This document shows positions 1-64,000 of a stretch of DNA of 64,000 nt, piece by piece (the first letter of the stretch is position 1; each line of letters begins with the position of its first letter). The stretch is taken from assembly GCF_000337495.1 (NCBI RefSeq), contig NZ_AOIS01000045.1:147079-211078 (forward strand), read 5' to 3'. This DNA comes from Haloterrigena salina JCM 13891 (GTDB lineage: Archaea; Halobacteriota; Halobacteria; Halobacteriales; Natrialbaceae). The notes beneath the pieces were generated by a model. That model searched no databases, was not told the DNA's origin, and saw only the letters and a program-made list of their open reading frames with translations. The position numbers and the translations under genes are program-made.

Positions 1-101
1 CCCTCGTCGCTCTCGATGACGACGACGTCGTTGCCGTCGCGGACCGCGAGATCGATCAGGTTCGAGCCGATGCTTCCGGCGCCGATGATGACGATATACA
101 T
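1..101 (-). CDS. TrkA N-terminal (NAD-binding) domain protein, partial
   Basis: Only the first 33 codons are inside the window; the gene runs off the left edge. The N-terminus reads MYIVIIGAGSIGSNLIDLAV, with the GxGxxG dinucleotide-binding turn of a Rossmann (RCK/TrkA-N) fold, followed by a hydrophilic stretch ending VVVIESDEG, where the acidic residue at the end of the second strand would bind the ribose of NAD(H). In this family the protein is the cytoplasmic gating subunit of a Trk potassium channel. The neighbouring Lrp/TrkA-C gene and TrkH support that role. The rest of the protein cannot be judged. Confidence 0.8.
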   Translation of the reverse strand, partial: MYIVIIGAGSIGSNLIDLAVRDGNDVVVIESDE

Positions 102-398
102 CTTCAGTATCCCTCGGGGAATCGTTCGTGACGCAATTCGAGAGTATGACAACAGCTTGTTCGTTCTCGGTTATAGTCTGTGCGACTCGGTTGTGAACAG
201 AATCCGGCCGACTCGAGCGGGTCGTCCTTCACCAGTGCAGTGTTCACAACCACCACGGGAACGCTGGCGATCTGTGGTCGGACGGTCCTCCCCGAGCGCT
301 ACCTTTCGACTCGGCCGGAGCACAGTTACGCCACCAGTAGCGTTTCGACGAGCGATCAAAAAGCAGGAGCCTTCAGTCCCGTGGCCGTAGTCGGGGGT

Positions 399-1142
399 AT
401 GAGCGTTCGTCTCGACGAAGTGAACAAACGGATCATCCACGCGCTGATGGACGACGCGCGGAACACGTCCGCCCCGATGATCGCCGAGGAGGTGGGCGTC
501 TCGCCGGCGACGATTCGAAACCGGATCAATCAGCTTGAGGACGCCGGAATCATCAGCGGCTATCACGCGAACGTGAACTTCGACGCCGCCAACGGCATGC
601 TCACGACGCTGTACGTGGCGACGGCGCCCGTCGAAGAGCGCGCGCGCCTCGCCCAGCAGTCGCGGACGATCGCCGGCGTCGTCAACGTTCGGGAGTTCGT
701 CGCCGGCCAGGAGAACCTCCACGTCCTCGCCGTCGGCGACGACGTCGACGCGATCAACGACATCGGCCGGGAGCTCGCGGCGCTGGGCCTCGAGATCGAC
801 GACGAGAAGATGGTCCGAACGGACCAGTTTCAGTCCTACCAGCCATTCGGCCCGGCCGAGACCCACCAGCAGTTCTCGGACTACGTCAGCCTCACGGGCG
901 GCAACGAGGTCGTCGAGCTGACCGTCGACGACGACGCGCCGATCGCCGGCATGACCCTGGAACGCGCCGGGGAAGAGGACGTCCTCGAGGACGGCGTGCT
1001 CGTCGTCTCGATCGAACGCGACGACGCCGTGCTGACGCCGACCGGCGAAAGCGAGATCCGGGCCGGCGACATCCTGACCGTCCTCTCTCGAGGCGAGTTC
1101 ACCGATTCCACGCTCGACGCGTTCGAAACCGATCGCCGCTAA
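399..1142 (+). CDS. Lrp/AsnC-type regulator fused to a TrkA-C (RCK_C) domain
   Basis: 247 aa. I chose ATG 399 because homology to the winged-helix begins there (SVRLDEVNKRIIHALM), and the longer open frame upstream has no family resemblance. Residues 1-60 form an AsnC/Lrp helix-turn-helix, with a recognition helix near SPATIRNRINQLEDAG. Residues about 65-135 resemble the Lrp effector-binding region. Residues about 165-240 (VVELTVDDDAPIAGMTLERA ... GDILTVLSRG) match the TrkA-C ligand-binding fold. The domain order suggests a transcription factor that senses a small ligand, perhaps a nucleotide, through the RCK_C part. Its place between a TrkA start and TrkH suggests control of potassium uptake; that is inference. 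Confidence 0.85.
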   Translation: MSVRLDEVNKRIIHALMDDARNTSAPMIAEEVGVSPATIRNRINQLEDAGIISGYHANVNFDAANGMLTTLYVATAPVEERARLAQQSRTIAGVVNVREFVAGQENLHVLAVGDDVDAINDIGRELAALGLEIDDEKMVRTDQFQSYQPFGPAETHQQFSDYVSLTGGNEVVELTVDDDAPIAGMTLERAGEEDVLEDGVLVVSIERDDAVLTPTGESEIRAGDILTVLSRGEFTDSTLDAFETDRR

Positions 1143-1355
1143 CGGGAACGGAGAACGCTTCGCCGTCGAGCAGCACCGGTAGTCGCGTATCGTTCCGCTC
1201 GAACTCCTGCAGTACGAGGGCTGTTTGTTCCCGTAAAATAGCGCGCGAGTCCGGTTACTTCGGGTCAGCCCGCGTCACGGATCGGCTCGGAACGACGTAA
1301 CCGGCCTCGAGCGACCGTAGCGGCTCCCGTCCGATCGGTACCGTCTCGAGTTGCG

Positions 1356-1571
1356 TCACCGCTGGGAACTGCGGACCGATTCCTCGAGGATCCGGTTGAT
1401 GGCCCAGGCGACCCAGCCGAAGACGAGCACGGTGAAGACGGCCATCTCGATGCGGACGAACGTCCCGTGCCAAACCGTCAGCACCGCGGCGACGACGACG
1501 ATCGACACGGCGGTGACCGTAAAGACGTCGAAGAACGAGGCCGGGTGCCGAACGCTCGGGAGTCGAGACAT
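1356..1571 (-). CDS. Small two-helix membrane protein
   Basis: 71 aa, starting at ATG 1571. The longer open frame upstream is arginine-rich and looks like a shadow. There are two hydrophobic segments, about residues 12-32 (DVFTVTAVSIVVVAAVLTVW) and 38-60 (IEMAVFTVLVFGWVAWAINR), followed by a short charged tail. No family recognised. It lies divergently upstream of trkH with about 200 bases between the two starts, so the two may share a promoter region. A role in Trk function is possible only by position. Confidence 0.65.
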   Translation of the reverse strand: MSRLPSVRHPASFFDVFTVTAVSIVVVAAVLTVWHGTFVRIEMAVFTVLVFGWVAWAINRILEESVRSSQR

Positions 1572-1769
1572 GCCGAGTGTACCTACGCGACCTGTGCATA
1601 TAGATGATCGGCTGACATGGTCGGCGGCTCGCGTCCCGGTCGCGGCGTCGACCAGCGACGTCCGGCGACGCCGTCGGTCTCGGCGAGCGGACCACTCCAG
1701 TGGAATTATGTACCGACGTCGAGTTTCCCCGACCACGATTCCGGCTCGAGCGAAGCCAGACCTGAGAGT

Positions 1770-3308
1770 ATGAATATACGTGTCGATTGGCAGGCGAGCG
1801 TCGCGCTGACTGGAACCGTTCTCAAGTATCTCGCCCTCACGCTGTTCGTCCCGGTCGTCGTCGCCATCATCTACGGGGAACACTTCCTCGTGTTCGTGGC
1901 GACGATCGCGCTCACCGTCGCGATCGGGTTCGGCCTCGAGCGACTCGAGCCCGATCCCGACCTGCAGCCCCGAGAGGCGCTGTTGCTGGTCGCGCTCTCG
2001 TGGCTGGCCGTCGCGGTCGTCGGAGCGATCCCGTACGTCTTAGCCGGCTACGGAACCGAGTCCGCGCTCAGACATCCGGTGAACGCGCTGTTCGAGTCGA
2101 TGTCCGGGTTCACGACGACCGGGGCGACCGTGATGGCCGAGATTTCCGTCGAGAAACACTCACACGCCCTCATGATGTGGCGTCAGCTGACCCAGTGGCT
2201 CGGCGGGATGGGGATCATCGTGTTGATGATCGCGATCCTGCCGGAGCTGGCGGTCAACGGCGCGCAGCTGATCCGTTCGGAGGCGCCGGGACCGGAGCTC
2301 CAGAAGCTGACGCCGAAGATCGCCGAGACGGCCCGCATCCTCTGGCTCGTCTACTTCGGATTCACGATCGTCTACATCGCCCTACTGTACGGCCTCCATC
2401 TGGCGGGGATGGCGCCGAACATGGACTTCTACAACGCGGTCGCCCACGGCTTCACGACGCTTCCGACCGGCGGGTTCTCGCCCGAGGCGAACAGCGTCGC
2501 CGCGTTCTCCGCCGCCGTGCAGTGGCTCGTTATCCCCTTCATGGCGATCGCCGGCACCAACTTCGCGCTGTTCTGGTACGTGTTAGACGGCGAGCCCAGA
2601 AGGCTCTTCCAGAACACCGAGTTTCGCGCCTACGCGGGTGCGATCGCCGTCGTGACCGCGATCGTCGCCGCGTTACTGTACAGCGGCAGCGCCCCGCCGC
2701 TCGGCGAACTCGGCGGCACGACTGAGGGGTACGGCGAGAGCGCCCTGCGTCACGCGGCCTTCCAGACCGTCTCGCTGTTGAACTCGACGGGATACGCGAC
2801 GAGCGACTTCGCGGAGTGGGGGCCGGTCTCCCAGACCGTCCTCCTCGTTGCGATGTTCATCGGCGGCTGCGCCGGCTCGACCGGCGGCGGCGTCAAGATC
2901 ATCCGCTGGCTGGTCGTCCTGAAAGTCGCCCGTCGGGAGCTGTTTACCGCCGCCCACCCCGAGGCGGTCAAACCGATCCGCCTCGGCGGCTACGTCGTCG
3001 ACGAGGACGTCATCCGCGGGGTCCTCGGCTTCACCCTGCTGTACCTGTTCATCTTCGTCGTCGCGACGGTGTTCATCGCCGTCGATTCGACCCGCGGCGC
3101 GGTCTCGCTCGAGCCGATCGACGCGATCAGCGCCAGCATCGCGACGATCGGGAACATCGGACCGGGCTTCGGCGAACTCGGTCCCTTCGGCAGCTACCGC
3201 GAGTTCCCCGACTCCTCGAAGCTCGTGATGATCTTCCTGATGTGGATCGGCCGCCTCGAGATTATCCCGGCGCTCGTCCTCTTCACCGGCGCGTTCTGGC
3301 GGCGGTGA
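1770..3308 (+). CDS. trkH: TrkH-family potassium uptake protein (membrane subunit)
   Basis: 512 aa polytopic membrane protein, usual length for TrkH/KtrB. The start is ATG 1770; the 51 codons upstream in frame are not TrkH-like. The four pore-loop repeats are visible, each with its filter glycine: SGFTTTGAT around 112-120 (G118), FTTLPTGGF around 228 (G234), NSTGYATSDF around 338 (G341), and TIGNIGPGFG around 460 (G461/G464). The C-terminus has the family hallmark WIGRLEIIPAL. TrkH translocates K+ (with Na+ or H+ coupling in some members) and is gated by cytoplasmic TrkA-type subunits such as the partial gene at the left edge. High internal potassium is the main osmotic solution of haloarchaea. 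It is convergent with the next gene, with only about 20 bases between stops. Confidence 0.95.
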   Translation: MNIRVDWQASVALTGTVLKYLALTLFVPVVVAIIYGEHFLVFVATIALTVAIGFGLERLEPDPDLQPREALLLVALSWLAVAVVGAIPYVLAGYGTESALRHPVNALFESMSGFTTTGATVMAEISVEKHSHALMMWRQLTQWLGGMGIIVLMIAILPELAVNGAQLIRSEAPGPELQKLTPKIAETARILWLVYFGFTIVYIALLYGLHLAGMAPNMDFYNAVAHGFTTLPTGGFSPEANSVAAFSAAVQWLVIPFMAIAGTNFALFWYVLDGEPRRLFQNTEFRAYAGAIAVVTAIVAALLYSGSAPPLGELGGTTEGYGESALRHAAFQTVSLLNSTGYATSDFAEWGPVSQTVLLVAMFIGGCAGSTGGGVKIIRWLVVLKVARRELFTAAHPEAVKPIRLGGYVVDEDVIRGVLGFTLLYLFIFVVATVFIAVDSTRGAVSLEPIDAISASIATIGNIGPGFGELGPFGSYREFPDSSKLVMIFLMWIGRLEIIPALVLFTGAFWRR

Positions 3309-3327
3309 CAGTGGCCGTCGAGCGCGC

Positions 3328-4272
3328 CTACCGCTCCGACGGATCCTTCTCGTAGGCCTTCAGGCGGTCGTACTCCTCGCTCGTGATCGGCAGCACCGTG
3401 CCGTGTTTGAACCCGTAGGGAAACGAGAACTCGTCGTCGGCGCGCACGAACTCATCCTCCAGCGACTCGGCTACGAACGGAACGTAGCCCTGCGTCTCCG
3501 GGCTGCCGCCGAAGTAATCGACGAACAGACACCACCGGCCGTCCTCGAGTCGCACGGCGGTCGGCGCCTCGTATCGCTCGCCCTCCAGACCCTCCATGGT
3601 GCGGTCGAACGCCGTCACTCGAGTGAACGGCCCGGTCGGACGCTCGGCCTTCAGCAGGATGATTCCGGCGGGGTTCGCTTCGCTTTTCACGAAACAGTAG
3701 TACGACCCGTTCTCCTCGTACATCGCGGAGTCGATGACACCGCCGTCCGGTTTCCGGTACAGCAGCTCCGGTTCCGAGAACTCCTCGAACGACTCGGTCC
3801 GCGCGTAGTAGATCGCTTTTTCCTCGAAATCGTCGCTACGGTGGGCCGACGACCAGTGGACGACGTACTCGGCGTTCTCGCTGTCGTAGGTGATATCCGG
3901 CGCCCAGAGGCAGCCGAACGCCTCGTCGCCGAGTTCGACCATCCGCTGATCGGACCAGTCGACCAGGTTCTCGGATTCCCACATCACCAGCGAGTTACTC
4001 CCGTTGCGCGTGATCTCCGCCCACGAGCCGTCGTACTGATTGGGCATCCCGTAGGCCAGGCTGAGGTCCGTCCCCAGTATCACGAACCTCCCGTCCGCCG
4101 TTCTGGTGATCGTACAGTCCCTGACACCCTTGTCGCCCTTATAGCTCCAGAGGACGGGGTCGCCGCCGTTTACCGCCTCCCAGTTGAACCCGTCCTCGCT
4201 GATCCCGAAGTACACCTGCTCACCGTCCGGTGTCCGCTTCTCCCTGAAGTGGACGAACACGTAGGCCTGCAT
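3328..4272 (-). CDS. Glycoside hydrolase family 43-like protein (five-bladed propeller)
   Basis: 314 aa. The start is ATG 4272; the 249 codons upstream in the same frame are a shadow of the DUF63 gene. GH43/GH32-type landmarks in order: GVRDCTI (D52, candidate catalytic base region), LWAPDITYD (123-130, the typical WAPxI strand), GGVIDSAMY (D181, candidate pKa-modulating aspartate), and YEAPTAVRLEDGRW (about 233-246, candidate acid glutamate). There is no signal peptide, so a cytoplasmic enzyme acting on imported arabino- or xylo-oligosaccharides is likely. Substrate is not predictable from sequence. No sugar transporter or other carbohydrate gene is nearby, which is unusual for this family. 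Confidence 0.75.
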   Translation of the reverse strand: MQAYVFVHFREKRTPDGEQVYFGISEDGFNWEAVNGGDPVLWSYKGDKGVRDCTITRTADGRFVILGTDLSLAYGMPNQYDGSWAEITRNGSNSLVMWESENLVDWSDQRMVELGDEAFGCLWAPDITYDSENAEYVVHWSSAHRSDDFEEKAIYYARTESFEEFSEPELLYRKPDGGVIDSAMYEENGSYYCFVKSEANPAGIILLKAERPTGPFTRVTAFDRTMEGLEGERYEAPTAVRLEDGRWCLFVDYFGGSPETQGYVPFVAESLEDEFVRADDEFSFPYGFKHGTVLPITSEEYDRLKAYEKDPSER

Positions 4273-4355
4273 CACTGCTCGAACGGTTGTCAGGTGGTGC
4301 CGTAGCTGTTTCCGTTTCGTCGCTCGTCGAGAAGGCGATCGAGTCGCCGCGGCGC

Positions 4356-5480
4356 CTAGACCCCGAACGTCGCCCGGAGCATGTCCCGCGTCCCGGGTCC
4401 GAGGCCGACGGCGACGACGGTGATCAACATTAGGATGGCGAAGCGCGGCTGTTCGTCGAAGATCTCCTCGTTGAAGACCCAGACGACGAACGTGGCCGCG
4501 ACGAGTTTCACGAGCAGGAACGGCCAGGCGGCGCCGATCGCGTCGACGACGTTGGGGGGTAACACCGAGCCGGTGATGTCGACGATCGCCCCGTTGATGG
4601 GGTGTTTCGGCGAGAGATTGTGCTCGAGGCCGAAGGCGGTCGCCCAGTCGAGGCCGATAACGTTCGCGACGCCGTCGACCGCGTGCGCCCAGATGACGAC
4701 CACTCCCATGTACTCCGTTCCCCGGTTGATCTCGGGGGCGAACCGTCCGATGAGGAGCCAGGTGACGGCCGTGGCGAGGGTCGCGCCGACGAGCGTCGTC
4801 ACCAGAAGCAGCGGATGGAAGTCCGCGTACGGCTGCGTCGACGCGTACACCAGATAGGCGAGCGTGACCGTCAGGTAGGTCGTGCCGATCGCCGCGAGCG
4901 GGTACTCGTAGCCCGAGACGCGGTCGGTCCGGTCGAGCCAGACCGACGCGACGACGGCGATCACCGTGAGGAGGGCGACGGTGAAGTAGATCAGCGGGCT
5001 GATCAGGAAGCCGATCCACGGCAACTCCATCATGAGTTCGCCCGTCTGCCGGTAGGCGGCGACGCTCGTGTCCTCGACGACCCGCAAGGCGCCGCCGAAG
5101 AGCATGAACGGGAACAGCGCGAAGAAGCCCGCGCGGTAGCGCTCGATCTCGAGGCGGCGAACCAGGAAGAGGACCCCGATCGCCATCAGGATGAGCGTCG
5201 GGATGTAGCCCGCGTAGGAGACGAACGTGTAGCCGGGCTCGGCGGTCGGACCGGCGTTGGCGCCGGCGTTGCTGCAGTGTATTTGCTGGCCGTCGGCCCA
5301 GGCGATGCAGCTCCAGCCGTGGGCGTCGGCGACCACTGGTCCCCAGTAGTACTGCCAGATCAGATCGACGTAGACGGGCTGATAAAAGAGGGAGGCAGCG
5401 AGCGCCACGCCGGCGGCGAGGAGAACGACGGCCGCGGCCCAGATTCGCTCGGCCCCGTACCGTTCGATGTACTCGTCCAT
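4356..5480 (-). CDS. DUF63 family multispanning membrane protein
   Basis: 374 aa, ATG 5480 (MDEYIERYG). It has roughly eight or nine hydrophobic segments spread over the whole length and an extended polar loop near residues 50-85 containing cysteines ([18 protein letters not shown]). Conserved-looking polar motifs include [31 protein letters not shown] and a C-terminal [16 protein letters not shown]. This pattern matches the archaeal DUF63 family, whose function is unknown. A poly-T tract (on the plus strand, about 5519-5525) provides an A-rich TATA-like element upstream of the start. The GH43 gene follows 83 bases downstream on the same strand. Confidence 0.85.
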
Positions 5481-5559
5481 GCGAGAGTAGCTGTACGGGG
5501 GCCGCTTACCGTTTCCGATTTTTTTGCATTGGACGCCGGTCGGATCCCGACGCTCGTTA

Positions 5560-5639
5560 TAGTAGCCACTGAAAGTCAATGCACACCCGATCGCGAGACG
5601 GCTTTGCGACCGGTGTGTGATTCGTTTCAGTGGCTACTA
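5560..5639. repeat. 80-base inverted repeat, candidate MITE/REP-like element
   Basis: The two ends are a perfect 15-base inverted repeat (TAGTAGCCACTGAAA at 5560-5574, complement at 5625-5639). Inside them the arms continue imperfectly (CACACC plus a GATCGC/GCGAC block) around a short centre, so the whole unit can fold as one long hairpin. The right arm overlaps the stop codon and last codons of the inositol-phosphatase gene, supplying its terminal Ser-Ser-His. From memory, this end sequence resembles a dispersed intergenic element seen in haloarchaeal genomes; I could not check that here. Confidence 0.75.
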
Positions 5640-6451
5640 CAGTCGCCGTCCCCGTCGATCGCCCGCGCGGCGGCGCGGAGCTCGTCGTGGACCGCCCCGT
5701 TCGAGGCGACCAGCCCCTCGCTGTCGTGGCGCCAGCGGTTCCCCTCGAGGTCGGTCACGGTCCCGCCGGCCGCCCGAATCAGCGCGACGCCCGCGACGGT
5801 GTCCCACGGGTTGGCCCGCAGGTTCGTGATCGTTCCCTCGAGGGCGCCCGACGCGACCATCGCGAGCTCGAGCTGGGCGCAGCCGAAGCGGCGAACGTCG
5901 CCGAAGCGGTCGGTGAGGCCGCGGACCGCCGCGGCGTACTGATCGCGCTGGTCGAAGTTCCACCAGTAGGTGGGGCAGACGGTCGCGGCCTCGGGATCGG
6001 CGCAGTCACTGACCGAGAGGGGCTCGTCGTTGCGAACGGCGCCCGTCGGCCCGACGCGGTAGGTGTCCCCCAGCGCAGGACAGACGGTGGCCGCGGCGAC
6101 GGGGTCGCCGTCGCGGACCGCCGCGACGGCCGTTCCGAACGCGCGGATCCCGTTGACGTAGTTGTTCGTTCCGTCGATGGGGTCGACGATCCAGGCCGGC
6201 CCCGTCTCGGGGACCGCCTTCAGCGCGTCGTCCTCCTCGCCGACGATCGGATCGTCCGGATAGGAGGCCTCGATCACGTCGATCACGCGCCGCTGAGCCT
6301 CGCGGTCGGACTGCGTGACGACGTCGGTCTTGCCGTCCTTCCGGTCGACCTCGAGCTCGCCGCGAAAGGAGCCCGCGGCGACGTCCGCCCCGGCGCGGGC
6401 GGCGTGGACCGCGACGCTCGCGCGCCCGCCGTCCCCGTCGTGTTTGCTCAT
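5627..6451 (-). CDS. Inositol monophosphatase family protein
   Basis: 274 aa, ATG 6451, typical length for the IMPase/FBPase superfamily. All metal-binding motifs are present: GEED (E72/E73), DPIDGTNNY (D90, D93) and NPWDTVAG (D217). The N-terminal [12 protein letters not shown] is the family dimer/substrate motif. Members hydrolyse inositol-1-phosphate, fructose-1,6-bisphosphate or PAP with magnesium; the sequence does not settle which. The last codons lie within the right arm of the inverted repeat just downstream, so the C-terminus has probably been remodelled by that element. It is transcribed in the same direction as DUF63, with about 147 bases between. Confidence 0.92.
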
Positions 6452-6631
6452 GGTGTTCGTCGGGGCGACGGCGTCAAAAGGCGTTACCCTTTGGGTCTGG
6501 CTCGAGCCGCCGGCGCCGCGACGAACGCGCGGCCTCGGCGACCGACTCGAGTTCGCCGCTCTCGATGGACAGGGTTGTTCATTTCATCCGTGTGACGACA
6601 GCTTTATTCGGTCCATCGCGTACTCGCCACC

Positions 6632-7609
6632 ATGAGCGCCGATGAGCGGTCCCGGGAGAAGCGGGGGCGAGACGAGTCGGAAGCGCAGGAGGCACTCGAC
6701 GACGAGACGATCCGAGAGGCCGTCGAGCAGTCCTCGCGCGGGGTTCCGGCCGCCGGGGCCGTCGTCCGCGACCGGTTCTCGGCGGACGAGATCTTCCACC
6801 GGATCGTCGCCGCGGCCGACGACGAGATCACGACCGGGATCCGGGAGCTGTTCTTCAGCGCGCTGGCGGCGGGCTTTGCGATCACGCTGACGTTCATGCT
6901 CTACGCGTCGCTGACCGACGGGACCGGCGGCGCGCCGATCGTCGGCGCGCTCCTCTATCCGCTGGGCTTCGTCTACATCATCATCGGCGACTACCAGCTG
7001 TTCACCGAGAACACGCTGCCGCCGGTCGCGCTCGTCCTCGAGCGACTGGCGAGCGTGCCGGCGCTGCTGACCGTCTGGACGATCGTGCTGTTCGGCAACC
7101 TGCTCGGCGGCGCACTGGGCGCGTACGTGCTGGCGAACACGGGGGTCTTCTCCCCGTCCGTCATGTCCACCGCGGTCGGGATCGCCGAACAGGGGGTCGC
7201 AACGCCGTGGTCGAGCCTGTTCTTCAAGGGGGTGTTCGCCGGCCTGATCGTCGCGGGCGTCGTCTGGCTCGACTACGCGTCCCAGGACACGACCGCGCGG
7301 CTGGTACTGGTGTACGTCGCCTTCCTCGCGATCCCGCTGGGCGACCTCTATCACGGCGTGGTATCGGCAACCGAAGTGCTGTTTCTCGTCTTCCGGGGGG
7401 AACTGGCGCTCGTGACCGGCGCGATCGACTTCGCCCTCCCCGTACTCCTCGGAAACGCCGTCGGCGGCGTGTTGCTCGTAACGGTCGTCAACTACTTCCA
7501 AGCGGTCGAACGCGAGTACCAGGAGCAGAACTACGTGCTCACGTTCCGCGAACTCTGTTTCGGCAGGTTCGCCCGCGGCGATTACTCGCCACCGCCGCGG
7601 GACGATTGA
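6632..7609 (+). CDS. Formate/nitrite transporter (FNT) family membrane protein, YfdC-like
   Basis: 325 aa. A charged N-terminal domain of about 75 residues precedes six hydrophobic segments between about 80 and 295. FNT-like features include a conserved pore-lining GDYQLFTENT near 112-121, a repeated half with FFKGVFAGLIVAGVVW, and LGNAVGGVLLVTVVNY near the end. The long acidic N-terminal extension and the motif pattern are closer to the YfdC subgroup than to FocA. FNT channels move small monovalent anions (formate, nitrite, hydrosulfide); the specificity here is unknown. It is divergent from the IMPase gene with a 180-base spacer. Confidence 0.85.
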   Translation: MSADERSREKRGRDESEAQEALDDETIREAVEQSSRGVPAAGAVVRDRFSADEIFHRIVAAADDEITTGIRELFFSALAAGFAITLTFMLYASLTDGTGGAPIVGALLYPLGFVYIIIGDYQLFTENTLPPVALVLERLASVPALLTVWTIVLFGNLLGGALGAYVLANTGVFSPSVMSTAVGIAEQGVATPWSSLFFKGVFAGLIVAGVVWLDYASQDTTARLVLVYVAFLAIPLGDLYHGVVSATEVLFLVFRGELALVTGAIDFALPVLLGNAVGGVLLVTVVNYFQAVEREYQEQNYVLTFRELCFGRFARGDYSPPPRDD

Positions 7610-7737
7610 ACGCGGTCGCGGACCCGCCCGCGACCGGTCCGAACTAGTTTCTGCTCTTCGAAGCGATCGAAAGCGATCGAAAACGAGCCGGCGGCGCACG
7701 GAACGCGACGACGCCGAGCGACCGGCCGACGACGCCT

Positions 7738-7953
7738 TCAGTTCTCCTCCGGGTCGAACGAGGCCTCGAGCGTGACCACGTACCGTTCGGTCTCCCCGCC
7801 CTCGCGATCGGTCTCGGTCGGCTCCGAGTCGATCTCGACCCCGCTGATGTGGTCGATCGTTCCGTCGGCAGCGTCCATCGCGTTCTGTACGGCGTCCTCC
7901 CACGATTCGGTCGAGCTCCCGACCAGCTCGACGATTTCGGCTCGCTCACCCAT
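7738..7953 (-). CDS. Dodecin family flavin-binding protein
   Basis: 71 aa if translated from ATG 7953 (MGERAEIVELVGSS). A further upstream TTG at 7977 is open but adds nothing family-like. The core ELVGSSTESWEDAVQNAMDA, then a beta strand with GVEI and a final RYVVTLEASFD, matches the beta-alpha-beta-beta dodecin fold. Twelve subunits form a hollow sphere that stores riboflavin, lumiflavin or FMN between stacked tryptophans; Trp of ESWED fits that position. A TATA-like ATCATTTACC lies about 30-40 bases upstream. The C-terminal part carries a longer acidic loop (SEPTETDREGGETE) than bacterial dodecins. Confidence 0.88.
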   Translation of the reverse strand: MGERAEIVELVGSSTESWEDAVQNAMDAADGTIDHISGVEIDSEPTETDREGGETERYVVTLEASFDPEEN

Positions 7954-8210
7954 TGCCGTCCCGATTGACGCCACCAACTGGTAAATGATACGGCCCGTCC
8001 AACCGACGGAGAAGACGCTCTCGAGTCGCGTAATTGCGAAGACAAACCGTCGTTGTACCGACCGACGGCCGGTAGAACCCGGCGTTTACATCCGCGATGG
8101 AGGGGGTCGCTGCAGCGGCTCGTCCGAGCGGACGAGTTCGCGTCGCTCGAGCGGGAAGTACCGAAGCGCGATTCGAGAACGTCTCGCGCTCGAGGGCGCG
8201 GCGGCCCCGA

Positions 8211-9560
8211 TCAGACGAGCTGGATGAGGTTCCCGTTACACGTGACGTGGAGGTCGCGTCCGAGTTTGTATCCCTGGTTCGAGGCGAGGTCGACGTACCC
8301 CGAGAATCCCTTCATGTTCTGGTGAGCCGGGATGACGTGCTGGGGCTGGAGCGCGTCGAGCATCTCGTAGTGGCCCTCCTGGCGGAGGTGACCCGAGACG
8401 TGGATGTCGGAGTAGATCCGCGCGCCCTGCATGCCGAGCAGTTTCTCGGCCTGATAGCGTTGGCCCTCGTTGGTCGGCTCCGGAATGATGCCGGCCGAGA
8501 AGACGACCTTGTCGCCGTCGTCCAGTTCGTAGGGCGTCTCGCCGCGGCCCATCCGGGTGAGCATCGCGCGGGGTTCGCCCTGGTGGCCGGTGACGACCGG
8601 CAGGTAGTCTTCTTTCCCCTCGTTCATGATGCGCTCGAACGTGCGGTCGACGGAGTTTCGGTGGCCGAACATACCGAGGTCGTCCGGGAACTCGGCGAAG
8701 CCCATGCGTTCGGCGGTGCCCGAGTACTGTTCCATCGAGCGGCCCAGCAGGACGGGCTGGCGGCCGATGTCCTTCGCGAACTCGACTAAGCTCTTCACGC
8801 GGGCGATGTGACTCGAGAAGGTGGTGGCGACGATGCCGCCGTCGTAGTCCTCGACGCTGTAGAGGACGTCCCGGAGGTGCTCCCGGGCGACCCGCTCGGA
8901 CTGGGTGCGGCCCTTCTTGTTGGCGTTGGTACAGTCCTCGATGTAACAGAGGACGCCCTCGCCTTCGCGACCGATCTTGCGGAACCGCTTCATGTCGATC
9001 GGATCGCCGATGACGGGCGTGTGGTCCATCCGCTTGTCGAGTCCGTAGACGACCGCGCCTTCGGGCGTGTGGAGGACCGGGTTGATCGCGTCGATGATCG
9101 AGTGCGTGACGTTGACGAACTCGAGTTCGACCTTGCCGGAGTCGCCGATGGACATCGTCTCGCCGGCGTCCATCTTCACGAGGTCGTTCCCGCTGTCGAA
9201 CTTCTGTTCGTCCGCGAGTTCGCCCTTGACGAGTTCGATCGTGAACGGCGACGCGACGACCGGCGCGTCGTACCGGTGGGCCAGCTTCGAGATGGCGCCG
9301 ATGTGGTCCAAGTGGCCGTGGGTCGGGACGATCGCTTTCACGTCGCCCTCGAGGTCGCTCATGATCCGATCGTCGGGGATCGCCCCCATGTCGATCAGGT
9401 CCAGGCTGTGCATCCCCTCCGTGCGGAGGTTGTCGTGGATCAGCACCTTCGACAGGTTCAGTCCCATGTCGAAGATGACGATGTCGGTTCCCGCGCGGAC
9501 GGCGGTCATCTGCCGTCCGACTTCCTCGTAGCCGCCGATTGTTGCGATTTCGATTTCCAT
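8211..9560 (-). CDS. rnj: Archaeal ribonuclease J (beta-CASP 5'-3' exoribonuclease)
   Basis: 449 aa, ATG 9560. The metallo-beta-lactamase core includes HGHLDHIG at 81-88, which binds the two zinc ions, with further ligands in VTHSIIDA and the C-terminal [16 protein letters not shown] and VIPAHQN (beta-CASP motifs B and C). Length and motif order match archaeal aRNase J (Mbl/beta-CASP without the bacterial C-terminal domain). It degrades 5'-monophosphorylated RNA in the 5'-3' direction in mRNA turnover and rRNA maturation. Apparently monocistronic; about 170 non-coding bases separate it from the upstream stress-protein gene. Confidence 0.95.
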
Positions 9561-9760
9561 AGGAAACGCCGATCATAGCGGCCTGTCACAGATGCGGTAG
9601 TCGAACTCGACTGCCGTGCGACTCCGTCGGCGGACGCGAACGACGCGTTCGTTCCTGCTCCCGACGCAGTGTGTGAAAGACAGCGCGTCTTTCGGTCGTC
9701 CGTACAGTCGACCCTCGGACGTATATACCCGCGGTTCGCTCGAGGTCGAGCGTCGAACCG

Positions 9761-10171
9761 CTACTTGACGGCCGTGACGGGCGACGAACTCTGCCGGACG
9801 ACGGTTTCGGCGACGCTCCCGACGACGATTCTGGCGATCCCCGTTCGGCCGTGGGTCCCGATAACGACGTGATCGACGTCCGCGGTCTCCGCGTACTCGG
9901 TGATCGTTTCGCAGGTCGGGCCGATATCGGCGACGCGGCGGATCGAACCGCCACACTCCTCGGCGATCGCGTCGGCGGTTTCCAGCCGCCGCTTCGCGCT
10001 CGCGAACAGTTGCCCCGTCTCTTCGGCCTCCGCGTACTCCGACTCGCGCCCGACCTCGTCGATGACCGTCAGCACCGTGATCTCCGCGCCCGGAAAGTTC
10101 TCGAGCGCGTGTTCCAGCGCGTGACGGGCGGGCGCCGATCCGTCGAACGGGACGAGAACGTGATCGCTCAT
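9761..10171 (-). CDS. Universal stress protein (UspA family)
   Basis: 136 aa, ATG 10171. It is a single Usp domain: N-terminal HVLVPFDGSAPARHALEHAL, and C-terminal GTHGRTGIARIVVGSVAETVV, the G-2x-G-9x-G(S/T) ATP-binding signature. Members bind ATP and are induced by stress, with no defined single reaction. Upstream on the same strand lies tRNA-Leu, so readthrough from the tRNA promoter is possible, although a hairpin sits between them. A TATA-like GATAACG lies near 10183-10189. Confidence 0.92.
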   Translation of the reverse strand: MSDHVLVPFDGSAPARHALEHALENFPGAEITVLTVIDEVGRESEYAEAEETGQLFASAKRRLETADAIAEECGGSIRRVADIGPTCETITEYAETADVDHVVIGTHGRTGIARIVVGSVAETVVRQSSSPVTAVK

Positions 10172-10282
10172 GGGTGGTCTACGTTATCAATGAGCATAGC
10201 TATTCCGCACGAGCGCGTCGGACGAGTCCCTACAGTCAGAGTCGCGGCTGGTCGTTTCGAGCGGCGCGGAGAAGTTTGCGAG

Positions 10283-10308
10283 GGAAGATCGCTCCGTGTT
10301 GATCTTCC
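10283..10308 (-). terminator. Hairpin downstream of tRNA-Leu
   Basis: A perfect 8-base inverted repeat (GGAAGATC at 10283-10290, GATCTTCC at 10301-10308) with a 10-base loop, located 13 bases beyond the 3' end of the tRNA on its transcribed strand. It could terminate the tRNA transcript or protect its 3' trailer before processing. No long U-tract follows, so a terminator role is only likely, not certain. Confidence 0.45.
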
Positions 10309-10320
10309 GCATCTTACGAT

Positions 10321-10402
10321 GCGAGGGAAGGGAATCGAACCCTTGAACGTCTACACGAGCGGATCTTGAGTCCGCCGCCGTTGGCCGCTTGGCTACCCTC
10401 GC
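10321..10402 (-). tRNA. tRNA-Leu (anticodon CAA)
   Basis: On the minus strand the 82 bases fold as a class II tRNA: acceptor GCGAGGG/CCCTCGC, anticodon stem GCGGA/TCCGC around the loop CTCAAGA (anticodon CAA, reads UUG), an extended variable arm (TCGTGTAGACG), and a T arm AAGGG-TTCGATT-CCCTT. The long variable arm confirms leucine identity. No CCA is encoded. No intron is visible in the anticodon loop. An 11-base copy of the gene's 3' end (TGCGAGGGAAG) occurs again at 10277-10287. Confidence 0.97.
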
Positions 10403-10507
10403 ACGCAGTGGCGGATTGTCCCCTCTCCGGGTTAAATCGTCCGATTCGCACGCGGAGCGCGACCGGCGTTGAAAACGCTTAGGGTCCCGCACCCGGTAGC
10501 GCCGACC

Positions 10508-10735
10508 GTGAGCGAGAACCGCGTCGTTCAGGGGCGAATGGTTACGGCCGAGAAACTGGCCGAGATGGTCGAGGGCGACTCCGTCATGGAGGTCGACTCC
10601 ATCCAGGAGGCCGACCGAGACTGTCCGGACTGCGGCGGCAACGTCCTCGAGGTGACCTACATGCCGTCGGTCACCGAGCTGGTCACCGGCTGGAAGTGCC
10701 AGGACTGCGACTGGAGCGAGGCAGACCGGGACTGA
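10508..10735 (+). CDS. Small zinc-ribbon protein, DUF5795-like
   Basis: 75 aa from GTG 10508 (VSENRVVQGRMVT), which matches the conserved N-terminus I recall for this haloarchaeal family better than the TTG 39 bases earlier. It has a helical N-terminal half, then CPDC and CQDC pairs about 25 residues apart, which would bind one zinc. The motif YMPSVTELVTGWKCQDCDW is characteristic of the family. Function unknown. It belongs to the class of tiny CxxC zinc proteins that are abundant in haloarchaea, of which this window has at least four. Confidence 0.85.
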   Translation: MSENRVVQGRMVTAEKLAEMVEGDSVMEVDSIQEADRDCPDCGGNVLEVTYMPSVTELVTGWKCQDCDWSEADRD

Positions 10736-10867
10736 GCGGTCCGTCGTCGGTCGCAGGCGGCTCGAGCAGCGACCGCGTTTTCGATCGGTAATCGGGAGCT
10801 AGGAGGCGTTTCATTATTCAGAACACCCCTGAGAATGCGTTTGACGATTCGGCGACCGGCGTCCGAA

Positions 10868-11329
10868 TTACCCGATTCGTGGGTCACGACCGTGATCCGT
10901 ACCGGATACCAAGCGTCGTTTGAGAACGCCACCGGCGCCGACGAGAACGAAGAGGAATCCGCTGGCGAGCAGCAGGTACAATCCGACTTCGACCGCATAC
11001 TGCTCGACCGTCCAGTAGTTCCGAAAGACGGCGCCGAACACCCAGAGCAACAGTCCGCCGGCACCGACGAGCGCGATATCCGGTCGCCAGGGTCGGTATC
11101 GGGCTAGTACGGCGACGCCGACGACGGCCACGACGAGTAAAATGATAAATGGGTCGATACCGCGAAGGCCGGTCTCCATGCCCGACACGTATTCTGCGGT
11201 GTAGATCGCCCGCCCGTCCCTGTAGCCGACCGGACGCTTCCGGACCCACGGGAGCCACACTCCGAGAACCCCCAAGGCTGCCGCGACGACCGTCGCGACG
11301 AGAGATGCCGGTGACAGGTTGGTTGGCAT
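10868..11329 (-). CDS. Four-helix membrane protein of unknown function
   Basis: 153 aa from ATG 11329; a TTG six codons upstream is the only alternative. Four hydrophobic segments are visible: ASLVATVVAAALGVLGVWLPW, PFIILLVVAVVGVAVLA, IALVGAGGLLLWVFGAVF and VGLYLLLASGFLFVLVGAGG. A polar loop with TAEYVSGMETGLRGID separates the first two. The pattern (first helix ending in a WLPW motif, then a loop containing a conserved GMET-like stretch) recurs in uncharacterised haloarchaeal proteins as far as I recall. No function can be assigned. Confidence 0.75.
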   Translation of the reverse strand: MPTNLSPASLVATVVAAALGVLGVWLPWVRKRPVGYRDGRAIYTAEYVSGMETGLRGIDPFIILLVVAVVGVAVLARYRPWRPDIALVGAGGLLLWVFGAVFRNYWTVEQYAVEVGLYLLLASGFLFVLVGAGGVLKRRLVSGTDHGRDPRIG

Positions 11330-11389
11330 ACAGTGTGCTTCCTCCAACGTTGGTAAGTTTCTTCCCTCTACTGAACGCGCGTTTCACAC

Positions 11390-11701
11390 CTATTCGCCCT
11401 CGAGGGGCTCTCCACGCCGATCGATGCGCGTCGCCGGCAGCCCGGCTCGATCGGCGTGTTCGCGGATGGCATCCTCGCTCTCGGCTCGGTAGTGACAGAA
11501 CGTGCCGGTGACGTCGCCGTCCTCGGTGGTCAGGACTTCGGATTCGACCCACCGGATGCCGACACCCTCGTCCCGGAGAGTCGACAGCGCCTCTCCGGAT
11601 TGCTCGCCGGCCGCCTCCAGTTCAGCCTCGGTGATCGGTTTGTCCAATTCGCGGAGGATGAGGAAGTCCTCCAGCTCTTGCTCGCGATCGTGTTCGGACA
11701 T
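11390..11701 (-). CDS. DUF4242-like (nickel-binding-protein-like) small protein
   Basis: 103 aa, ATG 11701. An N-terminal helical part is followed by GIRWVESEVLTTEDGDVTGTFCHYRAESEDAIREHADRAGLPATRI. This matches the DUF4242/SCO4226-like ferredoxin fold pattern (RW.xS....DG...C.Y.A...A.REHA.R.GLP). Some relatives bind nickel or other metals; the single conserved Cys and a nearby His are present here. Role unknown. The spacing to the upstream UbiA gene (80 bases, same strand) could allow a common transcript. Confidence 0.7.
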   Translation of the reverse strand: MSEHDREQELEDFLILRELDKPITEAELEAAGEQSGEALSTLRDEGVGIRWVESEVLTTEDGDVTGTFCHYRAESEDAIREHADRAGLPATRIDRRGEPLEGE

Positions 11702-11780
11702 GGTGTCTCAAGCGTTATCATACACCATGACGGATCATAAACCCGGAGGAGCCGGTCCGTGCTAGCGGCCGGGCCACCGC

Positions 11781-12665
11781 TTACCAGATTAGCCAGTCGA
11801 GTCCGACCACGACGACCGCCAGAAAGACGTGCTCGCCGTCGACGACGAACCCGTAGTACAGCGGTCCGCGGTCGGGCGTCGCGAAGGGGACGTAACAGGC
11901 GACGTAGCCGTTCATCGCGAGCAAGGAACAGAACTCGAGGTGGAGGTCGCTCCCAGCGACGACGGCGACGACGGCCGCGGCGATCGCGAGGTTCGCGGCC
12001 TGGGAGTACCGACGGGTCGTGGCCGTCCCGAACCGGTTCGGAACGGTCGCGATCCCCTCCTGTCGGTCGCCCTCGATGTCCTTGATATCGAAGATGGCGG
12101 CCGCGACGGTGATCATCGCGGTCAGATACACCGCGAACGCGAGGATCTCGAGCGTCCAGAGGCGGCCGTAGTAGTAGCCGACGCCCAGCGGGATACCGCC
12201 CCAGGCGAACCCGACGAACAGGTTCTTCACGAGGAAGACCCGCTTGATCCCGCCGACCGAGTAGAGAAGGATGATGACCGGCGGGAGGAGGAGGTAGACT
12301 GCGCCGGGGAGCCCGAGGATAACAGCGACGCCGATGGCGGTAACGTACAGGCCGACGCCCGCGGCGAGCAGCAGTCGGCCGTACCGTTTCGTAAACGAGG
12401 CGCGCTCCGGAACGTTTTCCTCGTCCTCCTCGAGGTCGGTGAACCGGTTGACGGTGTAGACGAACAGCGTGGCTGCGAAGACGATAAAGAGGGGAAGCGG
12501 CTCGAGGGACAGATTCGCGAGCAGGATCGTCGTGACGACGACGCTCGTCGTCGCCAGCGAGATGAAGAGGTTGCTGTGGACGAACAGGCGGAGGGCCGAC
12601 TCGAGCGACGACATCCAGCGTCGGGTCCGGTGCGATGCGATCGAGTTGCTCACGAGTTCGGCCAC
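11781..12665 (-). CDS. UbiA family prenyltransferase
   Basis: 294 aa from GTG 12665; an internal ATG at residue 18 is a possible alternative start. About nine hydrophobic helices. The two aspartate-rich motifs that bind Mg-prenyl diphosphate are recognisable: NRFTDLEEDEEN (variant NxxxD) near 72-83 and FDIKDIEGDRQEG near 192-204. UbiA enzymes attach polyprenyl groups to aromatic or polyol acceptors, or elongate carotenoids. No carotenoid, quinone or lipid gene is adjacent, so the acceptor cannot be named. Divergent from the HTH regulator at 12824, with about 160 bases of shared promoter region. Confidence 0.9.
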   Translation of the reverse strand: MAELVSNSIASHRTRRWMSSLESALRLFVHSNLFISLATTSVVVTTILLANLSLEPLPLFIVFAATLFVYTVNRFTDLEEDEENVPERASFTKRYGRLLLAAGVGLYVTAIGVAVILGLPGAVYLLLPPVIILLYSVGGIKRVFLVKNLFVGFAWGGIPLGVGYYYGRLWTLEILAFAVYLTAMITVAAAIFDIKDIEGDRQEGIATVPNRFGTATTRRYSQAANLAIAAAVVAVVAGSDLHLEFCSLLAMNGYVACYVPFATPDRGPLYYGFVVDGEHVFLAVVVVGLDWLIW

Positions 12666-12823
12666 GACCGTGGGAAAACGTGGGGTGGAAGACGCTTGAA
12701 TGCTGCGTTGGTACGGACTGAACGACCCTCGAGGTGGGATTGATCGGCGCGACTCGAGGGGTCGTTTCGCTCGGTATCCCGGTACACCCGCAGGGATAAG
12801 TAGCGGCGTTGACTACTCCCGGT

Positions 12824-13408
12824 ATGGCAGAGATTACGTTGACGACGGCGCAGCGGCGGGCGGTGACTGCGCTGGTCAACGAGTATCAGTCGGACGAGTC
12901 TCCCGTTCGGGCGAAAACCATCGCGGCGGAGCTCGGACTCGAAACCGAGAGCGTCCGCCGACAGATGGGTCACCTTCGAGAGCTGGATCTGGTCGAGGGG
13001 GTCAGGGGGCCGAAGGGCGGCTACCGGCCGACCGATATCGCGTACTCGGTGCTCGGTCGACAACCGGACGCGGATCCCGAACCGAGCGTGCTGGCTCGCG
13101 ACTTCGACCGCGCCGACGCGGTCGTCGACGAGGTCCGCTTCACGAACGTCCATCACCCGGACCTGTGCCGGGCGCACCTCCAATTCCAGCAGTCCCTCCA
13201 GGAGTTCGACGAGGGTGACACGATCGCGGTCGGGATCTCTCTCGGAACGGAACTGCTGCTGGCGGGCGTGATCGACGCCATCCAGCCGACCGACAACGTG
13301 TTGATCGTCGACGTCGCGCGGCTGGAGACGCCGGGGGCGGGCGCGAACGGAGACGGCCGGAATTACAGCGCTTCCCCGGTCGACGAGTCCACGTCCGCCG
13401 ACGATTGA
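12824..13408 (+). CDS. Winged-helix transcriptional regulator (Rrf2/TrmB-like HTH)
   Basis: 194 aa from ATG 12824, with a TATA-like GGGATAAGTAG about 25-30 bases upstream. Residues about 5-75 are a winged helix: TTAQRRAVTALVNEY, SPVRAKTIAAELGLETESVRRQMGHL, then a wing with GVRGPKGGYRPT, the last resembling Rrf2/BirA-type regulators. Residues 100-170 form an alpha/beta region (FTNVHHPDLCRAHLQF ... NVLIVDVARLE) that may sense a ligand or form dimers. There is no cysteine cluster of an Fe-S Rrf2 sensor. The target is unknown; divergence from the UbiA gene makes that gene a candidate. Confidence 0.8.
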   Translation: MAEITLTTAQRRAVTALVNEYQSDESPVRAKTIAAELGLETESVRRQMGHLRELDLVEGVRGPKGGYRPTDIAYSVLGRQPDADPEPSVLARDFDRADAVVDEVRFTNVHHPDLCRAHLQFQQSLQEFDEGDTIAVGISLGTELLLAGVIDAIQPTDNVLIVDVARLETPGAGANGDGRNYSASPVDESTSADD

Positions 13409-13593
13409 TCGAATTACAAAATCGGGTACTCGAGGGAGGAAAGTGCCGGTGAGTTCGGACGAGTGGAAAGCAGTTTACCGCCCCTAGTTGAAAATCTCCA
13501 CAAAGGAGTCGGCTGGAAACACGTTCGGCCCGGACGAACGCGATGGAGTTTCCGGTCATCGATCGATTTTCCGTCGCGAGTGGAAACTAACAG

Positions 13594-13602
13594 GATTTAA
13601 GC
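13594..13602 (+). promoter_or_regulatory. TATA-like element of the sucCD operon
   Basis: The sequence GATTTAAGC, the only AT-rich box in this interval, lies centred about 30 bases before the sucC start codons (13624/13630). Transcription would therefore begin at or just before the ATG, giving a leaderless or nearly leaderless mRNA, as is common in haloarchaea. Confidence 0.55.
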
Positions 13603-13629
13603 AAGGTCGGAACGGCCGTTCGAATGGCT

Positions 13630-14778
13630 ATGAAATTGCACGAGTACCAGGCGAAGCAGGTCTTCGCCGACGCCGGCATTCCGACGCCGGCATCAGAACT
13701 CGCCTCCGACGTCGACGGCGCGGTCGCCGCGGCCGAGGAGATCGGGTATCCAGTCGCGATCAAGGCGCAGGTACAAGTCGGCGGCCGCGGCAAGGCCGGC
13801 GGGATCAAACTCGTCGAGGACGAGGACGAAGCGCGTGAGGCGGCCGACGAGATTCTGGGGATGGATCTCAAGGGCTACCACGTCGATCGCGTCCTCGTCG
13901 AGGAAGCGGTCGATTTCACTAACGAACTCTACGTGGGGATCACGATGGACCGCGGCGAGGGCAAACCCGTCGCGATGGTCTCGACGAAAGGCGGCGTCAA
14001 CATCGAGGAGGTCGCCGAGGAGGACCCCGACGCCATCGCGCGCGAACACATCGATCCCGCCTTCGGAATGCATCCGTATCAGGCCCGAAAGGCGGTCTAC
14101 GACGCGGGTGTCGATCAATCGATCGCACGCGACGTCTCGAGCGTTCTCACTACGCTCTACCAGCTCTGGGACGACCGCGACGGCTCCGACGCCGAGATCA
14201 ACCCGCTGATGGTCACCAGCGACGACGAGGTCATCGCAGCCGACGCCGTGATGAACATCGACGAGGACGCGCTGTTCCGCCAGCCCGAACTCGCCGAGAT
14301 GGAAGAGGAGGCCGCGGGCGGCGACGAACTCGAGCAGAAGGCCGACGAGTACGACTTCGACTACGTCCGTCTGGACGGGAACGTCGGCATCATCGGCAAC
14401 GGCGCCGGTCTCGTGATGACGACGCTCGACCTCGTCGATCACTACGGCGGCGAACCCGCCAACTTCCTCGACGTCGGCGGCGGCGCGAAGGCCGAGCGCA
14501 TCGCGAACGCGCTCGATATGGTGTTCTCGGACGACAACGTCGATTCGGTCGTCTTCAATATCTTCGGCGGGATCACGCGTGGCGACGAGGTCGCCCGCGG
14601 GATCAACGAGGCGTTAGAGCAGTTCGACGAGATCCCCAAGCCGGTCGTCGTCCGTCTGGCCGGTACCAACTGGGAGGAAGGCATGGAAATTCTCAACGAG
14701 GACCTCGTGACGGTCGAACAGACCCTCGAGGACGCGGTACAGCGTGCCGTCGAGTACGCTGGGGAGGTGAACGAATAA
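13630..14778 (+). CDS. sucC: Succinate-CoA ligase (ADP-forming) subunit beta
   Basis: 382 aa from ATG 13630 ([12 protein letters not shown]), the standard family N-terminus; an ATG two codons earlier (13624) is equally possible. The ATP-grasp domain occupies about 1-235 ([18 protein letters not shown] is the nucleotide-binding loop; EINPLMV near 194 is the metal-binding motif), and the CoA-ligase domain follows ([34 protein letters not shown]). The alpha-beta enzyme interconverts succinyl-CoA plus ADP and phosphate with succinate, CoA and ATP in the citric acid cycle. It overlaps sucD by one base (stop TAA shares its last A with the sucD ATG), so translation is coupled. Confidence 0.97.
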
Positions 14779-15650
14779 TGAGCGTTCTAGTCGACGACGA
14801 CACGCGCGTCGTGGTACAGGGCATCACGGGCGGGGAAGGCAAGTTCCACGCCCAGCAGATGATGGAGTACGGCACCAACGTCGTGGCCGGTGCAGTCCCC
14901 GGCAAGGGCGGCCAGGAGGTCGAAGGCGTCCCCGTCTACGACACGGTCCACGAGGCCGTCGAGGAGGAGAACGCCGACACCTCGGTCATCTTCGTCCCGC
15001 CGGCGTTCGCCGGCGACGCCGTCTTCGAATCGCTCGACGCCGATCTCGACCTCGCGGTCGCGATCACGGAGGGCATTCCGACCCAGGACATGGCCCGGGT
15101 CAACAAGCGCCTCTCTGAGACCGACACCCGACTCATCGGTCCGAACTGTCCGGGTCTCATCACCCCCGGCGAGGCCAAACTCGGCATTCTCCCCGGCAAC
15201 ATCTTCGCCGAGGGGAACGTCGGTCTGGTCTCCCGCTCGGGGACGCTGACCTACCAGGTCGTCGACAGCCTGACCAACCGCGGCATCGGGCAGACCACCG
15301 CCATCGGCATCGGCGGCGACCCGATCATCGGCACCGACTTCGTCGACGCCCTCGAGCTGTTCGAGGACGACCCCGACACCGACGCCATCGTCATGTGCGG
15401 CGAGATCGGCGGCGAGGACGAGGAGGAGGCCGCCGCGTTCATCGACGACTACGTCGACACGCCGGTCGCCGGCTTCATCGCCGGCCGCACGGCGCCGCCG
15501 GGCAAGCGAATGGGCCACGCCGGCGCCATCGTCTCCGGCTCCGGTACCGGCACCGCCGAGAGCAAGATCAACGCCTTGAACGACGCGGGCGTCCCCGTCG
15601 GCGACACGCCCGAGGAAGTCGCCGACCACATCGAAGAGTTCCTCGCGTAA
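14778..15650 (+). CDS. sucD: Succinate-CoA ligase (ADP-forming) subunit alpha
   Basis: 290 aa, standard length. N-terminal CoA-binding Rossmann domain ([35 protein letters not shown] is summarised by the GITGxxG turn near 15-21), then [10 protein letters not shown] at 121-130, and the phosphorylated active-site histidine in MGHAGAIV (H247). It supplies the phosphohistidine intermediate and the CoA site of the succinyl-CoA ligase reaction. It is the second gene of a two-gene operon that ends in a strong hairpin with a downstream T-tract. Confidence 0.97.
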
Positions 15651-15658
15651 CGCCGCGA

Positions 15659-15724
15659 CCGGTCGGACGCCTCTCGAGTCGCGACTCGAGGGCCGACCGG
15701 CGTCGGTTTCGGCCGTCGTTTTTT
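15659..15724 (+). terminator. Strong hairpin and T-tract after sucCD
   Basis: An outer 8-base stem (CCGGTCGG 15659-15666 with CCGACCGG 15693-15700) encloses a second perfect stem (CTCGAGTC 15673-15680 with GACTCGAG 15683-15690). A run of six T lies at 15719-15724. It starts 9 bases after the sucD stop. Archaeal termination relies mainly on the T-tract; the nested hairpin may also stabilise the 3' end of the message. Confidence 0.7.
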
Positions 15725-15838
15725 CGAGCGTTCCGTCACGTGTCGACCGAGCAGTCGCGCAGCCCTAGCGCAGTCACCCCGTCGGAACGCGCAGATCCCG
15801 GCAGCACTCCCTTGCGGGAGCCGATCGTCCGTTCGCGC

Positions 15839-15991
15839 ATGCCCGTCAGCATCGTGTGTGACGAGTGTGGAACCGCGCATACGATCCCCGAACGACCGGA
15901 TATGGACCGCGGCGGGACCGGCTGTCCCGAGTGTGGGAGTCGCCCGTTCACGGTCCGCCGGGAGGACGTCGTGTGGTATCCGGAGTGTTAA
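15839..15991 (+). CDS. Small zinc-finger protein (50 aa)
   Basis: 50 aa from ATG 15839. It begins [17 protein letters not shown] and has a second pair, [10 protein letters not shown], about 24 residues later. Four cysteines in two CxxC knuckles form one zinc ribbon, and a final cysteine ends the protein (WYPEC). It lies 188 bases after sucD, beyond the terminator, so it is probably transcribed separately. One of several CPxCG-type microproteins in this window; function unknown. Confidence 0.75.
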
Positions 15992-16142
15992 CGGCGCGTC
16001 CGCGGTCGTGGAAAGTCGAACGAAGCGTCCGAAGCGATCGACTCGAGAGCGAATCACGTCGAGAGTGAAGCACCGACCGGATCGAAGCGCACGCCCCGTA
16101 CTGCCGGCGTCGTGGGGGGAAAGCCGGCCGAGCAAATCGGAT

Positions 16143-16967
16143 TTAGAACAGGCCGCCGAGCTTCGAGCGCAGCCAGCCGAGCAGGCCGCCGGAGCCGCCG
16201 TCCTCGTCCGTCGTCGCGGGAACGTCCGTGTTCTCGTCGGAGTCGAGCGAGGCCTCCTCGACGTCCGCCTCGTCGTCCGCTTCATCCGCGGCCGTCGACT
16301 CGGCGGATTCGGCCGCCGTCTCGGCCTCGGTGTCCACCGCTGCTGCGGCCTCGTCGGCCGTCGTGTCGTCGGCGTCGACGGCCAACGACGTCGAGCCCGA
16401 AACGGTGGCTCGAGCGTCGTCAGCGTCGCTCCCGTTGTCGTCGGCTTCGGTCTCGGTCGACGCGGTATCAGCGTCGTGTTCGTCCGTCTCGACGGCGCTA
16501 TCGACACCGACGTCATCGGACGCATCGGTCGACGACTCGTCGGTTTCGTCGTCTTCGGTCTCGACCCAGAGGAACTCCTCGTCTTTCGTCCGATCGGTCA
16601 ACAGGAGATCCGCGAGTTCGCTCTCGTCGACGAGCAGGTCGTCGTCGACCGATTCGGCCTCGGGCTCCGGATCGTCCGCGCTCGCGATGATGTCGTCGGG
16701 ACTCTCGTCCTCGAGCACGTCGTCGATATCGTCGGTGTCGGTCGCGGCGTTCTGTAGTTCTCCGAAAACCGCGGCGGCCGTCCGATCTTCGACGGTCTCG
16801 GATTCGTCCGCCCCGTTCGACGACTCCTCGGCCGTCTCGTCGATCGCCTCCCCGTCGTCGGCCCCCTCCTCGAACGATTCCTCCTCGAGGTCGCCGAACA
16901 GCTCGTCAGCCCCTCCGACGTCGAGCGCGCCCTCACCCGAATTTGCGTTCATCGTACTATCAGTCAT
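16143..16967 (-). CDS. Highly acidic low-complexity protein with C-terminal amphipathic helix
   Basis: 274 aa, ATG 16967 (an ATG five codons further in is also possible). The body is almost entirely Asp, Glu, Ala, Ser and Thr, with few hydrophobic residues except [21 protein letters not shown] around 115-135, and so is probably disordered. The last 17 residues switch abruptly to [18 protein letters not shown], a glycine hinge and an amphipathic helix with two basic residues, as in peripheral membrane anchors or peptide interaction tails. No family recognised. Repeats of ADEA/DADD type in the coding DNA make slippage and length variation likely. AT-rich promoter sequence lies just upstream. 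Confidence 0.75.
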
Positions 16968-17421
16968 GAAGTTCTTCTCTGAACGTACATAATCGCATGA
17001 CTTTAACTTTCGGAATTTTTTCGTTCTCGGCGAACCCCGTCGAAAGCGTATTAGCGTGACGGCCGTCGCCGGTCAGTTCACGGTAGAAAGTTGGTAAATA
17101 TACAGTTATACCACGTGGGGGAAGACAGTTCCAAAAATCAGGCGGCGAGACAGATCACGGTGCCGGTACGAACGCCGCGGGACGACAGCTCGCGTGCGAG
17201 AAGAGACCACGAGTGGAGCCGGGAGCGACGAGAGGACGGTCTCCTCGAGTGACGTCACCACGCGGGCGTGAAAACGGTTCAAACGGCTCCCTCGCCGAGT
17301 CTCGAAGGCGGTTCGCTCGAGTCCGATGCCGATACCTAGGAGAGCGAGCGATGGGACTCGAGAAGGGGAAGTCGAGACGCCGGATAACGCGACCGACCGT
17401 GCCGCTCCGGTTCGACGGTCG
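16968..17421. other. 454-base intergenic stretch with AT-rich promoter elements
   Basis: The first 60 bases hold the promoter of the acidic-protein gene (minus-strand GATTATG and AAAGTTAAAG boxes about 25-50 bases from its start). A second AT-rich patch at about 17091-17115 (GGTAAATATACAGTTATACC) could be a promoter, but no credible coding frame follows on either strand before the J-domain gene. The remainder is GC-rich, and I see no gene, tRNA or repeat in it. A short non-coding or antisense transcript is possible. Confidence 0.4.
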
Positions 17422-18105
17422 TCAGTCGTCTTCCGTCAATCGCTCGTAGGCCTCTCGGACCAGTTTGAACGCCGACTTGCTGCCGCTTTCCCGATCGGGA
17501 TGAGCCCGCTTGACCTGTCGGTGGAAGGCCGTCTTGAGCTCGTCGTCGGTCGCGTCGGCCTCGACGCCGAGGACCTCCCGGGCTTTCGTCTTCCGCATGT
17601 CGACGTCCTTGACGATGCCGTCCGCTTCGGCGCGTTCCTTGCAGGTCGGACAGAACTTCTCGGTCCGGTCGTCGACGGTCGTCACGCGGAACAGTTCGGC
17701 GGTAACCCACTCGTTGCACTGCAGACAGAGGGTTTCCTCACTGCTCCCCTCGGCCTCGTCGCCGCAGTCGGCGGCCGCGCGCTCCCCGTTTTCCGCGCTT
17801 GCCGCGCCGGCGTCGCCCTCCGGTGCCTCCGTCGCACAGGACGGACAGCACGCGAGCACCGTTCCGTCCTCGAGGACGACGTCCTCGAGTTCGGTCTCGA
17901 GGTAGGTGCCGGTACAGCCGTCGCAGGCGGCCCGCCGCTGGTCGAGCGACGAGCACTTCCGCGCGGCCTCGCGTGCGTGTGGCTCACAGCGGGGACAGCA
18001 CGCGACCCGCTCCCCGTCGGGCATCGTCACCGTCGTCAGGTCCTCGAGCGGCACCGTTCGGCCACACCCCTCACAGCCAGCCTGACGGTCGTCGGCCACA
18101 GCCAT
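17422..18105 (-). CDS. Zinc-ribbon protein with C-terminal J domain
   Basis: 227 aa from ATG 18105; a GTG seven codons upstream is open. Three CxxC...CxxC zinc ribbons come first: C11/C14 with C37/C40, C61/C64 with C87/C90, and C127/C130 with C152/C155. A J domain follows at about 172-225 (AREVLGVEADATDDELKTAF, then the invariant HPD at 202-204 and AFKLVREAYERL). The HPD loop would stimulate an Hsp70 (DnaK) ATPase. Bacterial DnaJ has the J domain first and different zinc spacing, so this is a distinct co-chaperone-like architecture. The zinc ribbons probably bind protein or nucleic acid partners. A strong TATA-like ACTAATTAAG lies about 30 bases upstream. Confidence 0.85.
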   Translation of the reverse strand: MAVADDRQAGCEGCGRTVPLEDLTTVTMPDGERVACCPRCEPHAREAARKCSSLDQRRAACDGCTGTYLETELEDVVLEDGTVLACCPSCATEAPEGDAGAASAENGERAAADCGDEAEGSSEETLCLQCNEWVTAELFRVTTVDDRTEKFCPTCKERAEADGIVKDVDMRKTKAREVLGVEADATDDELKTAFHRQVKRAHPDRESGSKSAFKLVREAYERLTEDD

Positions 18106-18288
18106 TGGCGAAACCTTCGTATTCACCCTTAATTAGTTTTCTTTTGACAGACCGCCGGCGAACGGGCCGATCGTCGGTGACGCTGCCGAATCCGTCGCTC
18201 CCATGCAATTGGTCAGAGTGCGAGACCCGTCTCGCGACGGCGCACCGCAACCGGGAAATCAATAGTGGTTCGGCCGCGAGAGGGACCT

Positions 18289-18720
18289 ATGGACACCGCA
18301 GTTCGAACGGACGGCCGGACCGAAGCGGTCGACCGAACGACGCTCGCCCTCGGCGTCGGTGACGTCGGCCTAGTCACCGGATTGCTGGTCTACGGCCAAC
18401 TCAGCCACGAGGCGAATCCGCTCGCACAGCCCCTCGCGACGCTCGAGACGATCGCCCCGTTCGTGATCGGCTGGCTCGTCGTCGCGGCGCTGGCCGGACT
18501 CTACACGCGGTCGGCCGCCGCGGCGCCGTTTCGAGCGGCCCGGCTGACGGCGGTGGTGTGGCTCGGCGCGGCGAACGTCGGGTTGCTCCTCCGGCAAGGG
18601 CTGTTCGGCGACTCGGCGATCTGGCCGTTCCCGCTCGTGATCACGGGGTTCGGGTTCCTCCTGCTGGTCGGCTGGCGCGTCGGGTACGCGACCGTCGTCG
18701 GCCGGAGCGGGACCGCGTAA
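18289..18720 (+). CDS. DUF3054 family membrane protein
   Basis: 143 aa from ATG 18289. A short hydrophilic N-terminus is followed by four hydrophobic helices: LALGVGDVGLVTGLLVYGQLSH, IAPFVIGWLVVAALAGLYT, ARLTAVVWLGAANVGLLLRQG and FPLVITGFGFLLLVGWRVGY. The motifs GDVGLVTGLLVYG, APFVIGW and RQGLFG are those of DUF3054, a small archaeal/actinobacterial membrane family of unknown role. It is divergent from the J-domain gene. Confidence 0.85.
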   Translation: MDTAVRTDGRTEAVDRTTLALGVGDVGLVTGLLVYGQLSHEANPLAQPLATLETIAPFVIGWLVVAALAGLYTRSAAAAPFRAARLTAVVWLGAANVGLLLRQGLFGDSAIWPFPLVITGFGFLLLVGWRVGYATVVGRSGTA

Positions 18721-18837
18721 TCGCGCGCTGGACTCACTTTTCGGGACGCGGTACCGTGGGAATCGATGGCGTGCGATAGGGTCACGGGCCGCGGCGTCTC
18801 CAGTAGCTACTTGAGTCGACCGCGCGACCCCTCGCGT

Positions 18838-19548
18838 ATGGGCGGACGTGGGCCAAAACGGGAACTCGCGGAGAAGATCGCCGGGGAAATCACGCTGAGC
18901 GACGATCCCGGCGCGACCTTGCGGAAGTGGCGCACCGATTTCGACATCTCGCAAACGGATCTCGCCACCGAGTTGGACGTCTCGTCGTCGGTCATCTCCG
19001 ACTACGAGAGCGGGCGCCGGGAGAGCCCCGGCATCGGCGTCGTCCGCCGGCTCGTCGACGGACTGCTCTCGATCGACGAACGGCGGGGCGGCGACCGTAT
19101 CCGGCAGTACGGCCGGGTCCTCTCGGCCGGCTTCGACAGCGACGTCGTCCACGACCTGCGGGAGTACGCGACCTCGATCCCGCTCGAGAAACTGTACGAC
19201 GACATCGACGCGACCCGGATCACCGCCGGGAGCACCGACCGCATCAGCGGTCACACGGTCATCGACAGCATCCAGGCGATCACGCGTCTCTCGAGCGAGG
19301 AGTTCTTCCGGCTCTACGGGCAGAGCACGAACCGCGTGCTGGTGTTTACGGGCGTCTCCCGCGGCGAGTCGCCGCTGGTCGCCCTGCGGGTCGTCAATCC
19401 GACGCCGAACGCGGTCGTTCTCCACGGCATCGACGAGGAAGACCTCTGGGATCACGCCGCCGATCTGGCCCGCATCGACGGCTACTCGCTGGCCGTGACG
19501 AACACCGATCTCGACGGGATGCTCGAGTACCTCGTCGGCCTCGAGTGA
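18838..19548 (+). CDS. XRE-family helix-turn-helix transcriptional regulator
   Basis: 236 aa from ATG 18838 (MGGRGPKRELAEKIAGEI); 24 in-frame codons upstream are not conserved-looking. A cro/C1 HTH covers about 32-85 (LRKWRTDFDISQTDLATELDVSSSVISDYESGRRESPG). The C-terminal domain, about 100-236, is alpha/beta (VLVFTGVSRGESPLVALRVV, LHGIDEEDLWDHAADLARID) and is shared with archaeal regulators of the MJ0568 type, in which it may bind a small ligand. No operator could be defined. The next small open frame overlaps its stop codon (GTGA), suggesting coupled translation. Confidence 0.88.
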   Translation: MGGRGPKRELAEKIAGEITLSDDPGATLRKWRTDFDISQTDLATELDVSSSVISDYESGRRESPGIGVVRRLVDGLLSIDERRGGDRIRQYGRVLSAGFDSDVVHDLREYATSIPLEKLYDDIDATRITAGSTDRISGHTVIDSIQAITRLSSEEFFRLYGQSTNRVLVFTGVSRGESPLVALRVVNPTPNAVVLHGIDEEDLWDHAADLARIDGYSLAVTNTDLDGMLEYLVGLE

Positions 19549-19700
19549 GCGACTCGTCCGCTCCCCGATCCCCGTCCTCCACGATGCTCGACTGGACGGA
19601 ACGCGTAACGGTCGCCCTGACCGCGGTCTTCGCGGTCACATTGACGCTGACGATCCGCGCCGACGAGCCGCTGCTGTGGCTCCGCTGGCGGCCGCGATGA
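19545..19700 (+). CDS. Small single-helix membrane protein, coupled to the XRE regulator
   Basis: 52 aa from GTG 19545, which overlaps the regulator's stop as GTGA; an internal ATG at 19584 would give 38 aa. It contains one hydrophobic segment (ERVTVALTAVFAVTLTLTI) followed by RADEPLLWLRWRPR. The overlap and a clean transmembrane helix are the only evidence that it is real; it is too short for family recognition. If real, it could tether or modulate the adjacent regulator. Confidence 0.45.
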   Translation: MSDSSAPRSPSSTMLDWTERVTVALTAVFAVTLTLTIRADEPLLWLRWRPR

Positions 19701-19812
19701 TAGTGCTCTCGGGTTCGCACTCGTCCTCGTCAACCGGGACGACTCGTCTCCGTAACTACTTGTTCCCGTAATCACTCGTCACGCGACACCGGCGGCCGTC
19801 GATTCCCTCACC

Positions 19813-20952
19813 TCACCACAGTCCAGCCACTAGCGACAGCGCGAGGAGCCCGCTCCCCGTCAGCGCGAGCCCCGCGAGCGCACAGCCCGCGATCGTCCGG
19901 CGGAACCGTCGGTCGACGCGTCGCTCACAGCCGGCGGCGACGATATGCTCGGAGCCGGATCCCTCGCCGTCGGTCACCGTCGGGAGCGCCTCGAGTTCGA
20001 GTGCCGATTCGTCGGCCCGGTCCGGTCTCGAGCCGTCGTCGTCTCGAGCGTTCGGGACCTGCCGGGCGTTTCGGTCCGGTTTCGCCCGGTCTCCACCTCG
20101 AGCCACGCCGACGACAGTGAGTTCGTCGCCCGGTTCGACGGTCGCCTCGCGGTACGTCTCCCGGTGCTCGGTCGGTTCGTAGTCGGTCTCGGCGAGGTGC
20201 GTCCGGAGCGATCCGGACGGCCGTTCGCCGGCGGGCACGACCGTCGACTCGGTCTCCTCCAGTCGCAGTGTCGCGCCCGCCGGGTCGACGGCGACGCGGC
20301 CGGTTTCGTCCTCGAGGAGGAACGCCGTTCGGCGGTCGTCGATGGGGCGGGTCTCTCGCAGCGTCGCGTCCGCGAACGAGAGAAACGACGCGCCGCGACC
20401 GGACCGCGTCGTCTCGGGCCCGTCGTCGGATTCGGCGACGCCCTCGCGGGTGACCGAGAGTTCGTAACAGACCGCTTCGCGGCCCGACAGCGGCGCCTCG
20501 AGGGGTTCCTTGAGCGGGCGCATCGTTCCGCTCACCCGTACGGGATCGTCGTCGCCGGCGACGTCGCCAGCGTCGGTGACGGGCGTTCGACGGACCCGGA
20601 GATACGATCGGAGGGTCGTCACGGCGCCGCCGAGGTAGTAGGATCCGATCCAGACTGGGGCCGCGACGAGCGCGAGCAGGAACGCACCTCTGCGGCCGCC
20701 GAGCAATGCGACCGCGTTCGAGAGGGACCCGAACGCGAACGGCAGCCAGACGGCGACCGTACCGAGGAACGTCCACAGGGCGAACGCCCGCCAGCCCATG
20801 TCGATGCGGCGACTCAACGGGAGTCCCGACCCGTCCGTGCAGACGGCGATACCGACGCCGACGAACCAGCCGTGCAGGAGCAGGGCTAACGCGAGCAGAT
20901 CTAACCCGGTGACCGACGAGCGGGCGGCGATGCCGACGGCCGTGAGCGACAT
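19813..20952 (-). CDS. GIDE-domain membrane protein
   Basis: 379 aa, ATG 20952. Three N-terminal hydrophobic helices (about 17-40, 55-78 and 88-110), a large soluble region, and a final hairpin of one or two helices (TIAGCALAGLALTGSGLLALSLVAGLW). The central region RVSGTMRPLKEPLEAPLSGREAVCYELSV matches the start of the GIDE domain, known from mitochondrial E3 ligase MUL1 and many prokaryotic membrane proteins. RRTAFLLEDETGRVAVDPAGA and EPGDELTVVGVA are later family motifs. Its role in archaea is unknown, and there is no RING finger here. It is downstream of and parallel to gcvTH, 144 bases away. Confidence 0.8.
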   Translation of the reverse strand: MSLTAVGIAARSSVTGLDLLALALLLHGWFVGVGIAVCTDGSGLPLSRRIDMGWRAFALWTFLGTVAVWLPFAFGSLSNAVALLGGRRGAFLLALVAAPVWIGSYYLGGAVTTLRSYLRVRRTPVTDAGDVAGDDDPVRVSGTMRPLKEPLEAPLSGREAVCYELSVTREGVAESDDGPETTRSGRGASFLSFADATLRETRPIDDRRTAFLLEDETGRVAVDPAGATLRLEETESTVVPAGERPSGSLRTHLAETDYEPTEHRETYREATVEPGDELTVVGVARGGDRAKPDRNARQVPNARDDDGSRPDRADESALELEALPTVTDGEGSGSEHIVAAGCERRVDRRFRRTIAGCALAGLALTGSGLLALSLVAGLW

Positions 20953-21096
20953 ATCGGTGTCTTACGGCAGCAAACAGGTGAGAAAGGATACACGTTTCGA
21001 CTCGAGCCGACGAGTCGGAGACGGACGATCGACGGATAGAGTCTGCCCCAGGCAGCGAGACCCGACCAGCGCGAGCGGTTCTCAGTCGAACCGCCG

Positions 21097-21480
21097 TCAG
21101 GCGATCTGTTCCTCGTACTCCGCGGCCGTGAGGAGGGCCTCGAGTTCGCTCGCGTCGTCGGCGTCGATCTCCAGCATCCAGCCGTCGCCGAAGGGGTCGT
21201 CGTTGACCAGTTCCGGCGCGTCGAAGAGGTCGGCGTTGACGGCCGTGACCTCGCCGCTGACCGGCGCGTAGAGGTCGGAGACAGCCTTGATGGACTCGAC
21301 CACGCCGAACTCCTCCTCTTGGTTGAGGGCGTCGCCCTCGTCGGGGAGTTCAACGAAGACGACGTCGCCGAGTTCGTCTTGCGCGAAGTCGGAGATACCG
21401 ACTCGAACGGTGCCGTCGTCCTCGAGTGCCCACTCGTGCGATTCCAGGTAGCGTCTGTCGTCGGGGATTTCGAAGCTCAT
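21097..21480 (-). CDS. gcvH: Glycine cleavage system H protein
   Basis: 127 aa, ATG 21480, normal length. The lipoyl-attachment motif is [13 protein letters not shown] with the modified lysine at 65. It starts with [34 protein letters not shown], the typical H-protein N-terminus (first strand and loop), and ends with [15 protein letters not shown]. It shuttles the aminomethyl group from glycine decarboxylase to the T protein. It lies 2 bases after gcvT on the same strand, so the two are one operon. The P subunits (decarboxylase) are not in this window. Confidence 0.96.
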
Positions 21481-21482
21481 GG

Positions 21483-22607
21483 TTATACGGTATCGATGAA
21501 CGGTGTCGTTTCAACTCTTGCCTTTTTGGACTGGCCGCGGACGACGACCTGCAGGGTCGTCCCCGGTTCCGCGTACTCGACGGGGACGTAGCCCAGTCCG
21601 ATGGGTTGCTCGAGCGAGGGACTCATCGTGCCGCTGGTGACGGTGCCGATCACGCGGCTGTCGGTGTTCGTGATGTCGTAGCCGTGTCGCGGGACGCCGC
21701 GGTCGATCAACTGGAAGCCGACCAGTTTCTCCTCGACGCCCTCGCGCTCGAGTTCGGCGAGAGCGTCCCGGCCGACGAACTCGGTCTCGAGGGCGACCGT
21801 GAAGCCGATGCCGGCCTCGTAGGGCGTTCGCGGATCGGACTCGCGGTCGAAGTCCTGGCCGGCCAGCAGGAGGCCGGCCTCGATCCGGAGCGTGTCCCGG
21901 GCGCCCAGCCCGCAGGGCTGGCAGTCGAACAGCGACCAGACGTGCTCGGCCGCCGACCACGGGACGATCAGTTCGAAGCCGTCCTCGCCGGTGTACCCCG
22001 TGCGGGCGATCCAGCAGTCGACGCCGTCGACCGTCGCGTACTGGGCCTCGAACCGGTCCAGTTCGGTGATCGACTCCGCGGTCGCCTCGTCGACCAATTC
22101 GGCGGCGTCGGGCCCCTGTACGGCGAACATGGCGTACTCGTCGGTCCGGTTGTCGACGGTCGCCTCGAGGCCCCACTCGTTGCGGTAGGTGATCCAGCGC
22201 TCGTGGGTCGACTCGTCGGTCCCGGCGTTGGGGACGAAGAGGTAGGTCGGCTCGCCCCCTGCCTCGTCGTTGGCTCCCTCGGCGGTCTCGTCGGGGAGCC
22301 GGTAGACGACCGTGTCGTCGATGATGACGCCGTCCTCGTCGGTGATCGCGGCGTACTGGGAGTCGCCGACGGCGAGTCGGGCGACGTCGTTGGTCGTGAG
22401 TCGTTGCATCAGTTCGGTCGCGTCCGGTCCGGTGACGTGGATCTGTCCCATGTGAGAGACGTCGAAGATCCCGACGGCCTCGCGGACGGCCGCGTGTTCC
22501 GACCGGATCGAATCGAACTCGACCGGCATATCCCAGCCGCCGAACTCCGTGAACTTCGCGCCACGCTCGTCGTGTAGCCCACGCAACGGCGGCGTCTGAA
22601 GCGGCAT
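21483..22607 (-). CDS. gcvT: Glycine cleavage system aminomethyltransferase (T protein)
   Basis: 374 aa, ATG 22607. It shows the GcvT folate-binding architecture: [24 protein letters not shown] at the N-terminus, [18 protein letters not shown], a catalytic-region [34 protein letters not shown], and a C-terminal beta-barrel ([21 protein letters not shown]). It transfers the methylene group from the H protein to tetrahydrofolate (or a related carrier) and releases ammonia. First gene of the gcvT-gcvH pair. Confidence 0.96.
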
Positions 22608-23074
22608 GCTCGAGTGGTTCGCCGGCGGAGTAGTAATGTCTTTTCGTCGCTCGGAGCGGGAGCAACCCGCGGTAGCGATCCGGCGACGAGTGCTCCCGAA
22701 TCGGCTCGACTCGAGTTCGGAACCGGAACGCCCGATTCACCCTGGTCCGGTACGTGTGCACAAGTACCATTTTCCGCCTCGGTCGCTCGCTGTGCTCACT
22801 CACCTCTCGGCGCAAAAACCGACGCTAAAAAGCCGCTCGCTCCCTGACTCACGGGCTCGCGCCCGTTCGTCTTTCGTGAAACAATTTCACCGGCGTGAAT
22901 AGCGTCCAGAAATGAGATACCTTCGAGCGAGGTCGAAATCGCTACCGTGCAACGGATTGAATGGAAGTTATACAGGACTGATGAGAGGAGATCCAGTCAC
23001 GGATTTGATAGGATATTTCTGCCCGAAGACGAATCTGACATGAGAGAACTGTCCCCGTTCGTTGAACACCCAAT
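22608..23074. other. 467-base intergenic region between gcvT and the DMT permease
   Basis: The two flanking genes are divergent, so this holds both promoters. It contains a C/T-biased patch at about 22780-22860 with repeated GCTCGCT-type words, and a small perfect inverted repeat GTGAAA-CAA-TTTCAC at 22876-22890. Base composition falls towards the permease gene (from about 22900), with several AT-rich stretches. No credible coding frame or RNA gene was seen. A decayed gene is possible in the low-complexity part. Confidence 0.4.
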
Positions 23075-24019
23075 ATGAATCAGTGGATAACGGCTCTAGA
23101 ACAGCGGGTTGACCCGATGGTCGGCGTCGTGGTCGCAGTCATCGCCGTCAGTACGAGTGCGATCCTCGTTCGATGGAGCGGAGCGCCGAGCGTCGTGAAG
23201 GCGTTCTACCGGGTGCTGTTCATGGCGGTCGCCGTCGCGCCGTTTGCGCTCCGCGACGTCGACGCCCTCCGAGCGATCTCGAGGCGCGACCTCGTCTTTG
23301 CGATCGTCTCGGGGCTGGCGCTGGCCGCCCACTTCGCGAGCTTTTTCGAGAGCCTGGAGCTGACCACGGTGGCCGCGTCGGTGACGCTGATCACCACCCA
23401 GCCGATATTCGTCGGCGTCGCTGCGGCGACGCTCCTCGACGAGCGACTCACGCCGCGGATGATCGGCGGGATGACCGTCGCGCTCGCGGGTGCGTTCGCG
23501 ATGTCGGTAGGACCGCTCGTCATCGATCCGCTGCTCGGCGGCGGCGACATCGTCGCGGCGCTCGAGACCGCGTTCGCGGGGAGTACTACCCAACTGTACG
23601 GCAACGCCCTCGCGCTCGCCGGCGCGGTCGTCGGCGCCGTCTACACGCTCTCGGGCCGCTCGCTCCGCCAGCGGCTTCCGCTGTTCACCTATACGTTCGT
23701 CGTCTACGCCGTGTGTGCCGTCGCCCTCGGCTTCCTCGCCGTCGGGAGCGATGCGCCGCTTCTCGGCTACCCGCAGGCGGAGTGGATGCTCTTCCTCGCG
23801 ATGGCCCTGTTCCCGGGCATGTTCGGCCACACGGTCATCAACTGGGCGCTGAAGTACGTCGAGTCGAGCGTCGTGAGCGTTTCGTTACTGGGCGAGCCCG
23901 TCGGGAGTACGATCCTCGCGCTCGTCTTGCTCGGCGAGGTTCCGGAAGCCGTGACGATTCTCGGCGGCGCCGTCGTGCTAGTGGGAATATCCCTCACGAA
24001 TCGTGCACGGGTGACATAA
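23075..24019 (+). CDS. EamA/DMT superfamily permease
   Basis: 314 aa with ten hydrophobic helices in two homologous EamA halves (about 15-150 and 180-310). Motifs such as SAILVRWSGAPSVVKAFYRVLFM in the first half, and FGHTVINWALKYVESSVVSVSLLGEPVGSTILALVLLGE in the second, match the 10-TMS drug/metabolite exporter group. Substrate unknown. It ends 126 bases before the convergent subtilase gene. Confidence 0.9.
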   Translation: MNQWITALEQRVDPMVGVVVAVIAVSTSAILVRWSGAPSVVKAFYRVLFMAVAVAPFALRDVDALRAISRRDLVFAIVSGLALAAHFASFFESLELTTVAASVTLITTQPIFVGVAAATLLDERLTPRMIGGMTVALAGAFAMSVGPLVIDPLLGGGDIVAALETAFAGSTTQLYGNALALAGAVVGAVYTLSGRSLRQRLPLFTYTFVVYAVCAVALGFLAVGSDAPLLGYPQAEWMLFLAMALFPGMFGHTVINWALKYVESSVVSVSLLGEPVGSTILALVLLGEVPEAVTILGGAVVLVGISLTNRARVT

Positions 24020-24145
24020 GTCGTCGCAGCCGTCCCGTACACCGATAGTTTCGGATCGGTGCAACGATATCGATAGGCAAGCGGGCTGTACTGAACGCGA
24101 TTTACACTGCCCGGACTGAACAAAAAGCCCCGCTACTAGCTACTG

Positions 24146-25762
24146 TTACCGACCCAGTTCTTCGATCCGTATCGTGTACGAACCGCTGCCGGCGTTCGCG
24201 TGGATCTGGATGCGCAGATCCTCGTCGCCCGAGAGTTCGAGTTGGATCGCCTCGCTGGCGCCGTCGCTCGCGGACGACTCGTCGTGGTCCCACCGCGTCG
24301 GCGACTCGCCGTCGACGTTGCAATAGAGGTCGAAATCGGCGCCGGCGGGCCCCTCGAGCGTGATCGTCGCCGAACACGGATCGCTCGTGCGGGGCGCGTA
24401 CACGTACCGATCGCTCTCGCCCCACCAGCCGCCGGAGAGGGAGCCGTCGGCCCTCGCGCGGACGGTCTCGTCGCCGCACTGACCGGCGTCCTCGTCGGTG
24501 CCGACGGCGTTCTCGTTCGCGTTCGAATCCGCCTCGACGGCTGCAGCCGCGTCGACCCGGCCGGCGCCCTGCGCGGTCGCCTCGAGGCCGAGGTCGGTCG
24601 CCGTCGTCAGGAGGTGATCGCGGAGTTCCAGCGGCGAGAGATCTGGATGGGCCGAGAGCGCGAGGCCCGCGACGCCGGCGACGACGGGGGTCGCCATCGA
24701 CGTTCCGGTCATGCGACCGTAGTCGCTCCATGGGACCGTCGAGACGAGGCCGGCCCCCGGCGCGGCGAGGTCGATCTCCGGCCCCGTGTTGGAGAAGTCG
24801 GCTACCGACTCGCCCTCGAGGGCCGAGACGCCGATGACGTCCTCGTAGGCGGCGGGGTAGGCGACGCCGTCGGCGCCCGCGTTGCCCGCGGCGCCGACAA
24901 CCAGAGCCCCCTGCTCGAGGGCGTACTCGCAGGCCGCGGCCAGCGTCCGGTAGTCGTCGGCGGCGCCCAGCGAGAGGTTGATCACGTCGGCGCCGGCGTC
25001 GGCGGCCCACTGGATCCCGTCGGCGATGTCCGAGAGCGACCCCTGCCCGCTCGTGTCGAGGGCGCGCACGGCCAGCAGCGAACAGTCGCTGACCCCCGCC
25101 GTTCCCCGGCCGTTGTCCGTCTCGGCGACGGCGATGCCGGCGACGTGGGTCCCGTGCTGTTCGTCGCCGGCCGACGGGTACGGATCGCTCCCGTGTCCGG
25201 TGACGTTCTCGCCCAGCCGGTCGTCGACGGCGCCCTCGAGGTCGGGGTGGTCGTACTGGACACCCTGGTCGACGGTGGCGATGAGGACGTCCGCGCTCCC
25301 GGTGGTGGTCTCCCAGGCCGCCTCGCAGTTGACCTGCTGGGGGGCGCTCTGGTGGCCGTAGTAGGTGTCGTCGGGTTCGCCGAACGACTGGACGGTCGCG
25401 TTCCGTTCGACGTACTCGACGTGTTCGGCCCGCTCGATCGCCTCGATGAACTGCTCGCGGGCGTGGGCCGGCGCTTCGGAGGGGAAGCTGACGGTCGCGT
25501 ACCCGATCGTCTCGTTAGCGTGGACGACGTCCGCGTCGCCGGGGACGGCCGCGCGCGCCTCGCGGGCGACGTCCGGCGCCGACGCCGAGATACCGACGAC
25601 GAGTTCGTCTTTCTTCGGCCTCGGTTTTCGCTCCGGGGTCGCGCTGGCCACCCCGCTCGCGCCGAGCAACCCGCCCGCGGCGAGCGCGCCGGCACCGGCC
25701 AGAATCCGTCGTCTCTCGTAGCCGCCGTCCGCGTCTCCGTCTCGGGGACCGTTTTGTGTCAT
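24146..25762 (-). CDS. Tat-exported subtilisin-like serine protease with C-terminal PPC-like domain
   Basis: 538 aa, ATG 25762. A twin-arginine signal (YERRRILAG with R17-R19, then a hydrophobic stretch to about 41) directs folded export. An I9-type propeptide occupies about 52-125. The S8 catalytic domain has D165 (TVDQGV), H206 (HGTHVAG), oxyanion N294 (AAGNAG) and S355 (GTSMATP). After a linker rich in Asn and Asp, residues about 430-538 form a bacterial pre-peptidase C-terminal (PPC)-like beta domain (GGWWGESDRYVYA ... SGSYTIRIEELGR). Extracellular halolysin-like proteases of this design degrade proteins in brine. The neighbouring protease gene is a close paralogue without the C-terminal domain. 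Confidence 0.95.
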   Translation of the reverse strand: MTQNGPRDGDADGGYERRRILAGAGALAAGGLLGASGVASATPERKPRPKKDELVVGISASAPDVAREARAAVPGDADVVHANETIGYATVSFPSEAPAHAREQFIEAIERAEHVEYVERNATVQSFGEPDDTYYGHQSAPQQVNCEAAWETTTGSADVLIATVDQGVQYDHPDLEGAVDDRLGENVTGHGSDPYPSAGDEQHGTHVAGIAVAETDNGRGTAGVSDCSLLAVRALDTSGQGSLSDIADGIQWAADAGADVINLSLGAADDYRTLAAACEYALEQGALVVGAAGNAGADGVAYPAAYEDVIGVSALEGESVADFSNTGPEIDLAAPGAGLVSTVPWSDYGRMTGTSMATPVVAGVAGLALSAHPDLSPLELRDHLLTTATDLGLEATAQGAGRVDAAAAVEADSNANENAVGTDEDAGQCGDETVRARADGSLSGGWWGESDRYVYAPRTSDPCSATITLEGPAGADFDLYCNVDGESPTRWDHDESSASDGASEAIQLELSGDEDLRIQIHANAGSGSYTIRIEELGR

Positions 25763-26043
25763 GAAGCGACAGTCAACAGATCTTGAAATTAGTAAACTCT
25801 TATCGAACCGAGTGTTGTTTATTCGAGATTGTTCCGGCTCGAGTGAGCGTGAACGGAACCGAGTCGGCTATTAAAACGTGAACTGGTAGAGGCGGCCATT
25901 CAGGCAGCCGTCGCCGGCCGAAAACAACGGCCCGGCGGTTGCTGCTCGATCGGCACCGATCGCAGTACCGCGATCGTCAGTCGGTCGGAACGGTGCCCCG
26001 ACTCGAGGCGGTACTCGGCGCTAACACGAACAGGTTCGTCGCT

Positions 26044-27315
26044 TTACCCGCCTGTCGCGTCCCCGTTGGCACCGTCAGGAGACGGCGCCGTCTCGACGGC
26101 CGCGGCCGCGTCGACCCGGCCCGCCCCCTGACGGGTTTCGTCGAGGCCGAGATCGGTCGCCGTCGCCAGGAGGTGCTCGCGGAGTTCCAGCGGCGAGAGG
26201 TCGGGATGGGCCGAGAGCGCGAGGCCCGCGACGCCGGCGACGACCGGCGCCGCCATCGACGTGCCCGAGATCCGCGCGTAGTCGTCCCAGGGGACCGTCG
26301 AGAGGAGGTCGGTCCCCGGCGCGACGACGTCGATCGCCTGGCCGACGTTGGAGTACGACGCGATCCCGTCGCCGTCGAGGGCCGCGACGGCGACGACGTC
26401 CTCGTAGGCCGCGGGAAAGTCGACGGTCTCGCTCTCCTCGTTGCCGGCGGCGCCGACGAGCAGGGCTCCCTGCTCGAGGGCGTACTCGCAGGCCGACGAC
26501 AGCGTCTCGTAGTGTTGGGGCGCGCCGAACGAGACGTTGATGACGTCGGCGCCGGCGTCGGCGGCCCACTGGATCCCGTCGACGATGTTCGAGAGCGAGC
26601 CCTGTCCGTTCCCCTCGAGCGCGCGGGCTGTCAGCAGCGAACAGTCGCTGATCCCGGCCGTCCCGACGCCGTTGTCCGTCGCGCCGGCGGCGATGCCGGC
26701 GACGTGGGTGCCGTGGCGCTCGTCGGCAGCGGCCGGGGAGGAATCGTCGCCGCTCCCGACGAAGTTCGCGCCCGCCTCGCCCGTCGCGCCCTCGAGGTCG
26801 GGGTGGTCGGACTGGACGCCCTGATCGACGACGGCGACGGACACGTCCTCGCTCCCGACGGTCGTCTCCCAGGCCGTCTCGCAACCGACCTGCTGGGGCG
26901 CGCTCTGTCGGCCGTACTCGCTGTCGTTCGGAACGACCGACGCGTGGAGGGACGCGTTCGGTTCGACGTACTCGACGACGTCCGTCGCCGCGATCGCCTC
27001 GAGGGCTCCGTCTCGGACTCGCTCCGACACCGACGGAAGCGACACGGTCGCGTATCCGATCATCTCGTTCGAGTGACGGACGTCGACGGCGTCGGGAACC
27101 GCGGCGTGCGCCGCTGCCGCGACGTCCGAAACCGTCGGCGAGAAGCCGACGACGAACTCCTCGGTCTCCGGCCACGGGCCGCGATCCGACGGCGCGCCGA
27201 GGCCGCTCGAGCCCAGCAGTCCGCCCAGCGCGAGCGCTCCGCCGCCGACCAGGAACGTCCGTCGATCGCAGGCGATACCGCTCTCGTCGTCGTCACGGGG
27301 ACCAATCCGTTTCAT
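26044..27315 (-). CDS. Tat-exported subtilisin-like serine protease, paralogue lacking the C-terminal domain
   Basis: 423 aa, ATG 27315. Twin-arginine signal CDRRTFLVGGGALALGGLLG (R18-R19), propeptide, and S8 domain with D164 (VVDQGV), H204 (HGTHVAG), N292 (GAAGNE) and S353 (GTSMAAP). Long blocks are identical or nearly so to the gene at 24146-25762 (for example EQGAL.VGAAGN, GSLS.I.DGIQWAADAGADVIN), so the pair arose by tandem duplication. It stops just after the catalytic domain (AAAVETAPSPDGANGDATGG), where the sister has the linker and PPC-like domain. Both genes point the same way with a 281-base spacer; each probably has its own promoter. Confidence 0.93.
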   Translation of the reverse strand: MKRIGPRDDDESGIACDRRTFLVGGGALALGGLLGSSGLGAPSDRGPWPETEEFVVGFSPTVSDVAAAAHAAVPDAVDVRHSNEMIGYATVSLPSVSERVRDGALEAIAATDVVEYVEPNASLHASVVPNDSEYGRQSAPQQVGCETAWETTVGSEDVSVAVVDQGVQSDHPDLEGATGEAGANFVGSGDDSSPAAADERHGTHVAGIAAGATDNGVGTAGISDCSLLTARALEGNGQGSLSNIVDGIQWAADAGADVINVSFGAPQHYETLSSACEYALEQGALLVGAAGNEESETVDFPAAYEDVVAVAALDGDGIASYSNVGQAIDVVAPGTDLLSTVPWDDYARISGTSMAAPVVAGVAGLALSAHPDLSPLELREHLLATATDLGLDETRQGAGRVDAAAAVETAPSPDGANGDATGG

Positions 27316-27570
27316 CTGACGGAAAGCACAACTAACGGCCCGTAGTAAACGCTTCTCGAACGAACGGAGATTTATTCAACATCGTATTCGGGCGAGTGTA
27401 TCAAACAGAAATACGGTATCCAAGTAAGTGCTGAACCTGTGAAGGTAACCGTTTAGAGCCCGGTCGAACTCCCGGAACAACTCGGTCGACGTTGGATCAA
27501 CCGACCGACGCGTTTTCCCCCTCGAGTCGATCCGTCACACCTATCTCGGGGCCGCTGAAACGGCCAGTGT

Positions 27571-28041
27571 ATGTTCGACCGCGTTCGCGCCCGTCTCGCT
27601 CGCCGCGCAGGCACGCTACCCGAAACCGAGCCGACGGTGGGGCTGCTGGTCGACGGGCCGAACGTCTTCCGCGACGAGTTCGACGTCGACCTGAACGACC
27701 TCCGGGACGCCGCGCGGGACCTCGGTCGCGTCGGCGTCATCCGGCTCTACCTCGACGAGCACGCGACGCCGGGGCTCATCCAGGCCGCCGAAGCCCGCGG
27801 CTTCGAGGTGATCGTCACCAGCGGCGACGTCGACGTCAAACTCGCCGTCGACGCGACCGCCCTCTGTGGCGACGGCACGATCGATCGGCTGGCGATCGGC
27901 TCCCGCGACACCGACTTCAAGCCCGTCCTCGAGTACGCGGGCACCGTCGGCGTCGAGACGGTCGCCATCGCGCCGGGCACGTACGGCCGCTCGGACGCCC
28001 TGCGGAACGCGGCCGACGAAGCGATCACGCTCGGCGACTGA
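27571..28041 (+). CDS. NYN-domain (PIN-like) protein, TIGR00288-like
   Basis: 156 aa, ATG 27571. The domain starts at about residue 22. Acidic catalytic-site candidates are in LLVDGPNVFRDEF, SGDVDVKLAVDATAL and GSRDTDFKPVLEYA, the expected three clusters of the NYN/LabA nuclease fold. Archaeal members of this subgroup are presumed metal-dependent RNases, though activity has rarely been shown. The N-terminal 20 residues are basic (RVRARLARRAG), unusual in this acidic proteome, and may contact RNA. It precedes the histidine kinase by 74 bases. Confidence 0.88.
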   Translation: MFDRVRARLARRAGTLPETEPTVGLLVDGPNVFRDEFDVDLNDLRDAARDLGRVGVIRLYLDEHATPGLIQAAEARGFEVIVTSGDVDVKLAVDATALCGDGTIDRLAIGSRDTDFKPVLEYAGTVGVETVAIAPGTYGRSDALRNAADEAITLGD

Positions 28042-28115
28042 CGCGAAACGACCGTCTCGACGGTTGATGCGCCGTGCCGAAGCGTTCATGCTCGCCCCTC
28101 TTTTAAGAGATCAGC

Positions 28116-29600
28116 ATGTGTTCCTTCGGTCACGACGAGCAGACCGCGGTTGACGTCCGGAGCGGCGAGTCCAACGGCCCGCTCGGACTGGAGAGCGGAC
28201 TCGACGCCCTGCGCTCGAGTCCGGAATTTCGCGGTCCCGTCGAGTCCCTCGGCGAGCACGAGCCGAACGAACACCTCGCGGTGATCTACGAGGACCGGGA
28301 CGAGCAGCTCGCGGCCGTCGTCCCGTTCGTGCGCCAGGGCCTCGAGCGGGGCGAACGCTGCATGTACGTGGTCAACGAGAACACGAGGGCTGAGATGACG
28401 GCGGCGATGGAAGACGGCGGCATCGACGTCGACGCGGCGACGGAATCCGGCGCGCTCACCTTCCACACGATCGGGGAGACCTACCTCCGAACCGGCCGGT
28501 TCGATCCCGACGACATGCTCGAGTGCTACCGGGACGCCATCGAGGCGGCTCGCGACGACTACGCGGGGCTGCGCATCAGCGCCGAGACGACCTGGATCGT
28601 AGACGAGGGAACGAGCCTCGAGCAGTTCATGGAGTACGAGAGTCGGGTCAACGACCTCTTCGACGGTGAGGACTGCATCGCGCTCTGCCAGTACGACCGA
28701 AACGTGATCCCGGCGGAGATCCTCTGTGACATCGTCCGCACCCACCCCCACCTCGTCTATGACGGCGCCGTCTGCCACAACTTCTACTACATCCCGCCCG
28801 AGGAGTGCTTCGGCCCCGACCGTCCGGACCGCGAGGTCGATCGCATGCTGGGCACGCTCTACGAGCGAACGACGGCGAAAGTCGAGCGCGACGAGACGAT
28901 CGAGGCCTTGGAGGAGTCGAACGAACAGCTCCAGCGGTTCGCCTACATCGCCTCCCACGATCTCCAGGAACCGCTGCGGATGGTCTCGAGCTACCTCCAG
29001 TTGCTCGAGCGAAACTATCGCGACGACCTCGACGCGGACGCGCGCGAGTACATCGACTTCGCCGTCGGCGGCGCCGATCGAATGCGCGAGATGATCGACG
29101 GGCTACTCGAGTTCTCCCGGATCGAGACGGGCGAGACGACCCTCGAGCCGGTCGACTGCGAGGCCGTCGTCGAGACCGTCGTCACGGACCACCAGGTACA
29201 GATCGAGGAGAGCGGGGCGACGGTCGAGATCGGCGCGCTCCCGACGGTCAGGGGCGATCGGACCCAACTCGAGCAGCTCTTTTCGAACCTGATCGGCAAC
29301 GCGATCAAGTACCGCGGCGACGAATCGCCGCGCATCGAGGTCGACGCGACGAAGTGCGGCCCTAAGTGGCGACTCGCCGTGGCGGACAACGGGATCGGGA
29401 TCGATCCCGACTACCACGACCAGATCTTCGACGTCTTCAACCGGCTCCACGCGATCGGGGAGTTTCCCGGCACCGGAATCGGCCTCGCGCTCTGCCGGCG
29501 GATCGTCACCAACCACGGCGGGGAGATCGGCGTCGACTCCGAGCCGGGCGAGGGGACGACGTTCACCGTGACGCTCCCGGCGACAGCGCCCGACGCGTAA
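28116..29600 (+). CDS. MEDS-domain sensor histidine kinase
   Basis: 494 aa, ATG 28116. An N-terminal MEDS (methanogen/methylotroph DcmR sensory) domain spans about 45-235 (NEHLAVIYEDRDEQLAAVVPFVRQGLERGERCMYVV is the classic start). After a coiled-coil linker the HisKA dimerisation helix carries the phospho-acceptor H281 in IASHDLQEPLRMV. The ATPase domain shows the N box (NLIGNAIKYRG), G1 (DNGIGID) and G2 (GTGIGLAL). There are no membrane helices, so it is a cytoplasmic sensor, possibly of redox or small molecules. No response regulator is adjacent; the orphan regulator at 49372-49824 is the only one in the window. Confidence 0.93.
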   Translation: MCSFGHDEQTAVDVRSGESNGPLGLESGLDALRSSPEFRGPVESLGEHEPNEHLAVIYEDRDEQLAAVVPFVRQGLERGERCMYVVNENTRAEMTAAMEDGGIDVDAATESGALTFHTIGETYLRTGRFDPDDMLECYRDAIEAARDDYAGLRISAETTWIVDEGTSLEQFMEYESRVNDLFDGEDCIALCQYDRNVIPAEILCDIVRTHPHLVYDGAVCHNFYYIPPEECFGPDRPDREVDRMLGTLYERTTAKVERDETIEALEESNEQLQRFAYIASHDLQEPLRMVSSYLQLLERNYRDDLDADAREYIDFAVGGADRMREMIDGLLEFSRIETGETTLEPVDCEAVVETVVTDHQVQIEESGATVEIGALPTVRGDRTQLEQLFSNLIGNAIKYRGDESPRIEVDATKCGPKWRLAVADNGIGIDPDYHDQIFDVFNRLHAIGEFPGTGIGLALCRRIVTNHGGEIGVDSEPGEGTTFTVTLPATAPDA

Positions 29601-29698
29601 CCACTGTCTCTTCGCTTGCTACTTTCCCCCATACGCTTAATCGCTCGCGAGTCGTTACTCAGTCCATGGATCACAGAAGCCGGTCCAGCCCTACCCCC

Positions 29699-29920
29699 AT
29701 GAGAGGACGCCACCTGCACTCTCGACGGCTCCGCGAACTCGAGGAGCGACTCGACGATGCCGAACGGGACATCGACCGGCTGGAGAACACGTTGCGAGGG
29801 ATCGTCCAGGAAACCAACGACATCTCTGTCGGCGGCCTGTGCAAGTGCGGGGAGTCGCTCCTGATCGTTCGCCAGCGGACGGTCTACTGCCCGCACTGCA
29901 AGTATCGCCGGGCGATTTAG
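29699..29920 (+). CDS. Small coiled-coil zinc-ribbon protein
   Basis: 73 aa from ATG 29699; an in-frame ATG 33 bases earlier (29666) is the alternative. An N-terminal helix with heptad-like spacing (RLRELEERLDDAERDIDRLENTLRGIVQE) is followed by a zinc knuckle pair CKCGESLLI and CPHCKYRR. The mix of a dimerising helix and one zinc ribbon suggests a nucleic-acid or protein adaptor. No specific family recognised. It lies between the kinase and the TatD-like gene, with independent spacing. Confidence 0.75.
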   Translation: MRGRHLHSRRLRELEERLDDAERDIDRLENTLRGIVQETNDISVGGLCKCGESLLIVRQRTVYCPHCKYRRAI

Positions 29921-29988
29921 CCGCGAGGGGGTCCGGCGACTCGACCGAAGTCGGAGATTTTTCACGCTCGGTCGGCCCACTAGCGCAC

Positions 29989-30840
29989 ATGCTCGACGAC
30001 GAGACGCCGGTCCTCGACAACCACCTCCACCTCGATCCGGACAACCACCGCGGCATCGACGCCGTCCGCGACTTCGCCCGCCTCGGCGGCACCCACCTGC
30101 TGGTCGTGAACAAACCCTCCTGGCACCTCGGCGTCGAGGCCGAGACCGGCGAGGACTTCCGCGCGGTCTTCGAGCGGACGATCGAGATCGTCGACGAGGC
30201 CTCGAGCGAACTCGACGGGCGGGCCTGGCCCGTCCTGGGGGTCCACCCCGGACTGATCACGCGGCTCGTCGACGACCGCGGCTTCAGTCCCGACGACGCG
30301 CGGGACCTGATGCAGGCGGGGATCGACGTCGCCGCGGAGTACGTCGAGTCCGGCGAGGCGCTGGCCCTGAAGTCGGGTCGGCCCCACTACGAGGTCGACG
30401 ACGACGTGTGGGCGGCCTCGAACGCGGTCATGCGCCGGGCCTTCGAGCGTGGCGCCGAACTGGACTGCGCCGTCCAGTTACACGCCGAGGCCAGCGAGGA
30501 CATGACCGAGGTCACCGACTGGGCCGAGGAAGCCGGCCTCCCGGCACACAAGGTAGTCAAACACTACGCGAGCGGTCGCCTCGAGGGCCCGGTACCGAGC
30601 GTGATGAGCGAGAAGGATCGCCTCGAGACCGCCGCCGAGCGCGGCGAGCCGTTCCTGATGGAGACCGACTACATCGACGATCCGGACCGCCCCGGCGCCG
30701 TCCTCGGGCCGAAGACGGTGCCCCGGCGAGTCCGCTGGCTGCTCGAAAACGACCGCGAGGATGCGGTCCGTATCGCCCACGTCGAGACGCCGGAACGCGT
30801 GTACGGAATCGACACGGAAGGGACGCTCGAGCGGGCCTAA
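29989..30840 (+). CDS. TatD-family metal-dependent hydrolase
   Basis: 283 aa from ATG 29989 (MLDDETPVLDNHLHL). The amidohydrolase/TatD TIM barrel is shown by DNHLHL (metal-binding HxH), LGVHPGL (third metal ligand), QLHAEAS, KVVKHYAS and METDYIDD (final catalytic Asp). Archaeal members of this branch are annotated as TatD-related deoxyribonucleases, but substrates are unproven; hydrolysis of a phosphoester or amide is all that can be said. The 50 codons upstream in frame overlap the preceding gene region and are not part of the fold. Confidence 0.88.
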   Translation: MLDDETPVLDNHLHLDPDNHRGIDAVRDFARLGGTHLLVVNKPSWHLGVEAETGEDFRAVFERTIEIVDEASSELDGRAWPVLGVHPGLITRLVDDRGFSPDDARDLMQAGIDVAAEYVESGEALALKSGRPHYEVDDDVWAASNAVMRRAFERGAELDCAVQLHAEASEDMTEVTDWAEEAGLPAHKVVKHYASGRLEGPVPSVMSEKDRLETAAERGEPFLMETDYIDDPDRPGAVLGPKTVPRRVRWLLENDREDAVRIAHVETPERVYGIDTEGTLERA

Positions 30841-30914
30841 AGCCGACGTTTCGGTTCAGTAAGCTCGGCGTAGAGTAGAGAAAGGCATTTCAAGCGGCCG
30901 GTGTAGGTGTCTGT

Positions 30915-31496
30915 ATGAGCAATCCCCCGACCGAGTTCTACTCGGAGGAACGCTGGCAGAACTGGATCGGCCGCATCAAGGACGAAGACATCGATCCGGA
31001 GGACGAAGACTCGGCCCGGCTCCTGTTGAACCTGCAGGACGACACGGCGATCGCGATCGCCAAGATCGTCGCCGCCTACGACGACGGGGAACTCGGCGAG
31101 GAGGAAGCGCTCGAGGAGATCAACGACGTACGCGAGATCGTTCTCGGCGAGGTCGACATCGAGGACGAGGAGAAACTCATCCTCGTCGACGGCGTCCAGA
31201 CGAGCCTCGTCTGCGTCTTCTTCGCCGCCGAGGAGTACATCGCGGGCGGCCCCGCCGAAGAGGGCAGCGTCGGCGACTACCTCGGCGCCGCGGCCGACGC
31301 CGAGGCCGAGGAGGATCTCGACGCCGCGCTCGGCTACGCTGCACAGGCGGGCACGCTCATCATCGACGGCGAGGAACTCGACATGTCCGTCGCCGAGGAC
31401 CTCGAGTACGGCCTCGTCACGGAGTGGATCAACGGGCTCGACAGCCTCCAGAGCGCGATGAGCGATCCCGAAGTCGTCGAGGAAGACGAGGAGTAA
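30915..31496 (+). CDS. DUF2150 family acidic protein
   Basis: 193 aa, ATG 30915. Starts MSNPPTEFYSEERWQNWIGR and is mainly helical and strongly acidic. The segments RLLLNLQDDTAIAIAKIVAAYDDGEL and LVDGVQTSLVCVFFAAEEYIAGG match archaeal DUF2150, which is conserved across euryarchaea with unknown function. There are no catalytic motifs or membrane segments. A protein-protein interaction role is likely but unproven. Confidence 0.88.
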   Translation: MSNPPTEFYSEERWQNWIGRIKDEDIDPEDEDSARLLLNLQDDTAIAIAKIVAAYDDGELGEEEALEEINDVREIVLGEVDIEDEEKLILVDGVQTSLVCVFFAAEEYIAGGPAEEGSVGDYLGAAADAEAEEDLDAALGYAAQAGTLIIDGEELDMSVAEDLEYGLVTEWINGLDSLQSAMSDPEVVEEDEE

Positions 31497-31966
31497 CCGC
31501 GACGACGCGTCCAGTTCGCCGTCCGGTCCGGCCGCGCGCCGCTACTGTACCGCCCGTCCGACCCGGGGGCCGAATCCGTATCGTCGACGAACGATTCTAC
31601 GACCGACGTTCGGAGGCCCGCGTCCCGAACAGCGTCGGCTTTCGTCGGCGGTCCCGACGGCCACCGGTTGCGGCAAGTATTGCGCCGCCCCGTCGGACGA
31701 ACGGCGACGCGATCACGCCACCGTCCCGGCCCTCGAGTGAACACACCACACGGATCGGTGGGGTCGACCCGCCGCTCATCGATCACGACGGGCAGCCGTC
31801 GTTCGCACAGTACAGCACCTGAAAATCCAGTTCCTGACTCGCTCCGTCGAACGAGATCCGCGTCGGCTCGCGATACCGTCATCGCCGACCGATCGTCGCA
31901 GATTCCGACAGACGTTTCCGCTCCCCCAAAGCGTTTATCCCTCCTAATTATATCTAATTACACCAC
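31497..31966. other. 470-base intergenic region upstream of the PAPS-reductase-family gene
   Basis: The right-hand end holds a clear promoter: GTTTATCC at 31932-31939, then a very AT-rich run (31944-31960) and the ATG at 31967, which gives a nearly leaderless transcript. The left 400 bases are GC-rich, and neither strand has an acidic, family-like coding frame. No hairpin or repeat stands out. A long 5' region under additional control is possible. Confidence 0.45.
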
Positions 31967-32938
31967 ATGAGCGAGAACTTCCCCGACTACGTCGACGTCG
32001 ACTACGAGGACGGCGACGGCGAGGATCCCGAGGACTATCCCCAGATTCAGGACAAGATCGAGAAGGCCATCGAAGTCACTCGCGAGGGTCTCGAGGCGTA
32101 CGAGAACCCGGCCGTGATGTGGACTGGTGGCAAGGACTCCACGCTCACGCTGTACTTCATCAAGGAGGTCGCCGACCGCTTCGACCTCGAGGTACCGCCG
32201 GCGGTCTTCATCGACCACTACCAGCACTTCGACGAGATCCACGACTTCGTCGACCACTGGGCCGACGAGTGGGACCTCGAAGTCATCTACGCGCGCAACG
32301 AGGACGTCGGCGAGTACACCGAGGAACACGACCTCGAGCCGGGCGACGACATCGAGATCGACGACCTCTCCGAGCACAACCAGCACCACGTCGAGAACAT
32401 CCTCGAGTACGAGGAGGACACGTTCCCGTTCCTGCTGGACACCTACGTCGGCAACCACCTGCTGAAGACGGTCGCGCTCAACGACGCGCTCGAAGAACAC
32501 GACATCGACGGCGTCATCTCCGGCGTCCGCTGGGACGAACAGGAGGCCCGCGCCGACGAGACGTTCTTCTCGCCGCGCCACGACCCCGACATCTACCCGC
32601 CCCACGACCGCATCCAGCCCATCCTGCAGTTCGACGAGGCCGCCGTCTGGGACGCCTTCTGGAACTTCGTGGTGCCGGACACGGTCGAGAACTTCCCCGA
32701 GGAAGGCTACGTTCCCGAAAGCGACACCGACCTCCCGGAGGGTGTCGAACAGGAGGATATTCCGATCTCGCCGAAGTACTTCGCCGGCTTCCGCTCGCTC
32801 GGCAGCGAAGTCAGCACCGAGAAGAGCGACGAGGACCCCGCGTGGCTGCAGGACCTCGAGGGAACGACCGAGCGCGCTGGCCGCGCCCAGGACAAGGAGG
32901 ACCTGATGGAGCGCCTGCGCGACCTCGGCTACATGTAG
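31967..32938 (+). CDS. Phosphoadenosine phosphosulfate reductase family protein
   Basis: 323 aa, ATG 31967. The PP-loop MWTGGKDSTLTL at 51-62 binds ATP or an adenylylated substrate. Further motifs are VFIDHYQHFDEI, GVRWDEQEARADETFFSPRHD and HDRIQPILQFDEAAVWD, characteristic of the PAPS reductase/CysD-like PP-ATPase family in archaea. There is no C-terminal ECGLH-type catalytic cysteine motif, so it may be a sulfate-adenylyltransferase-like or tRNA-thiolation-like enzyme rather than a true reductase. An extended acidic N-terminus (about 25 residues) is typical of halophiles. Confidence 0.85.
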   Translation: MSENFPDYVDVDYEDGDGEDPEDYPQIQDKIEKAIEVTREGLEAYENPAVMWTGGKDSTLTLYFIKEVADRFDLEVPPAVFIDHYQHFDEIHDFVDHWADEWDLEVIYARNEDVGEYTEEHDLEPGDDIEIDDLSEHNQHHVENILEYEEDTFPFLLDTYVGNHLLKTVALNDALEEHDIDGVISGVRWDEQEARADETFFSPRHDPDIYPPHDRIQPILQFDEAAVWDAFWNFVVPDTVENFPEEGYVPESDTDLPEGVEQEDIPISPKYFAGFRSLGSEVSTEKSDEDPAWLQDLEGTTERAGRAQDKEDLMERLRDLGYM

Positions 32939-33074
32939 GCCGCTCGCGGTCGATCGCCAACTGAGTGCTCACCGCCGATTTTTCGGTTTCGTTCGCTCGA
33001 GAGCCGCTGCTGGCGCGGTCGAAATCGTAACGGTCGCGACGAACCAGTAGCGATAGCGCCGAGACCGACCGTCG

Positions 33075-33269
33075 TTATCGTCCCGTCGCGCGATACTCGC
33101 CGTATTTGATGCCGATGCCGAGCGTGATCAACCCGAACACGATCATCGACGGCGCGACCATCATCAACACGGTGTTCGTGGTCATCATCGGTGCGGCGAT
33201 CAGGCCGACGACGCCGATCGCGATGACGGCGATAAACGCGGCCGCGGTCGTGGGAAGGTCGAACTCCAT
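33075..33269 (-). CDS. Small two-helix membrane protein
   Basis: 64 aa, ATG 33269. Two hydrophobic helices (AAAFIAVIAIGVVGLIAAPMM and VLMMVAPSMIVFGLITLGIGI) are joined by a short TTNT turn, followed by a polar tail KYGEYRATGR. The pattern recurs in uncharacterised haloarchaeal microproteins. Function unknown. The upstream membrane gene on the same strand starts further right, and the two are separated by 80 bases. Confidence 0.72.
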   Translation of the reverse strand: MEFDLPTTAAAFIAVIAIGVVGLIAAPMMTTNTVLMMVAPSMIVFGLITLGIGIKYGEYRATGR

Positions 33270-33349
33270 GTGCGGCCCTTGGGAAGCGGCCGCCTAATGG
33301 TATCGGGAATCGGCAGTCCGTTCAGGAGAATTGAACGGACGGAAAAGGG

Positions 33350-34120
33350 CTACTGCGACGGACGAACCAGGTTCGCCAGCGCGACGACGACCCCGAGGAA
33401 CCAGCCCAGCGGGATCGAGATGCCGAGCCACATCGCCGCGTAGGCGGCGCCCTCGAGTTGGTAGTTCGACCGCAGGTAGTCGTTAACGCCGCCGACGGTG
33501 AGCACGTTGTCGAGCGCCCAGGCGGCGAACTCGTAGCTGGGATCTAAGATGTACGGGTGCAGCGACGGCGTCACGAGTGCCGCGACGACCGGCGGGAGGA
33601 ACAGCGCCGTCATCGCGAACGGATAGGCGAAGATCACCGTCACCGCGCGGCCGCCGACCTTGGTACACGTCGCCGCGAGCGCGGTCGACACCGTCGCGAC
33701 CGCGCTCGCCGCCGCGACGGCGAGGACCGAATCGATAGGAATGTCGACCTGTTCCATGTACGACATCGCGCCCCAGGCGACGGTCAGGAGCCCCCAGCCG
33801 AGCAGCGCGACACCCGTGACGCCGACGATGCCGAGACGGGTTCGCGTCGAGTCGAGTTTCGCCGCGTAGTAGCGGGTTGCGAGTCCGATGACGGTCAGTG
33901 GGTAGAGGAGCAGTAAGCCGAATAGTCCGAGGATACTCCAGCCGTTGTAGCCGATCTTCTGGGGGAGCGTTTCTGGCTTCCACTTCCCCATGACGGAGTG
34001 GCCGCGGCCACGCTGACGTGGAAAGACGAGCTCCATCCACGCACCGTGTAACCGCTGTACGTCGGCCTTGATCGCGCCGACGAACCCACCACCGCCACGT
34101 TGTCGTGAGCGGGTAGACAT
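33350..34120 (-). CDS. Multispanning membrane protein of unknown function
   Basis: 256 aa, ATG 34120. A basic, glycine-rich N-terminus (about 60 residues with GGGGFVGAIKADVQRLHGAWMELVFPRQRG) precedes five to six hydrophobic helices: WSILGLFGLLLLYPLTVIGLA, LGIVGVTGVALLGWGLLTVAW, VLAVAAASAVATVSTALAATC, VIFAYPFAMTALFLPPVVAAL and AAMWLGISIPLGWFLGVVVALA. The N-terminal amphipathic part may sit on the inner membrane face. No family recognised; not obviously a transporter. Confidence 0.75.
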   Translation of the reverse strand: MSTRSRQRGGGGFVGAIKADVQRLHGAWMELVFPRQRGRGHSVMGKWKPETLPQKIGYNGWSILGLFGLLLLYPLTVIGLATRYYAAKLDSTRTRLGIVGVTGVALLGWGLLTVAWGAMSYMEQVDIPIDSVLAVAAASAVATVSTALAATCTKVGGRAVTVIFAYPFAMTALFLPPVVAALVTPSLHPYILDPSYEFAAWALDNVLTVGGVNDYLRSNYQLEGAAYAAMWLGISIPLGWFLGVVVALANLVRPSQ

Positions 34121-34244
34121 ACGCGAGCCATAAAGCCGGTGTACCGTAAGCTTTCCTGAATTTCACGCGAGAGAAACATGTCTCGATCGACCACCGTACC
34201 GGCGTCGGCGGCGTCTCTCGCCGGTGTCGGCTGCTCGAGAGGTC

Positions 34245-35087
34245 TCAGTTCCAGGGCGCGAAGCTGGGGTCGACCTGCCGCTGCGTCTCGTCGATGCTAT
34301 CGATTTTGTCGATGTCCTCTCGATCCAGTTCGAGAGTCAGGGACGCCCAGTTGTCGCGGATGTGCTCCTCGCTGGTCGCCTTCGGGATCGCGGTGACCCC
34401 CTTCTCGCGCAGCCAGGCGAGGCTGACCTGGGCCTCGCTGACGCCGTGTTTTGCCGCGACGTCCTGAACCTCGGGCTGGTCGAAGATCTCGCCGCGGGCG
34501 ATCGGCGAGTAGGCGACGACCTCGACGCCGGCGTTCTCGCAGGCCTCCCGGAGGTCGGGCTGGGGGAGCAGCGGGTGGAGTTCGACCTGGTTGGCCAGGA
34601 TCGGCGCGTTGCAGACGTCGACGGCCTCCTGGACCTGCTCGGGGAGGAAGTTGCTGATGCCGACGTTCTCGATCAGCCCCTCGTCGTACAGCTCCGAGAG
34701 CGCCGACAGCGTTCCCTCGGGGTCGTACTCGCCGGTCGGCCAGTGGATGTACAGCATGTCGAGGTAGTCGACGCCGAGCCGGTCGATGCTCTCGCGAGCC
34801 GTCTCGAGGACGTCGTCGTGTGCGAGGTTGGAGCGCCAGACCTTGGTCGCGAGGAAGACCTCGTCGCGGTCGACGTCGGCCGCCGCGATCCCCTCGCCGA
34901 CGGCCGCCTCGTTGTCGTACGCTTGGGCGGTGTCGATGTGACGATAGCCCGCCTCGAGGGCCGTTCGGACGCTCTCGACGCACTGGTCTGGATCGTCGTT
35001 CTGCCAGGTTCCGAACCCGAGCATCGGCATGCCGTTCGCGGTCGGACACGTTCCGGGCACAACAGTTTCGGCGTCTTCCGTTCCCAT
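34245..35087 (-). CDS. Aldo/keto reductase
   Basis: 280 aa, ATG 35087. The AKR (TIM-barrel) catalytic tetrad is present: Asp and Tyr in DTAQAYDNE, Lys in LATKVW and His in YIHWP. Cofactor-binding motifs include GISNF, NQVELHPLLPQ, YSPIARG and AIPKATSEEHI, typical of the 2,5-diketo-gluconate reductase subgroup with NADPH. It reduces aldehydes or ketones to alcohols in the cytoplasm; the natural substrate is not predictable. It stands alone between a membrane gene and the DUF4129 cluster. Confidence 0.95.
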   Translation of the reverse strand: MGTEDAETVVPGTCPTANGMPMLGFGTWQNDDPDQCVESVRTALEAGYRHIDTAQAYDNEAAVGEGIAAADVDRDEVFLATKVWRSNLAHDDVLETARESIDRLGVDYLDMLYIHWPTGEYDPEGTLSALSELYDEGLIENVGISNFLPEQVQEAVDVCNAPILANQVELHPLLPQPDLREACENAGVEVVAYSPIARGEIFDQPEVQDVAAKHGVSEAQVSLAWLREKGVTAIPKATSEEHIRDNWASLTLELDREDIDKIDSIDETQRQVDPSFAPWN

Positions 35088-35283
35088 GTGCGGAGGGAGG
35101 GACAGGGCGCGAAAAGGAGTTGTGTTTGCAGTAGCGTCTACCGGAAGCCGTCGTGCAATGTGACACCGGAGAGTACGCTGCGACGAGTCGTCCGTACCGA
35201 GCCCCGGAACTGCGAATTCGACGCGAGTTCGCGTCGATCCGGTCTGGAGTAAAACATTTCACGTATTACAAGAAAGAAAGGGC

Positions 35284-36258
35284 GTGGACAGAGATACGGG
35301 TCGCGTCGTGGCGATCGCCGTCCTGTGCTGTCTCGCCGTCGTGCTCGCGGCGGCGACGTTGCCGTCGATGGTCGAGAACGGCGGGAGCGGCGGCGGGTTC
35401 GGCGGCGCCGACGGCGGCGCCAGCGACGTCGAGGAACAGGGTGAACCCCCGGCGGCCGATTCCGGCGCCGAGGGAGACGAGGCGTTCGAATTCACGGGAC
35501 TGTGCGTCGCGTTCCTCGACTCGGAGCTTGGGTTCCTCGCGCTCGTGTTGGGCGCGGTCGGAATCGCCGCGCTGGCGACCCGATCGTACGATACCAGAGT
35601 AACACTCATGCTCTCGGTCGCCTTGCTCCCGCTGGTCGTGCTCGTCTTCGTCGTCCTCACCGGCAGCTGCGGGACCCAGACCCTCGAGCCGCCGGCTCCG
35701 CCGGCCGATCTGCAGCCGCCCGCGGAGAACGGCTCCGGCGGTCCGTTCGGCGGCGGCGACGGCGACGGTTCCGTTTCCGGGCCGACCCTGCCCTCGCTGC
35801 TCGTGTTGACCGTTCTGCTGGTGACCATCGTCGGGGCGTTCGCGGCGCTGTTCTACAGCGGCGACGACGAGGGTCGGGAATCGACGGATCCCGTCGCGGA
35901 ACCGGATGACGCCGTTCAGCGGGGCGAACTCGGCCGCGCGGCCGGCGACGCCGCCGATCGGATCGAGGAAGGCGACGATTTCGAGAACGACGTCTACCGG
36001 GCCTGGCGCGAGATGACGGAGCCGCTCTCCGTCGACCGACCCGACTCGAGTACGCCCGGAGAGTTCGCGGCCGCGGCGCGGGACGCGGGGCTGGATCCGT
36101 CCCACGTCGACGAGTTGCGGACGATGTTCGAGGACATCCGCTACGGCGATTGCTCGGTCACGGACGACCGCGAGCGCCGCGCCGTCGAGCTGCTCAGACG
36201 GATCGAAGCGACCTACGCCGACGACGGTCGCGACCGCGAGAACGGAGCGACACGATGA
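35284..36258 (+). CDS. DUF4129 domain membrane protein
   Basis: 324 aa from GTG 35284. An N-terminal helix (VVAIAVLCCLAVVLAAATLP), a Gly/Asp/Glu-rich external loop, two further hydrophobic regions (FLALVLGAVGIAALA; VTLMLSVALLPLVVLVFVVL) and a fourth (LPSLLVLTVLLVTIVGAFAALFY) surround proline-rich loops. The cytoplasmic C-terminus, about 235-318, carries the DUF4129 motif (NDVYRAWREMTEPL ... STPGEFAAAARDAGLD ... FEDIRYG). DUF4129 proteins typically accompany MoxR ATPases, DUF58 and transglutaminase-like proteins; here the transglutaminase is absent. First gene of a tightly packed four-gene unit. Confidence 0.88.
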   Translation: MDRDTGRVVAIAVLCCLAVVLAAATLPSMVENGGSGGGFGGADGGASDVEEQGEPPAADSGAEGDEAFEFTGLCVAFLDSELGFLALVLGAVGIAALATRSYDTRVTLMLSVALLPLVVLVFVVLTGSCGTQTLEPPAPPADLQPPAENGSGGPFGGGDGDGSVSGPTLPSLLVLTVLLVTIVGAFAALFYSGDDEGRESTDPVAEPDDAVQRGELGRAAGDAADRIEEGDDFENDVYRAWREMTEPLSVDRPDSSTPGEFAAAARDAGLDPSHVDELRTMFEDIRYGDCSVTDDRERRAVELLRRIEATYADDGRDRENGATR

Positions 36259-36268
36259 ACGGATACCC

Positions 36269-36817
36269 ATGAACAAGTACGCGATAGTCGGCGCCGGACT
36301 GGTCCTGCTCGGTCTGGCGTTCGTGGCGGTCCCGGAACTGACCGGTCCCCTCAGCCTCGGCGAGTCGATCGTGACCGTGATCGGCGTGATCGCGCTCCTC
36401 CAGGGGCTTCGAACGGCGCGGGATCGCCGACACGCCGACGTCGGGCAGACGGAACTGCCGACGCCGGAGCGGCCCCAGGAGCTGCCGACTCCCGGCGAGG
36501 AGATCGACGCGACGATCGAATCGGGCGACGTGACGTTCGGACGGCAGGGACGAAAGCTCAACGAACGGCTCGAGCGGGCGGCCGTCGACGCGCTGATGCT
36601 CGGGGAGGGGCTGACCGAGGACGAGGCCCGGCAGGCCCTCGAGAACGGGACCTGGACGGACGATCCGCTGGCGGCGGCCCAGTTCACGAACGCCGTTCCC
36701 GACTGGGCGCCGTGGCGCGTTCGGGTCCGAACGGCGGTGCGTCGCGACCGCCCCCGCCGCGCCAGACGCGCCGCGGCCGAGATCGCTCGAATTTCGGGGG
36801 TGCACGACGACGAATGA
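36269..36817 (+). CDS. DUF7269-like membrane-anchored protein of the DUF58 cluster
   Basis: 182 aa, ATG 36269, 10 bases after the previous stop. Two hydrophobic helices at the N-terminus (YAIVGAGLVLLGLAFVAVPEL; ESIVTVIGVIALLQGL) are followed by a cytoplasmic helical region with ATIESGDVTFGRQGRKLNERLERAAVDAL and a basic tail (RVRVRTAVRRDRPRRARRAA). I recall this haloarchaeal family only by its position next to DUF58; the function is unknown. Its stop overlaps the start of the DUF58 gene (ATGA). Confidence 0.75.
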   Translation: MNKYAIVGAGLVLLGLAFVAVPELTGPLSLGESIVTVIGVIALLQGLRTARDRRHADVGQTELPTPERPQELPTPGEEIDATIESGDVTFGRQGRKLNERLERAAVDALMLGEGLTEDEARQALENGTWTDDPLAAAQFTNAVPDWAPWRVRVRTAVRRDRPRRARRAAAEIARISGVHDDE

Positions 36818-38364
36818 CGGACGGAGACGAGGACGGACGATCGGCTGACGACCGACGACCGACGGACGGCCGGGGCGAGCGAGCCGACGGCGGCGAGACC
36901 GCCGGTCTCGATACGGGGACTCGCTCCGAGCCCGGTTCCGATGCCGACGCCGGTGGTCAGATAGACGCCGAGACTGAGCCCGCTACTGCCGCCGAGACGG
37001 GATCCAGCACTGGCGTCGATACCGAACCCGACGACGATCTGCCCGAAGGCGCGGATGGTGAGACCGCAGACGCCGCGGAATCGGTCGTCGTCGACTCGAG
37101 CGTCCGGGAGACGAACCGCTGGGCCGGCGTCGCCGCCGTCGCCTCGGTGTTCGGCGGCGCCGGCGTCGTCGTCACGTCGCCGGCGCTGTTGCTGGCGGCG
37201 GTCGTCGGCATCGCGTACGCGGCCTACGCCCGGGCCGGTCGGCCGCCGGCCCCGACGCTCTCGATCGATCGCGAACTCGAGGACGGCGACCTCGAGCCTG
37301 GCGAATCCGTCCGCGTGACGGTACGCGTCCGCAACGACGGGGACGAACTCCTTCCGGATCTTCGGGTCGTCGACGGTGTGCCGGCGGAACTCGCCGTCAC
37401 TGACGGCTCCCCGAGACACGGGACCGCGCTCCGGCCGGGCGAGACGGAGACGTTCTCCTACGCGGTGACCGCTCGCCAGGGTACCCACGCGTTCGAACCG
37501 ATAGCCGTCGTCGCGCGAGGGTTCACCGGCGACGCCGAGCGCGTCCAGCGGATCCGCGTCGACGCCGAACTCCGCTGTCCGCCCGCCGAGGCGGAGACCG
37601 ACCTCCCGCTGCGGTCGCTGACGCTGCCTTTGACCGGTCGCGTCGAGACCGACGTCGGCGGCGAGGGCCTCGAGTTTCACTCGACGCGGGAGTACCGCCG
37701 CGGCGATCCGCTCTCGCGGATCGACTGGAACCGCCGGGCTCGCGGCCAGGAGCTGACGACCGTGACGTTTCGGGAAGAGCGGTCGGCGACGGTGATACTC
37801 GCCGTCGACACGCGCACGGACGCGTACCGTCGGCCCGACGAGACGGGGCGTCACGCGGTCGATCGCAGCATCGAGGCGGCCGTCGCCGCGCTCGACGCGC
37901 TGGATGCGGGCGGCAACAACGTCGGCCTCGCCAGTTTCGGCCCGCACCCGCAGTGGCTGGCGCCGGGCTCCGGGGCCGACCACCGGGCGTCGGCCCGCCG
38001 GCTGCTCGCGACCGATTCGGCGTTCGATCTGTCCCCGCCGGAGTCGTCGACGTCGATGCTGTACGTCCAGCAAAAGCGGTTCCGCTCGCGGATGCCGCCC
38101 GATTCGCAGGTGATCCTGTTCACGCCGCTTTGCGACGACGACGTCGTGCGGACCGCGCAGTTGCTCGAGGCCGACGGCCACCTCGTGACGGTCGTGAGCC
38201 CCGATCCGACGGGCGGGGAGACGCCCGGCGAACGGCTCGGGGCGGTCGAACGAGCGGTCCGCATTTCGACGCTCAGGGGGGCGGGCATCAGGGTCGTCGA
38301 CTGGCCGGCGGACGACTCGCTGGCGGCGACGCTCGAGCGCAGTCGACGGCGGTGGTCGGCGTGA
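36814..38364 (+). CDS. DUF58 domain-containing protein
   Basis: 516 aa from ATG 36814. About 95 residues of acidic low-complexity sequence come first, then a membrane hairpin (WAGVAAVASVFGGAGVVVTSPALLLAAVVGIAYAAYA), a beta domain with ESVRVTVRVRNDGDE, and the DUF58 core: STREYRRGDPLSRIDWNRRAR near 290-310 and a von Willebrand-like domain from about 325. The usual metal-binding DxSxS motif reads D332-T-R-T-D336, so this copy may not hold metal in the normal way. DUF58 proteins work with MoxR AAA+ chaperones on membrane or envelope protein assembly. Overlaps both neighbours by 4 bases. Confidence 0.88.
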   Translation: MTDGDEDGRSADDRRPTDGRGERADGGETAGLDTGTRSEPGSDADAGGQIDAETEPATAAETGSSTGVDTEPDDDLPEGADGETADAAESVVVDSSVRETNRWAGVAAVASVFGGAGVVVTSPALLLAAVVGIAYAAYARAGRPPAPTLSIDRELEDGDLEPGESVRVTVRVRNDGDELLPDLRVVDGVPAELAVTDGSPRHGTALRPGETETFSYAVTARQGTHAFEPIAVVARGFTGDAERVQRIRVDAELRCPPAEAETDLPLRSLTLPLTGRVETDVGGEGLEFHSTREYRRGDPLSRIDWNRRARGQELTTVTFREERSATVILAVDTRTDAYRRPDETGRHAVDRSIEAAVAALDALDAGGNNVGLASFGPHPQWLAPGSGADHRASARRLLATDSAFDLSPPESSTSMLYVQQKRFRSRMPPDSQVILFTPLCDDDVVRTAQLLEADGHLVTVVSPDPTGGETPGERLGAVERAVRISTLRGAGIRVVDWPADDSLAATLERSRRRWSA

Positions 38365-38876
38365 GTACCGACGTCGACGCGGTCGACCCCGACCATCGGC
38401 CCGCGGTCCTGACGAGCGGGCTCTCGATCGTCGCATTACTCCTCGGAGTGCTCTCGAGCGCCCTCTACTCCCCGTTCGTGCTCGTCGGCGGCGCCGCCGC
38501 GCTGGTGATCCTCGGCGGCGGGCTCTGGACGGGGTCCCGTCGGGCCGTCACGATCGGTACCGCCGTCGCGCTCGCGGGGCTGCTCGCGGGCGGCATTCAG
38601 GGGGTTCCGTCGGTCCCGATGCTCGCGAGCGTCACCGCGACCGTGCTGGCCTGGGACGCCGGCCACCACGCGGTCGGGATCGGCGAGCAGCTCGGCCGGA
38701 AGGCGACGACGGCGAGGGCGGAGCTCCCCCACGTCGGCGCCACGGTCGTCGTCGGGCTGGTCGCCGCCGCCGGGAGCTACGCGGTCTTTATCGCCGGTCC
38801 CAGCGGCCAGCCGGTCGCGGCCGTGATCGCCATGCTGTTCGGGGCGATACTCCTGTTGGCGGCGTTGCAGCGATAA
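38361..38876 (+). CDS. DUF7519-like membrane protein, last gene of the DUF58 cluster
   Basis: 171 aa from GTG 38361, which overlaps the DUF58 stop as GTGA. About six hydrophobic helices (LSIVALLLGVLSSALYSPFVLVGGAAALVILGGG; AVTIGTAVALAGLLAGGI; MLASVTATVLAWDAG; VGATVVVGLVAAAGSYAVFIAG; AAVIAMLFGAILLLAAL). The motif LAWDAGHHAVGIGEQLGR between helices is distinctive. I recall the same arrangement beside DUF58 in haloarchaea. Function unknown; probably part of the same membrane complex. Confidence 0.75.
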   Translation: MSTDVDAVDPDHRPAVLTSGLSIVALLLGVLSSALYSPFVLVGGAAALVILGGGLWTGSRRAVTIGTAVALAGLLAGGIQGVPSVPMLASVTATVLAWDAGHHAVGIGEQLGRKATTARAELPHVGATVVVGLVAAAGSYAVFIAGPSGQPVAAVIAMLFGAILLLAALQR

Positions 38877-38935
38877 TCAGTTGCGCGACGACGCGATTTC
38901 GTCGGTCGCTCGAGTTCCGGTAGAAACGGTCGCTC

Positions 38936-39886
38936 CTACTCGAGCGTCGGAACGGAGACGGACTCGAGCACCCGGTCGACGATGGCCGCCTTCGAGGCGC
39001 CGTCGACCGAGGCGTCGGGCGTGAGCACGAGCCGGTGGGCCAACACAGGGCCGGCCACCCGCTTGACGTCGTCGGGCGTCACGTAGTCGCGGCCGACGAT
39101 GACGGCGCGGGCCCGCGCGGCCTCGAGCAGGCGCTGGGTGCCCCGCGGCGAGACGCCGACGTCGACCTGGTTTCGCGTGCGCGTTTCGCGAGTGATATCG
39201 GCGATGTAGGAGACGAGGTCGTCGTCGACCCGGACCGACTCGGGGACCTCTCGGAGCGCGCGGACGCGGTCGCCGTCCAGCACCGGATCGATGCTCGGAC
39301 TCCGTTCGGTGCGGCCGAGTCGGCGCTGCAACAGCTCCCGTTCGCCGTCCGCGTCGGGGTAGCCGATCGACTGTTTCACCAGAAAGCGGTCGACCTGGGC
39401 CTCCGGCAGCGGGAAGGTGCCGGCCTGTTCGACGGGGTTCTGCGTCGCGATCACGAAAAACGGCTGCGGAAGCTGGTGCGTGTCCCCGTCGACGGTGACC
39501 TGGCCTTCCGCCATCGCCTCGAGCAGGGCGGCCTGGGTCTTCGGCGGCGCGCGGTTGATCTCGTCGGCCAGCACGACGTTCGCGAAGATCGGTCCCTCGG
39601 TGAAGTCGAAGGTGCCCTCGGACTCGTCGAACACGTGGGTCCCGGTCACGTCGGCCGGCAGCAGGTCCGGCGTGAACTGGATCCGAGAAAACGACAGCCC
39701 CAGCGCCGACGCTAGACTGTTCGCGGTCAGGGTCTTCCCGGTACCGGGCACGTCCTCCAGAAGGACGTGTCCCCGCGCGAGGACGCCGAGCAGCGCGGTC
39801 TCGAGGAACTCTCGGTCCGCGATGACGCTCCGACTGATGGCATCGAGGACGGCGTTACACTCCGCGCGCGCGTCGGTAATATCCAT
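38936..39886 (-). CDS. MoxR-family AAA+ ATPase
   Basis: 316 aa from ATG 39886 (MDITDARAECNAVLDAI); an ATG nine codons upstream (39913) is possible. Walker A VPGTGKT at 46-52, Walker B VVLADEIN, sensor 1 region FVIATQNPVEQAGTFPLPEAQVDRF and the MoxR-specific VSPRGTQRLLEAARA. MoxR ATPases act as chaperones that activate vWA-domain partners such as DUF58. It is convergent with the DUF58 cluster (60 bases between stops), which is unusual, since MoxR is generally first in the same operon. Cytoplasmic. Confidence 0.95.
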   Translation of the reverse strand: MDITDARAECNAVLDAISRSVIADREFLETALLGVLARGHVLLEDVPGTGKTLTANSLASALGLSFSRIQFTPDLLPADVTGTHVFDESEGTFDFTEGPIFANVVLADEINRAPPKTQAALLEAMAEGQVTVDGDTHQLPQPFFVIATQNPVEQAGTFPLPEAQVDRFLVKQSIGYPDADGERELLQRRLGRTERSPSIDPVLDGDRVRALREVPESVRVDDDLVSYIADITRETRTRNQVDVGVSPRGTQRLLEAARARAVIVGRDYVTPDDVKRVAGPVLAHRLVLTPDASVDGASKAAIVDRVLESVSVPTLE

Positions 39887-40301
39887 GTCGTACCCGTAGT
39901 GATACTTACACATAAACGACCGTGGTCGAACGAGGGAGTCGGTGTCCCCGAACGGAATTACCGGTGCGTTCGCGGCGTCCGGGCCTTCGAACGCTCCCCT
40001 GGCCGATCCGTTGCAGTTGCCGGACGAACTGCTCGTGCCGACGGAGAGCGCGATGATATTCGGGGATAGCTTGGTCTGCGTCCCCCGACAATCGTCGCGT
40101 GTCCAAGCGGAGACGAGCCCGACCGGCACGAGGAGGGGAGACGAACCGGCGGTGCCGTCTCGTGTTCCGGACGACGGACCCGAACCGACCGATGCCATCG
40201 ATTTCCCACCGTTCGACGCTCGATGTAGTGCTGTCCGTGACCGGTGTGACGATTCCGGTCGTCGAAGAACCGCGGACCGAACGAAACGGCGACCGGCGAC
40301 G
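39887..40301. other. 415-base divergent spacer between moxR and a methyltransferase gene
   Basis: The two flanking genes start back to back. Open frames exist on both strands, but their translations are not acidic and show no family features, and they are continuous with the real genes only through missing stops. No tRNA, repeat or clear operator was seen. Promoters for both genes must lie here; AT-rich boxes are weak, the best being GATATTC near 40056. Confidence 0.35.
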
Positions 40302-41084
40302 ATGACGGACCGACCGCTCTCGGACCGGCCGATGCACGGGGTTCTCGCTGCGCTGGGCAAGCGAGTGCTCCGTCCCGGCGGTCGAGCGCTGACTCGGCGG
40401 CTCCTCGAGGCGCTGGCCATCGGGCCGGCCGACGACGTCGTCGAATTCGCGCCCGGCGCCGGAGCGACGGCGCGACGCGCGCTGGCGTACGAGCCGAACT
40501 CGTACACCGGAATCGAACTGGACCGCGAGGCGGCGCGGGCGCTCCGGGACGATCTGGGCGGGCCCGGTCGCGAGATCGTCGTCGGTAACGCGGCCGACAC
40601 CGACCTCGCGGACGGCGCCGCGGACGTCGTCTACGGCGAAGCGATGTTGTCGATGCAACCGGACGCGGGGAAGGCGGCGATCGTCCGCGAAGCGAACCGG
40701 CTCCTCGAGCCCGGTGGCGTCTACGGGATCCACGAACTGGAACTCGTCCCCGACGGGCTGGACGCGGAGACGAAGGCGACGGTTCGGGACGACCTGACTC
40801 AAGCGGCGAAGGTACGCGCCCGACCGCTGACGGAATCGGAGTGGGTATCGCTGCTCGAGACCGAGGGATTCACCGTCCGGTGGCGAGCGACCGCCCCCAT
40901 GCGCCTCCTCGAGCCGCGGCGGGTCCTTCGAAGCGAAGGCGCGATCCGGACGCTACGGATCGCGGGGACGCTCCTCGCGCGGCCCGACCTCCGCGACCGG
41001 GTCCGGTCGATGCGACGGGCCTTCGGAAAGCACGGACGACGACTGAACGCGGTCGCGCTCGTCGCCGAAAAGACGGAGGCGTGA
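40302..41084 (+). CDS. SAM-dependent class I methyltransferase
   Basis: 260 aa from ATG 40302; the preceding in-frame codons are spacer. A Rossmann methyltransferase fold: motif I VVEFAPGAGATARRAL, acidic ribose-binding turn IELD, VVGNAADTDLADGAADVVYGEAMLSM (motifs II-III) and LLEPGGVYGIHELEL. The C-terminal half (EGFTVRWRATAPMRLLEPRR) is helical and basic. Looks like a small-molecule methyltransferase of the ubiE/COQ5-like clan; substrate unknown. Convergent with the Fe-S repair gene, 25 bases apart. Confidence 0.88.
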   Translation: MTDRPLSDRPMHGVLAALGKRVLRPGGRALTRRLLEALAIGPADDVVEFAPGAGATARRALAYEPNSYTGIELDREAARALRDDLGGPGREIVVGNAADTDLADGAADVVYGEAMLSMQPDAGKAAIVREANRLLEPGGVYGIHELELVPDGLDAETKATVRDDLTQAAKVRARPLTESEWVSLLETEGFTVRWRATAPMRLLEPRRVLRSEGAIRTLRIAGTLLARPDLRDRVRSMRRAFGKHGRRLNAVALVAEKTEA

Positions 41085-41109
41085 TCGAGTCCGCAGCCCC
41101 GTCGGTCGA

Positions 41110-41826
41110 CTACTCCGCGACGACGGTCTCGAGGCGTTCCTGCGCGTCGGGAAACATGACGTTGTTCTCCTTGTGGATGTGCAGGTGCATGTCCTCCTCG
41201 AGCAGTCGCAGCCGGTCGAGCATGTTGCGATAGCTGGTACACGCGCCCTCCGGGACCGCGTAGTCGTCGGTCAGCGAGCGGAGCCGCTCGAGGTGGGCGG
41301 CGGCCGCGTCGTGTTCGTCCTCGAGGTGGTCGATCGCCTCGCGGATGCGCGCCTCCTCGTCGCCGGTCAGCGCCGTCTCGTCCTCGAGGCGCTCGAGTTT
41401 GGGGAAGACGTTCTCCTCCTCGTCCTCGATGTGGTGGGAGACCTCGTCTTCGAGGTCGAGAAACGTCGATTCGATGTCGCGGAGTTCCGGGTGGTCGTCC
41501 CCGTGGACGCGGACGACCTTCCGGACCGTTCGCTCGAGCGATGGCAACTCGGCCCGGAGGTAGTCGTGGTGGGTCTCGACGATGTCGTCGACGAGCGCCG
41601 ACAGTGAGTTCCAGCCGTCGGTTCCGTCGCCGCCGTCCGACCGCGAGTCGCGGAGTCGCTCGACGACGGCCCCGACCTCGAGGTCGGCGTCGGCACAGGC
41701 CCGCTCGAGCGAGTCGTCGCCGCCGCAGCAGTAGTCGATGCCGACGGATTCGAACACCGACGCGAATTCGGGGTTGTCCCTGACGAGCGCTCCGAGTCGT
41801 CGCTCCGGATTGATTTCGTCCGTCAT
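41110..41826 (-). CDS. Di-iron iron-sulfur cluster repair protein (RIC/ScdA/YtfE-like)
   Basis: 238 aa, ATG 41826. The N-terminal ScdA_N domain (LGALVRDNPEFASVFESVGIDYCCGG) carries the conserved C33-C34 pair. It is followed by a hemerythrin-like four-helix bundle with metal ligands in THHDYLRAELP, HHIEDEEENVFP, HLEDEHDAAAAHL and HIHKENNVMFP. Members bind a mu-oxo di-iron centre and help restore iron-sulfur clusters damaged by nitric oxide or oxidants. About 96 bases upstream is an exact palindrome matching DtxR-type iron-regulator operators, so iron-linked control is likely. Confidence 0.93.
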   Translation of the reverse strand: MTDEINPERRLGALVRDNPEFASVFESVGIDYCCGGDDSLERACADADLEVGAVVERLRDSRSDGGDGTDGWNSLSALVDDIVETHHDYLRAELPSLERTVRKVVRVHGDDHPELRDIESTFLDLEDEVSHHIEDEEENVFPKLERLEDETALTGDEEARIREAIDHLEDEHDAAAAHLERLRSLTDDYAVPEGACTSYRNMLDRLRLLEEDMHLHIHKENNVMFPDAQERLETVVAE

Positions 41827-42146
41827 CGGTCCTGAACGGCGGCGGTGTGTGGTTCAACTACGATACCGTTTCGACTGAGATTTCGCCGGAGGAATCGGTC
41901 GTCATCGTCGTCTGCCATTTGTTTAGGCTCGCCTAAACTCATACAGTCGGAGAAAGCGACGCCGCGTCGAAGGTGATTTTCCCGAACATGATCGGGTAGA
42001 TCGGCGCGGTCTCGAGACGCCCGCTCCGAACGCGGACGCGTCGAGCGACTGGCGCGGTGCCACCGATCGACGGCACGGTTCCGGAATCGAGAGTTCGATC
42101 CCGGCGACGACCCCCGAGAGAACGAGCCGCGATCGAGCGGAGATCG
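41827..42146. other. 320-base spacer between the Fe-S repair and PAC2 genes
   Basis: This is the upstream region of the Fe-S repair gene and the 3' flank of the PAC2 gene (same strand). Apart from the iron-type palindrome at 41922-41939, it contains no recognisable gene. The sequence between the palindrome and the start codon has weak TATA-like words only (GGTATCG on the minus strand). Confidence 0.5.
41922..41939. promoter_or_regulatory. Perfect palindrome, candidate DtxR/SirR/Idr iron-regulator operator
   Basis: GTTTAGGC-TC-GCCTAAAC is an exact 8-base inverted repeat with a 2-base centre. It contains the TTAGGC...GCCTAA pattern of metal-dependent DtxR/IdeR-family operators and of the haloarchaeal Idr/SirR relatives. 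It lies about 96 bases upstream of the Fe-S repair gene start. The regulator itself is not encoded in the window. Confidence 0.65.
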
Positions 42147-42893
42147 CTACTGGTACATCCGCAGCGGCTGGGCCTGCGAACTCTCCTCTTGGCCGATCTG
42201 TTGCATCTGCTGGGCGAACTGCTCGCGCTTCTCTCGGATCTCCGCCGCGCGGTCGAGTAGCTCCTGGACCTCGACCTCGACGTCGGCGATCGGGCAGACG
42301 CCGTCCTCGAGGAGGACGCTCGCGGCCTCGGGGTCGGGGAACTGCGGGCTCGATTCGACGACGAGGCCGACGCTGTCGTAGCCGCGCTGTGCGGCGCGGT
42401 TGATGAGCGCCCCCGTCGGCCCCGTGACGACGCCGTCCTCGGGCGGCATGGCGATTCCGCGCTCCTCGAGTCGCTCGGCGGCGTTCCCGGTTCCGATCCC
42501 GTAGATGTCGGGTTCGTCCTCGCCCTCGCGTTCGGCCGGCAGCCCGCTGAGGTAGAGCGGCAGCGCGTCCTGGCCGACGATCCACTCGGTGAGACACTCG
42601 GCGACGGAGCCGACGGCGTCGGATTTGATCGGCGCGTCGCTGCGCAGCGCGAGGAGGTCGTGCTCCTCGCTGGCGTGGATCCGGACCGGCGGCCGGGCCG
42701 TGCGGTCGCCGCCGCGGTAGACGCCGACCCGGGGCAGCCCGCCGCAGTCGACGCTGGCGTAGTAGCGCATGTCGAGTTCCTCGATGAGGTGGTCGGTCGC
42801 GATCTTGCCGACGAGTCCGAGCCCGGGGAAGCCCTCGACGAGAACCGGTTCCTCGAGGTCCATCTCGGGCCCCTGCTGGCGGATCTGTGCCAT
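42147..42893 (-). CDS. Proteasome assembly chaperone (PAC2) family protein
   Basis: 248 aa from ATG 42893 (MAQIRQQGPEMDLEEPVLVE); an ATG nine codons upstream (42920) is also in frame. PAC2 fold: LVEGFPGLGLVGKIATDHLIEE, then GVYRGG, LSGLPAERE, PTGALINRAAQRGYDSVGLVVESS, and a helical tail (EVEVQELLDRAAEIREKREQFAQQMQQIG). Archaeal PAC2 proteins (PbaB-type relatives) help assemble the 20S proteasome alpha ring or act as ATP-independent chaperones. It is divergent from the m5C methyltransferase gene, about 125 bases away. Confidence 0.88.
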   Translation of the reverse strand: MAQIRQQGPEMDLEEPVLVEGFPGLGLVGKIATDHLIEELDMRYYASVDCGGLPRVGVYRGGDRTARPPVRIHASEEHDLLALRSDAPIKSDAVGSVAECLTEWIVGQDALPLYLSGLPAEREGEDEPDIYGIGTGNAAERLEERGIAMPPEDGVVTGPTGALINRAAQRGYDSVGLVVESSPQFPDPEAASVLLEDGVCPIADVEVEVQELLDRAAEIREKREQFAQQMQQIGQEESSQAQPLRMYQ

Positions 42894-43018
42894 GTTCGAG
42901 ACGTCTGTCGGCGTACCCATAAAATCGAGGGCGGCGGCTACCGGGCCGGAGCGGCGTCGATTCGGCCGCGCCCGGCGCTTCGAAACCCACAAACGCGGGG
43001 CGTGCGAATCCGGGTCCA

Positions 43019-43927
43019 ATGGAGCCACTCGAGCGGTATCGACCTATCGTCGACGATTTCGACGCGTTCCTCGAGGCCTGTGAGCGGCCGCTGGGCAACG
43101 CCGCCCGCGTCAACACCATCAAGGCCTCGGTCGAGCGGACGCTCGAGGCCCTCGAGGAGGAGGGTCTCGCGTACGAGCAGGCCGACTGGAACCCCCGCGT
43201 ATTGGACCTCGAGACCGGGTCGCCGGGATCGACGTGGACCTCGTTCCACGGCTTCACCCACGGTCAGGAGGAGGTCTCGGCGGTGCCGCCGGTCGTCCTC
43301 GATCCCCAACCCGGCGAGCGGGTCTGGGACAGCTGTGCCGCGCCGGGCGGGAAGGCGACACAGCTCGCCGCGCTGATGGACGACGAGGGGACCGTCGTGG
43401 CCAACGACAACAACCTCGGGCGCATCTCGGCGCTGCGCTTCAACGCCGAGCGCCTCGGCGCGACGAGCCTCGCCGTCACGAACGCCGACGCGCGCAACTA
43501 CTCCCTGAACCGGTTCGACTTCGACGAGTTCGACCGCGCGCTCGTCGACGCGCCCTGTACCTGCGAGGGGACGATCCGGAAGAACCCCGACGCGCTGGAC
43601 AACTGGTCCGAGGGAGCCATCGCGTCCGTCGCGGGCGTCCAGAAAGGTATCCTCCGGCGGGCGATACAGGCCACCCGCGAGGGCGGCACCGTCGTCTACT
43701 CGACGTGTACTTTCGCCCCCGAGGAGAACGAGGCGGTCGTCCAGCACGCACTCGAGGAGGAGGATTGCCGCGTCGTCGACTTCGATCTCGACCTCGAGTA
43801 CTCGCCCGGCCTGACCGAGTGGGACGGCGAGGAGTTCGACTCGAGCCTCGAGCGGACGGCGCGGATCTACCCCCACCAGAACGACACCGGCGGCTTCTTC
43901 GTCACGAAACTGGAGGTGACCGCGTGA
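43019..43927 (+). CDS. RsmB/NOP family tRNA/rRNA cytosine-5 methyltransferase
   Basis: 302 aa, ATG 43019. After an N-terminal FMU-like region, the SAM-binding domain begins WDSCAAPGGKATQLAALM. The two catalytic cysteines are in DAPCTCEG and STCTFAPEEN. It ends RIYPHQNDTGGFFVTKLEV, the standard C-terminus of the NOL1/NOP2/Sun family catalytic domain. It methylates C5 of cytosine in tRNA or rRNA. The C-terminal PUA-like part found in many relatives is not in this chain but is encoded as the next overlapping gene. Confidence 0.95.
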   Translation: MEPLERYRPIVDDFDAFLEACERPLGNAARVNTIKASVERTLEALEEEGLAYEQADWNPRVLDLETGSPGSTWTSFHGFTHGQEEVSAVPPVVLDPQPGERVWDSCAAPGGKATQLAALMDDEGTVVANDNNLGRISALRFNAERLGATSLAVTNADARNYSLNRFDFDEFDRALVDAPCTCEGTIRKNPDALDNWSEGAIASVAGVQKGILRRAIQATREGGTVVYSTCTFAPEENEAVVQHALEEEDCRVVDFDLDLEYSPGLTEWDGEEFDSSLERTARIYPHQNDTGGFFVTKLEVTA

Positions 43928-44433
43928 TGAGCGAAAACGACGGGCAGCGCTTCGACCGTCTCCCCGCGACGCCGGCCGAGCGGACCGTCGAGGGCCGGGT
44001 CAGCCGCGAGGAGGTCGTCGACTACTTCGAGGACCGGTTCGGGATTCCGCCCGAAACGTTCGCCGACTACACGTTCTGGGAGAAAGGTGCCGGCAAGATC
44101 TGGATCTACGCCGGCGAGGCGCCGACGCCCCTCGAGATCGAGGCCATCGGGATGACCTGTCTGCGGACGCGCCAGGAACACTGGAAGCCGACGACGGACT
44201 TCGTCCAGCGCTTCGGCGGTCGCGCGACCGACTGCGTGATCGAACTCGACCGCGAGGAGGCGCGGGCCTTTGCGACCGGCGAAGACCAAGAAATCGAGCG
44301 CTGGGAGGGCGACTGGGGGTACCTGATCGGCGCTCATACAATCGCCGACGACCTCGAGCCGATCGGGATCGGCCTCTACGTCCACGGCGAACTGCGCTCG
44401 ATGGTGCCGAAGGGGCGCCAGCGAGAGCTGTAA
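43927..44433 (+). CDS. PUA-like partner protein of the m5C methyltransferase (DUF7122-like)
   Basis: 168 aa from ATG 43927; the previous stop TGA shares its A with this ATG. An N-terminal helical part (SREEVVDYFEDRFGIPPETF) is followed by a beta-rich domain with WEKGAGKIWIYAG, IEAIGMTCLRTRQEHWKPTTDFVQRFG and a C-terminal LYVHGELRSMVPKGRQREL, which resembles the RsmF C-terminal PUA-type RNA-binding domain. The coupling suggests that the two proteins act together on one RNA. Equivalent to a split C-terminal domain; RNA binding is inferred. Confidence 0.72.
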   Translation: MSENDGQRFDRLPATPAERTVEGRVSREEVVDYFEDRFGIPPETFADYTFWEKGAGKIWIYAGEAPTPLEIEAIGMTCLRTRQEHWKPTTDFVQRFGGRATDCVIELDREEARAFATGEDQEIERWEGDWGYLIGAHTIADDLEPIGIGLYVHGELRSMVPKGRQREL

Positions 44434-44522
44434 GTCGGCCTCGAGCCGGCGGAGCGATCCCGCGGGGTTCACAGGCTGAAGGTCCATCTAGCTACTAAGT
44501 GAGCGGTGCTGGTAGCGCCCGT

Positions 44523-45563
44523 ATGAGCGACGAAGACGCCCCGACGGCGTCCCAGCCCGACGCCGGGCTCGCCGAGCGCCTCGAGGCCGGCGAACTCGTT
44601 CGCTGGATCTACCTCTACGGCGATCGGCGCCGCCTGTCAGCGATCCTCCTCGCGGCCGTTTTCGGCGTCTCGTTGGTGCTCATTCGGGCCGGACTGATCA
44701 CGCCCGCCGAGGCGGGCGACGTGACGACGCTCTCGGGCGCGCTAATCGGCGGGATGCTCCCCTTCATCACTGTCGTCCTCGCGATCAACCAGCTGATACT
44801 CTCCGAGGAGTTCGGCTCGACCGGGGCGTTCTTCCAGCGCTTGGAGGAGACCGCCGAGTATCGCCGCCGAATCGAGGATCACACCGGCTACCGCCCGTCG
44901 CCGGCCGAGCCGTCGGAGTTCCTCCGCGTCCTGATTGAGGCGAAGCGAAAGACGGCGCTCGGATTGCAGAACGCCTGTCGCGACAGGCCGGACGACGTCG
45001 AGTCGCGAGTCGACTCGTTCGTTTCCCAGACCGATCCGCAGGATCGGGACGCCATCGAGACGCTCGCCGACGTCAGGTTCGGGTCGTTCGATGTCATCTC
45101 CGTGATCCTCCACTACAACGATCCGTGGCAACTTCAGATCGTCCGACAGCTTCGGGAACGCCACCGCGATTCCCTCCCCGGCCCCGCCGACGAGCAGTTA
45201 GAGCGACTCGAGGAACTGCTCGGAGACATTCACATCGCCCGGCAGTACTTCAAGAGCGTCTACATGCAACAGGAACTGGCCGACCTCTCGAAGATCCTGC
45301 TCTACGTCGGCTTCCCGACGCTACTCGGCGGCGCGTTCGTCATCATCGCGTACGGAAATCTGCTGGCGCTCGGTCTCCACTTCTACGTCTACGTGCTGGT
45401 CGTGAGCGCGACGATCACAGCTCTGTTCAGCCCCTTCGCCGTCCTGTTGCTCTACGTGCTCCGAATCGCGACCATCGCCCGACGCACGGCCGCGGACTTC
45501 GGGCCGTTCGTCCTGCAGCAGGAACTCCCCGAAGAGGAGACCAAGACCCTCGAGTTCTCGTGA
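44523..45563 (+). CDS. Four-helix membrane protein with cytoplasmic helical domain
   Basis: 346 aa from ATG 44523. Two helices near the N-terminus (SAILLAAVFGVSLVLIRAGL; TLSGALIGGMLPFITVVLAINQLIL), a 190-residue acidic helical domain (GFLE-like repeats, FRVLIEAKRKTALGLQNACR region), then two helices (ILLYVGFPTLLGGAFVIIAYG; FYVYVLVVSATITALFSPFAVLLLYVL). The topology resembles bestrophin- or DUF4239-like channels, but I cannot assign it to either. Function unknown. Confidence 0.78.
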   Translation: MSDEDAPTASQPDAGLAERLEAGELVRWIYLYGDRRRLSAILLAAVFGVSLVLIRAGLITPAEAGDVTTLSGALIGGMLPFITVVLAINQLILSEEFGSTGAFFQRLEETAEYRRRIEDHTGYRPSPAEPSEFLRVLIEAKRKTALGLQNACRDRPDDVESRVDSFVSQTDPQDRDAIETLADVRFGSFDVISVILHYNDPWQLQIVRQLRERHRDSLPGPADEQLERLEELLGDIHIARQYFKSVYMQQELADLSKILLYVGFPTLLGGAFVIIAYGNLLALGLHFYVYVLVVSATITALFSPFAVLLLYVLRIATIARRTAADFGPFVLQQELPEEETKTLEFS

Positions 45564-45877
45564 CGCCGGCCGACGTCGCGATCGCTCACGCGGCACGTCC
45601 TCCGAGAGGTGTCCGAGTCATCGGCAGCGAGCCCACTCAGCACCACAGTTGTCGCCGTCGTCGATCGGTTACGGTCGTCCGGTCGGAACCGACACGCCGT
45701 CGGCAGTCAGCGGTGCAGCCCCGTTGTGATATCCGATATCGTCTTGATCTATCAATGATTATCATGGCGTTCTACTACCGCGTTGGTTGGTAACATATAT
45801 CTGCGAATACTGTGGTTTCAGGCCCTATATCGAGATATTAGCAACATACAAGTGTCCGGGAACCGTTTCGATATGAA
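45564..45877. other. 314-base upstream region of the DMT permease, AT-rich at its right end
   Basis: From about 45730 the composition shifts to AT-rich, with several TATA-like words (ATATCTGCG, TATATCGAG, GATATTAGC) 25-90 bases before the ATG at 45878. The left part shows no gene. The AT-rich patch is a likely promoter region with an untranslated leader. Nothing else is recognisable. Confidence 0.45.
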
Positions 45878-46900
45878 ATGACTGAAAAGGGATATCTAAC
45901 GCTCTTCGTTCTCCTCGCGATCGCTTGGGGGACCGCCTTCGCGGCGATCGAGGTCGGACTGGCGACGCTGCCGCCGATCCTCTTTGCGGCCTTCCGGCTC
46001 GACGTCGCGACACTGCTGTTTGCCGGCGCCATCGTCGGCCTCGGACGGGAGTGGCGACCCCGGACGCGCACCGACTGGATAACGATCGGCGTCGCGGGCG
46101 GACTGATGGTCGGCGCTCATTACGGGCTGTTGTTCATCGGTCAGTCGTACGTCTCGAGCGCCGTCGCCGCGATCGTCCTGAGTCTGACGCCGATCGCGAC
46201 GCCGCCGCTCGCGCTCGCGCTCCTCCCGCAGGAACGGCTCCGTGCACCCGCCGTCGTCGGACTCTTCGTCGGGCTCGCCGGCGTCGTCGTGATCGCGCTT
46301 TCGGGCGGCTCGCTCGGCGGACAGGCGATCGGCGTCGCCCTGCTGTTCGGTTCGGCGTTCGCCTTCGCGGTGGGCTCGGTACTGACCGAGCGATTACAGC
46401 GCACGCTGCCGGTACTGTCGTTGCAGACGTGGGCGATGGCTCTCGGCGCGGGGATCCTGCACGGCGTGAGCTACGCTCACCCGGGCGAAACCGTCCCCTC
46501 GCTGGCGGCGTGGACGACCGCGACGGTTGCCGCGCTCGCGTATCTGGGGATCGTCGCCACCGCGGGCGGGTTCCTCGCGTACTTCCTCCTGCTCGACCGC
46601 ATCGGTGCGAGCCAGCTCAGCCTCGTCAATTACGCCTCGCCCGTCGTCGCCGCTCTCGTCGGCTGGGCGCTGCTGGGCGAATCGATCACGCTCGCGACGG
46701 TCAGCGGGTTCGGGATGATCGTCCTCGGCTTCGCCCTCTGTCAGCTCCCGTCGCTCTGGCGACTGCTGGCGCCGGTCGCCGGCTACAAACCGCGGCGCCG
46801 GCCGGCCGCGGACGATTGCGTCGTCGTCGACGGCAACGTCTACGTCCCCGACGACCGCGATACCGGTCGCGCCCCCTCCGCTACACCTTCCGCAGACTGA
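45878..46900 (+). CDS. EamA/DMT superfamily permease with hydrophilic tail
   Basis: 340 aa, ATG 45878. Ten hydrophobic helices in two EamA repeats (about 5-135 and 145-280): GTAFAAIEVGLATLPPILFAAFRLDVATLLF in the first, and YLGIVATAGGFLAYFLLLDRIGASQLSLVNYASPVVAALVGWALLGE in the second. About 60 residues of hydrophilic tail follow (YKPRRRPAADDCVVVDGNVYVPDD), longer than in most DMT carriers. Substrate unknown. It is a second, sequence-divergent DMT permease in the window. Confidence 0.9.
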   Translation: MTEKGYLTLFVLLAIAWGTAFAAIEVGLATLPPILFAAFRLDVATLLFAGAIVGLGREWRPRTRTDWITIGVAGGLMVGAHYGLLFIGQSYVSSAVAAIVLSLTPIATPPLALALLPQERLRAPAVVGLFVGLAGVVVIALSGGSLGGQAIGVALLFGSAFAFAVGSVLTERLQRTLPVLSLQTWAMALGAGILHGVSYAHPGETVPSLAAWTTATVAALAYLGIVATAGGFLAYFLLLDRIGASQLSLVNYASPVVAALVGWALLGESITLATVSGFGMIVLGFALCQLPSLWRLLAPVAGYKPRRRPAADDCVVVDGNVYVPDDRDTGRAPSATPSAD

Positions 46901-46924
46901 CGCGTTCAATCCGAAGACGCGCTC

Positions 46925-47773
46925 TTACTGCCGCACTCGAGTCGCTGCTTCGCCGCGGAGAAACCGCTCGACCCAGTCGTCGAACCCCGCCTTTCGCTCG
47001 AGGAAGGCGCCGTGACGGGCGCCGGAGAACATCGCGAGTTGGCCGTCTGGGAGCCCCTCGTAGGTCTCGCGAAGGATCCCCTCGGGGAAGAACGGATCGT
47101 CGGTGCCGCCGATGACCAGCGTTCGGGACTCGAGATCCGCGAGGCGGTCGGTCCCGTCGTAGTCGCGGACCGCCTCGAAGGAGATCGGCACGTCTCGCGG
47201 ATCGGCGGGGTTCGGCGGGTGGACTCGTCCGACTGTCCGGGAGAGCAACGGCACGGCCCGACGCCAGGCGCCCGTGAACATCGCCTCGTAAAGGCGGGCA
47301 CGAATCTCGGTCCACTCGCCCTCGAGGGCTAAGCGATGGAGTTCGCGGACGAGCGGCCGGCCGCTCTCGGCGAGCCGACAGCCCGAGACGCCGAGGACGA
47401 GGCGGTCGATCAGGTCGGGCCGCTCGCGGGCGAGTTCCTGCCCGATCAGCCCGCCCATCGAGAGCCCCAGCACGGACGCCGCTCCGACGTGGTCCGCGAG
47501 GACGCGTTCGTAGTCGCGGGCCATCGCGCCGATCGATTGACGGTCCTTGAGTCCGCGCGGGCGGCTGACCAGATAGACGGTGTAGTCGGCGAGAAACCGG
47601 CGGAAAGTGGCGGCGGTCGTCACCGCGTCGGTGCGGCCGTACGCCCCGTCGAACATCGCGTCGCCGATGCCGGGGATCACGAGCAGCGTCTCCGGACCGT
47701 GGCCGACGCGGACGTACGGGTACCGGCCGTCGAACTGTCCGGTGTCGAACCGTTTCGTCAGTGTGGCTCCCAT
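46925..47773 (-). CDS. Alpha/beta hydrolase
   Basis: 282 aa from ATG 47773 (MGATLTKRFDTGQFDG); 41 in-frame codons upstream look non-coding. Catalytic triad candidates: Ser in LGLSMGGLIGQ, Asp in VIGGTDDPFFP, His in SGARHGAFLERK. The oxyanion strand is LLVIPGIGDAMFDGA. Typical of soluble esterase/peptidase-like hydrolases, cytoplasmic; substrate unknown. Convergent with the DMT permease, 24 bases apart. Confidence 0.9.
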   Translation of the reverse strand: MGATLTKRFDTGQFDGRYPYVRVGHGPETLLVIPGIGDAMFDGAYGRTDAVTTAATFRRFLADYTVYLVSRPRGLKDRQSIGAMARDYERVLADHVGAASVLGLSMGGLIGQELARERPDLIDRLVLGVSGCRLAESGRPLVRELHRLALEGEWTEIRARLYEAMFTGAWRRAVPLLSRTVGRVHPPNPADPRDVPISFEAVRDYDGTDRLADLESRTLVIGGTDDPFFPEGILRETYEGLPDGQLAMFSGARHGAFLERKAGFDDWVERFLRGEAATRVRQ

Positions 47774-47947
47774 CCGAATCCTCTCGAGACGAACTGCACC
47801 GTCGGCGCGTAAAATAGTTGAACCCGCTCGTGCCGCGGTGACTCGAGTCATCCCTGCTCCTTCGCTGTGGTGTGGCCTGCTTGTTAGCGACTGCAATCGG
47901 CTGCGGTAATCGGTTCGAGATGCGAACTGTGCATCTGTCCGAATAAC

Positions 47948-48267
47948 TCACCCGGACTTGGCGCCAACGCGTAGCCAACTCCACACGCCGATGAGTGCGC
48001 AAACAACCGTATAGACGCCGAGAAGGGCGACCCAGCCCGTCCAGTAGCGGGTACGAAAAATAGAGCGAGTCCGAGTCCGATCGTCGTTACTCCGACCAGA
48101 ATCGTCGCCAACCCGCCGACTCGAGCGATTCGGTCGTCCGGGAGGTTCGCGCCCGGTGCGAAAACGAGATCCGCACGGCCGTCCGCACGTATCACGTATC
48201 CCAGATAGATCATTCCGATCCCCGCTCCACCGAGGAGCAAAGCACCGATCACATCACCGGGGTTCAT
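47948..48267 (-). pseudogene. DUF3784-like small membrane protein with a one-base frameshift
   Basis: Read straight from ATG 48267, the frame gives two helices (IGALLLGGAGIGMIYLGYVI; VGGLATILVGVTTIGLGLALFF), then a polar non-membrane tail running on to 47884. Shifting the frame at the A5 run 48056-48060 (T5 on the coding strand) restores RYWTGWVALLGVYTVVCALI-GVWSWLRVGAKSG and a stop at 47948. That is the third hydrophobic helix expected for a DUF3784-like protein of about 106 aa. One missing base in the homopolymer explains it. It may be a true pseudogene or a sequencing error. Confidence 0.7.
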
Positions 48268-48357
48268 ACTCGCCGATTTGTTTCGGTTATTGATAAGTCC
48301 CCGCCGGTGCTTACCGCGAGTTCCGCGAATCACTTCGGATAACAAAATCGGCGACGA

Positions 48358-49284
48358 CTATCGGGACAACTCCGGCAACCCGTCCTCGATCTCCTCGCGT
48401 CGGTCCTCGAGCCACTCGGGGAGGACGAGTCGGTCGCCGAGCGCCTCGAGTTCCTCGTCGACCGTGTAGCCGGGGGATTTGGTGGCGTACTCGAAGAGCA
48501 CGGTGCCGTACTCGCGGGCGTAGACCGATTTGAACCACTTGCGGTCGATGATCTCGGTGGGTCGCAGCCCGCGGTCGATCAGGAACTGGCGCCACTCCTC
48601 CTGTTCGTCTTCGGCGACCTGGAACGCGACGTGGTGGACAGTGCCGGCGCCGGGGACCCCGCGTCGCGCCTGCGGATCCTCCACGATATCGACGACGAAG
48701 CCCAGGTCGCCGTCGGCCGTGTAGCGCTTGCGCGTGCCGTCGCGGTCGGTCTGGCGGTAGCCCATCTCCTTCAACAGGTCGCCGGTCGGATCGGCGCCGG
48801 TCAGCGAGAGGGTCACGCCGAAGAAGCCGCGGATCGCGTGGGCGTGGGGAACGGGGCTCTCCGGGAGGTTCGCCGGGGGCGCGTCCGCGCGAGCGACCAG
48901 TTCCAGCGGCAATCCGTCGGGGTCGGTAAACGGGAGGACGGTGTCGCCGAACCGCTCGCGCGGTTCCGCCGGCTCGACGCCGGCGTCGGCGAGTCGCTCG
49001 CGCCAGTAGTCGAGCGAGCCGTCGGGAACGAGAAACGACACCGCGCTGGCCTGGCCCGCGCCGACCCGTCCGTCGCGGGCGTCGGTGTAGGGGAAGAAGG
49101 TCATGCTCGTCCCCGGCGTCCCCTCGTGGTCGGCGTAGAAGAGGTGGTAGACCGAGACGTCGTCCTGATTGACGCTTCGCTTGACGAGTCGGAGGCCGAG
49201 CGTCTCGGTGTAGAACTCGTAGTTTCGCTGCGGATCGCTCGCGATGGCGGTGACGTGGTGGAGGCCGGGAGTTGCCGTCGGCAT
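48358..49284 (-). CDS. Ring-cleaving dioxygenase (VOC/glyoxalase fold)
   Basis: 308 aa from ATG 49284 (MPTATPGLHHVTAIASDPQ). Two vicinal-oxygen-chelate modules: the first with GLHHVTAI and FTDPDGLPLELV, the second with FFGVTLSL, GTVHHVAFQV and YGTVLFEYAT. Metal ligands are the His of HHVT, the His of HHVAF and the Glu of LFEYAT. This is the MhqO/ring-cleaving dioxygenase-like group acting on catechol- or hydroquinone-like compounds with Fe(II). Substrate unproven. Transcribed independently of the frameshifted gene downstream. Confidence 0.92.
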   Translation of the reverse strand: MPTATPGLHHVTAIASDPQRNYEFYTETLGLRLVKRSVNQDDVSVYHLFYADHEGTPGTSMTFFPYTDARDGRVGAGQASAVSFLVPDGSLDYWRERLADAGVEPAEPRERFGDTVLPFTDPDGLPLELVARADAPPANLPESPVPHAHAIRGFFGVTLSLTGADPTGDLLKEMGYRQTDRDGTRKRYTADGDLGFVVDIVEDPQARRGVPGAGTVHHVAFQVAEDEQEEWRQFLIDRGLRPTEIIDRKWFKSVYAREYGTVLFEYATKSPGYTVDEELEALGDRLVLPEWLEDRREEIEDGLPELSR

Positions 49285-49371
49285 GAACGATCGTACCACG
49301 GCGGGCGGGATAACGCTGGGGCCGACGCTCGGCTGGCGGTTGTATCGTCGGTCGGCGCTCGCAGAAGGGGA

Positions 49372-49824
49372 CTACGCGGATGCGGGGGGTAACGTCGCCT
49401 CGTCGAACCAGAACGCTTCGACGGCCCGGCCGATCTCGGTGAACTCGTCGGGATCGCTCGGCTTGGTAAGGTAGGCGTTCGCACAGAGCTCGTAGCTCCT
49501 GGCGATGTCCTCGGTCGCCTCCGAACTCGTGAGCACGAGCACCGGCGGCGCGCTCACGTCCGGTTCGGTCTTGATCGCCTCGAGGACGTCGAACCCGCTC
49601 GTCCGGGGCAGGTTCAGATCGAGGAGGACCAGACTCAGCTCCGTGGCGTCGACGCCGGCCCGCTGATCGCGAAGGAACTCGAGGGCCGTATCACCGTCGT
49701 GGGCCGTATGAAAGGTCGTCGAGACGCCGGCCTCCCGGAACGCTTCCTCGACTAGCCGAACGTCGCCGGGATTGTCTTCGACGAGCAAAATCTGTATCGG
49801 CTCGGTCTCACGATTGTTGGTCAC
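49372..49824 (-). CDS. Single-domain response regulator (Rcp1-like receiver)
   Basis: 150 aa from GTG 49824. It is a complete receiver domain: acidic pocket E16-D17 (VEDNPGD), phospho-acceptor D69 (LLDLNLPR), Thr/Ser near 99 (VLTSS) and K121 (LTKPSDP). There is no output domain. This Rcp1-like form is commonly paired in haloarchaea with a histidine kinase encoded elsewhere. No kinase is adjacent; the kinase in this window (28116-29600) is 20 kb away. Confidence 0.94.
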   Translation of the reverse strand: MTNNRETEPIQILLVEDNPGDVRLVEEAFREAGVSTTFHTAHDGDTALEFLRDQRAGVDATELSLVLLDLNLPRTSGFDVLEAIKTEPDVSAPPVLVLTSSEATEDIARSYELCANAYLTKPSDPDEFTEIGRAVEAFWFDEATLPPASA

Positions 49825-50107
49825 GGAGATGCACGTTTCTTCGTTGACACCACTCCCGGTTAAGTCTGCGTACTAAAGAAATTGGATCGAACCCTCTTCG
49901 GAGTTCGATAGGTGTGAACGCTTCCCGACGATACCGGCCGAAAAAGCGTATGTAAGTAAAGATGGTGCTGATTATTTCCTCTCGGAATCCTAGCAGGTCT
50001 CGGGTTAGGTATCCGAGCTATCGATCCGCGAATAGCTCTCGAACCGCCGTTCCGCACGATCTCGGGTCCCGTTCGTCGGCGTTCGCACCGACGACGCGAC
50101 GGTCCGA

Positions 50108-51703
50108 CTACCGCTCGACGAGCGTCCCGCCGGCCAGCCCCTCCCACTCGACGCGGTAGCCGAGTTCCGAGAGGATCGCACTCGAGTCGCTGAACCCGGC
50201 CGCCTCGAGGCTCTCCTCGGCGTCGGAAAGCGCCATCCCGGCCTCGATCTCGTCCACCAGCGACTCGAGGACGGCTGGTCGGACGAGCGTTCGGCCGACC
50301 CGCTCGTGGTCGGGGAACGCGACGTCGGCCAGCGCGTCCTCGCTGACACCTCGTCGGCCGGCCAGCGCCTCGAGGGAGAGCACGTCCTCGTCGGGGCGCA
50401 GTTCGTCGGGCAGCGCGGCGGCGCTCTCGGCGACGAGTTGGCGTTCGTACTCCCGGAGGACGCCGGCGACGTCCTTCAGCCGGACGCTCCCGGAGTAGGG
50501 GATCGCCCGGAAGTCTCGGGCCGCGATCTCCTCGCCGACGCCCAGCGACTCGTCGACGGCGACGATCAGTTCGACGTCCTCGAGGTCCGACAGCTGCGCG
50601 AGTTTCTTCTCGACGTATTCGGGCGTCCAGAAGCCCATAATCTCGAAGTAGACGCGGAACTCGCTATGTCCGCCGTCGGCTTCGTCCGACGAGTCCCTGC
50701 GGGCGCTGCCCCCAGGACGATAGTCGAACGCGAAATCGGGGATCATCACCCGCGTTCCCGTCGCGAGCGGCTCGGGTTCGCGAACGAGGTCCCACTCGAG
50801 GTCCAGGTTCGAAAAGCGCGCGGCGAAGTCGGCCTCGACGCCGCTGTCGAAGGACACCTCGGCGACGGGCTCGGTGTCGGGCACGCGGACGGGATCCGCG
50901 TCCGAGAGCCGCAGCGTCCGTTCGGTCCCGCGGTCGTCGACCGTCGCCTCGAGGCGCCACTCGTCGGCCTTCGCGACCGTCCGGAGGAGGCGGGCGAACC
51001 GGGTACCGTACCGGCGGGTCGCCCGGAAGAGGTGGGTCGGTCCGGTGACGACCACCTCGCGCTCGGCGATGCCGAGTTCGGACGCGTCATCGCCGTTCTC
51101 GTCGTTTTCGACCTCGAGCCGCCGGATCTCGTACATCAATCGCAGTCGCTTGATCGCCGAAACGAGCGCCTTCGGATCGCTCGAGCGGACCCGGAGTTCG
51201 GTGGCGTCGAAGAGCGCGGTCTGTGCCAGCGAGAGGTTGTACTGGGCCACCAGTTCGTCGGGCTCCCACCGCGCGGCCAGTTCGGTGAGGACCTGTCGCT
51301 CCTCGAGGTCGGCGTACAGCGCCCCCGCGATGGCGTCGGCCGAGACGCCGAGCGACTCGCCGGCGCGAGCGAGGGCCGCGGCGCGCTCGTCCTCGCTCAC
51401 GACGCCGACCGCTTCGGCGGCTTCGAAGGCGGTCCGGCGCGCTCGTTCGGGGTCGATCTCGGCGTCGGTCTCGAACGTCGCGTCGCGCTCGAGTAGCGCC
51501 GACAGCCCCCTGACGAGCTTGAAATCGTCCGCGTCGCGTTCAAGTTCAGTCACAGCCGCCTCGAGTTCCGCGCGAGATTCGCCGACGTGGCCCTGATACG
51601 TCCCGATGACGCGGGCGGCGAGCGGACGGTGCTCCCGATCGGCGAACTGGAGGTGGTAGCCGCCTCCGGCCCGCGAGACGCGGAGCAGGTCCTTGGTCAG
51701 CAT
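50108..51703 (-). CDS. DUF790 family nuclease, Bax1-like partner of archaeal XPB
   Basis: 531 aa from ATG 51703 (MLTKDLLRVSRAGGGYHLQF); upstream in-frame codons are not conserved-looking. The N-terminal motif plus RGLSALLERDATFE, QYNLSLAQTALFDA and FEIMGFWTPEYVEKKLAQL match archaeal DUF790. The PD-(D/E)xK-like core is suggested by MIPDFAFDY, then RVYFEIMGFW and VELIVAVDESL. In other archaea the family binds XPB helicase and cuts DNA near forks in a repair-like reaction. The XPB-type helicase of this window lies about 9 kb to the right on the same strand, not adjacent as is usual. Confidence 0.88.
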   Translation of the reverse strand: MLTKDLLRVSRAGGGYHLQFADREHRPLAARVIGTYQGHVGESRAELEAAVTELERDADDFKLVRGLSALLERDATFETDAEIDPERARRTAFEAAEAVGVVSEDERAAALARAGESLGVSADAIAGALYADLEERQVLTELAARWEPDELVAQYNLSLAQTALFDATELRVRSSDPKALVSAIKRLRLMYEIRRLEVENDENGDDASELGIAEREVVVTGPTHLFRATRRYGTRFARLLRTVAKADEWRLEATVDDRGTERTLRLSDADPVRVPDTEPVAEVSFDSGVEADFAARFSNLDLEWDLVREPEPLATGTRVMIPDFAFDYRPGGSARRDSSDEADGGHSEFRVYFEIMGFWTPEYVEKKLAQLSDLEDVELIVAVDESLGVGEEIAARDFRAIPYSGSVRLKDVAGVLREYERQLVAESAAALPDELRPDEDVLSLEALAGRRGVSEDALADVAFPDHERVGRTLVRPAVLESLVDEIEAGMALSDAEESLEAAGFSDSSAILSELGYRVEWEGLAGGTLVER

Positions 51704-51815
51704 TCGGTCGGTATCGGCGCGGCGCGGCAAAAAGTGGTCCGCTCCCGAACCGCCGGACGGTCCCACGGAGCCGTTCAGGCACCGGGGTTACGGCGCGCCG
51801 GGTTCAAACGCCGGT

Positions 51816-52388
51816 ATGGACGACGAGCTTCGGATCGCCTACGAGACCCACGACGGGGTCCAGGAGCTGATCGACTGTCTCCACCACTCCCTCGAGTCGA
51901 TCAGCCTGAACTTCGATCGGTGGGGCGAACAGTACGTGAAGGGGCCAGGAATGTACATCGCCGTCGTCACGGGCCCGTCGGTCGCGGACTTCGCGGACCC
52001 GATGGGGCAGAACACGTGGCCGACCGACCGCTGCCGGGACGTCTGTCTGGATCTGGAACGCTTCTACGAGACGGCCCGCGAGGTCGCGATGACGCGGGAC
52101 GGCGCGCTCGTCGTCAGCGTCGACGGCGTCGTGCAGGAACAGCTGGTCCGCTTTACCGATCTGCTGCCCGAGGAGCTCGCGGCCGTCGACGAGCGGGAGG
52201 ACGAGTACGAGGAGTGGATGGGATCGCGCCACATGAGCGCGCTGGACACCTCGCGGCGGCCGAACGTGGTCTCGACGCTGACGCTGAGCGAGGAGACCGG
52301 GCGCGTGACGATCTTCGAAAACGGGTCGTTCGAGACCGCCAAACGGACGGAACTCGGCGGCGAATGGAATCCGGAGACGTACGCGTGA
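51816..52388 (+). CDS. dacZ: Diadenylate cyclase (DacZ)
   Basis: 190 aa from ATG 51816. The DAC (DisA_N) catalytic motifs are seen: DGA at 95-97 within MTRDGALVVSVDG, and the RHR-equivalent RHM at 138-140 within WMGSRHMSALDTSRRP, followed by LTLSEETGRVTIFENG. The enzyme condenses two ATP into cyclic di-AMP, a second messenger linked to osmotic and potassium balance. Divergent from DUF790, 112 bases apart. The IS200/IS605 remnant begins directly after its stop codon, so its 3' end and terminator have been altered by the insertion. Confidence 0.88.
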   Translation: MDDELRIAYETHDGVQELIDCLHHSLESISLNFDRWGEQYVKGPGMYIAVVTGPSVADFADPMGQNTWPTDRCRDVCLDLERFYETAREVAMTRDGALVVSVDGVVQEQLVRFTDLLPEELAAVDEREDEYEEWMGSRHMSALDTSRRPNVVSTLTLSEETGRVTIFENGSFETAKRTELGGEWNPETYA

Positions 52389-52395
52389 GTTCGTC

Positions 52396-52414
52396 CCCGC
52401 GCTGAAGCGCGAGG
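52396..52414 (-). repeat. Right-end hairpin of the IS200/IS605 remnant
   Basis: A short palindrome with the perfect 5-base stem CGCGC/GCGCG (52398-52402 with 52407-52411) and TGAA tetraloop, plus flanking C/G pairs interrupted by one A. It sits 8 bases after the dacZ stop. In active relatives such hairpins are recognised by the TnpA HUH nuclease, and the adjacent RNA forms the TnpB guide (omega RNA) 3' part. Here only the structure survives; a residual transcript is possible. Confidence 0.6.
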
Positions 52415-52529
52415 ATTCCTCTCGCTGGAGTCTCAGTCGGTCTGAGCTTCCACGGAGGCAACGTTCCCCGTACGGGTACTCCGGTTTGTCCGTTCCTCGT
52501 TGGCCGTTGTCTCTCGATCAGGGAGCGGG

Positions 52530-52994
52530 CTATGGCGTTCCCGCCAGTCGTAGTTTGGTCCACTTGAGGCGTACAAGCCGCGCCATCGACCTTACTTCTC
52601 GGCTGACCTGCCTCTCCAGGAACGTCCGTGATGCTGTGAGATCAGCGTGCCCTTCGAATCCACAGGGACACGTGAGCGTGTCGTGGCGAACTGTCTTATC
52701 ACGTGAACCGCACTCGGGGCATTCCTGACTCGTCCATGCTTCCGAGGTTTCAGTCACATCACTCCCGTATTCTTCGCAAACGGATTTTAGCCGGTTGCTG
52801 AATCGGCGGTATGCCCAGAAGTTGTGTGTCTTCTCGTTCACGCGACACGACCAGTGCGTTGAAAGGACATCAGCGAACTCACCGACGTATACTGTACCGA
52901 TCCCTTCCTCAACGAATTGTTCGACGAGATTTCGCACAAGCGCGTCTTGTGCGTGATTCCATTGTCGTGTTCGTTTCCGGTACAGTCGGTCACT
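52530..52994 (-). pseudogene. Truncated tnpB (C-terminal fragment)
   Basis: The frame is open for about 150 codons but begins mid-protein ([20 protein letters not shown]). Recognisable parts are YVGEFADV (RuvC glutamate region), the zinc ribbon CPECGS...CPCGF and GHADLTAS (last RuvC aspartate). The first two thirds (N-terminal HTH, wedge, first RuvC aspartate) are missing. So it cannot be an active RNA-guided nuclease. The coding fragment itself has no internal stop, suggesting fairly recent decay. Confidence 0.85.
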
Positions 52995-53016
52995 GCGCTT
53001 ACTGGTTCGACGCTGA

Positions 53017-54609
53017 TTACGAATCCTGGCCGGGCGCGTCGCCGTTCTCGCAGTTCGTGATATAGGACTGCGCCTGCGGATGGTCCGGATACAGATCGAG
53101 GACGGTCTCCATCTTCGCCGTCGCCGTCTCGCAGTCGCCACGCCAGTAGGCCTCGAGACCCGCTTCGTAGGCAGCCTGCATCTCGCCCGTGGTGTTTTCG
53201 ATGCCTAGTTCGGTCAGGAATCCCGCCGCAATCTCGATCGGGAGGCCGAACTGGATGTCCTGAATCTGGGCATCGTTGGGACTGAACGTCGCGACGCCGA
53301 CGACCTCGCCGTCGCTGTTGTACATCGGACCGCCGCTGTTGCCGCCGTTGATCGCCGCGTCCGTCTGGATCGAGTTGATCCCGGTGTTGAGTTCGCGCCG
53401 CGCGCTGACGATGCCGGTCGTCATCGTGGGCTCGAGCGTGGTGTTCGTGTCGTCGAAGAGTTCGCTGATACCGATATCCGGATAGCCGATGACGTAGAGC
53501 TTCTCACCGGTGCTGAGGCCGTTCGCGCTGCCGAGGGTTACCGTCGGGAGGTTTTCCTCGTCGATGTCCAGAACCGCGATGTCCCGACCCATCGACGGCT
53601 CGCCGCTGGCTTCCTTGTACACGGTCCCCGTGGTTTCGACCTCGGCGGACCAGCTCTCGACCTCGAGGTCGTCGTCGGTCGTCGCCTTCCCGTTCAAGAC
53701 GGATACCGACTCGGAGACGTCTTTGAGAGTCCCGTATTCCTCGTAGTAACTCATGATCTCCTCGTACAGTCGGCGACCGGACGCTTCCAGTTGCTCGTCG
53801 GTCAACGTACCATCCGACGCGAGCTCCTGTCGAATCGCGTTGCTCTGCTTTACCGCGAACCGCTCGTACGCCGTCTCCTCCGAGTTCTGGTGGGCACCGA
53901 CGACGTGTGCGTTCGTGACGACGGTACCGTCGGGAGAAACAATAAATCCCGACCCCACTGCACCGCTCTGGACGTCCTCGCGTTTCGTGGTCGGGTTCTG
54001 CTCGGTGACGGCGATTAGACTATCAGCCACTTCGACTGGCCCCCGTTGATCGGCTTCCGTCTCCGACTGTTCGTACGCGGCCGTCCGTTCTCCGTTTTGG
54101 TATAACTCGAGGATGGGTGGCGATCGACCGCTCGTGGTTTGGTACTGGATCTCCTGTGAGGTCCCCGACTCGTATTCGAGGTAGAGAGTGCCGTTCCGTG
54201 TGGCGTACCCGCCGTTGTACTGGTTTTCCCCACTGTTTATGACGAACTTTCGATTGGACGAAAAGTAGAGTTGTTCATTCGTCGCTTCCCAGACGCCCAG
54301 GAGAGTCGGATCGACGGTATCGACCCACTGGACCGACGGCCAGGTCATCGTCCCGTCGACGACGTGGCGGACGTTCGTTATCGCGGCCTTATCGCGTTGG
54401 ATAATCTGGCTCTCGATGTTCGGTGGATCTGGAATCGCCTCGGTTTCGTCGGCGGTCCCGTTCTCCGACTCGGTTTCGTTCCCGTCGGTTGCTGCCCCGT
54501 TGTCCGTCTCTTCGCTGGTCTGGTCGGAACAGCCAGCGACGGCGACGCTCCCAGCGACCGGAACGGCACGAAGGAGCCGCCGGCGAGTAATGGCGTCCTC
54601 AGAATCCAT
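53017..54609 (-). CDS. Tat-exported lipoprotein trypsin-like serine protease (S1C-type)
   Basis: 530 aa, ATG 54609. A twin-arginine motif ([14 protein letters not shown]) and a lipobox ending at C27 (AVAGC) predict a lipid-anchored outer-face protein. An acidic linker, then a novel beta-rich region about 60-175 ([17 protein letters not shown] ... [14 protein letters not shown]), precedes the protease domain: H235 (TNAHVV), D343 (GRDIAVLDI), S425 (NGGNSGGP). A long helical insertion (about 245-310) separates H and D. The C-terminus has one TPR-like repeat ([22 protein letters not shown]). No PDZ domain. A very AT-rich promoter (TATATAAG near 54634) precedes the start. Confidence 0.9.
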
Positions 54610-54633
54610 TCATTATGAATACATTCAATTTTG

Positions 54634-54641
54634 TATATAAG
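54634..54641 (-). promoter_or_regulatory. TATA box of the trypsin-like lipoprotein gene
   Basis: On the minus strand this reads CTTATATA within a 45-base AT-rich run (about 54605-54650), unlike the surrounding GC-rich DNA. It lies 25-32 bases upstream of the ATG at 54609, which predicts a leaderless or nearly leaderless transcript. The composition also hints at foreign origin of the gene. Confidence 0.6.
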
Positions 54642-54786
54642 TATCCTCTGGCCGACCGATCGTACCGTTTCAAGGGCGGGTCGATCGGACGAGGATGGCT
54701 ACTCCGTCCCGCTCGGACCGCCACCTTATCGATCGATGGCAGAATCGAACGCGATGACCGTTTCTAATCGCGTCGCCGGCGTCGGC

Positions 54787-55344
54787 TCACTCGGATTCGA
54801 TCGCGTCCTCGCCGAGTCGCTCGCCGCAGTTCGGACAGCGGTCGTATCGAAGGTCGCGACTCGAGCGATGGACGGCCTCCATCGCCGCGCTGACCCGCTC
54901 TTCCGCGTTCGATTCGTCGGTCGGCGAGAGGGAGGCGCCTTCGACCTCGATCAGGAAGCGGGCCACCTCCGTCGCCTCGTATGCGATGTCGTCTAGCTCG
55001 TCGGCCGTGAAGAAGTCGGCGTAGGCGCCGTAGAGAAACGTCGCGCCCGCTCGGCGAACCTTCTCCTCGAAGGAGCGGCGCGACTGGTAGACGGCCTGGC
55101 GCGTGTACTGGTCGTCCATGAAGGGGACGAGGTCGGGGAGGTGTTCTCCGACGGTCGTCATCTCGACGCCCGTCACGGTTCGAAAGTCGGCACAGAGGCG
55201 CGCGACCGCCCACTCGCGGGCGGTGAAGGCGACGCGGTCGCGAAGGAATTCGGTGACGCGGTCGTAGTCGGCGCCCTCAAGTCGCTCGAACCGATCGGGC
55301 TCAGTTGCACTACTCGTAGCGGATGAATGCGTATCTTCGGGCAT
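54787..55344 (-). CDS. DUF5806 family protein
   Basis: 185 aa, ATG 55344. Helical N-terminus (RFERLEGADYDRVTEFLRDRVAFTAREWAVARLCADFRT), then VTGVEMTTVGEHLPDLVPFMDDQYTRQAVYQSRRSFEEKV, and a C-terminal zinc knuckle half (DRCPNCGERLGED). The N-terminal motif set is that of DUF5806, widespread in haloarchaea with unknown function. Only one CxxC pair is present, so a full zinc site would need dimerisation or another ligand. Convergent with the protease gene across 177 bases is not the case: both are on the minus strand, and the protease gene follows downstream. Confidence 0.82.
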   Translation of the reverse strand: MPEDTHSSATSSATEPDRFERLEGADYDRVTEFLRDRVAFTAREWAVARLCADFRTVTGVEMTTVGEHLPDLVPFMDDQYTRQAVYQSRRSFEEKVRRAGATFLYGAYADFFTADELDDIAYEATEVARFLIEVEGASLSPTDESNAEERVSAAMEAVHRSSRDLRYDRCPNCGERLGEDAIESE

Positions 55345-55571
55345 GGTTGGTTTCTGCGGTTGCCCGCGTCACGTACAGGGGTCCGACGAGCATAACGCTG
55401 TCCGTCGGGCACCGAAATCGCGCGGTCCGGCCCCGGACCATTGACGGCCGATAGATCGACGATTCGCGGCGGCTGAAATCCGTCGTTTCCGGCCGTCTCG
55501 ACCCGAACCATTCAGTTTCACTTTCACCGCGGTACGCGAGTCCTTTTTACCGGCGATCCCCTTCCCAGCAC

Positions 55572-55679
55572 ATGGTCCTCACGAAAACCAGCATGGGACA
55601 CGCAGCGGCGGGTGACGAGCGAACGGCCGCCTTTCGAGTCGGTCGTGACCGGAACGAGGTGACCGATAATGTCGCGTAG
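55572..55679 (+). CDS. Short leader peptide-like open frame upstream of the RHH gene
   Basis: 35 aa, ATG 55572 (MVLTKTSMGHAAAGDERTAAF). A TATA-like CTTTTTACC lies about 25 bases upstream, so this ATG is where a leaderless transcript would begin, rather than the RHH start 97 bases further on. It overlaps the RHH gene by 11 bases. It may be a real microprotein or a regulatory upstream frame; there is no homology evidence. Confidence 0.4.
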   Translation: MVLTKTSMGHAAAGDERTAAFRVGRDRNEVTDNVA

Positions 55680-55902
55680 TTCGTCGCCCGACGATATCGT
55701 CGCCGAGCCCAACCACTCCCGCGCGGAGAACGGCCCCACGCTCGAGCGAGTGACGTTTCGGGCCACCGACGACCAGCTCGCGGCCCTCGAGTCGCTCGTC
55801 GACGACGGCGTCTACCACTCCAAGAGCGAAGCGCTCCGGGCCGGCGTCCAACAGCTCCTCGAGCGACACCGGAACGTCGAGATCGAGAGGGGGAGTCGGT
55901 AA
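55669..55902 (+). CDS. Ribbon-helix-helix (CopG-like) transcriptional regulator
   Basis: 77 aa, ATG 55669. A flexible N-terminus, then the RHH fold: strand LERVTFRATDDQLAALESLVDDG and helices YHSKSEALRAGVQQLLERHR. Such proteins dimerise and bind DNA through the paired strands. No toxin gene is adjacent, so an antitoxin role is not supported. Translation may depend on the overlapping short frame upstream, since the predicted promoter lies before that frame. Confidence 0.82.
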   Translation: MSRSSSPDDIVAEPNHSRAENGPTLERVTFRATDDQLAALESLVDDGVYHSKSEALRAGVQQLLERHRNVEIERGSR

Positions 55903-55906
55903 TCAG

Positions 55907-56716
55907 CTATCGGAGAGAACTATCGTCGATCCGAAGCGATTCCTCATCGACGGCGTCGAACTCGGCAGCCACGAGATCGCCGGCCGGGTCGAAGATTTCC
56001 GATTCGTCCCTCAGGACGTACAGGTCGCCCTGTTCCGTCTCTGCACCTTCCTGAGGGAAAAAGAGGAACCGATCGTTCGTGCCGAAGTACTCGGCGTGGA
56101 CGGTATCGTAATCCGTAAACAGACCGCTTCGCTCGATATCCTGTGGGACCCAGCCCTGCGGTCCCGAAGTGATTCTGAACGGCGCGCTCGAGAAGAAGTT
56201 CTCGGGGCGAACCGCAGCCTCGCCGCCGTCGTCATCCAGAATTTCGAAGTCCTCGTCGATCTCGAGTTCGAAGGGGAGGTCCGCTTCGGTGAGCGGTCGG
56301 TACCGGACACGGACGAGATCGGTAATCCCTAACTCGTTTTCGGGTGGTGTCAATAACCGGTCGTCGAACACGTACTTCCCTCCCTCCTCGATTTGCGCGT
56401 CCGGGGGCACGAAGAGATACCCTTCTCTGTTCGTGTTGAAGTGTTGAATGACGCGCACGCTATGATTCCGGACGGCGTCCGGGTGGTCTACGACGGGAGC
56501 ATCCTGCAGCGGCGGTGAAACGACTCGGAAAATTTCTCCCGAGAAGTACATCTCGCCGGTCGTGATCGCTTCTCGAAACTGTCTGTTGCCGTTGTTCCCC
56601 GACGATGACTCCTGTCCTCCGACAGTTCCGATCGCACCGAGTCCGAGTGCAGTCGAGGTGACCGAACCCGCCTTTAGGAACCACCGTCGTGATTTTCGGC
56701 CACGGTGATCGTTCAT
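55907..56716 (-). CDS. Tat-exported protein of unknown function
   Basis: 269 aa, ATG 56716. Twin-arginine signal (KSRRWFLKAGSVTSTALGLGAIGTVGG). The mature part is acidic, beta-rich and without cysteines or known catalytic motifs: EMYFSGEIFRVVSPP, GYLFVPPDAQIEEGGKYVFDD, FELEIDEDFEILDD, RFLFFPQEGAETEQGDLYVL. Two similar beta segments (YLFVPPDAQIEEGGKYVFDD and RFLFFPQEGAETEQGDLYVL) suggest an internal repeat. Likely an extracellular or surface protein; no family recognised. Ends 4 bases after the convergent RHH gene. Confidence 0.72.
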   Translation of the reverse strand: MNDHRGRKSRRWFLKAGSVTSTALGLGAIGTVGGQESSSGNNGNRQFREAITTGEMYFSGEIFRVVSPPLQDAPVVDHPDAVRNHSVRVIQHFNTNREGYLFVPPDAQIEEGGKYVFDDRLLTPPENELGITDLVRVRYRPLTEADLPFELEIDEDFEILDDDGGEAAVRPENFFSSAPFRITSGPQGWVPQDIERSGLFTDYDTVHAEYFGTNDRFLFFPQEGAETEQGDLYVLRDESEIFDPAGDLVAAEFDAVDEESLRIDDSSLR

Positions 56717-56825
56717 GGTGAATCAGTATCCATCGCGGACGCTCGGCCTTTTAGGCCGCGTTCCGATAGTCCACGGGCCAGCTTTTGCATGCATCTATCG
56801 GCTGTTACCGCGGGTTTCAGGGGAT

Positions 56826-57443
56826 CTAGTTCTCGGACGAGGACCGAAGTCGTTGCCGGAAGAATCCGATGAGTTCGCTGACGTGGTCGGTTCCCCAAAT
56901 CGAGACGATCGTCGCGCCGACCGTGTTGAACACGAAGTCGGTGACTATGTCGTCGATCCCGTAGACGGTGACTACCGTGCCGCCGAGGGCGAACTCCAGT
57001 ACCTCCCAGACGACGCCGATCGCGAGGACGAAGACGACGATGAACACGGATCGAAACGTCGACGGGACGTTCATCTCATCGGAGTGGAGTTCGAACGCTC
57101 GGAAGGCGGCGTATCCCAGACCGGCGATAACCGATGCCGAGACCGTGTGGGCGATCTCGTCGTACCACTGGTACGTTTCGTAGAGCCAGAGCGACCCTCC
57201 GGTGTGGAGGATCACGGCGGCGGTGATCCAGAGGACGAGTCCGGCGTCCATCGAGTACCCGTACTCCCGACGCAACCACGCCGGCAGGAGCGTTATCCCG
57301 AGGGCCAACCCAGCTGTTCCGGTAATCGCGAACTGAACCGTCACCGCCCCGTAACCGAGGAGCGCGACGAGTGCGAGCTGCAGCCCCCGAACAATACGGC
57401 GCTCTTGGGTCTCTGTCAGCCCCACTGCGTCACTGAGCGTCAT
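56826..57443 (-). CDS. DUF2238-like membrane protein
   Basis: 205 aa, ATG 57443, which overlaps the stop of the upstream gene (ATGA). Six hydrophobic helices with distinctive polar motifs: YETYQWYDEIAHTVSASVIAGLGY, VWEVLEFALGGTVVTVYGIDDIVTDFVFNTVGA. The WYDEIAH and GIDD..TDF..NT pattern matches the DUF2238/YjdF-like family of membrane proteins with conserved acidic and histidine residues inside the membrane. Function unknown, possibly metal- or lipid-linked. Coupled to the next membrane protein. Confidence 0.8.
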   Translation of the reverse strand: MTLSDAVGLTETQERRIVRGLQLALVALLGYGAVTVQFAITGTAGLALGITLLPAWLRREYGYSMDAGLVLWITAAVILHTGGSLWLYETYQWYDEIAHTVSASVIAGLGYAAFRAFELHSDEMNVPSTFRSVFIVVFVLAIGVVWEVLEFALGGTVVTVYGIDDIVTDFVFNTVGATIVSIWGTDHVSELIGFFRQRLRSSSEN

Positions 57444-58027
57444 AGTGAGTCTGCTCCGTTCGCGGCTCGATCAACAGCCCCCGCCGGTTGGAATCGGACG
57501 ACGTACCACTGAAAGATCCCACCGAGTGCGAGTCCGACGACGGTAACGACGACGAAATCCCACTGCAGTTCGGTCTGCGAGCGCAGGTACTCGGTCCCGA
57601 GCCACCGATCGGCGTAGAACTGCGCGACGGTCCAAAGCGCCTGAAGCGCCATCGTCGTCAACACTGCGAAACCGACGGAAAACCGACGGCTTAGTTCGAC
57701 CGCGGTAAACGCTTCGAGCTCGACGACGACGATGAGTGCGAGCGTCGCGACAGTGATGTACACTGAGGTTTCGAACGGAAACACGGCTGCACCGGCGACG
57801 GCAGCGAACGCGACGACCGCGAGGAGCGGCCAAGAGACTACCGCCGTCCAGTCGCCGGTCGTTAGCGCCGGCGCTGCGACCGCGACGACGATGAGCAATT
57901 CGAATCCGCCCCAGAGTAGGATGCCCGTAAATACGTTCTCGAGGCCGCCAAGTGCTACGATACTCACTAGCAACCAGCCGATGATGGCGTTGATTCGCTC
58001 GTCACGGATGAGTTCCGCAAGCGTCAC
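57440..58027 (-). CDS. Membrane protein coupled to the DUF2238-like gene
   Basis: 195 aa from GTG 58027. Six hydrophobic helices (INAIIGWLLVSIVALGGLENVFTGILLWGGFELLIVVAVAAPAL ... FQWYVVRFQPAG). No family recognised. Its stop overlaps the downstream DUF2238-like ATG by 4 bases, so the two are cotranslated and may form one membrane complex. An in-frame polar motif SQTELQWDFVVVTVVGLALGG lies before the last helix. Confidence 0.75.
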   Translation of the reverse strand: MTLAELIRDERINAIIGWLLVSIVALGGLENVFTGILLWGGFELLIVVAVAAPALTTGDWTAVVSWPLLAVVAFAAVAGAAVFPFETSVYITVATLALIVVVELEAFTAVELSRRFSVGFAVLTTMALQALWTVAQFYADRWLGTEYLRSQTELQWDFVVVTVVGLALGGIFQWYVVRFQPAGAVDRAANGADSL

Positions 58028-58322
58028 AGAGTATCACCACGGTTCGGGCCACTAAAAATGCGTAGCCGATTCGCGGCTCTCCGACCGCCTCGAGTTTCGA
58101 TCGAATTGAGCTATTAGTTCCACACGTGCTCGCCACCGCCGTCTTCGCCGCCCTCTACTGGCTCCACCGCTCGAGTCCTTCCGAGAGCGGCGGCGGTGAG
58201 CGACCGACTCACGCCCAGACGAGAGACTGAGTCGTCGGTCGCTCGAGGCGCCCGCGTGATCGCGCGTTCGCCAGAATCGCGAGACGGTCGGCGCTTTCGC
58301 TCCGCGCTTCCCTATTCGGACG

Positions 58323-58679
58323 TTACGCGAACGGCTCGCGGCGCGATTCGGCCCCGACGTACGCGTCGTGACCACCGAAGCCCGCTATCACGGTCCCGGA
58401 AAAGACGTCGCTCCACAGCGCCGGTCCCGCGAGACCGAGCGCGAACGGCGCGACGACGAGCCAGCAGCCGAGGACTGCGACGATCCCCGCGGCGGTCGTG
58501 CTCGCGGGCCGTCTCCCGGCGCCGACGTAGTTGTAGCCGGCGAGGAGGACGACCGTAGCTCCGACGAGCACGTCGTTCCAGCGCCCGATCGCCGGCACCT
58601 GAAAGACGACTGGGGCCACGATCAGCCAGCAGCCGAGCAGTCCGTTCCCGCCGGCGGTCAGGTCCGTTGTCGCGGCCAT
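58323..58679 (-). CDS. SPW-repeat membrane protein
   Basis: 118 aa, ATG 58679. Four short hydrophobic helices arranged as two repeats (GLLGCWLIVAPVVFQVPAIGRWNDVLVGATVVLLAGYN and GIVAVLGCWLVVAPFALGLAGPALWSDVFSGTVIAGFG). The repeated WLIVAP/WLVVAP plus W.DV.. pattern is that of the SPW motif family (pairs of helices with a conserved W and S-P/A-x-W-like turn). Function unknown; often beside membrane or stress genes. Stands alone here. Confidence 0.8.
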   Translation of the reverse strand: MAATTDLTAGGNGLLGCWLIVAPVVFQVPAIGRWNDVLVGATVVLLAGYNYVGAGRRPASTTAAGIVAVLGCWLVVAPFALGLAGPALWSDVFSGTVIAGFGGHDAYVGAESRREPFA

Positions 58680-58770
58680 CCGTGGGTCGAGGTCGGGAGT
58701 CGCTCGTCGGGAGTCGTCGGGGGTATAGGGCGATCAGCGCTCGCTGCGTTGGTGCACGTCTCGACGCCGA

Positions 58771-59124
58771 TCAGGTCGACGCCATGTCGCGGCAGGTCTC
58801 CGCGCAGTCACGGAGGGCGTCCGCACAGACCTGGCAGTGTTCGGCGTCGTGGCGCTCGCACTCCTCGGCGCACTCCTCGCAGGCGCCGGCGCAGGCCTCG
58901 GCGAGTTCCGCGCTGTAGTTCGAGTCGCGAGCCATGAACCGCGCGTGCATCGTCGTCAGGTCGGCGACGTCCCGACAGAGCCGGAGACACTCGGCCATCT
59001 CCTCGCCCTCGCCGGCGCACTCGTCGGCACACCACTCGCAGGCCTGTGCGGCTTCGAAGCAGTTGTCGATACACGCTTGCATCTTCTCGTTCTCGCTGAC
59101 GTGGTCGATCTGAGTTAGTGCCAT
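58771..59124 (-). CDS. Cysteine-rich four-helix bundle copper-binding protein candidate (Csp/DUF326-like)
   Basis: 117 aa, ATG 59124. Fourteen or so cysteines occur mostly as CxxxC pairs along helices (CIDNCFEAAQACEWCADECAG, CLRLCRD, CAGACEECAEECERHDAEHC, CADALRDCAETC). This pattern matches Csp-type copper storage proteins and DUF326, in which the helix bundle is filled with Cu(I). No signal peptide is present, so the protein is cytosolic, as for Csp3. Copper transporters are not adjacent. Zinc binding is also possible, but the paired spacing favours copper. Confidence 0.82.
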   Translation of the reverse strand: MALTQIDHVSENEKMQACIDNCFEAAQACEWCADECAGEGEEMAECLRLCRDVADLTTMHARFMARDSNYSAELAEACAGACEECAEECERHDAEHCQVCADALRDCAETCRDMAST

Positions 59125-59400
59125 TGCGATCGAAGGGACGCCGGCGACCGGCTTTGTTATCCACAGACCACGGCGGTCCGACCGAACGGTGAGGATCGAT
59201 ACTCGCGGTGGGAACCGCGGGACGGCCGATCGGTGAGGAGCGGTTCATGGACGATTACCGCGGATCCGACGACAGGTTCGTCGAGGATCGCTGCCATTGC
59301 TGGCCGCTATCGCCCCCGTTAGAGACGGCATCGACCCGATCGTCGCACCGATGAAATACCATGCCGCAGCTTAACGACCGCCGAAACTGAAGCCCGCAGT

Positions 59401-59721
59401 GTGACCCACTCTGCCGTCCACCTCCTCGGCATTCCGTTCGCGATCATCGCCGGCACCGGGGCCGGAGTGTTCGCGCTCCTGTCCTGGGGAATCTTCCGGG
59501 ATTCGCCCTTCGGAACGGCGATCGCGCTTCTCTCGGTCGGGATGGTCGCGCTGACGATTTACCACACGATGTTACTCGTCGTCGAGCCGGCATCGCCGGT
59601 CCTGGACGTTCTCCGAAGCGCGGCGAACACGATCGTCGCGATTTTCATCGGCCTGCTGATACTCCGACACCGGCAGCTCCGACGCGATCGATCGGGAGGT
59701 GAGGCCGCGTGGACGGACTGA
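59401..59721 (+). CDS. Small three-helix membrane protein
   Basis: 106 aa from GTG 59401. Three hydrophobic helices (IPFAIIAGTGAGVFALLSWGIF; GTAIALLSVGMVALTIYHTMLLVV; NTIVAIFIGLLIL) and a basic, hydrophilic tail (RHRQLRRDRSGG). It overlaps the next gene by 13 bases, so both are translated from one message. No family recognised. Partner of a membrane-anchored helix-turn-helix protein (next entry). Confidence 0.75.
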   Translation: MTHSAVHLLGIPFAIIAGTGAGVFALLSWGIFRDSPFGTAIALLSVGMVALTIYHTMLLVVEPASPVLDVLRSAANTIVAIFIGLLILRHRQLRRDRSGGEAAWTD

Positions 59722-60290
59722 CCCCCGTCGTCGGCTACAACCTGGCGATCGGCGTCGTCGTCACCCTCGAGCTCCTGTACCTCCTCTCACTCGAGGAGTC
59801 GGTGACGGCGTACCGTCGGTTCGTGCTCGTCACCGTCGCCGGGCTGGTGCTGGCCGTGATCGGCGGCCCGATCGTCGAGTTGGTGGCGCCGCAGCTGGTC
59901 CACTGGGTTCACGGCGCGGCCGCGTTGCTGGTCGTCTACGGTCTCTACGATCCCGTGACGAACGACGTGCGAACGACGGAGTGGGAGCGCGTGCTGTTGA
60001 GCGAACCGTCGCGGGTCCGACGGCCGGCCGAGTGGATGACGCCGATGGACGACGAGATCCTCGGTGCGCTCCACGGCACTGAGCTCGTGCTGACGCCGGC
60101 GGTCGTCGCCTTCAACACCGGGTTCAGCCGGAAGGAAGTGAACCGGCGCTTGATCGAACTCGCTGACCACGGGTTCGTCGAAAAGGTCGAACGGGGCAAG
60201 TATCGGCTGACGCGGCGCGGCGAGCGGTATCTCCGAGGACAACTTCGGGCGACCGCGTCGGCGGACGCCGAAACCGGAGTTCGAGGTTGA
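59709..60290 (+). CDS. Membrane-anchored winged helix-turn-helix protein
   Basis: 193 aa from GTG 59709. Three hydrophobic helices (VVGYNLAIGVVVTLELLYLL; RFVLVTVAGLVLAVIGGPIVELV; LVHWVHGAAALLVVYGLY), then a soluble winged helix, about 112-180 (MDDEILGALHGTELVLTPAVVAFNTGFSRKEVNRRLIELADHGFVEKVERGKYRLTRRGERYL). The fold resembles PhiH1-like archaeal repressors. DNA would be bound on the cytoplasmic face of the membrane, as in one-component membrane sensors. Coupled with the preceding three-helix protein, which may be the sensory part. Confidence 0.82.
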   Translation: MDGLTPVVGYNLAIGVVVTLELLYLLSLEESVTAYRRFVLVTVAGLVLAVIGGPIVELVAPQLVHWVHGAAALLVVYGLYDPVTNDVRTTEWERVLLSEPSRVRRPAEWMTPMDDEILGALHGTELVLTPAVVAFNTGFSRKEVNRRLIELADHGFVEKVERGKYRLTRRGERYLRGQLRATASADAETGVRG

Positions 60291-60412
60291 GCCGTCCGGC
60301 GGCGAACGACGGACCGAGTACGAACCCGCTCGCGCCGTTTCGGCCGAAACGGATGAGGGACGAGCGTATGCATGCTGTATCGATTTGTCTCGAACCGACA
60401 GAGAGTAAGCAA

Positions 60413-60574
60413 ATGCCATACGAACCGCCGGTCGAGTGTCCGCTCTGTCGGGAAACGCTGGAACTGGACCAGACGCTCGAGACGCACCTCGTCGGCTCCC
60501 ACACGCACCGCGAGGTCGCCCGCTATCTCGCCTCCCACCACGAACGAGTACAGCCCCGCTCGGTTTCGGACTGA
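60413..60574 (+). CDS. Small C2H2-type zinc-finger protein (53 aa)
   Basis: 53 aa from ATG 60413; the 42 codons upstream in frame belong to the spacer. One finger: CPLCRETLELDQTLETHLVGSHTH, i.e. C-x2-C-x12-H-x4-H-like spacing, then a short helix (REVARYLASHHERV). A compact fold like this could bind DNA, RNA or a protein. One of several tiny zinc proteins in this window; function unknown. Confidence 0.75.
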   Translation: MPYEPPVECPLCRETLELDQTLETHLVGSHTHREVARYLASHHERVQPRSVSD

Positions 60575-60598
60575 ACGTATTTTCCGTCTCGCTGGCCG

Positions 60599-62056
60599 TC
60601 AGTTACGTCGCCGTCTCGCGATCCGTTCCTCACCAGTGTCCTCGGCGACGACTTCGTAGAGGAGCGCGCGACCGCCGTCCGCTTTCGGCCGAAGGATCCG
60701 GCCGAGTCGCTGGACGAACTCCCGCTCGCTGCCGCTACCCGAAAGGACGACCGCGAGCGAGGCGTCGGGGACGTCAACCCCCTCGTCGAGTACGTTCGAA
60801 GTCGCGATTCGGGTGTAGGTCCCCTCCCGAAAGCGCTCTAAGATCTCTCGTCGCTCGGCGGCGCCGGTCTGGTGCGTGATCGTCGGGATCAGAAATCGTT
60901 CGCTGACGTCGTACGCGAGGTCGTTGTGAGCCGTGAAGACGATCGTCCGCTCGCCGCGGTGGTCGTCGAGGATCCCCTCGAGGGCCTCGAGTTTGGCCGC
61001 GCTGCCGAACATGAGCTCCCGTGCGCGCTGGCGAGCGAGCAGGGCCTCTCGGGCCTCCGGGTCCGACCCCGACCGCTTGACCAGTTCCTGGTAGTCCGAG
61101 CCGCTGCGCATCTCGATGCCCGATCGGGCGAGGTAGTCGGTGAACACCTCCTGCTTGCGCTCGTATTCCTCGCGTTCCTCGGACGTCAGTTCGACCGCGA
61201 GTCGCTTGACGTCGTAGTTCGCCAGATGGTCGCCGGCCAGTTCGTCGACATCGACGCGGTGGACGAGCGGCCCGACGATCTCCGCGATCACCTCGTGGGC
61301 GCCGTCGGGGCGTTCGAACGTCGCCGTGAGCCCGAGGCGGGCGGGCACCGCGAGCAGACGCGCGATCTCGCGATAGCCCTCGCCGCCGAGGTGGTGGACC
61401 TCGTCGAAGACGACCAGTCCGAAGCGGTCGCCGACCGAGTCGGCTTTGAGGTACGCCGAGTCGTACGTCGAGACCGTGATCGGCTCGAGGCGCTGCTCGC
61501 CGCCGCCGAAGCGTCCGATCGGCCGATCGAACTCCCGCTCGAGTTCCCGCTGCCACTGCTCGAGCAGATCGATCGTCGGCACGACGACGAGCGTCGGCAC
61601 CGAGAGGCGCTCGATCGCCTTCAACGCGATGACCGTCTTGCCGCTGCCCGTCGGGAGTTCGAGGACGCCCGCGGGCGCACGGTCTGGCATGGAGCGGCCG
61701 GTATCGACGGCCCTGTCCGCCCAGCGGTCGGTCTCGAGCCACGCCGACAGCGCCTCGCGTTGATACTCGCGGAGTTCGTACGCCGAGTGGAGGTCCGGAA
61801 GGGACTCGAGGTCGAGCACCCTGTCGTCGATTCGATCGGCATTTGCGGTTGCGTCCGTCAGCGCCACACGGAGATCGGCGTAGCGAAACGCGGGGACGCG
61901 CCGCCCGTCGGTGCGCGGATCGGCCGCGAGATCGGGGACCGCCTCGCGGACGGCGTCGAGGGCGTCGCTCTCGAGGTCGTCGATCCGAACGGTGCCGTCC
62001 TCGTACCGGAGCGCGATCGGCGGCGACTCCGGACGGTCGTTCTGGGGCCGCGTCAC
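60599..62056 (-). CDS. Archaeal XPB-type DNA helicase (superfamily 2)
   Basis: 485 aa from GTG 62056, which is preceded by a TATA-like AGTATTT 25-32 bases upstream; a TTG nine codons earlier is the alternative. An XPB damage-recognition-like N-terminal part (ALRYEDGTVRIDDLESD) is followed by the SF2 motifs: Q-region LREYQREAL, Walker A LPTGSGKT, Walker B VVFDEVHHL (DEVH), motif III LTATFERPDG, then TIVFTAHNDLA, SNVLDEGVDVPDAS (motif V) and QRLGRILRPK (motif VI). It unwinds or translocates on DNA in excision repair or transcription-linked repair. Its usual partner Bax1/DUF790 is at 50108-51703. Confidence 0.93.
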   Translation of the reverse strand: MTRPQNDRPESPPIALRYEDGTVRIDDLESDALDAVREAVPDLAADPRTDGRRVPAFRYADLRVALTDATANADRIDDRVLDLESLPDLHSAYELREYQREALSAWLETDRWADRAVDTGRSMPDRAPAGVLELPTGSGKTVIALKAIERLSVPTLVVVPTIDLLEQWQRELEREFDRPIGRFGGGEQRLEPITVSTYDSAYLKADSVGDRFGLVVFDEVHHLGGEGYREIARLLAVPARLGLTATFERPDGAHEVIAEIVGPLVHRVDVDELAGDHLANYDVKRLAVELTSEEREEYERKQEVFTDYLARSGIEMRSGSDYQELVKRSGSDPEAREALLARQRARELMFGSAAKLEALEGILDDHRGERTIVFTAHNDLAYDVSERFLIPTITHQTGAAERREILERFREGTYTRIATSNVLDEGVDVPDASLAVVLSGSGSEREFVQRLGRILRPKADGGRALLYEVVAEDTGEERIARRRRN

Positions 62057-62133
62057 GGTCCCTACTCGCGGCCGAACGACCAAATACTGTCGGACTGGCG
62101 ACGGGCGGAACGACGATCACCGTACCTCAACCC

Positions 62134-62141
62134 TTTTATTA
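62134..62141 (+). promoter_or_regulatory. TATA-like element of grpE
   Basis: TTTTATTA, 22-29 bases upstream of the grpE ATG (62163), gives a transcript starting within a few bases of the start codon. No other AT-rich box is near, and the spacing is standard for haloarchaeal promoters. Confidence 0.6.
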
Positions 62142-62162
62142 CCGCTGTTCGTTGACAGCCAC

Positions 62163-63233
62163 ATGAGCGAAGACGAGGGCACGGACGCTACCGCCCAGGG
62201 TGTCCCGTCCGAGGACCACTCCGGCGACGCCGATTCGGACGAGAGCGTACCGACGACCGACGCCGACGAATCGGCCGTCGACGCCGACGCGCCGGAGACC
62301 GACTCGTCGGCCGCCGACGAGGACTCGGAGGAACGCGCGGGAGACGAATCGAGCGCGGACGAAAACGGCGAGACGGCGCCGCGACCCGAAACGAGCGACG
62401 ACGTCCAGCAACTCCTCGATCAGGTCACGGAGTACGACGACGAACTCGCGCACAAGGTCAACGCGATCGTCGAGGAGGCCCGGGACCTGAACGGGACCGT
62501 CTCCGACCAGCGCGAGGAACTCGAGGACCTGACCGAGCGCGTCGAGGAACAGGCCGCCACGATCGAGGACCTCCAGGACGAACTCGAGGCCAGAGAGCAG
62601 CGACTCGAGGAGGCCGAGGACGAGGTCGAGGACCTGAAGAGCCGGCTGAAACGCAAACAGGCCGACTTCCAGAACTACAAGAAACGGGCCAAGAAGCGCC
62701 AGGAGCAGATCAAGGACCGCGCGACCGAGGACCTCGTCGAGCGACTGCTCGGCGTCCGGGACAACCTGAAACGCGCCCTCGAGGAGGACAGCGACGACGC
62801 CGACAGCCTCCGCGAGGGCGTCGAGATGACCCTCCGGGAGTTCGACCGAATCCTCGAGGACGAGAACGTCTCGGAGATCGATCCCGACCCCGGCACCGAG
62901 ACCGATCCGCAGCGCCACGAGGTCATGATGCAGGTCGACAGCGCCCAGCCCGAAGGGACCGTCGCCGACGTCTACACGCCCGGCTACGAGATGGGTGACA
63001 AAGTCATCCAGAACGCGCAGGTGACCGTTTCCAACGGCCAACTCGAGGCCGAAGACGGCGAGGACGACGCGACGGACGAAAGCGACGAGGCTGCGGACGA
63101 CGGATCGACGGCCGATTCCGACGGGGACGAATCGGACGACGAGAGCGAGGGCGCGATCGAGCTCGGCGGCGAGGTCGCAGACGAGGACGGTCAGACGGAG
63201 GCCGACGACGAAGCGACCGCCGACTCGGAGTAA
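62163..63233 (+). CDS. grpE: Nucleotide exchange factor GrpE
   Basis: 356 aa from ATG 62163. Residues 1-75 are a very acidic low-complexity extension. Residues about 80-165 form the long coiled-coil helix (LDQVTEYDDELAHKVNAIVEEARDL ... QRLEEAEDEVEDLKSRLKRKQADFQNYKKRAKKRQEQI). The beta domain follows about 195-275 (LLGVRDNLKRALEE, RHEVMMQVDSAQPEGTVADVYTPGYEMGDKVIQNAQVTVS). A second acidic tail runs to the end. It releases ADP from DnaK during protein folding. It immediately precedes dnaK, and the pair is the heat-shock chaperone locus; both termini are much longer than in bacteria. Confidence 0.96.
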   Translation: MSEDEGTDATAQGVPSEDHSGDADSDESVPTTDADESAVDADAPETDSSAADEDSEERAGDESSADENGETAPRPETSDDVQQLLDQVTEYDDELAHKVNAIVEEARDLNGTVSDQREELEDLTERVEEQAATIEDLQDELEAREQRLEEAEDEVEDLKSRLKRKQADFQNYKKRAKKRQEQIKDRATEDLVERLLGVRDNLKRALEEDSDDADSLREGVEMTLREFDRILEDENVSEIDPDPGTETDPQRHEVMMQVDSAQPEGTVADVYTPGYEMGDKVIQNAQVTVSNGQLEAEDGEDDATDESDEAADDGSTADSDGDESDDESEGAIELGGEVADEDGQTEADDEATADSE

Positions 63234-63401
63234 GGTCCCAGACTGGATAGAAATCTGCCATTTCTCTCGACAATTTCGCGTCGATTATCGGCCGTTTTTC
63301 GACTTCGTGACAAGTTCACAAGGTCGTATTTTGTGCCGTTAAAGTGGCTTCTACGGCCCGATCGGAGAATTTTATTCGGCCCCCGATATTCCCTAGTAAC
63401 C

Positions 63402-63409
63402 TTTAAAAC
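63402..63409 (+). promoter_or_regulatory. TATA box of dnaK
   Basis: TTTAAAAC, 26-33 bases upstream of the dnaK ATG (63435), with purine-poor sequence CCCCCGATATTCCC just before it. The 201-base spacer after grpE and its own TATA box indicate that dnaK has an independent, probably heat-shock-inducible promoter; a grpE-dnaK readthrough cannot be excluded. Confidence 0.65.
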
Positions 63410-63434
63410 AAAGTGCGCACAATAGCCGCCCACG

Positions 63435-64000
63435 ATGGCGAGCAACAAAATTCTCGGAATCGACCTGGGGACGACGAACAGCGCCTTCGCGGTGATGGAA
63501 GGCGGCGATCCGGAGATCATCGTCAACTCCGAAGGCGAACGGACGACGCCCTCCGTCGTCGGCTTTACCGACGACGAGCGACTCGTCGGGAAACCGGCGA
63601 AGAATCAGGCCGTTCAGAACCCCGAAAAGACGATTCAGTCGATCAAGCGCCACATCGGCGAAGAGGATTACACCGTCGAGATCGAGGACGAGGAGTACAC
63701 GCCCGAACAGATCTCGGCGATGATCCTCCAGAAGATCAAGCGCGACGCCGAGGACTATCTGGGCGACGAGATCGAGAAGGCCGTCATCACGGTCCCGGCG
63801 TACTTCTCGGACCGACAGCGCCAGGCGACCAAGGACGCCGGCGAGATCGCCGGCTTCGAGGTCGAGCGCATCATCAACGAGCCGACGGCCGCGTCGATGG
63901 CCTACGGCCTCGACGACGATTCCGACCAGACCGTTCTCGTCTACGACCTCGGCGGCGGGACGTTCGACGTCTCTATTCTCGATCTCGGCGGCGGCGTCTA
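63435..64000 (+). CDS. dnaK: Molecular chaperone DnaK (Hsp70), N-terminal part
   Basis: 188 codons are inside the window; the gene runs off the right edge. ATG 63435 ([20 protein letters not shown]). The Hsp70 ATPase motifs are clear: phosphate 1 [37 protein letters not shown], the connect motif [13 protein letters not shown] and phosphate 2 [16 protein letters not shown]. It refolds proteins with DnaJ-type co-chaperones and GrpE. The J-domain protein at 17422-18105 and grpE in this window are likely partners. Confidence 0.98.

Follow-up and report, generated by a model that had tools for sequence, protein, structure and literature searches.

The usual view of RIC proteins is that they repair damage caused by nitric oxide or oxidative stress. 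In bacteria, the ric genes are under the control of different regulators: NsrR in case of E. coli ytfE, SrrAB for S. aureus scdA, DnrD in P. stutzeri and NorR in R. eutropha. Expression of E. coli ytfE is also derepressed in fur and fnr mutants; as neither Fur nor FNR sites are recognised there, a review calls the effect indirect (PMC9268430). The same review presents iron control of RIC proteins only as this indirect Fur effect and contains no account of a ric gene with a direct site for an iron regulator.

Two types of described promoter elements are relevant here. In Haloferax mediterranei, denitrification promoters have the consensus CGAAYATDKTYG (PMC10062603, PMC11218638), which is located 66-79 bp before the ATG (PMC10062603). 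A pair of CCTAA repeats with four-base spacing constitutes the single-dimer half site of S. erythraea IdeR (PMC10317159).

Here we describe the promoter of a RIC gene in a haloarchaeal DNA stretch of 64 kb (64,000 nucleotides, called the window throughout). The type of box and its position resemble those of the Haloferax mediterranei denitrification promoters, many of the RIC genes compared here having the box 53-84 bp before the ATG; in the present RIC promoter it is followed by a predicted iron operator at the predicted transcription start. RIC would be an addition to the targets of an operator type that is already known.

The RIC gene and its upstream palindrome

The features of the locus are as follows.

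41110-41826, minus strand: RIC/ScdA/YtfE-type iron-sulfur cluster repair di-iron protein, 238 aa, ScdA_N plus hemerythrin
41823-41942, minus strand: 39-codon open frame beginning with ATG 41942, its TGA stop overlapping with the RIC ATG (ATGA), coding doubtful
41921-41938, without strand: iron palindrome GTTTAGGCTCGCCTAAAC, predicted single-dimer DtxR-family operator
41940-41943 (~41941), minus strand: transcription start as predicted, the distance to the start of the anaerobic box being 53 bp
41966-41973, minus strand: weak TATA-like stretch CCTTCGAC, ~25-32 bp upstream of the predicted start, proposed by position only
41983-41994, minus strand: anaerobic/denitrification-type box CGATCATGTTCG, one mismatch to CGAACATGTTCG, published consensus CGAAYATDKTYG

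The gene product matches the RIC profile TIGR03652 with 220.9 bits (cut-off 204.7) and contains the domains PF04405 (ScdA_N) and PF01814 (hemerythrin). Its best solved relatives among the PDB matches are the ScdA and YtfE structures, and its Cys-Cys and His/Glu positions are invariant across 20 relatives. Judged by profile and domains, 41110-41826 encodes a full, true member of the RIC/ScdA family, for which di-iron, repair or nitrite reductase activity is putative.

The palindrome is a perfect 8-2-8 repeat, GTTTAGGC-TC-GCCTAAAC, with the core TTTAGGC-NN-GCCTAAA, and matches exactly the inverted TTAGG/CCTAA half-sites of DtxR-family operators. The 19-bp four-repeat (two-dimer) DtxR box is not present at 41921-41938, where a single inverted pair spaced by 4 bp matches the single-dimer half site of S. 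erythraea IdeR. The site lies between two co-directional minus-strand genes, the RIC gene (start 41826) and a PAC2-family gene (end 42147), at 208 bp from the end of the latter; the end of its 16-base core is 95 bp upstream of the RIC ATG. Because the PAC2 gene is co-directional and upstream, RIC is the only ordinary-sized gene that the palindrome could control.

There are 48 inverted repeats with arms of at least 8 in the GC-rich window, so the 8+8 symmetry by itself is ordinary and means little; the unusual part is the AT-containing sequence. The pattern TTAGG-N(0-6)-CCTAA occurs in the window in a single copy, the RIC palindrome, and dinucleotide shuffles give 0.00 expected matches to the 18-mer at ≤3 mismatches. 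An earlier note on this DNA had described an exact 8+8 inverted repeat with TTAGGC/GCCTAA half-sites at 41922-41939, upstream of a RIC/ScdA-like gene and nowhere else in the window. Direct inspection bears out the repeat and its half-sites, the pattern search its uniqueness, and both the gene assignment and the upstream location are sound, but the true position is one base lower.

A predicted genome-wide iron regulon

The 4.84-Mb source genome (Natrialbaceae) was searched for TTTAGGN4CCTAAA with ≤1 mismatch, using the reversed motif as a control. This yielded 24 sites, 15 of them exact, versus 2 for the control; the RIC palindrome belongs to the exact ones. Most sites are in promoters of iron genes, and the motif is found before nearly all iron-uptake genes. 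The genes downstream encode FecCD permeases, Peripla_BP_2 binding proteins, an ABC ATPase and a ZIP transporter, an aminotransferase/decarboxylase/IucA-IucC siderophore cluster and a DtxR-family protein (C60). The earlier note had staked its reading on further copies near iron genes, and these exist, before transporter, siderophore and DtxR-family genes. We take the 24-site set, including the RIC site, to be an iron regulon with predicted binding.

The single inverted pair with a 4-bp spacer is the form of the whole regulon in this genome. In most of these iron promoters the site is preceded by a TATA-like stretch and followed after 3-8 bp by a start codon, a position unlike that of the RIC site. 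Many sites are paired at a distance of 34-36 bp (L016, L019, L020, L021, L025, L026), while the RIC, ZIP and DtxR gene promoters have a single site only. The distance within the pairs corresponds to about three helical turns plus, which suggests two dimers per promoter. Two such pairs are flanked by divergent genes for which no iron-related role is apparent, L020:5588-5637 (C17) between DUF7090 and methyltransferase genes and L021:5676-5727 (C18) between DUF7551 and PHP genes; both gene pairs are candidate new members of the iron regulon.

The anaerobic-type box and the predicted start

An anaerobic-type box appears to be kept before most haloarchaeal RIC genes: a CGAACATGTTCG-like box with ≤2 mismatches precedes RIC in 26 of 45 promoters, versus 0.5 in dinucleotide shuffles, and this element agrees with the Haloferax mediterranei consensus CGAAYATDKTYG. 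The NarO-type arrangement has CGAAYATDKTYG ~45 bp upstream of the start site, from which the RIC box CGATCATGTTCG deviates by one mismatch. In three relatives (G037, G039, G118) precisely 53 bp separate the box start and the RIC ATG; therefore, the transcription start is predicted here at ~41941, just before the palindrome. The TATA-like stretch CCTTCGAC aligns with CTTTTGCT, CTTTCGGC and CTTACTCT in relatives. As another ATG is found 3 bp after the palindrome core, the start site of RIC is ambiguous.

Elsewhere in the source genome, the exact consensus CGAAYATDKTYG occurs before a DUF2249 gene and the HTH_10 regulator gene that faces it, before a 4Fe-4S oxidoreductase gene, and before a truncated haemoglobin gene, where the 52 bp from box to ATG are further evidence for the start predicted at RIC; exact boxes are located at L217 (C51:23281), L218 (C51:24558) and L215 (C18:94750). 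The truncated haemoglobin gene faces a hydroxymethylbilane-synthase-like gene. For CGAWYATGTTCGG there are three matches in this genome, one within a MATE-like transporter frame and one without a clear downstream gene. In the window, copies of the CGATCATGTTCG type number 5 in all versus 0.55 expected, those with one mismatch being at 53-64 and 11685-11696 on the plus strand and at 29284-29295 and 59624-59635 on the minus strand. A link between RIC and denitrification was also sought via co-occurrence with NirK, but the profile TIGR02376 is too unspecific for this, matching 314 of 392 genomes.

Distribution of the palindrome among RIC promoters

The iron palindrome, with 0-1 mismatch, precedes RIC in 7 of the 45 promoters and is absent from most of these haloarchaeal promoters. 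The carriers are G000, G025 and G026 in the own genus, G009 and G010 in g4, and G080 and G081 in g16; in g4 and g16 the palindrome is present while the remaining promoter sequence is different. In all seven, the distance from the start of the anaerobic box to the palindrome is 55-57 bp, whereas the distance to the RIC ATG ranges from 76 to 123 bp. The strongest indication that this layout matters comes from the spacing, constant as it is among promoters of otherwise different sequence.

In the RIC tree, the carriers fall into two separate clades and the label needs at least 4 changes, consistent with common descent plus losses or with separate gains alike. Two close relatives deviate: in G027 the RIC site has decayed to 3 mismatches, and in G051 it is lost or degraded, while the two genomes retain 18 and 32 sites, respectively; because these relatives keep their regulon sites, the iron link at RIC appears dispensable. 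The suggestion of the earlier note that Fe-S repair is tied to the iron regulator is supported by the genome-wide motif but applies to particular lineages, most RIC promoters being without the palindrome. The putative iron link is layered on the more widespread anaerobic/N-oxide-type box, which was absent from that note.

Candidate DtxR-family regulators

The source genome encodes at least three DtxR-family proteins, at C37, C67 and C60, with PF01325 over the cut-off and DtxR-like structure matches. One is a SirR-type protein of 225 aa with a FeoA domain, another has 143 aa and a Cys-containing tail, and the third has 133 aa and a weak metal-binding domain (PF02742 20.9 bits, cut-off 27). The paralogs match the MntR and DtxR models of NCBIfam, all below cut-off.

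Only the 133-aa paralog (C60) has its own upstream site, and this was the case in 7 of 7 carrier genomes examined (G000, G025, G026, G027, G051, G009, G010). The 133-136-aa genes (L024:4580-5129, C60; also L198-L204) have an iron-type site and a leader of ~130-170 bases. This self-regulated paralog was rejected as the sole binder, because genus g16 is without it, yet retains the motif regulon and the RIC site. Every genome examined has the SirR-type and the Cys-containing paralogs, even G088, which shows no enrichment of the motif, so that co-occurrence does not single out one of them. G088 also has a DtxR-family gene at a distance of 4 kb from RIC; the two share no operon. The present comparisons tie none of the at least three DtxR-family proteins to the RIC site.

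Discussion

We propose, with a probability of about 0.7, that the palindrome is a genuine DtxR-family iron operator and that RIC belongs to the iron regulon through a composite promoter that also contains an anaerobic/N-oxide box. This proposal draws on the motif, the genome-wide regulon, the identity of RIC, the conserved box and the spacing that is fixed in two RIC clades, all established at the level of DNA and protein sequence. In the mechanism that we infer, an HTH_10 (NarO/DmsR/Bat)-type activator would bind CGATCATGTTCG at about -53 to -42, counted from the predicted start, and would recruit the transcription machinery to the weak TATA element. An iron-loaded DtxR-type dimer, presumed to occupy about +3 to +20, would block initiation or promoter escape, so that the sign of its regulation would be negative. 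Output of RIC would then peak under anaerobic or nitrosative stress AND iron shortage, when damaged Fe-S clusters might not be simply replaceable. More tentatively, at slightly less than even odds, the fixed spacing of 55-57 bp may serve to put the iron regulator on the start site, nitrosative and iron inputs being combined by direct binding in an arrangement gained or kept in two RIC clades.

An unlikely alternative is a standard promoter of the iron type, with TGTATGAG directly upstream as the TATA-like element, the site at ~-20 to -5 and a start at ~41918, which would mean plain iron repression with the anaerobic box as a relic or a separate element. The other iron promoters of this genome do, as a rule, have the order TATA, palindrome and an ATG after 3 to 8 bp, and the RIC promoter has an ATG 3 bp past the core. 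However, this ATG is absent in G025, G026 and G027, the sequence immediately before the site shows no TATA-like stretch in G009, G010, G080 and G081, and it is the distance to the anaerobic box that the palindrome holds, not that to any ATG. Less probable still is that a DtxR-family regulator acts positively at the site, or that another paralog or metal, e.g. manganese, is involved, so that the site would not stand for iron repression. Idr1 and Idr2 of Halobacterium reportedly both repress and activate, the paralogs of the source genome resemble MntR as well as DtxR models at sub-threshold scores, and the metal-binding domain of the self-regulated one is weak. Against this, the co-regulated genes serve mostly ferric-siderophore transport and siderophore synthesis, functions that are normally iron-repressed, and the palindrome overlaps the predicted start, which speaks against positive action.

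We regard it as very improbable that the palindrome arose by chance, serves as a terminator of the PAC2 gene or is the by-product of a conserved short frame, even though the window has many palindromes with arms this long. The site could form an RNA hairpin of 7 pairs, but it is not followed by the T-run of an archaeal terminator, and there is no Rfam match. The 39-codon frame spans the palindrome, which makes up its codons 2-7, and begins at the predicted transcription start; it is open in 5 of 5 close relatives, with indels of whole codons. Its substitutions (87/128/135) do not make the third positions clearly the most variable, and the in-frame ATG after the palindrome is not conserved, so that a short upstream peptide is doubtful given this weak coding signal. 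The chance expectation of 0.00, the membership in a regulon of 24 sites and the fact that a second RIC clade has the palindrome at the same position of the promoter likewise argue against these explanations.

Under the composite promoter that we favour, RIC probably answers to iron supply plus anaerobic or nitric-oxide stress. Should the operator be functional, iron supply would directly set Fe-S repair, or else iron donation or nitrite reduction, in some haloarchaea, and such a two-input promoter is testable by point mutations in a genetically tractable group. The analysis also provides a clear, self-consistent predicted iron regulon of 24 sites for a Natrialbaceae genome.

The operators of this regulon share the TTAGG/CCTAA inverted half-sites with the 19-bp DtxR/IdeR operators of Actinobacteria (TTAGGTTAGSCTAACCTAA), and both types are located before siderophore and iron-uptake genes, overlapping the promoter start region. 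In contrast to the actinobacterial four-repeat box, the sites here have one inverted pair with a 4-bp spacer in an archaeal promoter, and often there are two such sites 34-36 bp apart. As in the described haloarchaeal systems (Idr1/Idr2/SirR of Halobacterium, Idr/SirR/TroR of Haloferax volcanii), three DtxR-family proteins are found here too, and the regulon is of the same type, with iron transport and siderophore genes. With bacterial ric regulation the RIC promoter would have anaerobic or nitric-oxide-linked control in common, predicted here from the box, while a predicted direct iron-regulator site sets the haloarchaeal RIC gene apart from E. coli ytfE.
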